From Bacillota bacterium (GTDB lineage Bacteria; Bacillota; DTU025), in NCBI GenBank assembly GCA_019136685.1, contig JAGVTS010000095.1, forward strand, positions 1 through 37,411: DNA of 37,411 nucleotides, in the 5' to 3' direction. Numbering within the stretch: position 1 is the first letter of the stretch; every line of letters starts with the position of its first letter. Made by a program: the position numbers and the translations under genes. Shown here piece after piece: positions 1 through 37,411 of the stretch. The notes under the pieces are model-generated. The model saw only the letters and a list, made by a program, of their open reading frames with translations. It was not told where the DNA came from and made no database searches.

Positions 1-13
1 ATAGGCTCCGCGG

Positions 14-257
14 AAAACCGTACTCTTTTCTCATAGGTTCGCTAACGCCCTGCTAAACACGGTTTTGCCCAAAGGCCTGCGTAAGGTCGCTTTCGCCACA
101 ACTGACGCCTCCGAGCGTAGGCAGGCCCCCGCGCATCCTTTCCAGCGATGTGGGTAGTGCATAGATGTTTTCCATACGGTCGCGCAAAGCCCTGCTCGGA
201 AGCCGTCGCTGCACGCAACCGTCGCCGGCGGCCAAGTTGAACGTTTCCTACCCACAT
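14..257. repeat. Three inverted repeats in a non-coding stretch
   Basis: Three perfect inverted repeats lie one after another: AAAACCGT at 14-21 with ACGGTTTT at 59-66, GGCCTGC at 74-80 with GCAGGCC at 121-127, and ATGTGGGTAG at 148-157 with CTACCCACAT at 248-257. No frame on either strand here resembles a known protein, except the HEPN remnant that starts near the last repeat. The repeats could be stems of a structured RNA or the end of a mobile or rearranged element that begins left of the window. I could not match the stretch to RNase P RNA, tmRNA, SRP RNA, 6S RNA or a known riboswitch. Chance cannot be excluded. Confidence 0.3.
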
Positions 258-382
258 GGTACAATCAACCTGCTGTTGGATGCTCGCCTAAGGACATATT
301 CGATCGGGAATTCGCCGAGCAGGCATTAGCCCGGGCGCGGGAGGTGTTCGAGTGGATTCAGTCGAAGGCCAACTTAGGCTAG
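158..382 (+). pseudogene. C-terminal remnant of a HEPN-domain protein
   Basis: The open frame ending at TAG 380-382 encodes a typical HEPN (COG2250-type) C-terminus. It has an RFLPTWY segment equivalent to the family's Y-I-P-T-R-Y motif, then an acidic stretch, then a last helix ending in AREVFEWIQSK. The frame opens after a stop at 155-157 and has no ATG and no recognisable N-terminal HEPN helices (the usual AQQAAEKALKA-type segment is absent from every frame upstream). HEPN proteins are RNases or toxin components paired with MNT nucleotidyltransferases. Here the MNT start (352) lies 31 nt inside this frame, the usual coupled arrangement. The N-terminal half therefore appears lost or replaced by the repeat-bearing DNA at 1-257. 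Confidence 0.6.
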
Positions 383-717
383 TTGATATTCAGAGGTTCC
401 TTCACAGGATAGGGGCAACCCGGGGCATTCTGTTTGGTTCGCGTGCCCGGGGCGATTGTGTTGCTTCAAGCGATGTGGACCTCATCGTCATAAGCGACAA
501 ATTCGCCGATGTCAGCTTTCCGTGGCGAATGGTGTTTCTCCATGAGAACTGGGATCTCCCGCTCTACCTCGAAGGCCTTCCACATACTGAAGAGGAGTTC
601 GCGCGCCTCAAGCAGACGAGCAGCGTGGTGCAAGACGCCATGAAACACGGCGTCGAGATCTGTCCGGACGCGCAACTCACCGACTCAGTACCCCCAGCTC
701 GCATTAACATGCATTAG
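352..717 (+). CDS. MNT-type nucleotidyltransferase (HEPN partner, antitoxin-like)
   Basis: The 121-residue protein has the minimal nucleotidyltransferase signature of the DNA polymerase beta superfamily: GSRARGD followed by SSDVDLIV. The two Asp residues of DVD are the expected metal ligands. The C-terminal half (LEGLPHTEEEFARLK, then a helix) matches the HEPN-associated subfamily. In characterised HEPN/MNT pairs such an enzyme neutralises the HEPN RNase, in some cases by adding AMP to it. The GTG start at 352 overlaps the end of the HEPN frame by 31 nt, so translation was probably coupled. Because the HEPN gene is truncated, this looks like an antitoxin left behind, or one acting in trans. 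The family call is firm; the present function is unknown. Confidence 0.85.
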   Translation: MDSVEGQLRLVDIQRFLHRIGATRGILFGSRARGDCVASSDVDLIVISDKFADVSFPWRMVFLHENWDLPLYLEGLPHTEEEFARLKQTSSVVQDAMKHGVEICPDAQLTDSVPPARINMH

Positions 718-792
718 CGGCGCCCCATACTGCCCAGGAAGCCAGTAGCCAAAACTGACCACATGGCCTGTGTGCATCGGGGGCGTTTGGAG

Positions 793-798
793 TATACT
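793..798 (+). promoter_or_regulatory. Candidate -10 box upstream of the MFS gene
   Basis: TATACT at 793-798 matches the sigma-A -10 consensus in five of six positions and lies about 40 nt before the MFS start at 837. No convincing -35 hexamer stands 16-18 nt upstream, so the call is tentative. Confidence 0.3.
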
Positions 799-836
799 TG
801 CCGTGCGCATGCATGGATCGGACGGAGGGTATTCCA

Positions 837-2198
837 ATGTCAACCCAGAGCGACAGCTCGCCGCTCGTCGGCAGGGCGCCGAAGAAGAAACCCCAGATCA
901 TCACCAGAGCGCTGATGGTGTTCTTGGGGGCAATGATCCTTGCCAATATCGGGCACCAGATGAATCAGCAGATGATGCCGCTCTACGTTCAGTCGCTTGG
1001 GGCAAATGTCCAGCAGGTGGGTCTGTTCTTTACGATTACCTCCATCATGCCGCTGACATTTCAGATACTGGGCGGGTTCATCTCAGACTCCATTGGTCGG
1101 CTCCAAGCCATAGCCATCGGCTCCATAGCCGGCCTCATCGGATACATAATGTATGTATGGGCCCCAAGCTGGCAATTCATGATCGTGGCGCAGAGCATTG
1201 CGTCGGTGGCAAGCTGTTTTGTGTCGCCTAGCTTCCAGGCGTATGTCGCCGAGCAGTCTTCTGAGGAGATGCGCGCCCGCACATTTGCCACGGTGGATTC
1301 CATATACACTGTAGTCGGGGTGATAGGCCCTACCCTTGGCGGACTGATATCTCAGAGATTCGGGTATCGCCAGATGTTTGCCGTGTCGGCGCTACTTTAC
1401 GCAGGCGCAGCGGTGATCCGGTTTGCCATGGCAGCCAATGCTAGGCGCAACTCTTCCAGCAGGGTGGGGTCGGCCTCCGGGGCGCCGCCTGAGCGACCGA
1501 CGATGGCAAAACTGGTGCAGAACATGAAAGCCATGGTCTCGCTCCTGCTGGCCGGCGGCGTGATTACCTGGCTGTTCATTGCGGATGGGGTATCGGACAT
1601 CGCGTTCACCCTGGGAGGGCGTCTTGAGCCTCTATACTACGGCAACATAATTGGCATGAGCAACCTACAAATCGGTTCGCTTCTATCGATTCTGAATGTG
1701 ACCATGATGGTGATGCTGCCCCTGGGAGGGTGGTTCGCCGACAAGGCCGGCGAGAGGGCGGGCATTGCAATAGGGCATCTGTTCTTCTCCACCGGCTACA
1801 TGCTGATGCTGCTCAGCAAGAGATATGCGCAGTTCACTGTAGTATGGGTTCTTTACGGGATTGGTGCGTCGCTTCTAAGCCCTGCATATAACTCGCTGAT
1901 ATCCAAGGCGGTGCCCGAGAAGATGCGCGGCACGGCATACGGGCTTTTTTCGACGAGCCTGGGTCTGATATCCCTGCCTGCGCCCTACATCGGCGGCTTG
2001 ATGTGGAGAACGCTCGGCCCCAGAGCGCCTTTCATGGTACCGCTAGTGTCGAGCCTGGTGCTTGCGCCGCTGCTCTGGATCAAGCTCGGCAGCGCCCGGG
2101 GGAAAGCCGGCGCCTCGGCATCAGAGGTTGGCGGGGGCGGTACACCGGGCCAGCATCTCGTGCCGCTCGAAGACGAACCGGCCGGCGCCGACGCCTAG
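837..2198 (+). CDS. Major facilitator superfamily (MFS) transporter
   Basis: A 453-residue inner-membrane protein with about twelve hydrophobic segments in two halves, separated by a polar loop near residues 200-225. The MFS motif A is visible in the loop after TM2 (GGFISDSIGR, residues 79-88). A related copy, GGWFADKAGER, sits in the second half. I chose ATG 837 because GGAGGG (824-829) stands at good SD spacing; a longer frame from 798 adds 13 residues without a ribosome site. MFS proteins move small solutes or drugs by proton-coupled antiport or symport. The sequence gives no clear substrate, and no linked enzyme suggests one. It is probably a single-gene unit, since the next gene starts 127 nt downstream with its own SD. 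Confidence 0.9.
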   Translation: MSTQSDSSPLVGRAPKKKPQIITRALMVFLGAMILANIGHQMNQQMMPLYVQSLGANVQQVGLFFTITSIMPLTFQILGGFISDSIGRLQAIAIGSIAGLIGYIMYVWAPSWQFMIVAQSIASVASCFVSPSFQAYVAEQSSEEMRARTFATVDSIYTVVGVIGPTLGGLISQRFGYRQMFAVSALLYAGAAVIRFAMAANARRNSSSRVGSASGAPPERPTMAKLVQNMKAMVSLLLAGGVITWLFIADGVSDIAFTLGGRLEPLYYGNIIGMSNLQIGSLLSILNVTMMVMLPLGGWFADKAGERAGIAIGHLFFSTGYMLMLLSKRYAQFTVVWVLYGIGASLLSPAYNSLISKAVPEKMRGTAYGLFSTSLGLISLPAPYIGGLMWRTLGPRAPFMVPLVSSLVLAPLLWIKLGSARGKAGASASEVGGGGTPGQHLVPLEDEPAGADA

Positions 2199-2325
2199 AA
2201 TATCAAGGCAATTCGGCAGCCGATTAAAGGTATCAACCAACCAGTAGCGAATAGTAGCCATCAACTTCCCCGACCGCCGAAGGCGCGGCCGCGGGCGTCA
2301 ATTCACGAACGGAGGAGACGGTGAC

Positions 2326-2709
2326 ATGTTGAAGATTATCGTGTGGATCCTTGTCGGGTTGGCTGTCCTGCTTGGCGGAGTGATTGCGTTTGGCTTGATC
2401 GGGCGGAGGGCCGGCGAGACCCTCCCAATAGGCAGCGTAGACTTCTCGACGCTTCCGGATGGCGAGTACACGGGGCAGTACAGGGGCGGGCGCTGGTCGA
2501 ATAGGGTTCGAGTCACCGTGGAGTCAGGCAGAGTCACAGAAATTGACGTTGTGCGGGACATCCTTTTTCCGCAGTCCGAAGTGAGACGGCAGACTCTTGA
2601 GGCGATCATCGAGACTCAGTCTCTTGAGGTGGACGCCGTCAGCGGGGCGACTATCACCGCCAAGGCTTATCTCAAGGCTGTCGAGAATGCGCTGACGGGG
2701 GCGGAGTAG
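2326..2709 (+). CDS. Membrane-anchored FMN-binding domain protein
   Basis: A 127-residue protein with one N-terminal membrane helix (about residues 3-25), followed by a single FMN_bind domain (PF04205, as in RnfG/NqrC and NosR). DGEYTGQYRGG at about 45-55 opens the domain. VSGATIT contains the S-G-A-T motif (residues 106-109), in which Thr109 is the expected site for covalent FMN attachment by ApbE flavin transferase. The domain would face outward, where such proteins shuttle electrons. The start is ATG 2326 with GGAGGAG upstream. No ApbE and no partner reductase is in the window, so its electron donor is unknown. Family assignment is strong; flavinylation is inferred from the motif. Confidence 0.88.
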   Translation: MLKIIVWILVGLAVLLGGVIAFGLIGRRAGETLPIGSVDFSTLPDGEYTGQYRGGRWSNRVRVTVESGRVTEIDVVRDILFPQSEVRRQTLEAIIETQSLEVDAVSGATITAKAYLKAVENALTGAE

Positions 2710-2711
2710 CG

Positions 2712-2924
2712 CTGCGCGGTTTGCCCGTGGGCGGCCCAGTGCATCTTGTTCTGCAGCGTGGCAAAGAACTTCTGGGAGACTCCAGTGTTGGGATCGTAGT
2801 CGATGCTGGTAGCATAGATGTCCAGAATCTTGCGACAGAACACCTTCTCAGACGAACGGATGTCGCGTATGCGAGCCAAGAGTTCATCGAAGTAGTTGCC
2901 GCCTCCGGCCCGCTTCAGCCGGTT
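2712..2924 (-). pseudogene. RhuM-family remnant (truncated)
   Basis: The minus strand encodes about 70 residues typical of the core of the Virulence_RhuM family (PF13310). Recognisable blocks are GGNYFDELLARIRDIRSSE, DIYATSIDYDP and FFATLQNKMHWAAHGQTA. RhuM proteins are normally about 300 residues; here the N-terminal part and everything after the HGQTA block are missing. The frame then runs into unrelated DNA over the end of the FMN-binding gene. Upstream in the same frame (2925-3290) nothing resembles RhuM, and part of that is merely the antisense of the RemA-like gene. RhuM genes are accessory, often found in islands with restriction or toxin-antitoxin genes, so this is a decayed insertion. 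Apart from the hairpin at 3035-3059 I see nothing else in the gap 2925-3158. Confidence 0.78.
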
Positions 2925-3034
2925 GCGACAACTCATGCCTACCGTAATCCACCCATCCATCACATCAGCGTCGTTCAAAAAGGGAGTAACATGAACTCTG
3001 CTCTGCACTGTAAGCCTTTGGCATAGTTCGTCGA

Positions 3035-3059
3035 GCCCGGACGGCTTCCCTGTCCGGGC
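3035..3059. other. GC-rich hairpin upstream of the RemA-like gene
   Basis: GCCCGGAC (3035-3042) pairs perfectly with GTCCGGGC (3052-3059) across a 9-nt loop. No T-run follows on either strand, so it is not a standard intrinsic terminator. It may be a leftover terminator or attenuator between the RhuM remnant and the next gene. Confidence 0.35.
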
Positions 3060-3158
3060 AGTCCTACCCCGGAACCGGTATGCTATTGTTGATTCAGCCG
3101 CTCCATCCTGGAAACGATAACCGAAGACGCTGATCTGGTCGGGAGGATGTGAAGGCTG

Positions 3159-3530
3159 ATGGAGGTAAGAGAAGACGCCATCGTTCCCCTGGGGTACGGC
3201 AAGTACGTTCGAGCGGACAGAATCATAGCCCTGGTTCCTATAGAAGACGACCGGGGACCGGGTCGTCGCACCAGAGTCTATGTGGAGCAACTACCCGATC
3301 CTCTGGTGGCCTCGAGGACAGAGAATGCCATCCTAGCGAGCATGGTTCGGACTCCAACCGAGGTGCTGGAGGCGACCGCGGCGCTTGAGCTCATCCAGGA
3401 CCTGCTGGATGATATCCAGCAGGTTGGCCCCATGCTGCGCAAGAGTATCAAGGACGAAGCCGGGTTGGACCTTGACGAGCTTGAGCTCAAGGTCAAGGAG
3501 ATCCTGGCGCACGAACTCGATGCCGAGTAG
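3159..3530 (+). CDS. RemA/DUF370-like regulator with C-terminal extension
   Basis: Residues 8-57 match the DUF370 family that includes RemA of Bacillus subtilis. GYGKYVRADRIIALVPIED is followed by GRRTRVYVE and a stretch ending in AILASM, which parallel the family's GYGN-V-ARII-IVSP, GRRTRAVI and VILSSV blocks. RemA binds DNA and activates biofilm-matrix and osmoprotection genes. The protein here is 123 residues rather than about 85-90. It lacks part of the middle of the canonical domain and adds about 60 acidic, probably helical residues at the C-terminus. GAAGG lies just before ATG 3159. It stands alone, not next to gmk or rpoZ where remA usually sits, so it is likely a paralogue. DNA binding is inferred from family only. 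Confidence 0.75.
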   Translation: MEVREDAIVPLGYGKYVRADRIIALVPIEDDRGPGRRTRVYVEQLPDPLVASRTENAILASMVRTPTEVLEATAALELIQDLLDDIQQVGPMLRKSIKDEAGLDLDELELKVKEILAHELDAE

Positions 3531-3548
3531 CGGGCATCGACGATAGGA

Positions 3549-5537
3549 TCAAAACCTCCATCCCAGCAGGTTCCAGGTGTGCAGCAACCATATGAAGGCG
3601 CCGTCCGCGGCAATGACGAGCCACGGGAGGACAATCCCTGTTAGCCCTTTGCGCGCCCTTCGGCTGTAGAACGTCCAGCGCTGCCGCCGCCTGTTTGCAG
3701 CAGTGCGCCTCATGGTCTGCCATACTAGCGCTAGTGCAAGCGCGACGCCCACCAGCGGGAGGGCCAACGACGCCTTGGTTATCGTCGGCACGGCGGTGGT
3801 GAGTTCCCAGGCTGGAATCGCAAGGAGTGAGCCGGCAATGCCGGCTATGGCGGCCAGGTTCACCAGGCCGAGCACAGCGGCAAGTCCACTCACTTTGCGG
3901 CCGAACACCCAGGCCAGCGCGGCCCAGACAAACACCGCGGCCATAGCGGCTACTACCGCCAGTGTGAACGAAGCGGTCTCATAGACAGGCACCCTCTCAA
4001 AGGCCCAGGACCCGATGTACATGCGGGACGGGCGCGCCCTTCTGGCCACAGTCTTCCATTTATCGAAAGCCATGACATCATCGCCGGCTGTGTCGCGGTA
4101 GAGCCCCGGCCCTGCCGGCGCCCATGTCGTCATTGGCATTCCGTATCCGGCCGGGAAAGCCAGCGCCAGCGTCCCGTCGTCATGGGCGGTAACTCGGAAC
4201 TGGGTCAGCAGAGATATGGCCTTGTCGGCTGTGGCCACGGGGCACCGGGTCATCCGGTAGACGCCGGCCAGTTCCCGGGGGGCGCCCGCCATATCAGCAA
4301 CTCCGAGGGTGCTCATGTCTTTCGCGGGCTGAACAACGCTCGATGCGTCCGCAGCCTCAAGGGAGGGGAAGAAGGTATCGAAAAGGGCCTTGACGAGTTC
4401 ATGGCCCAAAGGCGCTGCCCCCGAGCTATTCCCCGATACAAACAGCCCGAGGTTCTCGTCCGGCGCCAGCAGAAGCTGAGTCGAGAACCCCCATAGATCG
4501 CCGCCATGCAGAACCACGCGGCGCCCGTTGCGGCGGCCCATGAACCATGCGTATCCGATTCCGGGTACCCGGGGATCATTTGTGAACTGCTGCGTCTGCA
4601 TTGCTTCCACGTATTCGGCCCCTAGCACGCGTGCCCCGTCAGGCTCGCCGCCTGCCAGGTTGGCCATCATGAACTTGGCCATGTCGGCGGCCGTAGTCAT
4701 CAGCGCTCCTGCCGGGGCCACGTTTATGTGCACGTACGGCGCCTTGACATACTTGCCCCGCCGCCACTGGTAACTCGACGAAAGGTGCTGTTCTATGTCG
4801 GGCGTCAACTGGAAATCGCTGCTCTCCATGCCCAGGGGGGCCAGGATGTTCGCTTTGATGTACTCGGCAAATGGCAGTCCGCCGGCGCATTCTACTACGT
4901 ATCCTGCCAGCGCTGCCCCATGGTTGCTGTACTGTATCTCCTGGCCGGCCGGCCGTATGCGCCGCGGCAACTCTGCGGCCAGGTATTCGCCTAGTTTAGG
5001 GTAGACGCGCGATCCGAATTCCGACATCCCCAGGTTTCGCTCATCGAAACCCGCGGTATGGGTGAGGAGGCGGCGCAGTGTGATTGGCTCAGGGTATGTT
5101 GGAGGGATGCTGAACCCCCTGACATAGGCGTTCACGTCTTTATCCAAGTCAGCGATGCCCCGTTCTGCCAATTGCATTACGGCCATTCCAGTGAAGACCT
5201 TGGACACCGAAGCTGCGCGGAACACTGTTGTAGCCGGATCCACACCCTTGCCGGCTTCAATGTCGGAGTATCCGAATCCGCGCATGGTGAGAATCTCTCC
5301 GTCTTTCACAGCGACGAAGGTGACGCCGGGAACGTGCAGACGAGCCATGGCAGATGGAATGAAGGCATCCAATAACTGGTCCACAGCTTCCCGAGTCAGC
5401 GTCGGGGCTTCGGTGAGTGTCCGGGCGGACACCGCCTCTAGACCCGCGATGGTCGCAGTGCCACTAATCGAGAGGGCGATTCCGCACACTAAAGCGGCAA
5501 GAGACAATAGCACTATTTTCGTCTTCGCGTTTCTCAC
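3549..5537 (-). CDS. Membrane-tethered serine hydrolase (beta-lactamase/PBP fold)
   Basis: A 662-residue exported protein. Residues 1-35 form a signal peptide or anchor. Residues about 50-390 are a Beta-lactamase domain (PF00144) with all three active-site elements: S110-V-S-K113 (SxxK nucleophile), Y203-S-N205 (YxN) and H344-G-G346 (HxG in place of KTG). After a linker domain (about 400-515), roughly four membrane helices follow (about 522-544, 550-575, 590-608, 632-655). This layout is common in Firmicutes for D-alanyl peptidase or esterase-like proteins of unknown substrate. It starts at GTG 5537 with GGAGG 7 nt upstream. A perfect 20-bp palindrome lies just upstream in the leader (5563-5582), suggesting local regulation. 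It is convergent with the RemA-like gene. Confidence 0.88.
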   Translation of the reverse strand: MRNAKTKIVLLSLAALVCGIALSISGTATIAGLEAVSARTLTEAPTLTREAVDQLLDAFIPSAMARLHVPGVTFVAVKDGEILTMRGFGYSDIEAGKGVDPATTVFRAASVSKVFTGMAVMQLAERGIADLDKDVNAYVRGFSIPPTYPEPITLRRLLTHTAGFDERNLGMSEFGSRVYPKLGEYLAAELPRRIRPAGQEIQYSNHGAALAGYVVECAGGLPFAEYIKANILAPLGMESSDFQLTPDIEQHLSSSYQWRRGKYVKAPYVHINVAPAGALMTTAADMAKFMMANLAGGEPDGARVLGAEYVEAMQTQQFTNDPRVPGIGYAWFMGRRNGRRVVLHGGDLWGFSTQLLLAPDENLGLFVSGNSSGAAPLGHELVKALFDTFFPSLEAADASSVVQPAKDMSTLGVADMAGAPRELAGVYRMTRCPVATADKAISLLTQFRVTAHDDGTLALAFPAGYGMPMTTWAPAGPGLYRDTAGDDVMAFDKWKTVARRARPSRMYIGSWAFERVPVYETASFTLAVVAAMAAVFVWAALAWVFGRKVSGLAAVLGLVNLAAIAGIAGSLLAIPAWELTTAVPTITKASLALPLVGVALALALVWQTMRRTAANRRRQRWTFYSRRARKGLTGIVLPWLVIAADGAFIWLLHTWNLLGWRF

Positions 5538-5562
5538 TCGACTACCTCCAACTGCAGTTTGA

Positions 5563-5582
5563 CCAGCGAGCTAGCTCGCTGG
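5563..5582. promoter_or_regulatory. Perfect 20-bp palindrome, possible operator
   Basis: CCAGCGAGCTAGCTCGCTGG reads identically on both strands. It lies about 26 nt upstream of the GTG start of the serine hydrolase gene (minus strand) and 177 nt before the fucose-isomerase-like gene (plus strand). Length and symmetry fit a dimeric repressor site. It could also fold as a hairpin in the hydrolase leader RNA. No T-run follows, so a terminator is unlikely. Confidence 0.45.
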
Positions 5583-5758
5583 CAACCCCAGTCTCTATCA
5601 ATTTCAACTCCAGCGGCGCATCTCCTGCCTGCCCGAATGGACGCTCGGAGGGATTTGTGCACATTCTTGTGTATATCGAGCTGACGCTGTAGGACTTTCC
5701 GACGAGCGTATCGAATGTGGTGAGGGGCAAGCAAGCGAACAAGGGGGTAGATCCGCTA

Positions 5759-7003
5759 ATGCGAGTCAGTGTCGTAGAGGTTGCATCCTCGTGGCGCGAT
5801 CTCCGCGAGGTGACTAATAGAGCCGAGCACTACAGAGCCGAACTTGCTGTGCTTGGCGCCGGCAAAGGGATCGAATTCCGGTGGCATGATTCGCGAGTGT
5901 CAGCCATGGAACTTGCTGAGTCCGATGCCCTGCTGCTCTTGGTTCTGAGCGGGGGCACTGAGCAACTGGGCTTGTCGGTCATCGCTCGCTGGAACGGCCC
6001 TGTCGCGATACTCGCTCACCCCGGCGACAATGCCCTGGCCTCTGCCATGGAGATACTTGCCCTCGCCAGATCCGTGGGGCATTCGGGCATCATAGTGCAG
6101 GGCAGTCGCGGCTGGCGTGAGGAGATCTCGCTCGCTGTTACGCTCGCGAAGACACATTCTTCGTTGCGCAGGGCAACAATTGGATCACTGGGATCGCGGG
6201 ATATCGAGGTCATGTCGCCGTGGGCTTTGGAAGGCGCCGTGAGGGAAGTGTGGGGCCCGCAACTGGTGCATTTGCCTCTAGGCGAACTGGTACGCTACTC
6301 GCGTGAAGCTGATGCCGGGGCTGCACACGCGACGGCATCTCAGATGCAGGCAGCGGCAGAGGCAGTCGTTGAGCCTGACGCCAACGCCATGCTAGGATCC
6401 GCCAAGATATACCTAGGCCTGAGGCGGATAGTTCAGGAACACCACCTTGATGCTGTGGCTGTGCACTGTTTCGCCCTGCTGACGCCGCTCGCGAACACTG
6501 CGTGCTACGCTCTGGCGCGCCTAAACGATGAAGGAGTGCCGGCAACCTGCGAAGCCGATGTTCCGTCATGTCTTACGATGCTGTTCATGCGGTATCTAAC
6601 ATCTCAACCGAGTTTCCTGGCTAACCCCTCGTCCGTCGACCTGCGAACGGGTACAGCGGTGTTTGCCCACTGTACCATACCGCCAAGCATGTGCTCGACA
6701 TACTCGCTGAGATCACACTATGAGTCGGACTTGGGTGTAGGCATTGCAGGTGAGCTGGAACCAGGCCCTGTTACTGTTGTCCGCATCGGCGGGAGGGAGC
6801 TGCGGGACGTGTACGCCGTGCGCGGCCAGCTGATTGAGTGCGGGGAGCGGGAAGACCTATGCCGCACCCAGCTGGCTGTGAAGTTCGACCGGCCGGAGGA
6901 CGCGCGCATCCTCCTCAGCCGTCCGCTTGGGAATCACCACATGGTTGTCCGGGGTGACTGGACGCGCCAGATCAACGCGTACTGCGACTACTTCCACAAC
7001 TAG
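5759..7003 (+). CDS. L-fucose isomerase-like protein (FucI/AraA superfamily)
   Basis: A 414-residue protein related to L-fucose/L-arabinose isomerases (COG2407 type). The C-terminal half carries the diagnostic stretch ACYALARLND, then CEADVPSCLTML (with E265 and D267), SSVDLRTGTAVFAHC (D294, H304) and a final beta domain. The acidic and His residues are the likely metal-binding equivalents. Family members interconvert aldoses and ketoses, but many relatives have unknown substrates, and no sugar kinase, aldolase or transporter is adjacent. I chose ATG 5759 (AAGGGGG upstream); a frame from 5717 adds 14 unconserved residues. Its stop overlaps that of the convergent cysteine-desulfurase gene (shared CTAG, 7000-7003). 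Confidence 0.8.
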   Translation: MRVSVVEVASSWRDLREVTNRAEHYRAELAVLGAGKGIEFRWHDSRVSAMELAESDALLLLVLSGGTEQLGLSVIARWNGPVAILAHPGDNALASAMEILALARSVGHSGIIVQGSRGWREEISLAVTLAKTHSSLRRATIGSLGSRDIEVMSPWALEGAVREVWGPQLVHLPLGELVRYSREADAGAAHATASQMQAAAEAVVEPDANAMLGSAKIYLGLRRIVQEHHLDAVAVHCFALLTPLANTACYALARLNDEGVPATCEADVPSCLTMLFMRYLTSQPSFLANPSSVDLRTGTAVFAHCTIPPSMCSTYSLRSHYESDLGVGIAGELEPGPVTVVRIGGRELRDVYAVRGQLIECGEREDLCRTQLAVKFDRPEDARILLSRPLGNHHMVVRGDWTRQINAYCDYFHN

Positions 7004-8205
7004 TATCCGGCTGCTATCTGGGCCAGGGCGCCGGCGGCACTGCGAACGTCACCCATGGTGTTGAACCAACCGAAGCTGAAGCGGAGTGTACCGGCGGGAA
7101 ACGTCCCGAGCGTCATGTGAGCCAGAGGGGCGCAATGGAGCCCTGACCTCACCATGATTCCGAAATCCCTGTCGAGGAGAAAGGCCACCTGTGACGCGTC
7201 AGCCTGTGCAGATGTCAATCCCACCGATACAGTCGCCACTCGGTCAGAGGCGCACACAGGTGCACTGGTGTTCGTCTCCCACGGGCCGAATACTCGTATC
7301 CCGGGAATAGCGCGGACCATTTGCTCGAACTTGCTTGCGAGTCGTAGTTCGTGCATGCCTATCTGATTGACCCCGTTTTCGAGCACGAATCTGATTCCGG
7401 CGCCGAGCCCTGCTATCCCCAGTGTGTTGGGGGTGCCGGGCTCGAATTTGTCGGGCAAGAACCCGGGCTGGAACTCTTCATCAGATCGACTTCCTGTGCC
7501 GCCTTGGATAATGGCCGCCATCTCAGTTGCCGCGCGGGGGCTCAATACCATCCCGCCTGTTCCGGGCGGACCGTAGAGCCCCTTGTGCCCGGTAAACGCC
7601 AGCACATCTAGGGCCAGCGCACGTAGGTCAATGTCGATTACCCCAGCAGTCTGCGCTGCGTCCACTACCATTAAGACCCCGGCTTCCCGCGCTATGCCGG
7701 CAACTTCGGCGACAGGCATCACCGTGCCGGAGACATTGGAAGCGTGGGTCATCACGATCATCCGCGTGTTGGGCCTGAGAGCGCGACGCACATCGCGAGG
7801 ATCCAGCCTGCCCTGTGCGTCGCACTTGACCGCCGTGACCTCGGCAACCACGCCCTCCTCGGCCGACCTCAGGGGGCGCATCACTGAGTTGTGCTCCATA
7901 CTGGTAGTCACGACGTGGTCGCCGCGGCGGAGCAATCCATGTATGGCGAAATTCAGCGCGTAGGTGACATTGGGGGTGAATATGACTTGTTCGGCTCTGG
8001 ATGCGTGAAACAGCTGAACCACAGCCTCTCGCGCCTCGAAGACTAATCGGCCGGCGTCAAGACTGCTTCCGTAGCCTCCCCGTCCTGGGCTTGCGCCGAT
8101 GTCGCGCATGTAGCGCGCCATCGCCTCAAAGACCTCGGCGGGCTTGGGATAGGAGGTTGCCGCGTTGTCGAGATAGATACGCCTATTGGAGCCAGCGATA
8201 TCCAA
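7000..8205 (-). CDS. Cysteine desulfurase / selenocysteine lyase-like aminotransferase
   Basis: A 401-residue class-V aminotransferase fold enzyme using pyridoxal phosphate. YLDNAATSYPKP opens the protein. K208 in TGHKGLYGPPGTGG is the Schiff-base lysine, H104 in MEHNS stacks on the cofactor, and C358 in RSGLHCAPLAH is the expected persulfide cysteine. It best fits the EF2568-like subfamily (TIGR01977), which is known to co-occur with orphan SelD and selenium-dependent molybdenum hydroxylase loci. It lies divergent from yedE, tusA and DUF3343, so it likely mobilises selenium or sulfur for that pathway. It starts at TTG 8205 with GGGAGG upstream, behind a strong candidate promoter (8229-8257). 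The enzyme class is firm; the Se-versus-S preference is inference. Confidence 0.87.
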   Translation of the reverse strand: MDIAGSNRRIYLDNAATSYPKPAEVFEAMARYMRDIGASPGRGGYGSSLDAGRLVFEAREAVVQLFHASRAEQVIFTPNVTYALNFAIHGLLRRGDHVVTTSMEHNSVMRPLRSAEEGVVAEVTAVKCDAQGRLDPRDVRRALRPNTRMIVMTHASNVSGTVMPVAEVAGIAREAGVLMVVDAAQTAGVIDIDLRALALDVLAFTGHKGLYGPPGTGGMVLSPRAATEMAAIIQGGTGSRSDEEFQPGFLPDKFEPGTPNTLGIAGLGAGIRFVLENGVNQIGMHELRLASKFEQMVRAIPGIRVFGPWETNTSAPVCASDRVATVSVGLTSAQADASQVAFLLDRDFGIMVRSGLHCAPLAHMTLGTFPAGTLRFSFGWFNTMGDVRSAAGALAQIAAGY

Positions 8206-8228
8206 GGAATGCTCGCCTCCCGCAGCTT

Positions 8229-8257
8229 AGTATCGCCCCGGCCGTGCCGGGTGTCAA
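8229..8257 (-). promoter_or_regulatory. Sigma-A promoter for the cysteine desulfurase gene
   Basis: On the minus strand TTGACA (8257-8252) is a perfect -35 box. After exactly 17 nt comes GATACT (8234-8229), five of six to TATACT. Transcription would start about 15 nt before the TTG start codon's SD region. Confidence 0.6.
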
Positions 8258-8309
8258 CTATGCATAGGCAAGGACTATGGCTGACATGTACTCCATTAAC
8301 ATATGCTAT

Positions 8310-8339
8310 TTGTCGTGGTCTGCCGCCTCAACATATACT
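8310..8339 (+). promoter_or_regulatory. Candidate promoter for the yedE selenium operon
   Basis: TTGTCG at 8310-8315 and TATACT at 8334-8339 are separated by 18 nt, on the plus strand about 60 nt before the yedE start. Together with the minus-strand promoter at 8229-8257 this makes a divergent control region for the selenium block. Confidence 0.5.
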
Positions 8340-8398
8340 TGACGGTGCGGGCATTGTGAGATTGTGCACACATGCAAATGCATCAGGAAGGGACTGAT

Positions 8399-9487
8399 TT
8401 GGCGTTGGATCAACGTAGAGTCGTGCTGATAGCCGGCGCCGTCGCGGGCGCTCTCAGCTTCGTTCTGGTCGCAGCGGGAAACCCGGCGAACATGGGGATC
8501 TGTGTTGCATGCTTCATCCGGGATACTGCAGGCGGGCTCGGACTGCACAGGGCGGAGGTAGTCCAGTATCTTCGTCCGGAGATACCCGGCTTCATTTTAG
8601 GTTCTATGTTGGCTGCCCTGGCTGCGGGCGAATTCAGGGCGCGGGGCGGGTCTTCGCCGGTGCTCCGGTTTGTCTTGGGCTTCTTCGTGATGATAGGAGC
8701 GCTGGTCTTCCTGGGCTGTCCTCTCAGGATGGTCCTTCGCCTCGCGGGCGGGGATCTCAACGCCGTCCTGGGCATACTGGGCTTTACGGCGGGCATATTG
8801 GTTGGCGTCCTCTTCCTGCGGCGCGGCTTCACACTTGGCAGGAGCTCGCGTATGGGCGTAGGCAACGCCATGGCGCTCCCCGTACTTAGCGTGTTTCTGC
8901 TGATTCTGGCCGTCGTCGCGCCGGCATTCGTCTTCACGAGTTCCAAAGGTCCGGGATCGGCACACGCTCCCGTGCTCTGGGCGCTGGCTGCCGGCCTCGT
9001 TGTCGGCGCTCTCGCTCAGCGTTCGCGGTTGTGCCTGGCGGGTGGGATACGTGATCTGATCCTCATCCGTGATGCCCATCTGTTTCGCGGGTTTGCGGCC
9101 ATCTTCGTAGTCGCTCTCGTCCTTAATGTGATTTCGGGCCGGTTCCGACTGGGGTTTGAAGGGCAGCCTGTGGCTCATAGCGACGGACTGTGGAACTTCT
9201 TAGGCATGACGGCGGTGGGACTAGGCGCTGCTCTCCTCGGCGGATGTCCGCTGCGCCAGTGCATCCTGGCAGGGGAAGGCGATGCAGACGCAGCCATGGC
9301 GTTCCTCGGCATGCTTGTAGGCGCCGCGTTCGCCCACAACTGGAGCATAGCGTCGTCGCCGGCCGGCCCGACTGCCAATGGAAGAATCGCCATCGTTGTG
9401 GCTCTCGTCGTGATGGCCATAATCGGGTACATGGGCGCAGAGACGTCCGGGAAACCGAATCAACAACGAACTGCCGGGGAGGCGTGA
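8399..9487 (+). CDS. yedE: YedE-like selenium-associated membrane transporter
   Basis: A 362-residue polytopic membrane protein of the YedE/YeeE family (two-fold repeat, about 10 helices). Conserved cysteines typical of this transporter family are visible: ICVACFIRD (C35, C38), GCPLRM (C107), RLCLAGG (C212) and GGCPLRQC (C283, C288). The related YeeE moves thiosulfate; the branch linked to TusA/YedF and DUF3343 is annotated as selenium metabolism (TIGR04112) and may import a selenium compound. I prefer TTG 8399, which has AGGAAGGG six nt upstream, over ATG 8372, which has no SD. It is the first gene of a tight plus-strand set (yedE, tusA-like, DUF3343). The family call is strong; the substrate is inferred from context. 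Confidence 0.88.
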   Translation: MALDQRRVVLIAGAVAGALSFVLVAAGNPANMGICVACFIRDTAGGLGLHRAEVVQYLRPEIPGFILGSMLAALAAGEFRARGGSSPVLRFVLGFFVMIGALVFLGCPLRMVLRLAGGDLNAVLGILGFTAGILVGVLFLRRGFTLGRSSRMGVGNAMALPVLSVFLLILAVVAPAFVFTSSKGPGSAHAPVLWALAAGLVVGALAQRSRLCLAGGIRDLILIRDAHLFRGFAAIFVVALVLNVISGRFRLGFEGQPVAHSDGLWNFLGMTAVGLGAALLGGCPLRQCILAGEGDADAAMAFLGMLVGAAFAHNWSIASSPAGPTANGRIAIVVALVVMAIIGYMGAETSGKPNQQRTAGEA

Positions 9488-9491
9488 AAGA

Positions 9492-9797
9492 GTGCCTTAT
9501 CGCGTAGACGCGCGCGGGCTTTCCTGCCCACAGCCTGTGGTGATGACTAAGAAGGCCCTCGAGGCAATGGGACTTGGGGCAAAATCCAAGGCGCTCAGGG
9601 GATCGGAGGTCTCTGATGCTTCGGGACCCTTGGAAGCCATAGATGTCCTCGTAGACAACCGTACAGCCATGGAGAACGTGTCGCGGTTTGCCCGCCACAG
9701 CGGTTACGATGCAGATGTGGAGACCGTCAAGGAAGGCGATGACTGCTACATTGTTCGCATCTGCGTAAGGAGGCGGGCGCAGCATGGACGACCATAA
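9492..9797 (+). CDS. yedF: TusA/YedF-like sulfur or selenium carrier (single domain)
   Basis: A 101-residue TusA-fold protein. The CPxP signature is at the N-terminus (LSCPQPVV, C12), where the cysteine carries a persulfide or selenide group in characterised relatives. In many selenium loci YedF (TIGR03527) is about 200 residues, with TusA followed by a DsrE-like half. Here only the TusA half is present, with a short basic tail. It starts at GTG 9492, 4 nt after the yedE stop, with GGAGG inside the yedE end. It overlaps the DUF3343 gene by 14 nt, so the three are translationally coupled. Likely role: accept Se or S from the cysteine-desulfurase-like enzyme or from imported substrate. The function is inferred from context. 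Confidence 0.85.
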   Translation: MPYRVDARGLSCPQPVVMTKKALEAMGLGAKSKALRGSEVSDASGPLEAIDVLVDNRTAMENVSRFARHSGYDADVETVKEGDDCYIVRICVRRRAQHGRP

Positions 9798-10098
9798 TCC
9801 TACACCTGGGCTGACTCCTGTGTTCTTGATCTCGTTCCCCAGTGTTCATCATGCGTTCAAATGCGAGAGCGTCATGCGAAAGCCCGGACGCCGGATTCAG
9901 ATGATGCCCGTTCCCAGGAGGGTCAGTTCCAGCTGCGGGCTAGCCGTGGAGATACGGGCCGACGACATCGTGCACGGTCGGGATGTTGCTCGGGAGCTCG
10001 AGAGCGGCGGTGTGGATTACGAGGCGGTCTTCTTGCTCCGTCAGGATGGCCGGTATGAGTTGATGAGCGAGGGCACGGAGGAAAAGCGCCCGCGGTGA
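9784..10098 (+). CDS. DUF3343 protein, putative Se-carrier-like
   Basis: A 104-residue protein with the DUF3343 pattern: FPSVHHAFKCESVM near the N-terminus, then MMPVPRRVSSSCGLAVEI, whose SSSCG cysteine is the family's invariant residue. Family members sit almost always beside yedE, yedF and a class-V aminotransferase in selenium-using Firmicutes, and are annotated as putative Se/S carriers. It starts at ATG 9784, inside the end of the tusA-like gene, with GGAGG 10 nt upstream. It has about 10 extra N-terminal and 15 extra C-terminal residues relative to the core. A role in passing selenium between carriers is inference from gene neighbourhood. Confidence 0.83.
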   Translation: MDDHNPTPGLTPVFLISFPSVHHAFKCESVMRKPGRRIQMMPVPRRVSSSCGLAVEIRADDIVHGRDVARELESGGVDYEAVFLLRQDGRYELMSEGTEEKRPR

Positions 10099-10131
10099 TG
10101 AACAGAATACCACAGGAAAGGGGAGGGTGGT

Positions 10132-11928
10132 ATGAGGAGACTTGCGCGCGCGGACGTGCCCGTGGATGAGACGTGGAAACTAGAGGATCTGTTCCCCACA
10201 GCCGACGATTGGCAAAACGAGCTCAACGCTGTGTTGGGCGACATCCCCTCGGTGTCGGCATTTAGCGGGCGACTTGCCGAAGGGGCAGTGACGCTGCTTG
10301 AGTGCCTTGAGGCCATGGAAAGGCTCATGATGCGTATGCTCCGAGTGGGCGTGTATGCCTTTCTTCGTTTCTCTGAAGACGGATCCAATCCGGGAAACCA
10401 GGCGATGATGGGGCGGGTTTCGTCCGTCGAGGCGCAGATGGGGGCCCTTACCGCATTCATTCAGCCCGAGATACTGGCCCTGCCTGACGGCACAGTGGAG
10501 CGGTATCTTGAGGATGAACCGCGCCTTGAGCCGTTTCGGCGGCGCTTGGGGCAGATCCTATCGAACAAGCCTTACGTGCTGTCGCACGAAACTGAGGCGG
10601 CCCTCGCGGCTCTCGGCGAGGTGTTCGGAGCGCCGAATACCATCTATCAGCTCGGCAAGAGCGGCGACATGACCTTCGAGCCCGTGCAAGACTCAAAGGG
10701 GCAGGAGATTCCGGTGTCGTTCGCCACGTATGAGGAGACTCTGGAGCTTGCGCCCGATGCCATTCTCCGCCGCAGTGCGTATTCATCGTTCTCCGAAGGG
10801 CTGAAGCGTTATCAAAACTCTTTTGGCGGTGCTTTTGGCGCCGAGATCAAGAAGAACGTGGCCATTGCCAAAATCAGGAGGCACAAGTCCGCCACTCACA
10901 TGTTCCTGCATGAGCAGGAGGTTTCGGAGGAGTTCTACCACAACCTGGTGAGCACAATCCAGGCCGGGCTGGCCCCGCACATGCGTCGATATGTGGAACT
11001 GCGTAAGCGAGTCTTGGGCCTGGACAAGGTGATGTACTGCGATATCGAGGCCCCGCTTGACCCGGGCTTTCGGCCGGACATCGCGTATGAAGAAGGATGC
11101 GGGCTTATCCAGGACGCGGTCGAGATAATGGGCCCTGAGTACTCCCGGATAGTGCGGGACGCCCTTCAGGAGAGATGGATCGATAGGGCAGATAGTATCG
11201 GCAAGTCCACAGGCGGGTTCTGTGCGCCGGTGTATGACGTGCATCCATACATCCTCACCACCTGGGGCGCCAACATGCGATCGGTGTTTACCATCGCGCA
11301 TGAGCTGGGCCACGCGGTGCATATGGTGTTTTCCTCGCGCAACCAGCGGCTTATCAATACCGACATGTCGAGAGTATTTGTCGAGGCGCCGTCCACATTC
11401 AACGAACTGCTTCTGGCGCAACACATCTTGAGTCAGCAGTGTGACGGGCAGATGCGACGCTGGGTACTCATGCAGATGCTGGCCACCTACTACCATAACT
11501 TCGTCCGACACATGCTTGAAGCGGAGCTTACGAAGCGCGTGTATGCCCTTGCTGAGGAGGGCAACCCTGTCACCGCGGCACTTCTGTCGCAGCTCAAGGG
11601 GGAGATTCTGGAGGAGTACTGGGGCGGAGTCGTGGCAATGGACGACGGCGCCCGCCTCACGTGGATGCGACAACCCCACTACTACATGGGTCTCTACTCC
11701 TACACCTACTCCGCCGGGCTGGTGACTGCCACGGTGGTCGCCGAGAACTTAGCCAGTGACGGCCAAGCCGTGGCCGAGCAATGGGTCAGGGTTCTGAAGG
11801 CCGGCAGTACCAAGAAACCGCTCGATCTGGCGAAGATGGCGGGAGTAGACTTGGAAGACGAGGCGACTGTGCGGCGTGCCACGGACTATGTAGGCCGCGT
11901 CGTAGGCGAGCTCGTGCAGAGCTTCTAG
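10132..11928 (+). CDS. pepF: Oligoendopeptidase F (M3 metallopeptidase)
   Basis: A 598-residue cytosolic zinc peptidase of the M3B family, of the usual PepF length. It opens with the typical ETWKLEDLFPT segment, and the zinc site H390-E-L-G-H394 (in TIAHELGHAVHM) is followed about 25 residues later by FVEAPSTFNE, which supplies the third ligand. It cleaves short peptides of roughly 7-17 residues and contributes to peptide turnover. Start ATG 10132 follows GGGGAGGG. It lies 33 nt after DUF3343 on the same strand and might be co-transcribed, though it has no known selenium role. All active-site residues are present and the gene looks intact. Confidence 0.95.
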   Translation: MRRLARADVPVDETWKLEDLFPTADDWQNELNAVLGDIPSVSAFSGRLAEGAVTLLECLEAMERLMMRMLRVGVYAFLRFSEDGSNPGNQAMMGRVSSVEAQMGALTAFIQPEILALPDGTVERYLEDEPRLEPFRRRLGQILSNKPYVLSHETEAALAALGEVFGAPNTIYQLGKSGDMTFEPVQDSKGQEIPVSFATYEETLELAPDAILRRSAYSSFSEGLKRYQNSFGGAFGAEIKKNVAIAKIRRHKSATHMFLHEQEVSEEFYHNLVSTIQAGLAPHMRRYVELRKRVLGLDKVMYCDIEAPLDPGFRPDIAYEEGCGLIQDAVEIMGPEYSRIVRDALQERWIDRADSIGKSTGGFCAPVYDVHPYILTTWGANMRSVFTIAHELGHAVHMVFSSRNQRLINTDMSRVFVEAPSTFNELLLAQHILSQQCDGQMRRWVLMQMLATYYHNFVRHMLEAELTKRVYALAEEGNPVTAALLSQLKGEILEEYWGGVVAMDDGARLTWMRQPHYYMGLYSYTYSAGLVTATVVAENLASDGQAVAEQWVRVLKAGSTKKPLDLAKMAGVDLEDEATVRRATDYVGRVVGELVQSF

Positions 11929-12016
11929 TCGAAGTCGCCGCCTGGCTGTGGTAAACTGGTGTTTGCCGGGTGACGGCACTTGATTGGGCCCGCCGTGGAA
12001 TGGAGAAGTGTAGGCT

Positions 12017-13669
12017 TTGGCAGACAGATCAAATGGCAACCTCGCCAAATTCGCAGGCATAGTCGCGTTGGGCACGGTTTTCAGCAAGATCCTAGGCTTT
12101 CTGCGGGAGACATCATTCGCCGCCCAATTCGGGGCGAGCTACGCGACAGACGCGTACCTGGTGGCTATGATTATCCCGACGCTGATGCTGATGGGAGTGG
12201 GGCCCGCCGTTACCACCACGTTGGTGCCGGTCTTCGCCGACCTTGAGCGGCGGCGCGGCCGGGACGCGGCGTTTGCTTCGGTAAGCGCGATCATAAACGC
12301 ATGTTTCATCGTTTCAGGCGCGGCCATGGTTGCCGGCATGGTGTTCGCGCGCCCCGTGGTTCGGCTGGTGGCGCCCGGGTTCTCCGGCGAGGCATTTGCG
12401 CTTACCGTCGAACTCACCACCATCCTGTTTCCGATTGCGGTTCTGACAGTGATGGCACACTGCGTAACAGGTGTCTTACATGCAGTGGGCAGGTTCGCGG
12501 CCCCGGCCGTGACCGGAATCGTGCAGAATGTAATCATCATCACTGCGATCGTGGCATTCGGCCCGCGGTACGGAATTCAGGCGGTGGCAGTAGGCACTGT
12601 ACTGGGTTCCCTGAGCATGCTGGCCGTGCAGTGGCCGGCCCTTCGCGCGTGCGGCTACAGGCACCGGTTCGCGCTGGACTGGAACGACACGGGGCTGCGC
12701 CAGGTGGGTCGGCTGATCGGACCGATCATCCTAGGCACGGCGGCATCGCAGGCAGGCGGTCTTGTCATTCGAGCCCTGGCATCGCGCCTGCCCGAGGGCT
12801 CGATCACATATCTCAACTACTCGCAGCGACTGGCGGCGCTGCCGGTGGGCGTGTTTGGAACTGCCTTGACAACTGTCCTTTACCCAACGCTTGCCCGTCT
12901 GTACTCTGAGGACAAGTCCGAATTCTCTAGAACCTTCAGGCGCTCGATTGGAATCGTCTTCTTCATACTACTGCCCATGGCGGCGGGACTGATGATCCTG
13001 GCTGCGCCCGTGGTGCGGCTGGCCTTTGAGCGTGGTGTTTTTACGGCGGAGGCCACTTCCGCTACTGCCGTCGCGCTGGTGTACGCAGCCATCGGGATAC
13101 CCTTCACGGGTCTCGCGGACCTTACGTCGAAGGCTTTCTACGCCACGCACGACACCCTCACTCCAGTGTTCGTGAACGTGGGCGCCGTGGGCGTTAACGT
13201 CGGGCTCAGCCTGACGCTTGTAGGGAGTATGCAGCACGCCGGGCTGTCGCTTGCTGCATCCTGCCAACCCATCGCTTCGTTCATGATCCTGCAGGCAATC
13301 TTGAGGCGCCGGGCGGCCGCATCCCAACGCCAGAGCGCGCCCACCGGCTCCACCGCTCGCGCTGCCTGGGGGCAGACCTCCGGGGAAACCGGGTCCCCGC
13401 GGGTCGGGGGGTACAGCCTAGCCGCATCACTTGCCAAGTCAGTAGTGGCGGCGGCGGTCATGTGGGCGGCAGTGTCGGCACTTGACCCGTGGTTTGCCGC
13501 GCGCCTTCCGCAGACGGGCACAATGGCCCAGGCTCTGCGGTTGGCTGCTTCTGTGGGCGTAGGCGGAGCGGTGTACTTCGGCATGGCCGCCGTGCTCAGG
13601 AGCGACGAACTTGCATTTGCGGCCGGAGCCGTGCGAAGTCGGTTGGATCGCGGCAGGCAGGCGCGCTGA
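12017..13669 (+). CDS. murJ: Lipid II flippase MurJ (MviN)
   Basis: A 550-residue integral membrane protein of the MOP superfamily with about 14 helices. The N-terminal block is typical of MurJ: GTVFSKILGFLRE, then ATDAYLVAMIIPTLM. SKAFYATHDTLTPVF, also typical, lies near residues 370-385. MurJ flips the peptidoglycan precursor lipid II across the cytoplasmic membrane. A Pro/Arg-rich soluble insertion (about residues 430-470) before the last two helices is not conserved. The start is TTG 12017 (SD GGAG). A strong hairpin at 13690-13725 ends the unit. Alternatives within the family (polysaccharide exporters) are less likely given the N-terminal motifs. Confidence 0.9.
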   Translation: MADRSNGNLAKFAGIVALGTVFSKILGFLRETSFAAQFGASYATDAYLVAMIIPTLMLMGVGPAVTTTLVPVFADLERRRGRDAAFASVSAIINACFIVSGAAMVAGMVFARPVVRLVAPGFSGEAFALTVELTTILFPIAVLTVMAHCVTGVLHAVGRFAAPAVTGIVQNVIIITAIVAFGPRYGIQAVAVGTVLGSLSMLAVQWPALRACGYRHRFALDWNDTGLRQVGRLIGPIILGTAASQAGGLVIRALASRLPEGSITYLNYSQRLAALPVGVFGTALTTVLYPTLARLYSEDKSEFSRTFRRSIGIVFFILLPMAAGLMILAAPVVRLAFERGVFTAEATSATAVALVYAAIGIPFTGLADLTSKAFYATHDTLTPVFVNVGAVGVNVGLSLTLVGSMQHAGLSLAASCQPIASFMILQAILRRRAAASQRQSAPTGSTARAAWGQTSGETGSPRVGGYSLAASLAKSVVAAAVMWAAVSALDPWFAARLPQTGTMAQALRLAASVGVGGAVYFGMAAVLRSDELAFAAGAVRSRLDRGRQAR

Positions 13670-13689
13670 GCCGGCAGGCAAGATCTAGT

Positions 13690-13725
13690 GAGCGGCGGCT
13701 CCGACCGCGTCGGAGGCCGCCGCTC
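13690..13725. terminator. Bidirectional hairpin between murJ and cstA
   Basis: GAGCGGCGGC at 13690 pairs with GCCGCCGCTC ending at 13725. An inner TCCGAC/GTCGGA stem brings the helix to about 16 bp with one bulged G. It lies between the convergent murJ and cstA genes, as expected for a shared terminator. The T-run is weak on both strands. Confidence 0.6.
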
Positions 13726-13754
13726 CCGATTATCTGTTCACCAGGGAATGTAGA

Positions 13755-15392
13755 TCAGGCTTTCATGTCGGGTCGGCCGAGCTTTCCTTGCTTCACTCTT
13801 CCGAGCACGTTAATGGCTTCTACGATCATCCAAAGCTCAAGCACGATAATGATCCCGTCTATCACAGCCAGTAGCGTGTTACCCGCGGCTATGTAGTTGC
13901 GGAGGTTGCCGACCATGCCCCAAGTGGTCATGAATATCATGAATATCATGGGAAGCATGGTGTACTGAGTGGGCTTGTTGTTCTCGGCCAAGTACACAGT
14001 GACTGTGAGCAACGCCAGTCCTGCAAGCAGTTGGTTGGTGGCGCCGAACAGAGGCCATATGACGTTGGCGCTGCCGCGGAAGGCCATGAAGTAGGCGCTG
14101 ACAACTGCGATTCCGGCGGCGATGTACTTGTTATCGAGCCACTTCTGCCCGATACTGTCGCCGAACTCGGAGATCACGTAGCGCTGCAGCCGGGTGGCAG
14201 TGTCAATGGTAGTGCTGGCGAAGCTGACCATGAAGACGGCCAGGATGTTGAGGGCCAGCGCCTTCGAGATGCCCAGCGTCTCGACGATTCTCGCGCCTCC
14301 TTCTGCGAATGTAGGAAGCGTGGGCACTTTGGCGTAGTTTGCATAAGTTGTGAGCCACGTCTCTTTGGATACGCCTGTGGTGACCGCGATGATAACCAGC
14401 GTTGCCAGGGCGGCCTCAAGCAGCATGCCTCCGTACCCAACCGGCAACGCGCTGGGCTCCTTGTCGATCTGCTTGGAGCTGGTGCCGCTCGATACCAGGC
14501 TATGGAAGCCGGATATCGCGCCGCACGCTATAGTGATAAACAGGAACGGGAACATGGAAGGCGCCCCGGCGGGCGATGTCACTACTGCCGGCGCGACTAT
14601 GGGCAAGGGCCGGGCGATTATCCCCACTATCAAGAGGACCATGGCCACTCCCAGCTCCAGCGCGTTAATGTAGTCGCGCGGCTGCAACAGACGTTGCACG
14701 GGCAACGTAGAGGCAAAGAACACATAGATCATGATTATCACGATCCACGCGGCCTTGCTGAGGGCGACCGGGATGTACAGGCCTATCCAGATAGTGAGGT
14801 ACATCAGGACTATCGCGACAATCGACCCTATTAGCAGGCTTCCCTTCTTCTCGTACAGATACCACGACAGCCCCATGGCTATCGCAATCTCGATCCAGAT
14901 CGGAAAGACGCACTGCGGATATTGTACAAACAGGTTGGCCATGAGGATCGCGAATATGGCGATTACGATCCATAGGCAGAAGAAGATGATCAGGAAGAAA
15001 AGCGACCGTGTGCGGGTATTCACTACTGACCCTGTGATGTCGCCAATGGACCTGCCATCGTGGCGCATTGAGAGGACCAAGGCTCCGAAGTCGTGTACCG
15101 CGCCTGCGAAAATCGACCCGAAGACCACCCAAAGCAAGGCAGGGACCCATCCCCATATCACCCCTAGCACCGGGCCGACAATGGGACCAGTGCCGGCGAT
15201 AGATGTGAAGTGGTGACCGGCAAGGATGAACTTGTTGGTGGGAACGTAATCCACACCGTCGTTGTGTTTCTCAGCAGGTGTAATGTTCTTGGTTGCCAGT
15301 TCGAATACCTTTGTGCCCAGCTTCTTTCCGTAGAGGTTGTACGCCAAGATGTACAGGGCGAACGTCACAACCATCACCAAGAGAGAATTCAC
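13755..15392 (-). CDS. cstA: Carbon starvation protein CstA family transporter
   Basis: A 545-residue polytopic membrane protein (about 15 helices). Signature blocks are NKFILAGHHFTSIAGTGPIV, GAVHDFGALVLSMRHDG and, near the middle, SGFHSLVSSGTSSKQI. CstA-type transporters take up peptides or pyruvate when carbon is scarce. This version is shorter than the about 700-residue enterobacterial protein, as in many anaerobes. The GTG start at 15392 has GGAGG 8 nt upstream. A possible promoter and an ATTTGG-N8-CCAAAT inverted repeat lie at 15499-15529. It sits downstream of the alcohol dehydrogenase on the same strand, but the 169-nt gap and own promoter suggest separate control. Substrate not determined. 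Confidence 0.92.
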   Translation of the reverse strand: MNSLLVMVVTFALYILAYNLYGKKLGTKVFELATKNITPAEKHNDGVDYVPTNKFILAGHHFTSIAGTGPIVGPVLGVIWGWVPALLWVVFGSIFAGAVHDFGALVLSMRHDGRSIGDITGSVVNTRTRSLFFLIIFFCLWIVIAIFAILMANLFVQYPQCVFPIWIEIAIAMGLSWYLYEKKGSLLIGSIVAIVLMYLTIWIGLYIPVALSKAAWIVIIMIYVFFASTLPVQRLLQPRDYINALELGVAMVLLIVGIIARPLPIVAPAVVTSPAGAPSMFPFLFITIACGAISGFHSLVSSGTSSKQIDKEPSALPVGYGGMLLEAALATLVIIAVTTGVSKETWLTTYANYAKVPTLPTFAEGGARIVETLGISKALALNILAVFMVSFASTTIDTATRLQRYVISEFGDSIGQKWLDNKYIAAGIAVVSAYFMAFRGSANVIWPLFGATNQLLAGLALLTVTVYLAENNKPTQYTMLPMIFMIFMTTWGMVGNLRNYIAAGNTLLAVIDGIIIVLELWMIVEAINVLGRVKQGKLGRPDMKA

Positions 15393-15498
15393 TTAGTTCA
15401 CCTCCGAATCGCATTTGGGAAGCCGTGGAAGACCGATGCTTCCTATTCCAACTGCTGATTCGGTACAAACTGATGGACTCCTGCTAATTTGCACCTGT

Positions 15499-15529
15499 TA
15501 TGTATAGTCATTTGGGACTGATGCCAAAT
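15499..15529 (-). promoter_or_regulatory. Candidate cstA promoter with overlapping inverted repeat
   Basis: On the minus strand TTGGCA (15527-15522) is followed by TACATA after 17 nt or TATACA after 15 nt. The same stretch contains ATTTGG-N8-CCAAAT (15510-15529), an inverted repeat overlapping the -35 box, placed where a repressor would act. Confidence 0.4.
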
Positions 15530-15561
15530 CATGCACTACAGGCGCATCAGCGAGTGCAGGA

Positions 15562-16854
15562 TCACATGTTCACTATCAGGCTGAAGTCGCCGGACCTGGC
15601 GGCCTCGAGGATAGGCCCCATGTACTCATCTACTTGCGATGCCACCAGAGGCACCGGCATGTTCTGCAGTTTCGATTCCAGTTGTGGATTCTTGGCAGCG
15701 CCGAGTGCGCGCGAGACATGTTCATCAGTGAAACCTGGGAGTTCCGACAGCCTGGTCGGGAAGCCGATCTTCCGGCTCAGGTTGGTCATGCCTTCTGCGA
15801 CTACTATCCCCAGTTCACGTCCCGACAGGGCATCGAGATCTTCGGTAATGTACCCGTAGCGCCGGAATATGCCGCCCACTAGCCTGAGCTTATCTTCGAT
15901 CGCAGGCGCGAAGAACACGGCGTAGTAGGGGTTCATTATGGCGCAGGCGCGTCCGTGTGATGTGACGTCAACTAGAGAGAAGCTGTTGAGATGGGGGCCG
16001 TTGGTCCCTCCGACCATGATGGCGTATGCCCCGAGATCAGTGGCAAGGCCCAGGGCCTCGCGAGGCGCTCGTGCCTCGGGGTCGGCCATAATCGCAGGGA
16101 TGCCGGACACAATCAGCTCGATTCCTACCTCCGCTATCTCCTGAAGCAGGCCGAGGTTCGCGCCCTTTGCGCCGAGGAATACCTCCAGGCAGTGGGCGAG
16201 CCCATCGAATGCTCCGTCCAATGTCACGTCAGGCGGCGCGCTCCGGGTCAGCGAGTAGTCGAACACAGCCCGGTCGGGAGTCACCGCCTCATCCACTATC
16301 AGCTTCTTCTGTCCGGCCCAGGCGTCGGTGACATTGGAGTACTTGGTGAGGTGTGCCCCTGAGCCGGACGCAGTCTGCACAGCCGCCATCGGGAGCAACC
16401 TAGCGCCTGTGCGCGCAAGCGCCGGGCCGACCAGGCCCATTCCGTAGTAGCTTTCCAGCTCGGGGTCGTCATGCCCCAGGCAAGCTGCCACATTGGCGGC
16501 TTTGGCTGCGTCTATGGTGCTGCCTCCGCCGACGGCTACGATGCAGTCCGGTCGGTAAAGCAGTATGTAGAGGGACATCTTGTACACGTCGTCCAGCAGC
16601 GAATTGGGCCTCGATCCGGGAGCGATTCTATCGCCCGCCAGCTCTATGCCGGATTCGTTGAGGGATGAGACGACTTCTTCAACGATGGGCTTGAGCCACG
16701 CGCTGCGGTTGGCTATGACCAGCGCGCGCTGCCCCCCCAATTCGTTGGCGTAGGCGCCCACCCGTCCGAGCGCCCCATCACCGTAGGCGTATTTGTCTCC
16801 CCGGAAACGATGGATCAAGGCGCGGGCTCGATTCTTCAGATCGTCAGTATGCAC
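15562..16854 (-). CDS. Iron-containing alcohol dehydrogenase family protein
   Basis: About 430 residues with the Fe-ADH fold (PF00465). The N-terminal nucleotide-binding part shows VAVGGGSTIDAAKAAN. The metal-site region has DGAFDGLAHCLEVF (Asp and His) and, further on, SHGRACAIMNPYYAVF (His). Family members reduce aldehydes or oxidise alcohols with NAD(P) and a divalent metal; the substrate cannot be told. The frame is open back to 17148, but those extra residues are unconserved and overlap the divergent promoter of the HAD gene. I prefer GTG 16854, with AAAGGG 9 nt upstream (ATG 16872 is possible). It is divergent from the HAD-IIA gene and upstream of cstA. Confidence 0.85.
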   Translation of the reverse strand: MHTDDLKNRARALIHRFRGDKYAYGDGALGRVGAYANELGGQRALVIANRSAWLKPIVEEVVSSLNESGIELAGDRIAPGSRPNSLLDDVYKMSLYILLYRPDCIVAVGGGSTIDAAKAANVAACLGHDDPELESYYGMGLVGPALARTGARLLPMAAVQTASGSGAHLTKYSNVTDAWAGQKKLIVDEAVTPDRAVFDYSLTRSAPPDVTLDGAFDGLAHCLEVFLGAKGANLGLLQEIAEVGIELIVSGIPAIMADPEARAPREALGLATDLGAYAIMVGGTNGPHLNSFSLVDVTSHGRACAIMNPYYAVFFAPAIEDKLRLVGGIFRRYGYITEDLDALSGRELGIVVAEGMTNLSRKIGFPTRLSELPGFTDEHVSRALGAAKNPQLESKLQNMPVPLVASQVDEYMGPILEAARSGDFSLIVNM

Positions 16855-16932
16855 TCTCCACAACCCTTTCATTGGCTCATGTATCGTGATATCGCGGCCA
16901 TGCTCACATTTCGGCAAGACGATCCGAATTCC

Positions 16933-16961
16933 TTGAAAGGTTTTTGCTCGGCCTGTAGAAT
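16933..16961 (+). promoter_or_regulatory. Sigma-A promoter for the HAD-IIA gene
   Basis: TTGAAA (16933-16938) and TAGAAT (16956-16961) are separated by exactly 17 nt. The predicted transcript starts near 16968, so ATG 16970 would be almost leaderless. This favours the GTG start at 17012, which has GGGGGAGG in the leader. Confidence 0.6.
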
Positions 16962-17011
16962 CTCCAATAATGAAGAACAGACTCATCTTGGGGGAGGTTG
17001 GATTATTAGCG

Positions 17012-17806
17012 GTGCTGGAGCAAGTAAGGTGCTTGATTCTCGATCTGGACGGTACAGTGTACCTAGGCGACGAGTTGATACCGGGCGCGCTACTCCTGCG
17101 CCAGGCGGCACAGGATCTTGGAATCGATGTGTTTTTCCTCACGAACAACTCCTCGCGTTCGCGAAGCTACTACGCGTCCAAGCTTACCCGGATGGGCTGG
17201 CCGGTGACGTCCGATGGAGTGCTCAGCTCATCTCAGGCCACAGCCATCACTCTCAAGAACCGCGGTTACCGGAGGCTTTACGTTGTGGGTACCGAGAGCC
17301 TCACGGACGAGTTGACAGCCTACGGCCTCACGGTGTGCGACGACAGAGAGGAACACGTGGACTGCGTGGTCGTGGGGTTCGACACTTCGCTCGTTTACAG
17401 CAAACTGCGGGCGGCCGGACGGCATCTGCAGAGGGGGACGCCGATGATATCGACGAATCCGGATTTGGTCTGCCCCTTGGAGGGCGGCGAGTTCATCCCG
17501 GACTGCGCTGCCATAAGCGCCTGCCTGATGACGGCGTACGGCGTTACCACTGAGTACATCGGCAAGCCCGAGCGCGGAATGCTGGACCTGGTGGAGGCGA
17601 ATACGCCATACCGAGGCAAGCAGATTGCCATGGTCGGCGACAGGCTGTACACCGACATCCGTTTCGGCTCCAGATGGGGCCTTCTGTCGGTGCTGACGCT
17701 GTCGGGTGAGACAAGCCTGCCCGACCTAGGCCCGGACGACCATCCCGACCTGATCGTGGACGATGTGGGGCAGTTGGCCGAGATGATCCGTCATGCGCGC
17801 TCGTAG
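17012..17806 (+). CDS. HAD-IIA family phosphatase (NagD-like)
   Basis: About 264 residues with all HAD motifs: LDLDGTVYLGD (nucleophile Asp), TNNSS, IGKPE (Lys) and MVGDRLYTDI (acidic metal site), with a C2-type cap between TNNSS and GKPE. Relatives dephosphorylate p-nitrophenyl phosphate, nucleotides, phosphoglycolate or glycerol phosphate. The GTG start at 17012 gives the usual family N-terminus directly before the DLDGT motif; ATG 16970 is in frame but would lie at the predicted transcript start. The gene ends 16 nt inside the convergent glpP gene. Proximity to glpP hints at a glycerol-phosphate link, but this is speculation. Confidence 0.88.
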   Translation: MLEQVRCLILDLDGTVYLGDELIPGALLLRQAAQDLGIDVFFLTNNSSRSRSYYASKLTRMGWPVTSDGVLSSSQATAITLKNRGYRRLYVVGTESLTDELTAYGLTVCDDREEHVDCVVVGFDTSLVYSKLRAAGRHLQRGTPMISTNPDLVCPLEGGEFIPDCAAISACLMTAYGVTTEYIGKPERGMLDLVEANTPYRGKQIAMVGDRLYTDIRFGSRWGLLSVLTLSGETSLPDLGPDDHPDLIVDDVGQLAEMIRHARS

Positions 17807-18399
17807 GTCCATAGTTCCTTTTTGCTGGTAGACACGCCAAGCGCTCCGGAGGCCATGATCGATTCGATATCGGCGACCGTTTCTACCAAGCCGCCGGCGA
17901 TGAACGGCGGGATCTTGTCCATAGGCAACCGGTGCGCCATACTGGGAACCACCAGAGCGGGAAGGATTTCCACTGCATCAGGGCGCGATGATGCGATTAT
18001 CTCGAGGCCGGTCTTGAGCGATTCGGAATCCAGCATGAACAGGCGCTGAATCGCCATGAGGCCTTCGTTCTTGGCCGCTCGGATCAGAGTGCTTCTGGTG
18101 GTGAGTATTCCGCGCACGCCTATCTCAGTTGCCAACCACTTGATGCCTGCGGGATCCTTTCCGATACCCTGCACTAGATCGAGGTGGCAGAAGACCTGCA
18201 TTCCGAGGCACTCGCCACGTGCGCATACATCTCGCAGGTCGTAGAGAGTGCCGGTCAGGAAGAACACTAGCTTGGCCCGGTAGCGATGGGCAATATCCAC
18301 ATCTTCCACGCGTTTCAGCGCGGGTATTGCCGGATACTTCTTGAGATGCTGCCATATGCGTGCGCGGTCTTGTTCGCTGAGGCCGGGGATCCAATTCAC
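17791..18399 (-). CDS. glpP: Glycerol-3-phosphate responsive antiterminator GlpP
   Basis: A 202-residue TIM-barrel-like RNA-binding regulator (PF04309). Diagnostic blocks are KLVFFLTGTLYDLRDVC, GMQVFCHLDLVQGI, IRAAKNEGLMAIQRLF and IPPFIAGGLVETV, ending in GALGVSTSKKELW. In Bacillus GlpP binds glycerol-3-phosphate and prevents early termination in the leaders of glp genes. Here no glpF, glpK or glpD lies nearby, so it must act on distant genes or have been moved. The GTG start at 18399 has AAGGAG 9 nt upstream. The 3' end overlaps the convergent HAD gene by 16 nt. The family occurs essentially in Firmicutes, which helps place the organism. Confidence 0.93.
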   Translation of the reverse strand: MNWIPGLSEQDRARIWQHLKKYPAIPALKRVEDVDIAHRYRAKLVFFLTGTLYDLRDVCARGECLGMQVFCHLDLVQGIGKDPAGIKWLATEIGVRGILTTRSTLIRAAKNEGLMAIQRLFMLDSESLKTGLEIIASSRPDAVEILPALVVPSMAHRLPMDKIPPFIAGGLVETVADIESIMASGALGVSTSKKELWTYERA

Positions 18400-18435
18400 G
18401 GCCGTCCACTCCTTTCTGGCTTGGAGGTGCGTACA

Positions 18436-19650
18436 GTGCGTAAGCTATATCCGATGATACTCGCCGCGTTGGTGGCGGCTATCGCGGCGACTCTCGGTTC
18501 CGTCGCCCATGCCGCTCCTGAGGTGTCACGCAGTCCGCTGGATGTCAGCGGCGGCGTCCTGGCCATCATATATAGTTCGCCAGACTCTGCGCCGGCCCTT
18601 TCCGTCGAATACGACGGGCTCCAGTTGTTGCTGGGGTATCGGGTCGAGCCATTCGGGCCTTTCAAGCAGCCTGGCACTTCCGGGCGACTCCAGCTGTTCG
18701 CCGGGGCCGGCCTGCCCAAGTGGGGGCCCGGCCGCACGGGATCGCTCATGATGTCGGGTCGGACGCCTCCCGTGCCGCACGTCGGCTACCGCTTTGCCGT
18801 GGGCAGCGTAGACTACGTCCACTTCGTTGGCCTGATGGAGTCAGAGCAGCGAAGAAGGCTGATCGGGCATCGACTGGAGTACTCGCCCACAGCGTGGCTG
18901 CGCCTAGGGGTCAGCGAGACTGCTGTGGTGTCGGGGGAGGCCTCTCCTCTGCTCTACTGGCCTTTTCCCGGACTTCCGCTGTACGCGTTACAGCGGGCCG
19001 TTAGTCAGCGCGACAGGGCGCAGGACAGTCTCATCAACGTCAACCTCGGGGCCGACTTCGTGGCTACGCTGCCTGGAAAGGGGCGATGGCCAGAACTAGA
19101 AGCATATGGAGAGCTGCTGATCGATGACGCGCAGGGATCCATATCCAGCAGGGATGTGGTTCCGGACTTCCTGGGCGCGCTGGTCGGAGTGCGTGTTCCG
19201 CGATTCCCCTCGGACCCCCGTTTCGCGGTGCACCTGGAGTATGTGGCGATCGCCAACTATGTATACTCTCACAGAAACCCCGATTGCAACTACGTATATC
19301 GCGGAACGGGGATCGGCCACAGCCTGGGGCCTGACGCCGACATGCTGGCGCTTGCTGCGGATTTTCGGCCGGATTCTCGAACAGTCGTTTCGCTTGTCGG
19401 CGCCTTTGCTCGCCACGGTGAGGGCGAGATCGGCCATCCATGGTCGCCCGGAGAGGGCGGCAACCGCGAGGCGCCGAGCGGCGTCGTAGAAAAGACGGTC
19501 AGAGTATCGCTGGAGTTGGAGAGGATTCTGCTTGAGCCCGTGTTGTTCGCTGGACGGCTGGAGCTAGGTACAACGTTCAGCAAGGGGCACGTTCAAGGCA
19601 GCACACACAGGTACTGGCGCGCCGGGGCGGCCCTCGGCGTCAGGCTGTAG
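18436..19650 (+). CDS. Wzi-like capsule-assembly outer-membrane beta-barrel protein
   Basis: A 404-residue exported protein. Residues 1-26 are a signal peptide (cleavage after VAHA). The rest is rich in alternating beta strands and matches the Wzi family (PF14052). WGPGRTGSLM at about 96-105, YVHFVGLME, the LIGHRLEYSP block, VVSGEASPLLYWPF, AYGELLIDD, YVYSHRNPD and IGHSLGPDAD are in the family order. Wzi of E. coli is an outer-membrane lectin that anchors capsule. A close match in a genome with GlpP and RemA-like genes implies a diderm Firmicute. I chose GTG 18436 (GGAGG 8 nt upstream); a longer frame from 18286 overlaps glpP and hides the signal peptide. The strain-level role in polysaccharide display is inferred. 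Confidence 0.8.
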   Translation: MRKLYPMILAALVAAIAATLGSVAHAAPEVSRSPLDVSGGVLAIIYSSPDSAPALSVEYDGLQLLLGYRVEPFGPFKQPGTSGRLQLFAGAGLPKWGPGRTGSLMMSGRTPPVPHVGYRFAVGSVDYVHFVGLMESEQRRRLIGHRLEYSPTAWLRLGVSETAVVSGEASPLLYWPFPGLPLYALQRAVSQRDRAQDSLINVNLGADFVATLPGKGRWPELEAYGELLIDDAQGSISSRDVVPDFLGALVGVRVPRFPSDPRFAVHLEYVAIANYVYSHRNPDCNYVYRGTGIGHSLGPDADMLALAADFRPDSRTVVSLVGAFARHGEGEIGHPWSPGEGGNREAPSGVVEKTVRVSLELERILLEPVLFAGRLELGTTFSKGHVQGSTHRYWRAGAALGVRL

Positions 19651-19670
19651 CGGGCAACGATATCGCCAGA

Positions 19671-20108
19671 TCAGAACCTTATTCGAAGCCCTGACCGGAG
19701 CCTGCCGTAGTTGCGCGGTGGGATCAACCATTCGAACTCGGCGAACCATGGGCCGAATTCGCCCCCGCCGATCAGGTGGAGCCCGGTTGAGCCAGGGGTG
19801 AACTCGCGGGTGATGCCCACCCCTCCGTAGAGACCGGTTAGGATTGTGAACTGCCTTGGATAGACCAAGAGCAGGGATGCGCCGGCGGACTTGGCCCCGC
19901 GCCCGATATCGAGGTTGACTGCCAAACGCAGGTATTCGGAGAGGCCTGCTCCCAGGCCCGCGCTGACGCCGTCTGCGATGATGAGCGACACCTGCGCCCG
20001 GTCCAGGCGAGGCCAGGCGTTGCCCGCCGCTGACACCTGTGCCGGTAGCATTGCCATTGCGACAGCGCTGAGCAGAACCGGTATGATAAGTGTGATAGTC
20101 TTATTCAT
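19671..20108 (-). CDS. Small exported protein, possible outer-membrane beta-barrel
   Basis: 145 residues with a clear signal peptide (residues 1-28, cleavage near VSA-AG). The mature part is glycine-rich with alternating hydrophobic strands, and the C-terminus ends in RSGLRIRF. A terminal Phe after alternating residues is typical of proteins inserted by the BAM complex. It is convergent with the wzi-like gene, 20 nt between stops, which fits a shared outer-membrane theme. I chose ATG 20108, which has AAGGAG 8 nt upstream; the in-frame start at 20126 lacks one. I do not recognise a named family, and no enzyme motif is visible. The barrel prediction is inference. Confidence 0.65.
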   Translation of the reverse strand: MNKTITLIIPVLLSAVAMAMLPAQVSAAGNAWPRLDRAQVSLIIADGVSAGLGAGLSEYLRLAVNLDIGRGAKSAGASLLLVYPRQFTILTGLYGGVGITREFTPGSTGLHLIGGGEFGPWFAEFEWLIPPRNYGRLRSGLRIRF

Positions 20109-20181
20109 TGAATACACTCCTTGCACACGCGTTGTGCTCGTTAGGCATCATGTACATTCACATTGCCTGGAGGACCAGCTA

Positions 20182-20649
20182 TTGAAAGACGCAAGCAGAC
20201 CAAGAATCGATAGATACTCCTGGCCCTTGGCCGCCCTGTGGTGGCTTCTTGCAGTGGCGTACCCGGTTCTTCTGATAGTGGCCGCAAGCCGTCCTGAGTT
20301 CGGCGCCGAGTTCACCCGGATGCTGATCGAGCGGTTGATGCCGGGCCTTGCGAGTCGGCATGTTCACATGCTGGTAGTGGCCATACGCAAGTCTGCGCAT
20401 TTCCTCGGGTACTCTCTATTCGCCACTATTCTTGTAAATGCCTTTCTGTCGTTCTCACGCCCTCCTCGCAGTCGCAGGACTTTGGCGATCGTATGTGCGG
20501 CGGCGGCAATCGCGGCCGTGGGAGTGGCGGCCATGGACGAGCAGATTCAGCTGACCGCGGCATTTAGATCCGGGTCGCGACAGGATGTGCTGGTGGACTC
20601 ACTTGGTGTGCTGACGGCTTTGGTCGTCCGGATCAGGCGCGTCGAGTAG
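20182..20649 (+). CDS. VanZ-like family membrane protein
   Basis: About 155 residues with four predicted membrane helices and the VanZ-like family pattern: IRKSAHFLGYSLFATIL in the second helix, then DEQIQLTAAFRSGSRQDVL with the conserved D-E-x-x-Q and R-x-G-x-x-x-D-V, and DSLGVL. VanZ gives low-level teicoplanin resistance in enterococci; most homologues, like this one, are of unknown cell-envelope function. The start is TTG 20182 with GGAGG 8 nt upstream. A longer frame (from 19891) runs antisense through the neighbouring exported protein and is rejected. It stands divergent from that gene, which starts 73 nt away. Confidence 0.85.
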   Translation: MKDASRPRIDRYSWPLAALWWLLAVAYPVLLIVAASRPEFGAEFTRMLIERLMPGLASRHVHMLVVAIRKSAHFLGYSLFATILVNAFLSFSRPPRSRRTLAIVCAAAAIAAVGVAAMDEQIQLTAAFRSGSRQDVLVDSLGVLTALVVRIRRVE

Positions 20650-20689
20650 GAGCATGCGGGAACACATGTTGCTTGTGGCACGTATGAGC

Positions 20690-20695
20690 TATAAT
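20690..20695 (+). promoter_or_regulatory. Consensus -10 box upstream of the parvulin gene
   Basis: TATAAT at 20690-20695 is a perfect -10 hexamer about 60 nt before the gene. TTGCTT at 20669-20674 may serve as the -35 but with a short 15-nt spacer. Confidence 0.5.
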
Positions 20696-20757
20696 AGGAA
20701 AGGCTGTCTGTCAAATCGCGCGTCGGCGGCCTGAAGGATGGTGGAGGATTGATGTTG

Positions 20758-21780
20758 ATGACTCTGGGAAAGACTAGGCTTGCTGTATTGATGGTAGTAG
20801 TAGTAGGGGCGTTGGTTCTCTTCACGGCATGTTCAAGCCCGGCTATGGCGGCACATCTGGTTGTCACTATGAGCGATGGCTCGCAGGTCACGTACAACAT
20901 CCCGGTTGATGAATCGCAGGTTCAGTCTGTGGTCCTGGGCTCGTCGGAGCAGTCAATGACCGATGCCGAGGCGGCCATTGCCACGGTAGACGGCGAACCC
21001 ATTACCAGGCAGGACTTCTACATAGCGCTATCGGATGCGGTGGGAAGGCCTGTACTGGATCAGCTCATAAGCGAGATGCTGCTTGCGCAGGCTGCCACCC
21101 GAGCCGGTGTGTCGGTGTCGAAAGATGAGGTGGAGCTGGAATTCGAAGCCGTTCGTCAGCAGGTGGGCCCGGAGTTTGAGAGTCTCCTGGCGCAGTACGG
21201 AATGACCGCCGATGATCTCAGGAACAATCTTGAGATTAGCCTACTTGTCTTCAAGATATCTACTAAGGACGCCGTCGTGACAGACGAACAGATTGCCGCC
21301 TACTACGACGAACATGCTGCCGATTTCGCGAGCCCTGAGATGGTAAGGGCCAGCCACATACTGGTAGAGACTGAGGCAGACGCACAGGCGGCTCTAGATA
21401 GGATCAAGGCGGGCGCGGATTTTGGGGAGGTCGCGGCAGCCATGTCGATGGATCCCGTGACTGCCCGGAACGGGGGAGACCTCGGGTTCTTTGCCGCGGG
21501 AGAGATGGTGAAGGAGTTCGAGGACGCCGCTTTCGCATTGACGGTGGATGAGGTCAGCGGGATCGTGAAGACTGACTATGGCTACCATATCGTACAGGTT
21601 ACTGACAGGGTTGAGCCCCGCCAGGCATCTCGCGAGGAGGTCGGCGGCATGATCGAGCGGCTGCTCAGGAGCGCCCATGCAATGAAACCGGCGGAACTCA
21701 TTGCCCAGCTCAAAGCGACTAGCCTGATCACCGTCTTCGATCCCAGGTTTGCAGACCTGGGCACTGCCCCGCTACCCTAG
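20758..21780 (+). CDS. PpiC-type parvulin peptidyl-prolyl isomerase (PrsA/SurA-like foldase)
   Basis: About 340 residues. An N-terminal hydrophobic segment ends in FTACSS, a possible lipobox, giving export and perhaps lipid anchoring. A SurA_N-like helical region follows (about residues 75-190, starting ATVDGEPITRQDF), then a Rotamase domain (about 195-290) with RASHILVETEADA, the GADFGEVA block, NGGDLGFF and GYHIVQVTDR. Such proteins help exported proteins fold; in a diderm they would act in the periplasm. GGAGG at 20743-20747 allows starts at ATG 20752 or 20758; I use 20758 for spacing. The region between lipobox and SurA-like part (LVVTMSDGSQVTYNIP) is unassigned. The HAD gene follows 13 nt downstream, probably co-transcribed. 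Confidence 0.88.
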   Translation: MTLGKTRLAVLMVVVVGALVLFTACSSPAMAAHLVVTMSDGSQVTYNIPVDESQVQSVVLGSSEQSMTDAEAAIATVDGEPITRQDFYIALSDAVGRPVLDQLISEMLLAQAATRAGVSVSKDEVELEFEAVRQQVGPEFESLLAQYGMTADDLRNNLEISLLVFKISTKDAVVTDEQIAAYYDEHAADFASPEMVRASHILVETEADAQAALDRIKAGADFGEVAAAMSMDPVTARNGGDLGFFAAGEMVKEFEDAAFALTVDEVSGIVKTDYGYHIVQVTDRVEPRQASREEVGGMIERLLRSAHAMKPAELIAQLKATSLITVFDPRFADLGTAPLP

Positions 21781-21793
21781 GAGTTGTGATCTC

Positions 21794-22513
21794 ATGATAC
21801 GGACGATTCTGTTCGACCTCGACGGCACTCTAGTGCATTTCGAGTTCGATGATTTCATCAAGGCTTACCTCGGAGCCATCAGCAGCAGAGTGGGGCAGTT
21901 GGTTGACCCCAGAGCGTTCGTGGCTCAGCTGCTTGCGTCTACGGAGGAGATGGTCAAATCGCTGGATCCCGCAAAGACCAACCGCGAGGTATTCACTGAC
22001 CACTTCTTCCCCAGGCTGGGGCGCACGGCCGGCGAGCTGATGCCCGTGTTCGACGCGTTCTACGAGGAAGACTTCCCGCGTCTTCGCGATACACTTGGCG
22101 TAGAGCCGCACCCATCGGCGCGACCGATGCTCGAAGGGCTTATCGACCGCGGCTACGAAGTGGTGATCGCCACGAACCCGGTCTTTCCAGCCAATGCCAT
22201 AGAGGAGCGGATGAGATGGGGCGGACTGTACGGTCTTCCTTACCGGCATGTGACGTCCTACGAAACTTCGCATTTCTGCAAGCCCAACACTGAGTACTAT
22301 GCGGAGATCCTTGATGTAGTAGGCAGATCGCCTCATGAATGCCTGATGGTGGGCAACGACACATGCGAGGACCTGGTCGCCGGAGACGTCGGAATCACTA
22401 CTTACCTGGTCGAGGACTACATGCTCGACCGGGGCCCGCACCGGAGGACTCCAGACTACCGCGGCCGTTTCGAGGATCTGGTGCGGTTCCTGGGGTGCCT
22501 GATCGGCGCCTGA
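21794..22513 (+). CDS. HAD superfamily hydrolase
   Basis: A 239-residue HAD-type phosphatase. Motif I is LFDLDGTLVHFEFDDF (Asp nucleophile). Motif II is VIATNPVFP, the motif III lysine is in FCKPNTEYY, and motif IV is MVGNDTCEDLVAG. A helical C1-type cap lies at about residues 15-90. The substrate is unknown; this branch is annotated only as HAD hydrolase. ATG 21794 has an AGGAG 10 nt upstream and lies 13 nt after the parvulin stop. An in-frame start at 21749 would overlap the previous gene with no SD. Intact and ordinary in codon use. Confidence 0.87.
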   Translation: MIRTILFDLDGTLVHFEFDDFIKAYLGAISSRVGQLVDPRAFVAQLLASTEEMVKSLDPAKTNREVFTDHFFPRLGRTAGELMPVFDAFYEEDFPRLRDTLGVEPHPSARPMLEGLIDRGYEVVIATNPVFPANAIEERMRWGGLYGLPYRHVTSYETSHFCKPNTEYYAEILDVVGRSPHECLMVGNDTCEDLVAGDVGITTYLVEDYMLDRGPHRRTPDYRGRFEDLVRFLGCLIGA

Positions 22514-22539
22514 TCGGCACGTATCGTATTGCCCGGCGG

Positions 22540-22917
22540 CTACTCCGATCCGGCCGAATCACCGCCGGAGTCCGCCGGGTTCGCCAAATGGATTATGCCC
22601 GCTACCTGCGACACATCCAGCGCGAAGGCTATGCCGGTTCCGGGCCTCTCAAGCTGGCCGGCCTTCGTGATGGCTTGCAGTACCGGTTGCGTGCGCTCGC
22701 GAGGGATGAGGGTGAGGACTACCTCTTTCTCCGGTTCAATCAGTATTCCGAAGAAGGTCTTGCGCTCATGCACTCCGGTGCCCCGTCCATAGAGCACGGT
22801 GCCGCCCTCAGCGCCCGCGCTGCGCGCAGCCTCCACTATCTCGTCGGCCCATCCCTTGTTTATGATCGTCACGATGAGATCGAACTCTCTATCGACGGCT
22901 GTCTTTCCGTTTGACAA
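22540..22917 (-). CDS. P-II-like nitrogen-regulator family protein
   Basis: A 125-residue GlnB/GlnK-fold protein. FDLIVTIINKGWADEIVEAA begins the ferredoxin-like fold; the T-loop region reads YGRGTGVHERKTFFG (43-57); LTLIPRER and KPG-like RPGTGIAFALDV supply the C-terminal nucleotide-binding parts. Canonical P-II proteins sense ATP/ADP and 2-oxoglutarate and block transporters such as AmtB. This branch lacks an obvious uridylylation Tyr51 context and is the type found beside DUF1538 genes. The start is TTG 22917 with GGGGGGAG six nt upstream. The gene overlaps the DUF1538 gene by 49 nt, an unusually long coupling. Regulation of the DUF1538 pair is inferred from this arrangement. Confidence 0.85.
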   Translation of the reverse strand: MSNGKTAVDREFDLIVTIINKGWADEIVEAARSAGAEGGTVLYGRGTGVHERKTFFGILIEPEKEVVLTLIPRERTQPVLQAITKAGQLERPGTGIAFALDVSQVAGIIHLANPADSGGDSAGSE

Positions 22918-23687
22918 ACTGAACTCCCCCCATCAGAAGTATCTGCATCGCTGGGTGCGGTAGTATCCTTCTTCGTTCTGAACGCGAAACTCAACGCTTC
23001 TACTGCAAGCGTGGAAGCCAGCGCAATCAGGCACACAAGCCCGAAGCCCGCCCCGATGGTCGGTCCGCCCGGTTGCTCGGCCGCGATACCCAGGCCGAGC
23101 GACATGAGGAAGGTGACGGTGAGCGGGCCGGTTGCCACTGCGCCTGAGTCGAAGGAGATCGCGGCGAATGCCGGATCGATCCACCGAAGAAGCGTGAGGG
23201 CGACGATGTAGCCCGGGATGATGATGTAGGTAAGCGGGATACTGCGTGCGATGAAGTAGTAGCCCAGCGATACCAGCGTAGCCACTCCGAAAGCCATGGT
23301 GGCGAGCAGCAGTCGCTCACGAATGTGGCCGGCCGATGCCTTTTCCACTTCGCCGCTGAGCACGCGGGCAGACGGTTCGGCCAACACCACGAGCAGGCCG
23401 AGCACAAACCCGACGGGCAACACGATGGCCGGAACGTCCAACTTGCCAAGGCGAGCGCCTAGCGCCCGGCCGAGGGGCACAAAGGCAATGCTGACGCCTT
23501 GAAGGAACAGCGAGAGGCCTACGAAGGTCCACGCAAGACCAATCACCACACGGCGCACGAAGGTACGGGGCAGCTTGAGGCAGAAGACCTGGAAGAGGGC
23601 GAACAGCGCGCCCAGTGGTATCAGGGTGCGTGCCACCTCGGTCATCACCTGCCCAAACCCGTGAAACACTACGATGTGATCGATCAC
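22869..23687 (-). CDS. DUF1538 membrane protein, copy A
   Basis: A 272-residue protein with about seven membrane helices of the DUF1538 family (PF07556). Family marks are FLQGVSIAFVPLGRALG, VLAEPSARVLSGEV and FDSGAVATGPLTV. Function is unknown in the family; the shape and the P-II partner suggest a transporter or channel. The GTG start at 23687 shares GTGA with the stop of copy B, supporting it over the longer GTG 23702, and GGGGGG lies 7 nt upstream. A cytoplasmic polar tail (last 40 residues) is partly encoded by DNA that also encodes the start of the P-II gene. Copies A and B are clearly homologous to each other. Confidence 0.85.
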   Translation of the reverse strand: MIDHIVVFHGFGQVMTEVARTLIPLGALFALFQVFCLKLPRTFVRRVVIGLAWTFVGLSLFLQGVSIAFVPLGRALGARLGKLDVPAIVLPVGFVLGLLVVLAEPSARVLSGEVEKASAGHIRERLLLATMAFGVATLVSLGYYFIARSIPLTYIIIPGYIVALTLLRWIDPAFAAISFDSGAVATGPLTVTFLMSLGLGIAAEQPGGPTIGAGFGLVCLIALASTLAVEALSFAFRTKKDTTAPSDADTSDGGSSVCQTERQPSIESSISS

Positions 23688-24376
23688 ATAAACACCCCCC
23701 ACACCATCAGCACCAGTACGGGGCCGAGCGTCGCCAGGCCCACCAGGCCGAACTCATCGGCCAGGGTCTGTTTTCGCTGAAGCACCGACGCTGTGCCCAG
23801 CCCGAGCGCGATGATGCACGGCACGGCCATGGGCCCTGTCGAGACGCTGCCCGAGTCGAGGAAGAGCGGCACCAACTCGGGGTTTGTGAATGACGAGAGC
23901 ACAATCACTGCTATATAGGCCCCGGCGAACAGCCATTTGATAGGGATGTCGAGGAGTATCCTGAGTATCGCGATGGTGACCAGAAGCCCCATTCCGCCCG
24001 ACAGCAGAATCGCCAGGACCTGCGGGTTGATGCCCGAGTCGGGAAACGAGCCCACCTGCGCGACCAAGACGTGCACTGACGGATCGGCGATGGTGACGCT
24101 GAAACTGAAGATGAAGGCGGTAGCTACCAGTAGCGCGGTCGACCCGTGCCTGGGCAAGTAGGCGCCGATCATCTCACCCATCGGCAGTAGCGCTATCCGG
24201 GTGCCTCTGAGGAACAGGAATAGACCTGCGGTGGTGAACACGGCGCCGATGAGGAGCTGTGCCAGCGTCGTCCATGACAGGCCCAGAAAGACCGTGCTCA
24301 GGACTGCGACGGCGACGGTGAGCGGCGCTACTGCGTTGACTACTTCGGCGACGGCTGCACGAAATTGGCTAGACAC
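23684..24376 (-). CDS. DUF1538 membrane protein, copy B
   Basis: A 230-residue membrane protein with about seven helices. It carries the same three blocks as copy A: FLRGTRIALLPMGEMIG, IADPSVHVLVAQV and LDSGSVSTGPMAV. Many DUF1538 proteins are double-length, with two such units in one chain; here the units are two adjacent genes, so they likely form one complex. The GTG start at 24376 has AAGGAG 8 nt upstream. It overlaps copy A by 4 nt (GTGA). It follows the hydantoinase/HDAC-like gene by 51 nt on the same strand. Substrate unknown. Confidence 0.85.
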   Translation of the reverse strand: MSSQFRAAVAEVVNAVAPLTVAVAVLSTVFLGLSWTTLAQLLIGAVFTTAGLFLFLRGTRIALLPMGEMIGAYLPRHGSTALLVATAFIFSFSVTIADPSVHVLVAQVGSFPDSGINPQVLAILLSGGMGLLVTIAILRILLDIPIKWLFAGAYIAVIVLSSFTNPELVPLFLDSGSVSTGPMAVPCIIALGLGTASVLQRKQTLADEFGLVGLATLGPVLVLMVWGVFM

Positions 24377-24427
24377 TAAGCACTCTCCTTTCTGATTGTA
24401 TCTTCGCTCTGCTTGGCCAGAGTCCTC

Positions 24428-25366
24428 TCAGCTGTCGCCTGCGATATCTTGGAGATATGTGAGATTGAGGCGCCCGGCGCGCACCTCGGCCGACAGCCGT
24501 TCAAGCTCGCCTTGGGCATCCATCCGGCACTGTCGGCATGCCTGCCGAGGTATGATGACCACGCCGATACGGACTGTCCTGCCTGAGAAGGCGTGAAGGG
24601 CCTCTGATTGGATCGAGCGCCACCCGCTGCAGGCTTCGCACAGCCGGATCCGCTCGTTCTGTCGCTCTGCGATATTGTCGGTGTCGTAGTAGATGTCCCG
24701 GCGACGCCGGAAGAACTGGCCTGCACCGAACATAGCTTCTAGGTCTGCGTCGCGGCGAGACGCCCACATGTCCTGGAGTGCAGCTACCGTGCGGGCGATG
24801 GCACTCGAGATCTCTCGGGGCTGAGCGACGACATCGGGTCGCCAGTCGGGCTCGCGCACGGCGCCAAAGTCCAGTCCTGCCAAGGCCAGCAGGATTCCCA
24901 GGTTGACATAGGGAAGGGCGCCTTCGATGGAATACCCGCCCTCCAGTACCACGATGCCCGGCGCCAGCATCTGTGTGAGACGGGCATAGCCTTGCGCGGT
25001 GAAGTTCATGTTGGTGAGCGGGTCAGTGTAGTGATTGTCCTGCCCTGCAGCGTTAACAATCAGATGGGGCTGCCAGTCGCGGAGGATGGGCAGCACCAAA
25101 TGCTCCGTAACGTAGAGCATTCCGGGATCGCCGCGCCCCTCTACTATCGCATTCGTTGACAGAGTCGTGCTCAGGTGAAGCTCAAGCGGCTTCTTGATGC
25201 GGCCCGCCGTACTCAGCGCCTCGGTAAAGGCGACGGCGGTGCTCTGGACGAGCGACTCGGGATCCGTGGGTATTTTGGCTACGCCCGCGACTTCGCCATC
25301 TATGATCAACGCGGCATCGGTGTTGGTTCCGCCTACGTCGATGCCTAGGACGGGTAAGCGTGTCAA
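24428..25366 (-). CDS. Chimera: hydantoinase N-terminus fused to HDAC C-terminal part
   Basis: About 312 residues in one open frame but from two families. Residues 1-80 resemble the N-terminus of hydantoinase/oxoprolinase (PF05378): LGIDVGGTNTDAALI and STTLSTNAIVEGRGDP. From about residue 83 it becomes the C-terminal half of a histone-deacetylase-fold protein (acetoin utilisation AcuC/HDAC type): LIVNAAGQDNHYTDPL (Asp would be a zinc ligand) and VVLEGGYSIEGALPYVNLG. The HDAC N-terminal half, with catalytic His pair and two other zinc ligands, is absent, as is most of the hydantoinase. The tail has a CxxC...CxxC pair (LCEACSGW and ACRQCRMD). Probably a deletion fusion and non-catalytic. The TTG start at 25366 has AGGAG at 8 nt. 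Confidence 0.7.
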   Translation of the reverse strand: MTRLPVLGIDVGGTNTDAALIIDGEVAGVAKIPTDPESLVQSTAVAFTEALSTAGRIKKPLELHLSTTLSTNAIVEGRGDPGMLYVTEHLVLPILRDWQPHLIVNAAGQDNHYTDPLTNMNFTAQGYARLTQMLAPGIVVLEGGYSIEGALPYVNLGILLALAGLDFGAVREPDWRPDVVAQPREISSAIARTVAALQDMWASRRDADLEAMFGAGQFFRRRRDIYYDTDNIAERQNERIRLCEACSGWRSIQSEALHAFSGRTVRIGVVIIPRQACRQCRMDAQGELERLSAEVRAGRLNLTYLQDIAGDS

Positions 25367-25493
25367 GATAATCACTCCTCAGGCTCTCGTATCTCCATTC
25401 ACTACAGGCGGGACGAAATCCTCTTGCAATCCTTGAAGGTGAAACAGGCGGCAGCGACTACTATACGACGTAGAGGCATTCATATCATCAGGA

Positions 25494-26822
25494 ATGGAGA
25501 GATTCGAGTTGAACTGTGGCGATGCTTGCGATCATGCGAATTCAATGCAGGCTCAGGTCATCTTGTCGCATTCAGTATTGCCGAAGGGCAAGCCCGGGAA
25601 GCTGTGGGCAGTCGTAAAGCTCTCAAGTGGGCCAAAGCAACAGGGAACCGCGGAACGGCTGCCGCTGAACATAGGGGTCGTTCTCGACCGCAGCGGCTCC
25701 ATGAGTGGGCGCCCTCTCGACTATGTCAGGCAGGCGGCCAAGTTTCTGGTAGAACAGGTTGGCGCGAACGACGTTCTTTCCCTCACGGTGTTCGACAGCC
25801 AGGTTGACGTCGTCTTCCCGGCGCAGCGCGTGACCAACAAGGACATGCTCAAGCAGGCCGTTGATTCGATCAGTACAGGAGGATCAACCAACCTTTCGGG
25901 CGGCTTGCTCCGGGGATACGACGAGGCTCTGAAAGAGGGTCGGTCGGAGCAGGTCAACCGAGTGCTCCTACTTACCGACGGAATGGCCAACGTGGGAGTG
26001 GTCGATCCCGACATGCTGGCGGGCAAGGCCGGCGCAATGCTGCGCAGGGGAGTGTCGCTCTCAACTGTCGGCGTAGGCCTGCACTTCAACGAGGACCTGC
26101 TGATTCAGCTGGCGGAAGCGGGAAAGGGGTCCTATTACTACGTTCGGGAGGCTGATGAGATCCCAGGCGTGTTCGCTTCTGAGCTTCAAGGGCTGCTCTC
26201 CGTGGTCGCACAAAACATCGGTCTGCAAGTGCACGGCCTATCAGGATGCCGTGCTACGGCGGTCCTCGGTTATGAACCGGCGTTTGACGACACAGGCATG
26301 TCGCTTACATTGCCCGATATGTTCCACGATGATCAGAAGCTGCTGGCAGTAGAGATCGACCATCCGGCTTTGGCTGCGGGCCAGCACGAAATCCTCAAGA
26401 TACGATTGTCATACGCAGATGCCGCTCATGACTTGGATGCCGTCTCCGTGGAGGTCACAGCCAAGATGTCTGTCGGCTCCGCGGGCGACCAACCGGAGGC
26501 GCCCAACTTCGAGGTGCTCAAGATCGTAGAACTCGCCAAGACTGCCATTGTGAAGGACCAGAGCGTCGAAGCCATCGACCGCGGCGACTTCGAATCCGGG
26601 CGTCGGGCGCTGGAGGAGCGTTTGACGGCGCTCAGGGAATTGCAGGAGGCCTATGGGCAACACGATTCCGACCTGCAGGAGGAGATCAGTAACTTGGAGA
26701 GCATGTCTGTGCAGGATTCCGGTTCGTTCTCGGCGTGCTTCGATACTGAGAGCCGCAAAGACCTCAGGTATCAGAGCTATCAGAGGAGGCATAATCGCCC
26801 GACGAATCGTCCGGAGAAGTAG
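25494..26822 (+). CDS. von Willebrand factor A domain protein
   Basis: A 442-residue protein. Residues about 57-235 form a VWA domain with an intact metal-ion site: D65-R-S67-G-S69 (DxSxS), T132 (GGSTNLSGG) and D162 (LLLTDGMANVG). A beta-rich domain follows (about 245-345), then a helical, glutamate-rich C-terminus (about 350-420), perhaps coiled-coil. The layout matches the YfbK/inter-alpha-trypsin-inhibitor-like bacterial VWA proteins, whose roles are poorly known. There is no signal peptide, so it is likely cytosolic. The start ATG 25494 has only a weak SD (AGGA); ATG 25545 is possible. It is divergent from the chimera gene and convergent with the DUF6305-like gene, 10 nt apart. Confidence 0.85.
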   Translation: MERFELNCGDACDHANSMQAQVILSHSVLPKGKPGKLWAVVKLSSGPKQQGTAERLPLNIGVVLDRSGSMSGRPLDYVRQAAKFLVEQVGANDVLSLTVFDSQVDVVFPAQRVTNKDMLKQAVDSISTGGSTNLSGGLLRGYDEALKEGRSEQVNRVLLLTDGMANVGVVDPDMLAGKAGAMLRRGVSLSTVGVGLHFNEDLLIQLAEAGKGSYYYVREADEIPGVFASELQGLLSVVAQNIGLQVHGLSGCRATAVLGYEPAFDDTGMSLTLPDMFHDDQKLLAVEIDHPALAAGQHEILKIRLSYADAAHDLDAVSVEVTAKMSVGSAGDQPEAPNFEVLKIVELAKTAIVKDQSVEAIDRGDFESGRRALEERLTALRELQEAYGQHDSDLQEEISNLESMSVQDSGSFSACFDTESRKDLRYQSYQRRHNRPTNRPEK

Positions 26823-26832
26823 CGCGTGCGTG

Positions 26833-27405
26833 CTATTCCGCGGTGAACAGGCCTGCGATGGCATCTTGGAACCGGCCTGGGTTATCGATGAGGATCAGCT
26901 GGAAACCATGCTTCTGAGCTGCCGCGCCAAAGTATTCGTCTGTGCTTGCGCCGCGGGCTGCGATGAGGTAGTGAACCCCGCTCATGCCGGCATCGAGAAG
27001 GCGACGAGTGATGGGGTCCATTTCGTCCCGGCCTCCCAGGTACACTCCTATGATGGCCAGGCCCGAGGCGCGCATCTTGCCCAGTATGTCTTCTACTCGT
27101 CGCTGTTCGGTTCGCGCTGTGAGCCAGGCGGCTTTCATGCCGCCTTCATCGGCTCGGAAGACGATTATCACTGTGCAGCTGGACTTGATGTCGCAGCAGA
27201 TGGCTGTGGGAGCCGCGTTGCTTTTGAGGCCCAACGCGTCAACTGCTTGCTTCACGAGGGCCATGTCGCTGCTTTGGCCGGCAGTGGTGATGAAGACGGG
27301 GGGTTTCGGCGCCGGGGCCGACGTGGCGTACGCGCGCGCCGGCGCGGACGCAATGACCGCAACGAGCATTACGGCGAGAAATGGGCGAAACCGGCATCGA
27401 CGCAT
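26833..27405 (-). CDS. Exported DUF6305-like protein
   Basis: A 190-residue protein with a signal peptide (residues 1-28, cleavage near AYA). The mature domain begins PPVFITTAGQSSDMALVKQ and continues with TARTEQRRVEDILGKMRASG and IIGVYLGGRDEMD, a pattern I associate with DUF6305, a Rossmann-like extracytoplasmic family of unknown function. ATG 27405 has a G5 tract 11 nt upstream. The gene follows the small membrane protein by 71 nt on the same strand and may be co-transcribed with it. No catalytic motif is evident. The family name is from memory of the pattern and should be checked by profile search. Confidence 0.6.
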   Translation of the reverse strand: MRRCRFRPFLAVMLVAVIASAPARAYATSAPAPKPPVFITTAGQSSDMALVKQAVDALGLKSNAAPTAICCDIKSSCTVIIVFRADEGGMKAAWLTARTEQRRVEDILGKMRASGLAIIGVYLGGRDEMDPITRRLLDAGMSGVHYLIAARGASTDEYFGAAAQKHGFQLILIDNPGRFQDAIAGLFTAE

Positions 27406-27476
27406 GTTGTTCCGTACCCCCTGACCATGAAGTGAGTGTACAGTCTGTGTCTTCCACAGGGGGTCGGATGATTCCT

Positions 27477-27665
27477 TCAGGGCTTGGCATCCGTGGGCTT
27501 GACCTCTATCAAGTAACTGCGAGGATGTTCGGCGGGACCCGGGTCAGGATCGGCGAAGAACTCCGCTGTAACGGCTATGGCAACGATGAACGAACCCACC
27601 GCGAGGATCCAACCTCCGATCACCCTTAGCAGGGCAAGCGTTGTCTTGTTGCAGGTAAGCCCCAT
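27477..27665 (-). CDS. Small single-pass membrane protein
   Basis: 62 residues with one strong membrane helix (about residues 12-36) and a short polar, proline-rich tail. I chose ATG 27665 because a GGGGG tract stands 7 nt upstream; an open frame from 27716 adds 17 residues without an SD. I do not recognise a family. It lies between the flippase-like membrane protein and the DUF6305-like gene, all on the minus strand, so it may belong to one operon. A real gene is likely but not certain. Confidence 0.5.
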   Translation of the reverse strand: MGLTCNKTTLALLRVIGGWILAVGSFIVAIAVTAEFFADPDPGPAEHPRSYLIEVKPTDAKP

Positions 27666-27806
27666 TATGGCGCCCCCATTCAAGTTGGTCGCTTCGAGGA
27701 TCGCCATGTACCTCATACGCTAGCTTGCTGGGAAATGTGTCGGTCTGAACATCATCAGGTTTGCTGAGGCACTCGTCGTCCATGGGAGCGGGGCTTCGAA
27801 GGGCGA

Positions 27807-28898
27807 CTACATCGCGTCCGGGCTGCCGGCCTCTGTGAGGCGATTGGGAGGTCCGGATCCGTGGCGCATGACACCCACGGCCATGAGCGCGCCGCCGAGA
27901 GCGAGGTTGAGGTAGTAGGTGATGACGCGCCATACGGTTACGAACAGCCCCAACACTGCCCGGGGGACAATCGTGCTGAAGAGTGCGGCGAAACCGAGCT
28001 CGGCTGCGCCGCTGGACCCCGGCGTCGGGGCGTAGGCGGCTGCAAGATAGAAGATGATGGTCACTCCCATGGCGTGGAAATAAGGCGTCTTCAGCCCAAG
28101 TCCTGTGAGAACCACGGCCGGGACAAGTGCAGTGGCTACCCAGGCGGCGTAGCTTAGGATCAGCACGGCGGCCAGCACTGGCTTGCGGTTGCTGATGAAT
28201 TCCTGCAGTGCCTCGCGAAACGCTCTCAGTTCATGATCGATGCGCTCGAGGACGGCTTCGAGGGTTTCGGGCTTGAAGAAACGCAGAGTAAACCGATTGC
28301 GCACAGCCGGCACCACAAGCACTCGGATCTTTTCGGGCCTGCTAATCAGGTAGAGCGATAGCAGGAATATACCGGTATACATGGTTACGCCCACAGCCAA
28401 TGCAATGTTCATACCAAGCGGCAGGCTCCACTCAGCGCGCGAGAACAGAAGCGCGGCAGACGCCGCGAACCCCAGGCTGACTCGGGCGAAAGCGTTCATG
28501 ATTGCCTTTACGGCGACGACCGCAGTGGACTGCCCTGCGGTCAGCCCTTTGCTGGTCAAGAGATATGCCTGAAGCGGCTCGCCGCCTGTATCGAACGGAG
28601 TGACATTGGACACGAAGGCGCCTAGTACTGAGATACGCATTCCCTCTACGACGCCCAGATTGCCGTCGAGCGACCGAGCGAGCGCCCTCATCCTCAGCGA
28701 GTCGAGCAGCCATGTCAGCACAACGAGGCAGAACGCTATACCGAGCATCACAGGGTCGATGCGCGCCAAATCATGCCACGCGTGGCGGCCTCCGCTTATC
28801 TTCACCAGCGTGAACAGCCCAAGCAGGCTGAAGCCTATCGCCACAAACGCGCCGCGTTTCAGTTGTGCCGGCCGCCTCGCGCCACTGGCTTGAGTCAT
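27807..28898 (-). CDS. Flippase-like membrane protein (UPF0104/LPG synthase TM region)
   Basis: A 363-residue membrane protein with about eight helices of the UPF0104 family (PF03706), the transmembrane part of lysylphosphatidylglycerol synthase MprF. Characteristic blocks are NVTPFDTGGEPLQAYLL near residue 90 and YAPTPGSSGAAELGF near residue 300. MprF uses this fold to flip aminoacyl lipids; stand-alone homologues lack the synthase domain and have unassigned lipid substrates. ATG 28898 has GGGAGG at 10 nt, inside a short inverted repeat (28901-28914). A promoter with an extended -10 lies at 28941. Upstream in-frame residues to 28982 are unconserved and cover the promoter, so are rejected. 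Confidence 0.85.
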   Translation of the reverse strand: MTQASGARRPAQLKRGAFVAIGFSLLGLFTLVKISGGRHAWHDLARIDPVMLGIAFCLVVLTWLLDSLRMRALARSLDGNLGVVEGMRISVLGAFVSNVTPFDTGGEPLQAYLLTSKGLTAGQSTAVVAVKAIMNAFARVSLGFAASAALLFSRAEWSLPLGMNIALAVGVTMYTGIFLLSLYLISRPEKIRVLVVPAVRNRFTLRFFKPETLEAVLERIDHELRAFREALQEFISNRKPVLAAVLILSYAAWVATALVPAVVLTGLGLKTPYFHAMGVTIIFYLAAAYAPTPGSSGAAELGFAALFSTIVPRAVLGLFVTVWRVITYYLNLALGGALMAVGVMRHGSGPPNRLTEAGSPDAM

Positions 28899-28900
28899 TG

Positions 28901-28914
28901 GGGAGGCACCTCCC
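28901..28914 (-). promoter_or_regulatory. SD embedded in an inverted repeat
   Basis: GGGAGG and CCTCCC flank two bases, so the SD of the flippase-like gene could pair with the bases directly between it and the start codon. The loop is too small for all six pairs, but four pairs with a six-base loop are possible. This might dampen translation. Confidence 0.3.
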
Positions 28915-28940
28915 AACTGTAGCTGCGAAAAACACAGCTC

Positions 28941-28949
28941 ATTATAACA
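28941..28949 (-). promoter_or_regulatory. Extended -10 promoter for the flippase-like gene
   Basis: On the minus strand TGTTATAAT gives a perfect TATAAT (28946-28941) preceded by the TGn extension. No good -35 is present, as is usual for extended -10 promoters. The start codon is 43 nt downstream. Confidence 0.55.
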
Positions 28950-29037
28950 TACGTCTGCGACGGCATCGCAGTTGCCGGCCATCTCCCAGCCCCATCAAAC
29001 ATTTCCTGGATGCCGTCTGTCGCTGCTCCGCAGGTGT

Positions 29038-29982
29038 TTACCGAGTGATTCTTGTTCCTGAGCGGCCTTCCACGGCATCGACAGCGTGTTCAAGCGAGGC
29101 GATGACTGCGGCCTCGCCGGCGCGATCCACGAACCTTCGGCACGCCTCTACTTTGGGCCCCATGCTCCCCGCTTTGAAGTGACCCTCCTGCTGATACTGG
29201 GTTATCTCGGCGAGGGTAACGGTCGCCAGGTCACGCTGGTCGGGCCTCCTGTAGTTCAGTGCCACCTGGCCCACATCCGTCAATATCATCAGGATGTCGG
29301 CATTGACATCGCGGCCGAGGCATTCGCTGCCCAAATCCTTGTCGATTACGGCCTCTACTCCCTCATAGTACCCGTTACGCTCGATGACGGGTATCCCGCC
29401 GCCTCCATTGGCGATCACAATGGCCCCCGAGCGGACTAGGGAGATTATGGCGTCGCGTTCAACTATTCTGATGGGATCGGGAGAAGGGACAACCTTTCGC
29501 CATCCGCGGCCGGCATCTTCAATCCATGTTTCGTTGGCGGACTGCATGCGCTGACGTGCATAGTCTTCCGTATAGAACGGGCCGACAGGCTTGGTGGGAT
29601 TCTCGAACGCCGGGTCGCGAGGGCTCACGACCATCTGCGTCACCACTGTGACGACTGGTCTTTCGATCGACCTTTGGGCAAGCATTTTGCCCAGCGACTG
29701 TTGGAGCATGTAGCCTATCTGCCCCTGGGACTGGGCTCCGCACACGTCCAAGGGCATGGGGGGCACCTGTTCGTGTCCTGCCTCTTGCTGGATGAGGATT
29801 GCCCCAACCTGCGGCCCGTTGCCGTGGGTGACCACGACTCGGTAGCCTCGGGAGATGAGTTCAGCGATCTGATCTGCGGTGGATTCCACATTGCCCAGCT
29901 GCTCCTCTGCGGTGCCTTTCTGCCCAGGCTGAAGAATGGCATTGCCGCCTAGGGCGATCACGATTGTCTTATCCGCTGTCAA
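29038..29982 (-). CDS. arcC: Carbamate kinase
   Basis: A 314-residue amino-acid-kinase-fold enzyme of typical ArcC length. [10 protein letters not shown] opens the protein, [10 protein letters not shown] follows near residue 52, and [10 protein letters not shown] near residue 210 forms part of the phosphate site; [12 protein letters not shown] near the end is also characteristic. It transfers phosphate from carbamoyl phosphate to ADP, making ATP in arginine, agmatine or purine breakdown. No arcA or arcB is in the window. The start is TTG 29982 with AGGAG 9 nt upstream. It lies 26 nt behind nagA on the same strand, so the two are probably one transcript, an unusual pairing. All key motifs are intact. 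Confidence 0.94.
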
Positions 29983-30008
29983 TGGTCAACACTCCTGTCA
30001 CAGTAACC

Positions 30009-31220
30009 TTACTTGCGTTCGTACACAGCGTCACCCATTACTAACGTCGCCCTTACCTGGAGTGTTTCAGCATCGAGCAAGACGATGTCGGCGTCCATCT
30101 CCGGTTCGATCCGGCCTTTGCGTCCGGCCAAACCGATGAGGCGAGCGGGAGTGGATGAGGCCATGCTGATAGCCGCGTGCACCGGGATGCCTGCGAACTT
30201 GACCATGTTGCGCACTGCGTTGTCCATCGTCAGCGTGCTGCCGGCCAGGACGCCTGTATCGAGCCGCGCTGCGCCGCACGTCACGATCACGTGTTGTCCA
30301 CCCAGCTCATAGTGGCCATCAGGCAAGCCTGAGGCGCGCATAGCATCAGTCATCAGCACCGTGCCGCCCGGGCCTTTTGCCCGTGCCACGAGTTTGACTG
30401 CGGCCGGGTGTACGTGAATCCCATCGGCAATGATCTCGCATGTTAGCTCGCCATGCACAAGGGCCGCCCCTACGACTCCAGGCTCTCTGTGATGCAGCCC
30501 GCGCATGCCGTTGTAGGTATGAGTCACGTGGCGCAGCCCTGCCTCGATTGCGTTCTTAACGTCATCGTAGGACGCTCCGGAGTGGCCAACGGATGCCAGC
30601 ACTCCTTGGGATGCCAGCGCTTTCACAATGTCCACGGCGCCCGGCATCTCAGGCGCGATGGTCATGACCCGGACATGCCCGCCGCCTACCTCGAGTATTC
30701 GGTGGAGGATTGCAGGATTGGGGCTGACTATGCCCTGTTCAGGCTGGGCGCCCTTGAAGGCGGCGTTCAGGAACGGCCCTTCGATATTTACGCCCAGAAC
30801 TTGGGCTCCTCGTCGCGATGGGTTGCGCACATCGCATTCACCATGCGGGTTGATGTCAGTCCGGGCAGCTTGTGCAGCGGCGCGCGTCGCTGCCAGCATC
30901 TGCTCGATAGGCGATGACATCACTGTAGGAAGAAAACCGGTTACTCCGTGGGATGAGACAAACTCGGCCATCCGCGCCAGGGCCGAAGAGGTTGCGTCCA
31001 TGGTATCGGATCCCGCCGAGCCGTGTATGTGTATGTCGATGAATCCGGGCGCTACGAACGCGCCGCGCGCGTCTATGATGCTATCAGGGTTTCGCCTCAG
31101 CATGTCGCGGGTGGGCCCGATTTCAGCGATCTTGGACCCGCGCACCAGCACTCCTGTGTCGACTGACACGCCGTATGCGGATACGACTGTTCCGCCTGCT
31201 ATGAGAAGTGTTGAATCCAA
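30009..31220 (-). CDS. nagA: N-acetylglucosamine-6-phosphate deacetylase
   Basis: A 403-residue amidohydrolase-superfamily enzyme. GFIDIHIHGSAGSDTMDA carries the HxH metal motif, GVNIEGPFLN the metal-binding Glu, ASVGHSGASYDD and HVTHTYNGMRGLHHREPG the two later His ligands, and LMTDAMRASGLPDG the catalytic Asp. It converts GlcNAc-6-phosphate to glucosamine-6-phosphate and acetate in amino-sugar and cell-wall recycling. No nagB or PTS gene is near. The start is TTG 31220 behind an AGGAAGGAG purine run. It is followed by arcC after 26 nt. Length and motifs match the family fully. Confidence 0.94.
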   Translation of the reverse strand: MDSTLLIAGGTVVSAYGVSVDTGVLVRGSKIAEIGPTRDMLRRNPDSIIDARGAFVAPGFIDIHIHGSAGSDTMDATSSALARMAEFVSSHGVTGFLPTVMSSPIEQMLAATRAAAQAARTDINPHGECDVRNPSRRGAQVLGVNIEGPFLNAAFKGAQPEQGIVSPNPAILHRILEVGGGHVRVMTIAPEMPGAVDIVKALASQGVLASVGHSGASYDDVKNAIEAGLRHVTHTYNGMRGLHHREPGVVGAALVHGELTCEIIADGIHVHPAAVKLVARAKGPGGTVLMTDAMRASGLPDGHYELGGQHVIVTCGAARLDTGVLAGSTLTMDNAVRNMVKFAGIPVHAAISMASSTPARLIGLAGRKGRIEPEMDADIVLLDAETLQVRATLVMGDAVYERK

Positions 31221-31305
31221 TGGACTCCTTCCTCCTACCTAGACGAATCGGGCGCAGATTGCTCTGTAGAGAGTGAAATTCCCCGCGAATTCCCGAAAAC
31301 CTTCC

Positions 31306-31530
31306 TCAGCGTATCAACCGAAGCAACGCGCTGAATACCCACGACAAGCCGGAGAGTCCCAGGCTGACTATGAGCATCGACGCGAAGGGAGCGATTACGT
31401 GTTCAGTCATGATGTCGCCGGGCAGATGCCCGAACCAGGAGAACGCGCCAGGGAAGCGGACGAGTATGAATCCGATCAGGAACACCATACCGCCGATCTG
31501 AAACAGGGCTGAACCAATTCGCTGTGCCAT
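31306..31530 (-). CDS. DUF2905 small membrane protein
   Basis: A 74-residue protein with two membrane helices separated by the family signature FGHLPGDI (residues about 35-42; DUF2905 usually shows G-R-L-P-G-D-I). Function unknown; it is widespread in bacteria, often near ruvB or queA, which are not here. ATG 31530 has GGAGG 8 nt upstream; 19 upstream residues in the same frame are rejected as they precede this SD. It lies between degV and nagA, all on the minus strand, with about 80-120 nt gaps. Confidence 0.75.
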   Translation of the reverse strand: MAQRIGSALFQIGGMVFLIGFILVRFPGAFSWFGHLPGDIMTEHVIAPFASMLIVSLGLSGLSWVFSALLRLIR

Positions 31531-31649
31531 GGTTTCCACCTCCGCAAGCAGCGCGGCCCAGGTGGCGCCCCGCGGCTTCTTGCACACGGTAGCCTGGGCC
31601 CGGGCCGCGCTGAGTCTGCCGCTGAATTAGGAATGAAGTAATATGATTG

Positions 31650-32507
31650 CTAATTGAGCATATAGAGAATGCCTATTGTCCCCGGGCCGCAGTGACTACC
31701 TATCACTGAGCCGGCGGACGTCTCAAGTATCTCCTTCATCTCGGGCATGATTTCGCGCACGCGTTGGGCCATGTACACTGCGTCTTCGTGCACTCCGGTG
31801 TGTGTAAGGAAGACCCGGTCCTCTTTCACCAGGCCTTTTCTGACATCCTCTTTAAACCGATCCATCATCCAGTCAAGCGACTTTCTGCTTGAACCTCTGA
31901 CTCTGCCCGCGACTATCATGCCTCCGTCCACTACGGATATGACTGGCCTGATCTTCAGCACCGACGACAGCAGCGTCTGAACCCCGGTGCACCTTCCGCC
32001 CATGTGCATGTAGTCCAGCCGATCGAGTTTGAACGACGTCCGGACCCTTGGGCGGGCCGCCTCAAGCGCCGTGAGTATCTCGTCCATCTGCCTGCCCTGC
32101 GAGACCAGGTCGCGTGCGTACAGAACTAGCTGGGCGATTCCCGTAGAGAGGTTCGCCGAATCGAACACACGCGCCTGCCCATCAGGGAGAGTGCCGGCAG
32201 CCAACGAGGCGTTCTGCACGGAAGACGAGAACCTGCTGGAAATCCCTATGTAGAGCGCCTGGCGACCGTCTGCGACGGCTTTCTCGAACACGGATCGGAA
32301 CACTTCCGGGCTAGGGCTTGAGGTCTTGGGCAACTCATTGTTCTGTTCCACCAGCTCAAACAGGCGTTTTGTGTCGATATCCGCGCCATCCCTGTACGTG
32401 TCTTGGCCGAATACCACCGTCAGCGGCACGACTGTGATCCCGTAGCGCGCCACAAGTTCCCGGCTGAGATCCGCAGTGGAGTCAGTGATGATTGATATGC
32501 CTGACAT
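31650..32507 (-). CDS. DegV family fatty-acid-binding protein
   Basis: A 285-residue protein of the DegV/FakB fold. ISIITDSTADLSRELV at the N-terminus, YRDGADI, PKTSSPSPEVF, SSRFSSSVQNA and the C-terminal SVIGSHCGPGTIGI are all family signatures. FakB proteins present fatty acids to the kinase FakA for phosphorylation and phospholipid synthesis; no fakA is visible. The ATG start at 32507 has a GGGGGG tract 8 nt upstream instead of a normal GGAGG. It is divergent from the M19 dipeptidase. Family assignment is firm; the specific ligand is unknown. Confidence 0.93.
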   Translation of the reverse strand: MSGISIITDSTADLSRELVARYGITVVPLTVVFGQDTYRDGADIDTKRLFELVEQNNELPKTSSPSPEVFRSVFEKAVADGRQALYIGISSRFSSSVQNASLAAGTLPDGQARVFDSANLSTGIAQLVLYARDLVSQGRQMDEILTALEAARPRVRTSFKLDRLDYMHMGGRCTGVQTLLSSVLKIRPVISVVDGGMIVAGRVRGSSRKSLDWMMDRFKEDVRKGLVKEDRVFLTHTGVHEDAVYMAQRVREIMPEMKEILETSAGSVIGSHCGPGTIGILYMLN

Positions 32508-32603
32508 CTTGTCATCCCCCCAGTTGTCGATATGATGTAGCTGTAATCGACCGTACCAATCTTACCATGCCTGCATATGCGGAGCCAGCAACGGCTTGAG
32601 TGG

Positions 32604-32612
32604 TGATATACT
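32604..32612 (+). promoter_or_regulatory. Extended -10 promoter for the M19 dipeptidase
   Basis: TG at 32604-32605, one base, then TATACT at 32607-32612 forms an extended -10 element. The expected start of transcription is near 32619, leaving a leader of about 35 nt with the G-tract ribosome site. Confidence 0.45.
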
Positions 32613-32653
32613 GGAGATATGGCGTACATGGAGTGATCGGGGGGGTAGTAGCA

Positions 32654-33601
32654 GTGTTCATAATGGATGCTCATTGCGACACGCTTCTGGACATTGCCGC
32701 CGGCCGTCGCCGTCTGGCGGAGCGAGGCAAGGGCGGACACATCGATCTGCCGCGAATGGTGGACGGCGGGGTGTCTTCGCAGATCTTTGCGATCTATGTT
32801 GAGCCGGAGTACCTGCCGGGCGCAGGGGCTAGGCAGGCTCTGCGTCTAGTGGACGTGTTCCACCGCGAGATCGAGGAAAACAGCGATTCGCTTGTATTTG
32901 CCACCCGGGCAGGCGATGTGGGTCGTGCCCGTGACGAAGGCAAGATTGCCGCATTCTTGAGCATCGAGGGAGGAGAGGCCCTGGACGGGTCGATCGAGCT
33001 TCTGAGGATCTTCCACAAGCTTGGCGTGAGGCTCATGACGCTCACATGGAGCCGGAGAAACGAGCTTGGAGACGGGGCATACGAGGAGGGCACGCACGGC
33101 GGGCTCACTCGGTTCGGAGTGGACGTTGTGCGCGAGATGGACAGGCTGGGCATGGTGGTAGACGTTTCGCATCTGTCGGAGGCAACGTTCTGGCACGTCA
33201 TGGAAGTATCGACAAACCCTGTGATAGCGTCGCACTCCAACGCCAAGGCCCTGTGCGGGCATTCACGCAACCTCAGCGACGAGCAGGCCAAGGCCATAGC
33301 CGGCAGCGGCGGCGTGATAGGCGTCACCTTCGTCGGTCCGTTCCTGGGCGCGGGCAGGCAGTCGGTCCAGGGCGTGGCGGACCACATCGATCATTTCGCC
33401 GGCCTCATCGGGGCTGATAATGTCGCCATCGGATCGGATTTCGACGGAGTCTCCGATAGCGCCTTGCCTGAAGGGCTGCCCGATGTGTCGCATATGCCCG
33501 CTATCATTGACGAGCTGGTCCGAAGGGGCTACTCGGATGCAGCCGTGCGAGGGATCATGGGCGCGAACCTTCTGCGGGTGGTCGAGGGTGTAATAGGATA
33601 G
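32654..33601 (+). CDS. Membrane dipeptidase, M19 family
   Basis: A 315-residue zinc dipeptidase of the renal dipeptidase family. Metal ligands are visible in order: H-x-D in MDAHCDTLLD, the bridging Glu in SIEGGEALDG, His in VVDVSHLSE, and His in ASHSNAKALCGHSRNL, with the late Asp in GSDFDGV. Members hydrolyse dipeptides, including some with D-residues. There is no signal peptide, so it is cytosolic as in many bacteria. The GTG start at 32654 stands 8 nt after a seven-G tract; the open frame back to 32600 spans the promoter and is rejected. Convergent with the methyltransferase gene. Confidence 0.93.
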   Translation: MFIMDAHCDTLLDIAAGRRRLAERGKGGHIDLPRMVDGGVSSQIFAIYVEPEYLPGAGARQALRLVDVFHREIEENSDSLVFATRAGDVGRARDEGKIAAFLSIEGGEALDGSIELLRIFHKLGVRLMTLTWSRRNELGDGAYEEGTHGGLTRFGVDVVREMDRLGMVVDVSHLSEATFWHVMEVSTNPVIASHSNAKALCGHSRNLSDEQAKAIAGSGGVIGVTFVGPFLGAGRQSVQGVADHIDHFAGLIGADNVAIGSDFDGVSDSALPEGLPDVSHMPAIIDELVRRGYSDAAVRGIMGANLLRVVEGVIG

Positions 33602-33636
33602 GACAGGTATGTTCTGCCGGCGCTGGCGCGGCTGAA

Positions 33637-34545
33637 CTACTCGGGCTCGGGTGCGACTCCTTCGCTGCCCTGGCCGGCTGCGCGGCCGATTCGCTTGACG
33701 CTCTCTGCGAGGTACACAGGGTCGATCTCGAACCCGATGAACGGGACTCCCAGCAAGGCACAGGCCACTCCGGTGTTTCCGAGGCCTGAGAAGGGATCCA
33801 TCACGAGACCGCATCTATCCAGCCCGTGGAGGCGGATGCACATCTCGGGCAGCCTTGGCGGGAAGGTGGCCGGGTGCGGGCGCTCATCTGTGGCGCGTTG
33901 AATGGTCTGGTAAGGAATGAACCATGTGTTGCCGCGGCAACGCAGGTCAGAGAGGTTGCTGCGCGTGGCGGCCCATCGGGCGATGTTGGTCTTGTCTTGA
34001 TAGGGCACTCCGATGGCCTTTCTGTCCAGCGGCACGTTTCCAGTCAAGGTGAAGTGGAAGATGTACTCATGGCAGTCGTTGACGAATCTGCCACTGTTGA
34101 TGGGCTTGTAGTGGCCGACCGCAATATCGCCCTCCAGGCCCGGATAGTCGCCTACATCCGCTTTGGAGATAGCGATCGACTTGATCCAGTGTATGGTGTT
34201 CTGGAGCTTGAAGATGTCTCTCAATGCGCTTGCGACCTCGAAGGGAACCCATGGATCCTTCGGCCTAGAGCCGATGTTGAGGAAGAATGACCCGGCCGGC
34301 GCCAGTACACGGGCCACCTGAGAAGCCCATTTGACGGTCCACGCCAGGTACTCGTCTCGGGATATCCGGTCATCATAGCTCCGGTATTCGATGCCCAGAT
34401 TGTACGGAGGCGACGTGACTACCACGTCGACCGACTCGGGCGCTACCAGATCAGCCATGCCTTCGAGGCAATCGCAGTTATGTAGAGTCAGTGCGCCTGA
34501 GCCTGAGACGGGTTGGATTATCGTTGGATTGCTGCGTCGAGTCAC
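33637..34545 (-). CDS. Orphan beta-class DNA methyltransferase (N4-C or N6-A)
   Basis: A 302-residue site-specific DNA methyltransferase. The catalytic motif [13 protein letters not shown] is near the N-terminus (residues 44-54), and the S-adenosylmethionine motif [10 protein letters not shown] follows near residues 250-258. This IV-then-I order defines the beta class (PF01555). TSPPY is commoner in N4-cytosine enzymes, but N6-adenine cannot be excluded. The target recognition region (about 130-230) gives no clue to the sequence bound. No restriction endonuclease is adjacent, so it is probably a regulatory or orphan enzyme. GTG 34545 with GAGAGG upstream. Divergent from tcdA, 38 nt apart. Confidence 0.9.
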
Positions 34546-34583
34546 GAAACGGCACCTCTCTTATGTGGAAGGAGAATCCGGGC

Positions 34584-35324
34584 ATGCACAACGTCGATAT
34601 TCCTGCTTCAGGCTCCGGCCCCGATTGGCGTCACCGGACCGCGCTGCTCATCGGCAAGCAAGGGCTTGATCGCCTCGCGCAGGCCAGGGTGATCGTAGTT
34701 GGCCTAGGAGGCGTCGGTTCGTACTGTGCCGAGGCGCTGGCCCGGGCCGGCGTAGGCTCGCTCGTGCTGGTCGACGGTGATTCAGTATCGGCTACCAACA
34801 TAAACAGGCAACTGCTTGCGCTCGTGGACACAGTCGGGTTGCCCAAGGCCGAGGTCATGGCCGATAGGATCAGGCGCATCAACCCCGGGTGCGACGTTGC
34901 CCCAATGGTAATGTGGGTCGACCGCGCCAACGTAGATCAGCTGCTTGCGCCGGGGCCCAACTCCGCACAGTACGTGGCGGACGCCATCGACACGATTCCA
35001 GCCAAGCTCGACCTAATAGAAGCATGCTTGAGGTCGGGAGTCGGCGCGGTGTCGTCGATGGGAGCAGGCAACAGGCTCGACCCCACCAGGTTCAGGGTGG
35101 CCGATATCTCCGAGACTCACACGTGCCCTATGGCCCGCTCAGTAAGGCAGGGACTACGCAGGCGTGGAATACTCAACGGATTGACAGTAGTGTTCTCAGA
35201 CGAACCTCCCGTGGTGCAGCGACCCGGCCCTGTGGGCAGCATATCCATGGTTCCGGGAGCGGCCGGCCTGGCGATGGCCGGCGTGATCATCCGTCATCTT
35301 GCCTTCGCGTCGTCAGAGAGTTGA
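34584..35324 (+). CDS. tcdA: tRNA threonylcarbamoyladenosine dehydratase TcdA
   Basis: A 246-residue E1/ThiF-fold ATP-dependent enzyme. VVGLGGVGSYCAEALARAGV (38-57) is the nucleotide-binding loop; DGDSVSATNINRQLLAL supplies the acidic residue and the NxNRQ motif; VADAIDTIPAK and the late cysteine in ETHTCPMARSVR also match. TcdA cyclises the t6A modification at position 37 of ANN-decoding tRNAs to ct6A. ATG 34584 has AAGGAG 9 nt upstream; an open frame back to 34491 runs into the divergent methyltransferase gene. Family is clear; MoeB/ThiF activities are less likely because no partner ubiquitin-like gene is near. Confidence 0.92.
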   Translation: MHNVDIPASGSGPDWRHRTALLIGKQGLDRLAQARVIVVGLGGVGSYCAEALARAGVGSLVLVDGDSVSATNINRQLLALVDTVGLPKAEVMADRIRRINPGCDVAPMVMWVDRANVDQLLAPGPNSAQYVADAIDTIPAKLDLIEACLRSGVGAVSSMGAGNRLDPTRFRVADISETHTCPMARSVRQGLRRRGILNGLTVVFSDEPPVVQRPGPVGSISMVPGAAGLAMAGVIIRHLAFASSES

Positions 35325-35342
35325 GCCGCAGCCGATCTTGGC

Positions 35343-36596
35343 CTATTGGCCACTCAATTGCCATTCTGCCTGCTGGACCATGCCCGTGGACGGGTCAACC
35401 AGCTTTTCGTCCATCCAGTAGAGCAACACCCCATCGGTAGATCTGTATATCCAGGCACGTTTGTACTTGGCGCCCCACTCGAATATGGCGACGACAGGGA
35501 CTCCTTCAGGGGTTGCTCCTACGAAGCCCACCTCGCTGCTGCTGCCTGTCACCGGATCGTACCGGTCCAACCGCTCGCCGCTGCGCAGCCTAGCTAGGTT
35601 GGCCCGGGGAACCCAGAAACCGCCGGCCAACAGCCCGGTGCCTGAATAGACGGTAATAGCTTGATCCTCTTCGTTGCTGCTGAATACCCGCTTCACCCTG
35701 GCAGCCGACCAGTTGCGCCCGATCGAGGTCATCTCCACCTCGAGCATGGCCGGGATAGGGATGTTGCGCCCGCCGGCAGGAGTCCATGTCTGGATACTTC
35801 CCCGATACGTCAACTTGGCGCCTTGTTGTACCCATGATGGCGTCACCCCGCCTTCCCACGGGAGCGTCATGTTGCGCATCGACACGAATTCAGCGACTGA
35901 CAAGTGCGCAAGACGACGATCTGCAAGTTCCAACCATTGAGCTTGATACAGAAGCAGGCCTGTGGACGCGTCGAAAATCCAGGTGAGGTAGCGTGTGGGG
36001 TTCGCCTGTGTGGAATCGAGACGCAAAGCCGAATAAGCCTTCCCTCCGACTTCTAGGCGGACAGGTTCGGTCGACAGGCCGGAAGAAGACTGTTTCACCA
36101 CGTTGCGCAGCGCAGCCGGGTTGATCCAGAACTCGCCTATGCCGGCAAATCCGCTGGACGAGCTGTCATCCCACGGGATCATCAGATCGCCAATGAAGAT
36201 TGTGGAGTATGTAGCAGAGAATCGCGGCGCCAGCGCGATAACGTCAGTTCGCACTACGGCCGGAGCAGACGCACTCACTTGATCAACCCGGATCACGGGG
36301 GGCTTGGGGACATCGTCTGCTTCAGCAAACGGGTTCTCAATGGTGGCCGAGGAAGTACGATAGTACACTCTCAACCCTTCGCGAACCCACGATGGCGCCT
36401 GGAGGCCCTTGGCTTCCGGTATGAGATCGACGGCCGAACCGGCTTCAGCTGCTCGGTCCAGCAAGTTCGGCCCGCGAGAGCCGACGAGTGAATGGGAATC
36501 AGCAGTGCCTGGCGCGATTGCCATGACAGGCACGATATTGATCAGGCATAACAATAGCACTATACAGCAAGCTGGTGCGAGTCGAGATCGAAGCAC
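35343..36596 (-). CDS. Exported protein with a duplicated domain, function unknown
   Basis: A 417-residue protein with a signal peptide (about 1-26). Two homologous units follow. Unit 1 begins APSWVREGLRVYYRTSSA (about 67-84); unit 2 begins TPSWVQQGAKLTYRGSIQ (about 250-267). Each then has an FW segment (GEFWINPAALRN versus GGFWVPRANLARL) and an aromatic strand pair (TWIFDASTGLLLYQAQW versus AWIYRSTDGVLLYWMDE). The repeat is seen directly. I do not know a named family and see no enzyme motif; a beta-rich surface or periplasmic binding role is a guess. The GTG start at 36596 has GGGGGG 8 nt upstream. Divergent from the caspase-like gene. Confidence 0.75.
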   Translation of the reverse strand: MLRSRLAPACCIVLLLCLINIVPVMAIAPGTADSHSLVGSRGPNLLDRAAEAGSAVDLIPEAKGLQAPSWVREGLRVYYRTSSATIENPFAEADDVPKPPVIRVDQVSASAPAVVRTDVIALAPRFSATYSTIFIGDLMIPWDDSSSSGFAGIGEFWINPAALRNVVKQSSSGLSTEPVRLEVGGKAYSALRLDSTQANPTRYLTWIFDASTGLLLYQAQWLELADRRLAHLSVAEFVSMRNMTLPWEGGVTPSWVQQGAKLTYRGSIQTWTPAGGRNIPIPAMLEVEMTSIGRNWSAARVKRVFSSNEEDQAITVYSGTGLLAGGFWVPRANLARLRSGERLDRYDPVTGSSSEVGFVGATPEGVPVVAIFEWGAKYKRAWIYRSTDGVLLYWMDEKLVDPSTGMVQQAEWQLSGQ

Positions 36597-36791
36597 AGTG
36601 GTATCCCCCCAGTGAGAGGCAGCTTATGACGCTGACTCATGTGATTATTCCTCAGAGACTCAGTGTTTTCCTGCTGTTTCAGGACTATGCACGATATGGC
36701 GTCCAGTGAGGTTTTGGGGAACACCGGGCGCCGCGAGGCGTCTAAGCCATGTAGGATTATCATGACTCACGGCTGATGGGGGTATGTGCTT

Positions 36792-37411
36792 ATGAGACCA
36801 CGCAGGTTGGCAGGAGTATTGGTCGCGGTTCTCATTCTCTCTATCTTGGGCGCGGGGTGCGGCCCTGCGCTCACAACTGGGAGTATCCAGGGATACGTTG
36901 TGAAAAACGCATATGCGAAGTCACTTACCGGTGTGGACTCCGAGGAGAAGATCGATGTATTGGCCGCTGTGCCCAAGAGCCCGACCTATGTTGGCCTAGC
37001 TGATGCGTGGGTTGTAGCTGTCGGTCTGGACTATCCATATCAACTCAAGAAGACCCAATCGGAGTACAACGGTCGGTTCAGAATATCCGGACTTGAGCCC
37101 GGGCGATATCAGGTGACAGTGACTCATGAGCGCTTTCTTGATACTTATCAGAGGGAGTGCTGGGTAGAGGCGGGTAAGGTCACTTCGATCGGCGGAGCGC
37201 CGCTAGGATCGTTACACATCTTGTCAATAGGAGTTAGCCAGTATAGGAACCCCGAGTATAACCTCAACTACGCGGCGGCCGACGCCCAGCTCATTGCGGA
37301 GGTTCTTGGCGGGCAGGAAAACCGGCTCGCCAAACAGACGAAAACGCTCCTCAACTCCTCCGCGACAAGGACGAATATTCTGAACAAGATAAGCTCGATG
37401 GGAGCCGACAT
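36792..37411 (+). CDS. Caspase-family lipoprotein, partial (cut by window end)
   Basis: The frame is open from ATG 36792 to the right edge (206 residues seen). An N-terminal export signal ends SILGAGC, giving a likely lipid-anchored Cys23. Residues about 65-135 form a carboxypeptidase-regulatory-like beta domain (NGRFRISGLEPGRYQVTV). From about 141 the start of a caspase-like (peptidase C14) domain appears: LHILSIGVSQYRNPEYNLNY then AAADAQLIAEVL. The catalytic His and Cys lie beyond the window. A G5 tract is 9 nt before the start. Such bacterial caspase relatives (orthocaspases) are proteases of varied function. It is divergent from the duplicated-domain secreted protein, with a 195-nt spacer in which I see no certain promoter. 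Confidence 0.8.
   Translation, partial: MRPRRLAGVLVAVLILSILGAGCGPALTTGSIQGYVVKNAYAKSLTGVDSEEKIDVLAAVPKSPTYVGLADAWVVAVGLDYPYQLKKTQSEYNGRFRISGLEPGRYQVTVTHERFLDTYQRECWVEAGKVTSIGGAPLGSLHILSIGVSQYRNPEYNLNYAAADAQLIAEVLGGQENRLAKQTKTLLNSSATRTNILNKISSMGAD

Follow-up and report, generated by a model that had tools for sequence, protein, structure and literature searches.

Wzi keeps the capsule on enterobacterial cells that also bear LPS, and the Escherichia coli protein is one that we take to be a member of the Pfam family PF14052 (Caps_assemb_Wzi). The alginate exporter AlgE, which belongs to another family, is an open export channel. Accounts of the solved Wzi structure from the E. coli group 1 capsule (2YNK) place helices before the barrel and count the barrel from residue 92 (PMC3791409, PMC9603273), and the earlier of them states, in 2013, that organisms with Wzi all possess Wza (PMC3791409). 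The later account presents 28 plugless homologues of the Wzi barrel, encoded near OPX genes, as candidate export porins (PMC9603273). In a literature search, with most subscription papers outside its reach, we found no prior report of Wzi in Firmicutes or Negativicutes.

We analysed a stretch of 37,411 nucleotides (the window), which is an entire contig (C82) of the 2.89 Mb, 254-contig assembly GCA_019136685.1. This genome is labelled G000 in our survey, in which genomes, contigs and loci carry G, C and L labels. The survey comprised a draw of 61 genomes, in which every genome closer than phylum to G000 sits in one order (n = 12, eight of them from one family), and a second draw of 398 Bacillota genomes used for co-occurrence of Wzi and BamA. 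A wzi-like gene lies in the window among the following features.

15562 to 16950, minus strand: iron-containing alcohol dehydrogenase family (PF00465, 99.9 bits); adjoins glpP in G003 and G007
16970 to 17806, plus strand: HAD-family phosphatase (PF13344, 86.1 bits); adjoins glpP in G001 and G004
17791 to 18399, minus strand: glpP, glycerol-3-phosphate responsive antiterminator, divergent neighbour of wzi (PF04309, 178.4 bits)
18436 to 19650, plus strand: wzi-like gene, exported plugless PF14052 outer-membrane barrel of 404 aa (Pfam 72.9 bits; 2YNK Z 24.3)
19671 to 20126, minus strand (start at 20108 or 20126): small exported protein ending in F, convergent with wzi; candidate 8-strand outer-membrane barrel
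20140 to 20649, plus strand: VanZ-family membrane protein (PF04892, 34.9 bits; NF037970)
20749 to 21780, plus strand: PpiC/SurA-N type foldase with a lipoprotein-like signal, PrsA/SurA-like (PF13616, 88.7 bits; PF13624, 42.2 bits)

The neighbourhood is conserved on its glpP side rather than lying in a capsule (Wza-Wzc/OPX) locus, as the E. coli gene does. Adjacency of glpP and wzi was found in 5 of the 7 Wzi-bearing genomes of the family (G000, G001, G003, G004 and G007), and the same five keep the order glpP, wzi, small exported protein, vanZ and PpiC/SurA-type foldase, with the small exported gene partly masked in G007. G002 retains only wzi-vanZ of this order; in G005 the contig stops after wzi and the upstream gene is not glpP. 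The small exported protein had no Pfam, NCBIfam or confident fold match, and its low-confidence model (pLDDT 55) has eight strands. A MurJ-family flippase gene (window 12017-13669) lies on the same stretch as wzi in both G000 and G004, and in G149 such a gene directly adjoins wzi (L121:8974-10593).

A reading of the window made from its letters alone, hereafter the sequence-only reading, had recognized a Wzi-type protein beside GlpP in a Bacillota host, and all three identifications held. The PF04309 match settles the divergent neighbour, and the G000 genome is supported as Bacillota. In a search of a genome collection that returned one named locus, the one relative of the window protein (71% identity) was on DHON01000086.1, 'Firmicutes bacterium UBA5389', which NCBI taxonomy lists under unclassified Bacillota; identical 60-base probes taken at 500-base steps equated this record with contig C128 of the same-genus genome G001. 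The sequence-only reading had pointed to a Limnochordia-like lineage, which is at most a suggestion, since neither this record nor the draws, where no genome carried a 'same class' label, bears on the class. The wzi-like frame has a GTG start with GGAGGTG just upstream, and its product begins with a hydrophobic signal segment ending in AHA, followed by the barrel. Residues 82-308 matched PF14052 at E 3.4e-20, far above the cut-off (72.9 against 30.1 bits), which was the only match to this family across the whole G000 assembly. The motifs WGPG, YGE..DD, YVYSH, GH.LGPDAD and RHGEG are common, with small exceptions, to eight aligned Wzi homologues, and the loop motif NYVYSH...G..LGPDAD aligns with TNYSYTHH...LG..MGGD of E. 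coli Wzi.

The structure model of the window protein, built with eight sequences, is of middling confidence (mean pLDDT 72.9, pTM 0.73). Its best match among solved structures was E. coli Wzi 2YNK (Z 24.3 over 302 residues at 3.8 Å), at least 5 Z units above all other structures matched; AlgE followed at Z 19.1, then OccD/OccK-type porins at about 18. AlgE resembles the window protein as a large polysaccharide-linked barrel, with an identity of just 10-12%. The sequence-only reading had expected an 18-strand barrel as in E. coli; the model shows a barrel of 16 strands, a count that is uncertain at this pLDDT.

The window protein differs from E. coli Wzi at its N terminus. In the model the first strand (residue 35) follows the signal segment with no intervening helix, and about 67 mature residues precede WGPG, against about 151 in 2YNK, making this part about 84 residues shorter. 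Among 24 Bacillota Wzi sequences measured (2 of them truncated at a contig border), the spacing between signal segment and WGPG-type motif was 38-82 residues in 15 and 177-200 residues in 6, the plugged class, with one value of 141 residues in the Wzi of G186, where there is a low-complexity insert. The window protein falls into the short, plugless class: it lacks the three-helix plug found at the N terminus of E. coli Wzi. Plugged Wzi proteins, such as those of G354, G222, G152, G229 and G125, share its protein family and its phylum, and BamA is present in their genomes.

Across 17 plugless sequences, columns with at least 80% identity made up 34 of 131 loop positions, 28 of 196 scored strand positions and none of the 25 scored periplasmic-turn positions. 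By the topology of the model, conserved residues would thus lie mostly in the surface loops and outer strand ends, a pattern that is suggestive but not strong; in a label-shift test the contrast of loop over strand was weak, with 28 of 368 shifts reaching the observed value. In ordinary porins conservation is not generally on the outer side, unlike that in plugless Wzi. The protein might nevertheless be a porin, general or for nutrients, that descends from Wzi and has nothing to do with surface polysaccharide, its place beside glpP in five of seven family genomes reflecting genome order or glycerol-related regulation; the similarity to OccD/OccK-type porins and the retention of Wzi in relatives lacking OPX (below) also lean this way. 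We regard such a porin as unlikely, given the lead of Wzi over every other structural match and loops that are conserved, not variable.

The sequence-only reading had argued from the Wzi barrel to a real outer membrane. G000 contig C114 encodes MreB, an S55-peptidase protein, TamB, BamA and OmpH, with an epimerase-like gene on the opposite strand. On contig C250, a 1220-aa protein (L113:4001-7660, minus strand) carries one SLH domain (25-68) followed by a long helical stretch, and its C-terminal region has F as the last residue; its N terminus matches 8bys and SlpA 7zgx. Its layout of SLH, stalk and barrel, the barrel being predicted from sequence alone, is OmpM/SlpA-like, as these tethers are described to have the same arrangement (PMC9388160). 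By a rough propensity estimate the helical stretch of SLH tethers in the family spans roughly 600 residues; besides L113, such tethers were read at L114, L157, L140, L154, L148 and L153. Of the 61 genomes 23 have BamA, among them all 12 from the order. With BamA, TamB, OmpH and the SLH tether in G000, and BamA across its order, the diderm inference stands, and the BamA and OmpM-type genes that it implied are in place; LptF, LptC, LptA and LptD-like genes were found in same-order genomes, and the G000 contig ends before this region.

The standard lipid A pathway seems to play no part in building this outer membrane. LpxC, the committed enzyme of that pathway, was detected in 11 of the 61 genomes and in none of the 12 from the order. 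Searching with PF04453 found LptD in 0 of 61 genomes, LpxC-bearing ones included, so its silence on LptD is uninformative. Complete LPS gene sets have been described in Negativicutes and Halanaerobiia (PMC11448272). Although LpxC was not found, families f1 and f2 have a weakly matching LpxB-family glycosyltransferase in their outer-membrane cluster, and no such gene is labelled in the family f3 loci read.

L114:2485-3744: LpxB-family glycosyltransferase, weak match
L113:10234-11472: LpxB-family glycosyltransferase, weak match
L165:11482-12741: LpxB-family glycosyltransferase, weak match

At all nine loci of the order that could be read, BamA-OmpH is followed by a gene whose single reading frame encodes both an LptF/G permease and an LptD-like protein, a count that leaves out G000 (locus unreadable), G006 and G011.

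L071:13303-16632, plus strand: LptF-LptD fusion of G001; also in L072, L165, L118, L166, L171, L167, L168 and L169

These fusions are 1034-1115 aa long and span three families, the G007 copy running off its contig after 683 residues. All eight scanned matched PF03739. Matches to LptD_N/DUF3769, the latter being described as the cyanobacterial LptD family (PMC4365693), were weak and lacking in G009 and G010, where the LptD part is assigned by its resemblance, along its length, to the other fusions. The junction of the two halves consists of a basic or linker stretch, a hydrophobic segment and a segment of small residues, in this order; it is in register with the signal peptides of the separately encoded LptD-like proteins of G059 and G036. 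The simplest idea is that the fusion is a polyprotein that would be cut by signal peptidase at this internal signal-peptide-like segment. LptF/G and LptD-like genes are separate and adjacent in G059, G018 and G036. LptD is known in Veillonella (PMC5491611), where a 2016 paper reported that it could not find it (PMC5007114). A literature search to which most subscription papers were closed returned no earlier report of an LptF-LptD fusion.

In Bacillota, Wzi and an outer membrane go together. PF14052 matched at E 0.001 or better in 34 of 398 genomes (25 above the cut-off) and Omp85 (BamA) in 101; 33 of the 34 Wzi-bearing genomes have BamA (Fisher p about 7e-21, uncorrected for relatedness). In the remaining genome, G182 (L119, C10, 6540-8216), a plugged Wzi lies among sugar-transferase-like genes with no BamA match, possibly through transfer, contamination or a missed BamA. 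For the window, a contaminant contig or misbinned proteobacterial gene in a monoderm organism would be conceivable from a single diderm-type gene in a fragmented metagenome assembly, for which G182 offers a comparably odd pairing. Five family genomes, one of them the public record DHON01000086.1, share the gene order, and this conservation together with BamA throughout the order refutes a contaminant or monoderm host, to which we attach next to no probability.

The relation of Wzi to OPX is looser. G000 has an OPX gene adjoining genes for a CpsB-type phosphatase and a Wzc-like ATPase, on C141, a contig other than that of wzi. No OPX was found, by a search with two families, in G003 and G004 (97% and 96% complete), yet both keep wzi. 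In other Bacillota a Wzi-family gene follows an OPX-Wzz-ATPase-CpsB set in G131 (by Pfam) and in G210 and G125 (by ORF order), and precedes one in G036 (by Pfam); the Wzi proteins of G036, G131 and G210 are plugless and that of G125 is plugged. Among the 23 BamA-bearing genomes of the 61-genome draw, 7 of the 11 that have Wzi and 4 of the 12 that lack it carry OPX, which is no firm association, and an OPX partner as a rule for Wzi was rejected.

These neighbourhoods bear on a possible alternative, in our judgement somewhat improbable, in which the plugless barrel is itself the outer-membrane channel for polysaccharide export and its partner OPX does not cross the outer membrane. A like role has been proposed for WzpX/S/B of Myxococcus xanthus and plug-lacking Wzi barrels. 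With the plug gone and OPX partners nearby in other lineages (G036, G131 and G210), this is a serious rival; the alginate exporter is the second-best fold, and the matches listed for the G001 OPX protein do not include Wza_C (PF18412). The 28 candidate porins (PMC9603273) are likewise plugless; as that account has them, they lie near OPX, whereas the window gene is away from OPX and the wzi of its family persists even in relatives that have none. G003 and G004 would leave such a channel without its partner, and the long conserved extracellular loops could close the pore. The plugged Wzi of G125 also adjoins OPX, so plug loss is unnecessary for an OPX partnership.

The OPX proteins of the survey can be very large. 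That of G001 has 1860 aa and 19 SLBB domains (L067:3396-8975, minus strand), and those of G002 and G007, each in two contig pieces, have 10+11 (L068/L160) and 5+15 (L162/L163). In G000 (L059) the reading frame stops near L059:8262, beyond which further SLBB domains lie in another frame up to the contig end. The largest SLBB number stated in the sections of a published account drawn on here is 14 (PMC9603273). OPX length and SLH-tether length had the same rank order in six genomes of five families, a small, selected set with both proteins readable and the G002 pieces summed; of 11 OPX-bearing genomes it leaves out G000, G007, G018, G036 and G040, where the tether or the OPX protein was not whole or not found in the stretches taken. 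It is as if both lengths track the width of the periplasm.

Our best explanation, which we judge about evenly poised between right and wrong, is that the gene encodes a plugless Wzi-family surface barrel holding polysaccharide in the outer membrane of a diderm Bacillota without detectable LpxC. From its family, fold, lack of a plug and outer-side motif conservation, and from the outer-membrane machinery in G000, we infer glycan binding, the identity of the polymer and the state of the pore. The conserved surface loops would close the barrel and bind polysaccharide, which would thus be retained on the cell surface without lipid-A-type LPS. In G000 the polymer may be exported by the OPX protein of C141, beside the CpsB-type phosphatase and Wzc-like ATPase; in relatives without OPX the bound polymer would be another glycan. 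We counted in favour of surface binding the PF14052 score, the best match to 2YNK, the loop conservation, the Wzi-OPX neighbourhoods in other Bacillota, the OPX locus of G000 and the 33 of 34 genomes with BamA. Against it we counted the absent plug, the position of wzi outside the OPX locus, G003 and G004 without OPX, the weak shift test, G182 without BamA and the middling eight-sequence model. The outer-membrane-bound capsule of the sequence-only reading is plausible, weakened by the separation of wzi from the OPX locus and by Wzi without OPX in two near-complete genomes.

A wider picture, tentative and on the whole rather unlikely as a package, would give the order an outer membrane without lipid A, in which the LptF-LptD polyprotein, cut at its internal signal peptide, moves another glycolipid outward, and plugless Wzi holds a polysaccharide that is exported through a giant OPX tube with about 20 rings. 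The periplasm that this tube crosses would be unusually wide, and an SLH tether whose stalk has about 600 residues would bridge it. What sets these proteins apart from textbook Wzi is the missing plug and an order in which LpxC was undetected. A plugless form retained in diderm relatives of Firmicutes that lack detectable LpxC, two of them also lacking OPX, would mean that the core job of the Wzi barrel is independent of plug, LPS and Wza. Plugless Wzi also provides a handle on the outer-leaflet cover of such outer membranes, and so bear on the transition between one and two membranes.

Follow-up and report, generated by a model that had tools for sequence, protein, structure and literature searches.

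The fused reading frame and its surroundings

The window analysed here, the whole 37,411-nucleotide stretch of a Bacillota contig (JAGVTS010000095.1), carries a 312-residue open reading frame whose two parts belong to different protein families (Table 1). The earlier note had described this frame as uninterrupted, which holds, and gave no strand; it lies on the minus strand, and the plus strand over the same interval is interrupted by stop codons. The TTG start is preceded at a distance of 8 nt by GAGGAG (25375-25380), a Shine-Dalgarno-like sequence, and the intact hydantoinase-like gene of the sister genome G001 (described below) has a matching GGAG-8 nt-TTG layout. Directly upstream, a von Willebrand factor A gene occupies 25494-26822 on the plus strand, where G001 has only ~50 bases. 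On the downstream side are genes for two DUF1538 membrane proteins and a P-II-like protein. In Halomonas, paired DUF1538 proteins (UmpAB) have been reported to act as a Na+/H+ antiporter (PMC5484666), and the pair encoded within 22540-24376 is perhaps regulated by the P-II-like protein.

Table 1. Features of the fused frame and of its downstream neighbours, in window coordinates.
Feature	Position	Strand	Remarks
P-II-like protein	22540..22917	minus	intact; syntenic in G001
Second DUF1538 membrane protein	22869..23702	minus	intact; syntenic in G001
DUF1538 membrane protein, downstream neighbour	23684..24376	minus	intact; syntenic in G001
Fused ORF, 312 aa	24428..25366	minus	TTG start 25366-25364, stop 24428-24430
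HDAC-like part, from just past the GDP stretch to the end	24428..25123	minus	PF00850 positions 205-285 only, E 1.5e-13
Four-Cys tail (C243, C246, C277, C280)	24527..24640	minus	Cys invariant in 77/77 full-length relatives and in alignment A3
Junction GGCGATCCC, encoding G-D-P	25124..25132	minus	same 9 bases at both G001 breakpoint positions
Hydantoinase/oxoprolinase-like part, residues 1-78	25133..25366	minus	PF05378, E 4.7e-15

The Hydant_A_N profile matches residues 10-117 and the Hist_deacetyl profile residues 79-151, both above the curated cut-offs, which bears out the earlier proposal that a hydantoinase N-terminus and an HDAC C-terminus are joined in one open frame. Residues 1-78 carry the phosphate-binding loop GIDVGGTNTD (STTLSTNAIVEG), which conforms to the GxDxGGTxTD pattern of hydantoinase/oxoprolinase A-type ATPases (PF05378 plus PF01968), and represent the N-terminal sequence of that family, with ~73-76% identity to the start of the intact hydantoinase-like protein of G001. 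Unlike members of the family, the fusion lacks the remainder of the N-terminal domain and all of the Hydantoinase_A domain (PF01968), to which only a partial, sub-threshold match is obtained (15.6 bits versus a cut-off of 22.9). From residue 79, the chain is the C-terminal half of a 449-residue amidohydrolase, and is 78% identical to residues 205-444 of the HDAC-like protein of G001.

The hydantoinase match does reach residue 117, past the joint, and could be read as a sign that the whole chain is one known family and its division into two an accident of the profiles, an outcome that the earlier note had named as fatal to its proposal. We reject this reading as scarcely credible, as the chain falls to two Pfam families and each half has its counterpart in a different gene of the relatives; in G001, these two genes stand intact and adjacent. 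In addition, residues 74-201 are matched by solved HDAC structures, with E values as low as 4e-16, and residues 7-88, weakly, by hydantoinase-fold structures.

The intact gene pair in a sister genome

The sole other genome of the genus that was examined is UBA5389 (Firmicutes bacterium, DHON01000086.1), referred to as G001. At its locus L031, a 590-residue hydantoinase-like gene (3604-5376) is followed, 3 bases further on, by the HDAC-like gene (449 residues, 5380-6729). Both are intact, adjacent and on one strand, and they share with the window a neighbourhood of DUF6305, DUF1538, DUF1538 and P-II genes; a close relative, in other words, retains at the same locus the two-gene layout that a deletion fusion presupposes. 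The hydantoinase-like protein matches both PF05378 and PF01968, as well as 5-oxoprolinase (6yra), acetophenone carboxylase (5l9w) and the caprolactamase CapA, and by sequence the HDAC-like protein resembles HDAC6 (E 1e-62) and, among bacterial enzymes, HDAH (E ~1e-45).

A BLAST comparison of the window with G001 resolves into two blocks, 25424-25124 and 25132-16925, with exactly 9 bases (25124-25132) in common. The nonamer is found at both breakpoints in G001 and as a single copy at the window joint, the comparison being with a sister and not with a direct ancestor. This places the joint inside the interval 25118-25135, where the switch between families had been located earlier. Recombination at short homology, as then suggested, is right in kind, but the homology is a 9-nt DNA repeat and not a G-x-G-D-x-G protein motif. 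The G001 interval absent from the window measures 2,166 bp (722 codons) and, being divisible by three, left the frame open. The two GC-rich genes of G001 share 15 exact repeats of 9 nt or longer, 10 of which are in frame, so that the preserved reading frame is in itself unremarkable, and repeat and frame together, given how common such repeats are, are compatible with the mechanism without proving it. The geometry is that of deletion fusions at short direct repeats, in which the 3′ part of the upstream gene and the 5′ part of the downstream gene are lost and one repeat copy remains; no difference from ordinary cases is apparent, and the frame simply happens to be kept. A literature search on deletion fusions returned nothing specific.

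An ancestral and self-contained pair

At all 77 related loci with upstream sequence (L031-L110), the HDAC-like gene is immediately preceded by the hydantoinase-like gene in the same orientation, in most cases across a small gap. The hosts, bacteria and methanogenic archaea according to their record titles, comprise Bacillota, Methanothrix and other Methanotrichaceae, deltaproteobacteria, an armatimonadete and an actinobacterium, and the constant adjacency indicates that the two-gene state is ancestral. The flanking genes vary by lineage (MurB, MutS/MutL, S-adenosylmethionine synthetase, a BCCT transporter and the CMD family), such that only the pair is constant and constitutes a self-contained unit; for the same reason, operon neighbours were dropped as a guide to function. 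Among NCBIfam models, the HDAC-like member has no match and the hydantoinase-like member none that reaches its cut-off, and a literature search found no published work on the pair. Judged by its families, the pair likely joins the activation or opening of an amide or ring substrate, at the cost of ATP, to an amide hydrolysis that depends on zinc. The intact pair is the more interesting object, the fusion as a protein mattering little beyond being a broken gene pair.

The HDAC-like family as a whole, intact members included, carries an extra four-cysteine tail beyond the Pfam domain, which is probably a zinc-binding domain normal to this family. The earlier note had counted this tail (CxxC-CxxC) towards a possible new domain combination; the tail proves to be the family's own (77/77), and the combination occurs in no other genome among the matches listed. 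The surrounding C-terminal region (residues ~349-449 of the product of L031 5380-6729) contains YYDT, C-x2/3-C ... C-x2-C and YLQD and is strictly conserved. It lies outside any Pfam domain, and is predicted as a confident alpha/beta unit.

Catalytic residues and the predicted product

Residues H111, H112, D150, D152, H154, D241, Y276, C374, C378, C409 and C412 of the G001 HDAC-like protein are invariant in 77/77 full-length relatives. From the alignment with HDAC6 and what is established for that enzyme, we assign zinc binding to D152, H154 and D241 and the role of catalytic tyrosine to Y276. In common with HDAC-fold amidohydrolases (PF00850; HDAC6, HDAH and Kdac1, e.g. 1zz0, 5g0x and 8szt), the fusion keeps the AGxD ligand (D241, fusion D110) and the GGY tyrosine (Y276, fusion Y145, invariant in alignment A3). 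Unlike these enzymes, it is without the first half of the domain, and with it are lost D152 and H154, leaving one zinc ligand of three, and the His-His pair (H111-H112, RPPGHHA), which precedes the joint and is missing from both the fusion and its own genome. The loss of the catalytic histidines had been correctly noticed before. On the hydantoinase side, only the first phosphate loop remains, the rest of the nucleotide-binding fold being gone. The fusion product would on these grounds be catalytically dead, and a cautious annotation would name the frame neither a deacetylase nor a hydantoinase.

The AlphaFold model of the fusion has a pTM of 0.53 versus 0.90 for the intact G001 HDAC-like protein. 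Within the fusion, pLDDT is 88-97 in the Cys tail and 35-59 in the hydantoinase part, the latter being weak evidence since no alignment rows cover that part. The predicted fold of the fusion gives one significant structural match, a partial one to HDAH, and that of the intact protein is best matched by bacterial HDAH and Kdac1 structures. Outside the Cys tail, the product is probably poorly folded.

Selection on the two parts

Relative to G001, the hydantoinase part has a dN/dS of 0.22 and the HDAC part one of 0.15, and seven intact neighbour genes range from 0.12 to 0.21. Depending on the outgroup, the HDAC part has acquired 9-14 lineage-specific amino-acid changes in the window and 8-14 in G001, and of the columns invariant in the other sequences the window departs at 4 of 101 and G001 at 2 of 99. 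A gene evolving neutrally over much of a branch would accumulate more changes than its constrained counterpart; since substitutions unique to the window are as numerous as those on the G001 side, nothing points to a long period of relaxed selection. Values of dN/dS like those of intact neighbours imply a recent deletion, one introduced during assembly, or a product that is still useful, the last being the least likely of the three. The first two are not separated by this measure, as an unaltered dN/dS is expected from an assembly join as well.

Continued usefulness would make the fusion a new, selected and expressed protein, with the nucleotide-loop start and the Cys tail acting as a non-catalytic binding or regulatory module. 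The frame is open, retains its start and Shine-Dalgarno-like sequence and has low dN/dS, and the model of the fusion shows the Cys tail as a confident unit. Both catalytic centres, however, are lost, the predicted model is poor (pTM and hydantoinase-part pLDDT as given above, the latter obtained without alignment rows), low dN/dS owes as much to the period before the deletion as to that after it, and the fusion is found in a single genome. We therefore regard a selected new protein as very improbable. As to the other genomes in which the earlier note had suggested looking for the same architecture, 158 of the 398 phylum genomes searched match the fusion query, nearly all listed cases being to the HDAC half, and among the matches listed no comparable fusion occurs besides that of the window's own genome. 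An 819-residue frame in one of these genomes (G078) was considered as a second fusion and rejected, as by coordinates its two matches lie in different reading frames.

Origin of the fused frame

Taken together, we infer that a recent microhomology deletion in cells, its existence there and its recency being part of what is proposed, probably inactivated a conserved two-gene operon; a deletion fusion of this kind was among the possibilities first listed and is the best supported of them, given the intact pair in G001, the 9-nt repeat at both breakpoints and the in-frame length of the missing interval. The ancestor would have carried, as co-directional neighbours, a hydantoinase/oxoprolinase-like ATPase of 590 residues and an HDAC-fold amidohydrolase of 449 residues with a four-Cys tail. 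A single deletion of ~2.17 kb between the two GGCGATCCC copies, by replication slippage or microhomology end joining, would then have left the first gene without its last 86% and the second without its first 46%. The operon's function would thereby be lost from the strain, or from the dominant population sampled.

The main competitor is an assembly or library artefact, in which the cells hold an intact operon and a chimeric read or minor variant gave rise to a short contig path. The window belongs, as one contig, to a fragmented assembly (254 contigs, 93.7% complete), both parts are constrained like intact genes, and the fusion appears in no other genome among the matches listed from the 398 searched, all of which would fit such an origin. 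Against it, the contig contains no N, at the joint or elsewhere, which shows that the joint is not a scaffold gap, and the 9-nt identity falls below the overlap that short-read assemblers require. Moreover, the deleted segment is on no other contig: searches of the own assembly with the full-length G001 proteins and both Pfam models matched the fusion only, and PF01968 has no match anywhere in that genome. A second chimeric joint in the contig was also considered and rejected, as the other abrupt change in the alignment to G001, at 11929, is intergenic and produces no chimeric gene. An artefact thus appears unlikely, although it retains more weight than the other alternatives.

If the deletion in cells is real, the organism of the window has lost the function of the pair, and a close lineage can lose an operon that all relatives examined keep together.

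Other differences from the sister genome

Elsewhere along the contig, G001 contains an extra 1.85 kb at the intergenic point matching window position 11929, and ~15.8 kb separate its blocks that flank window positions 15535-16925.
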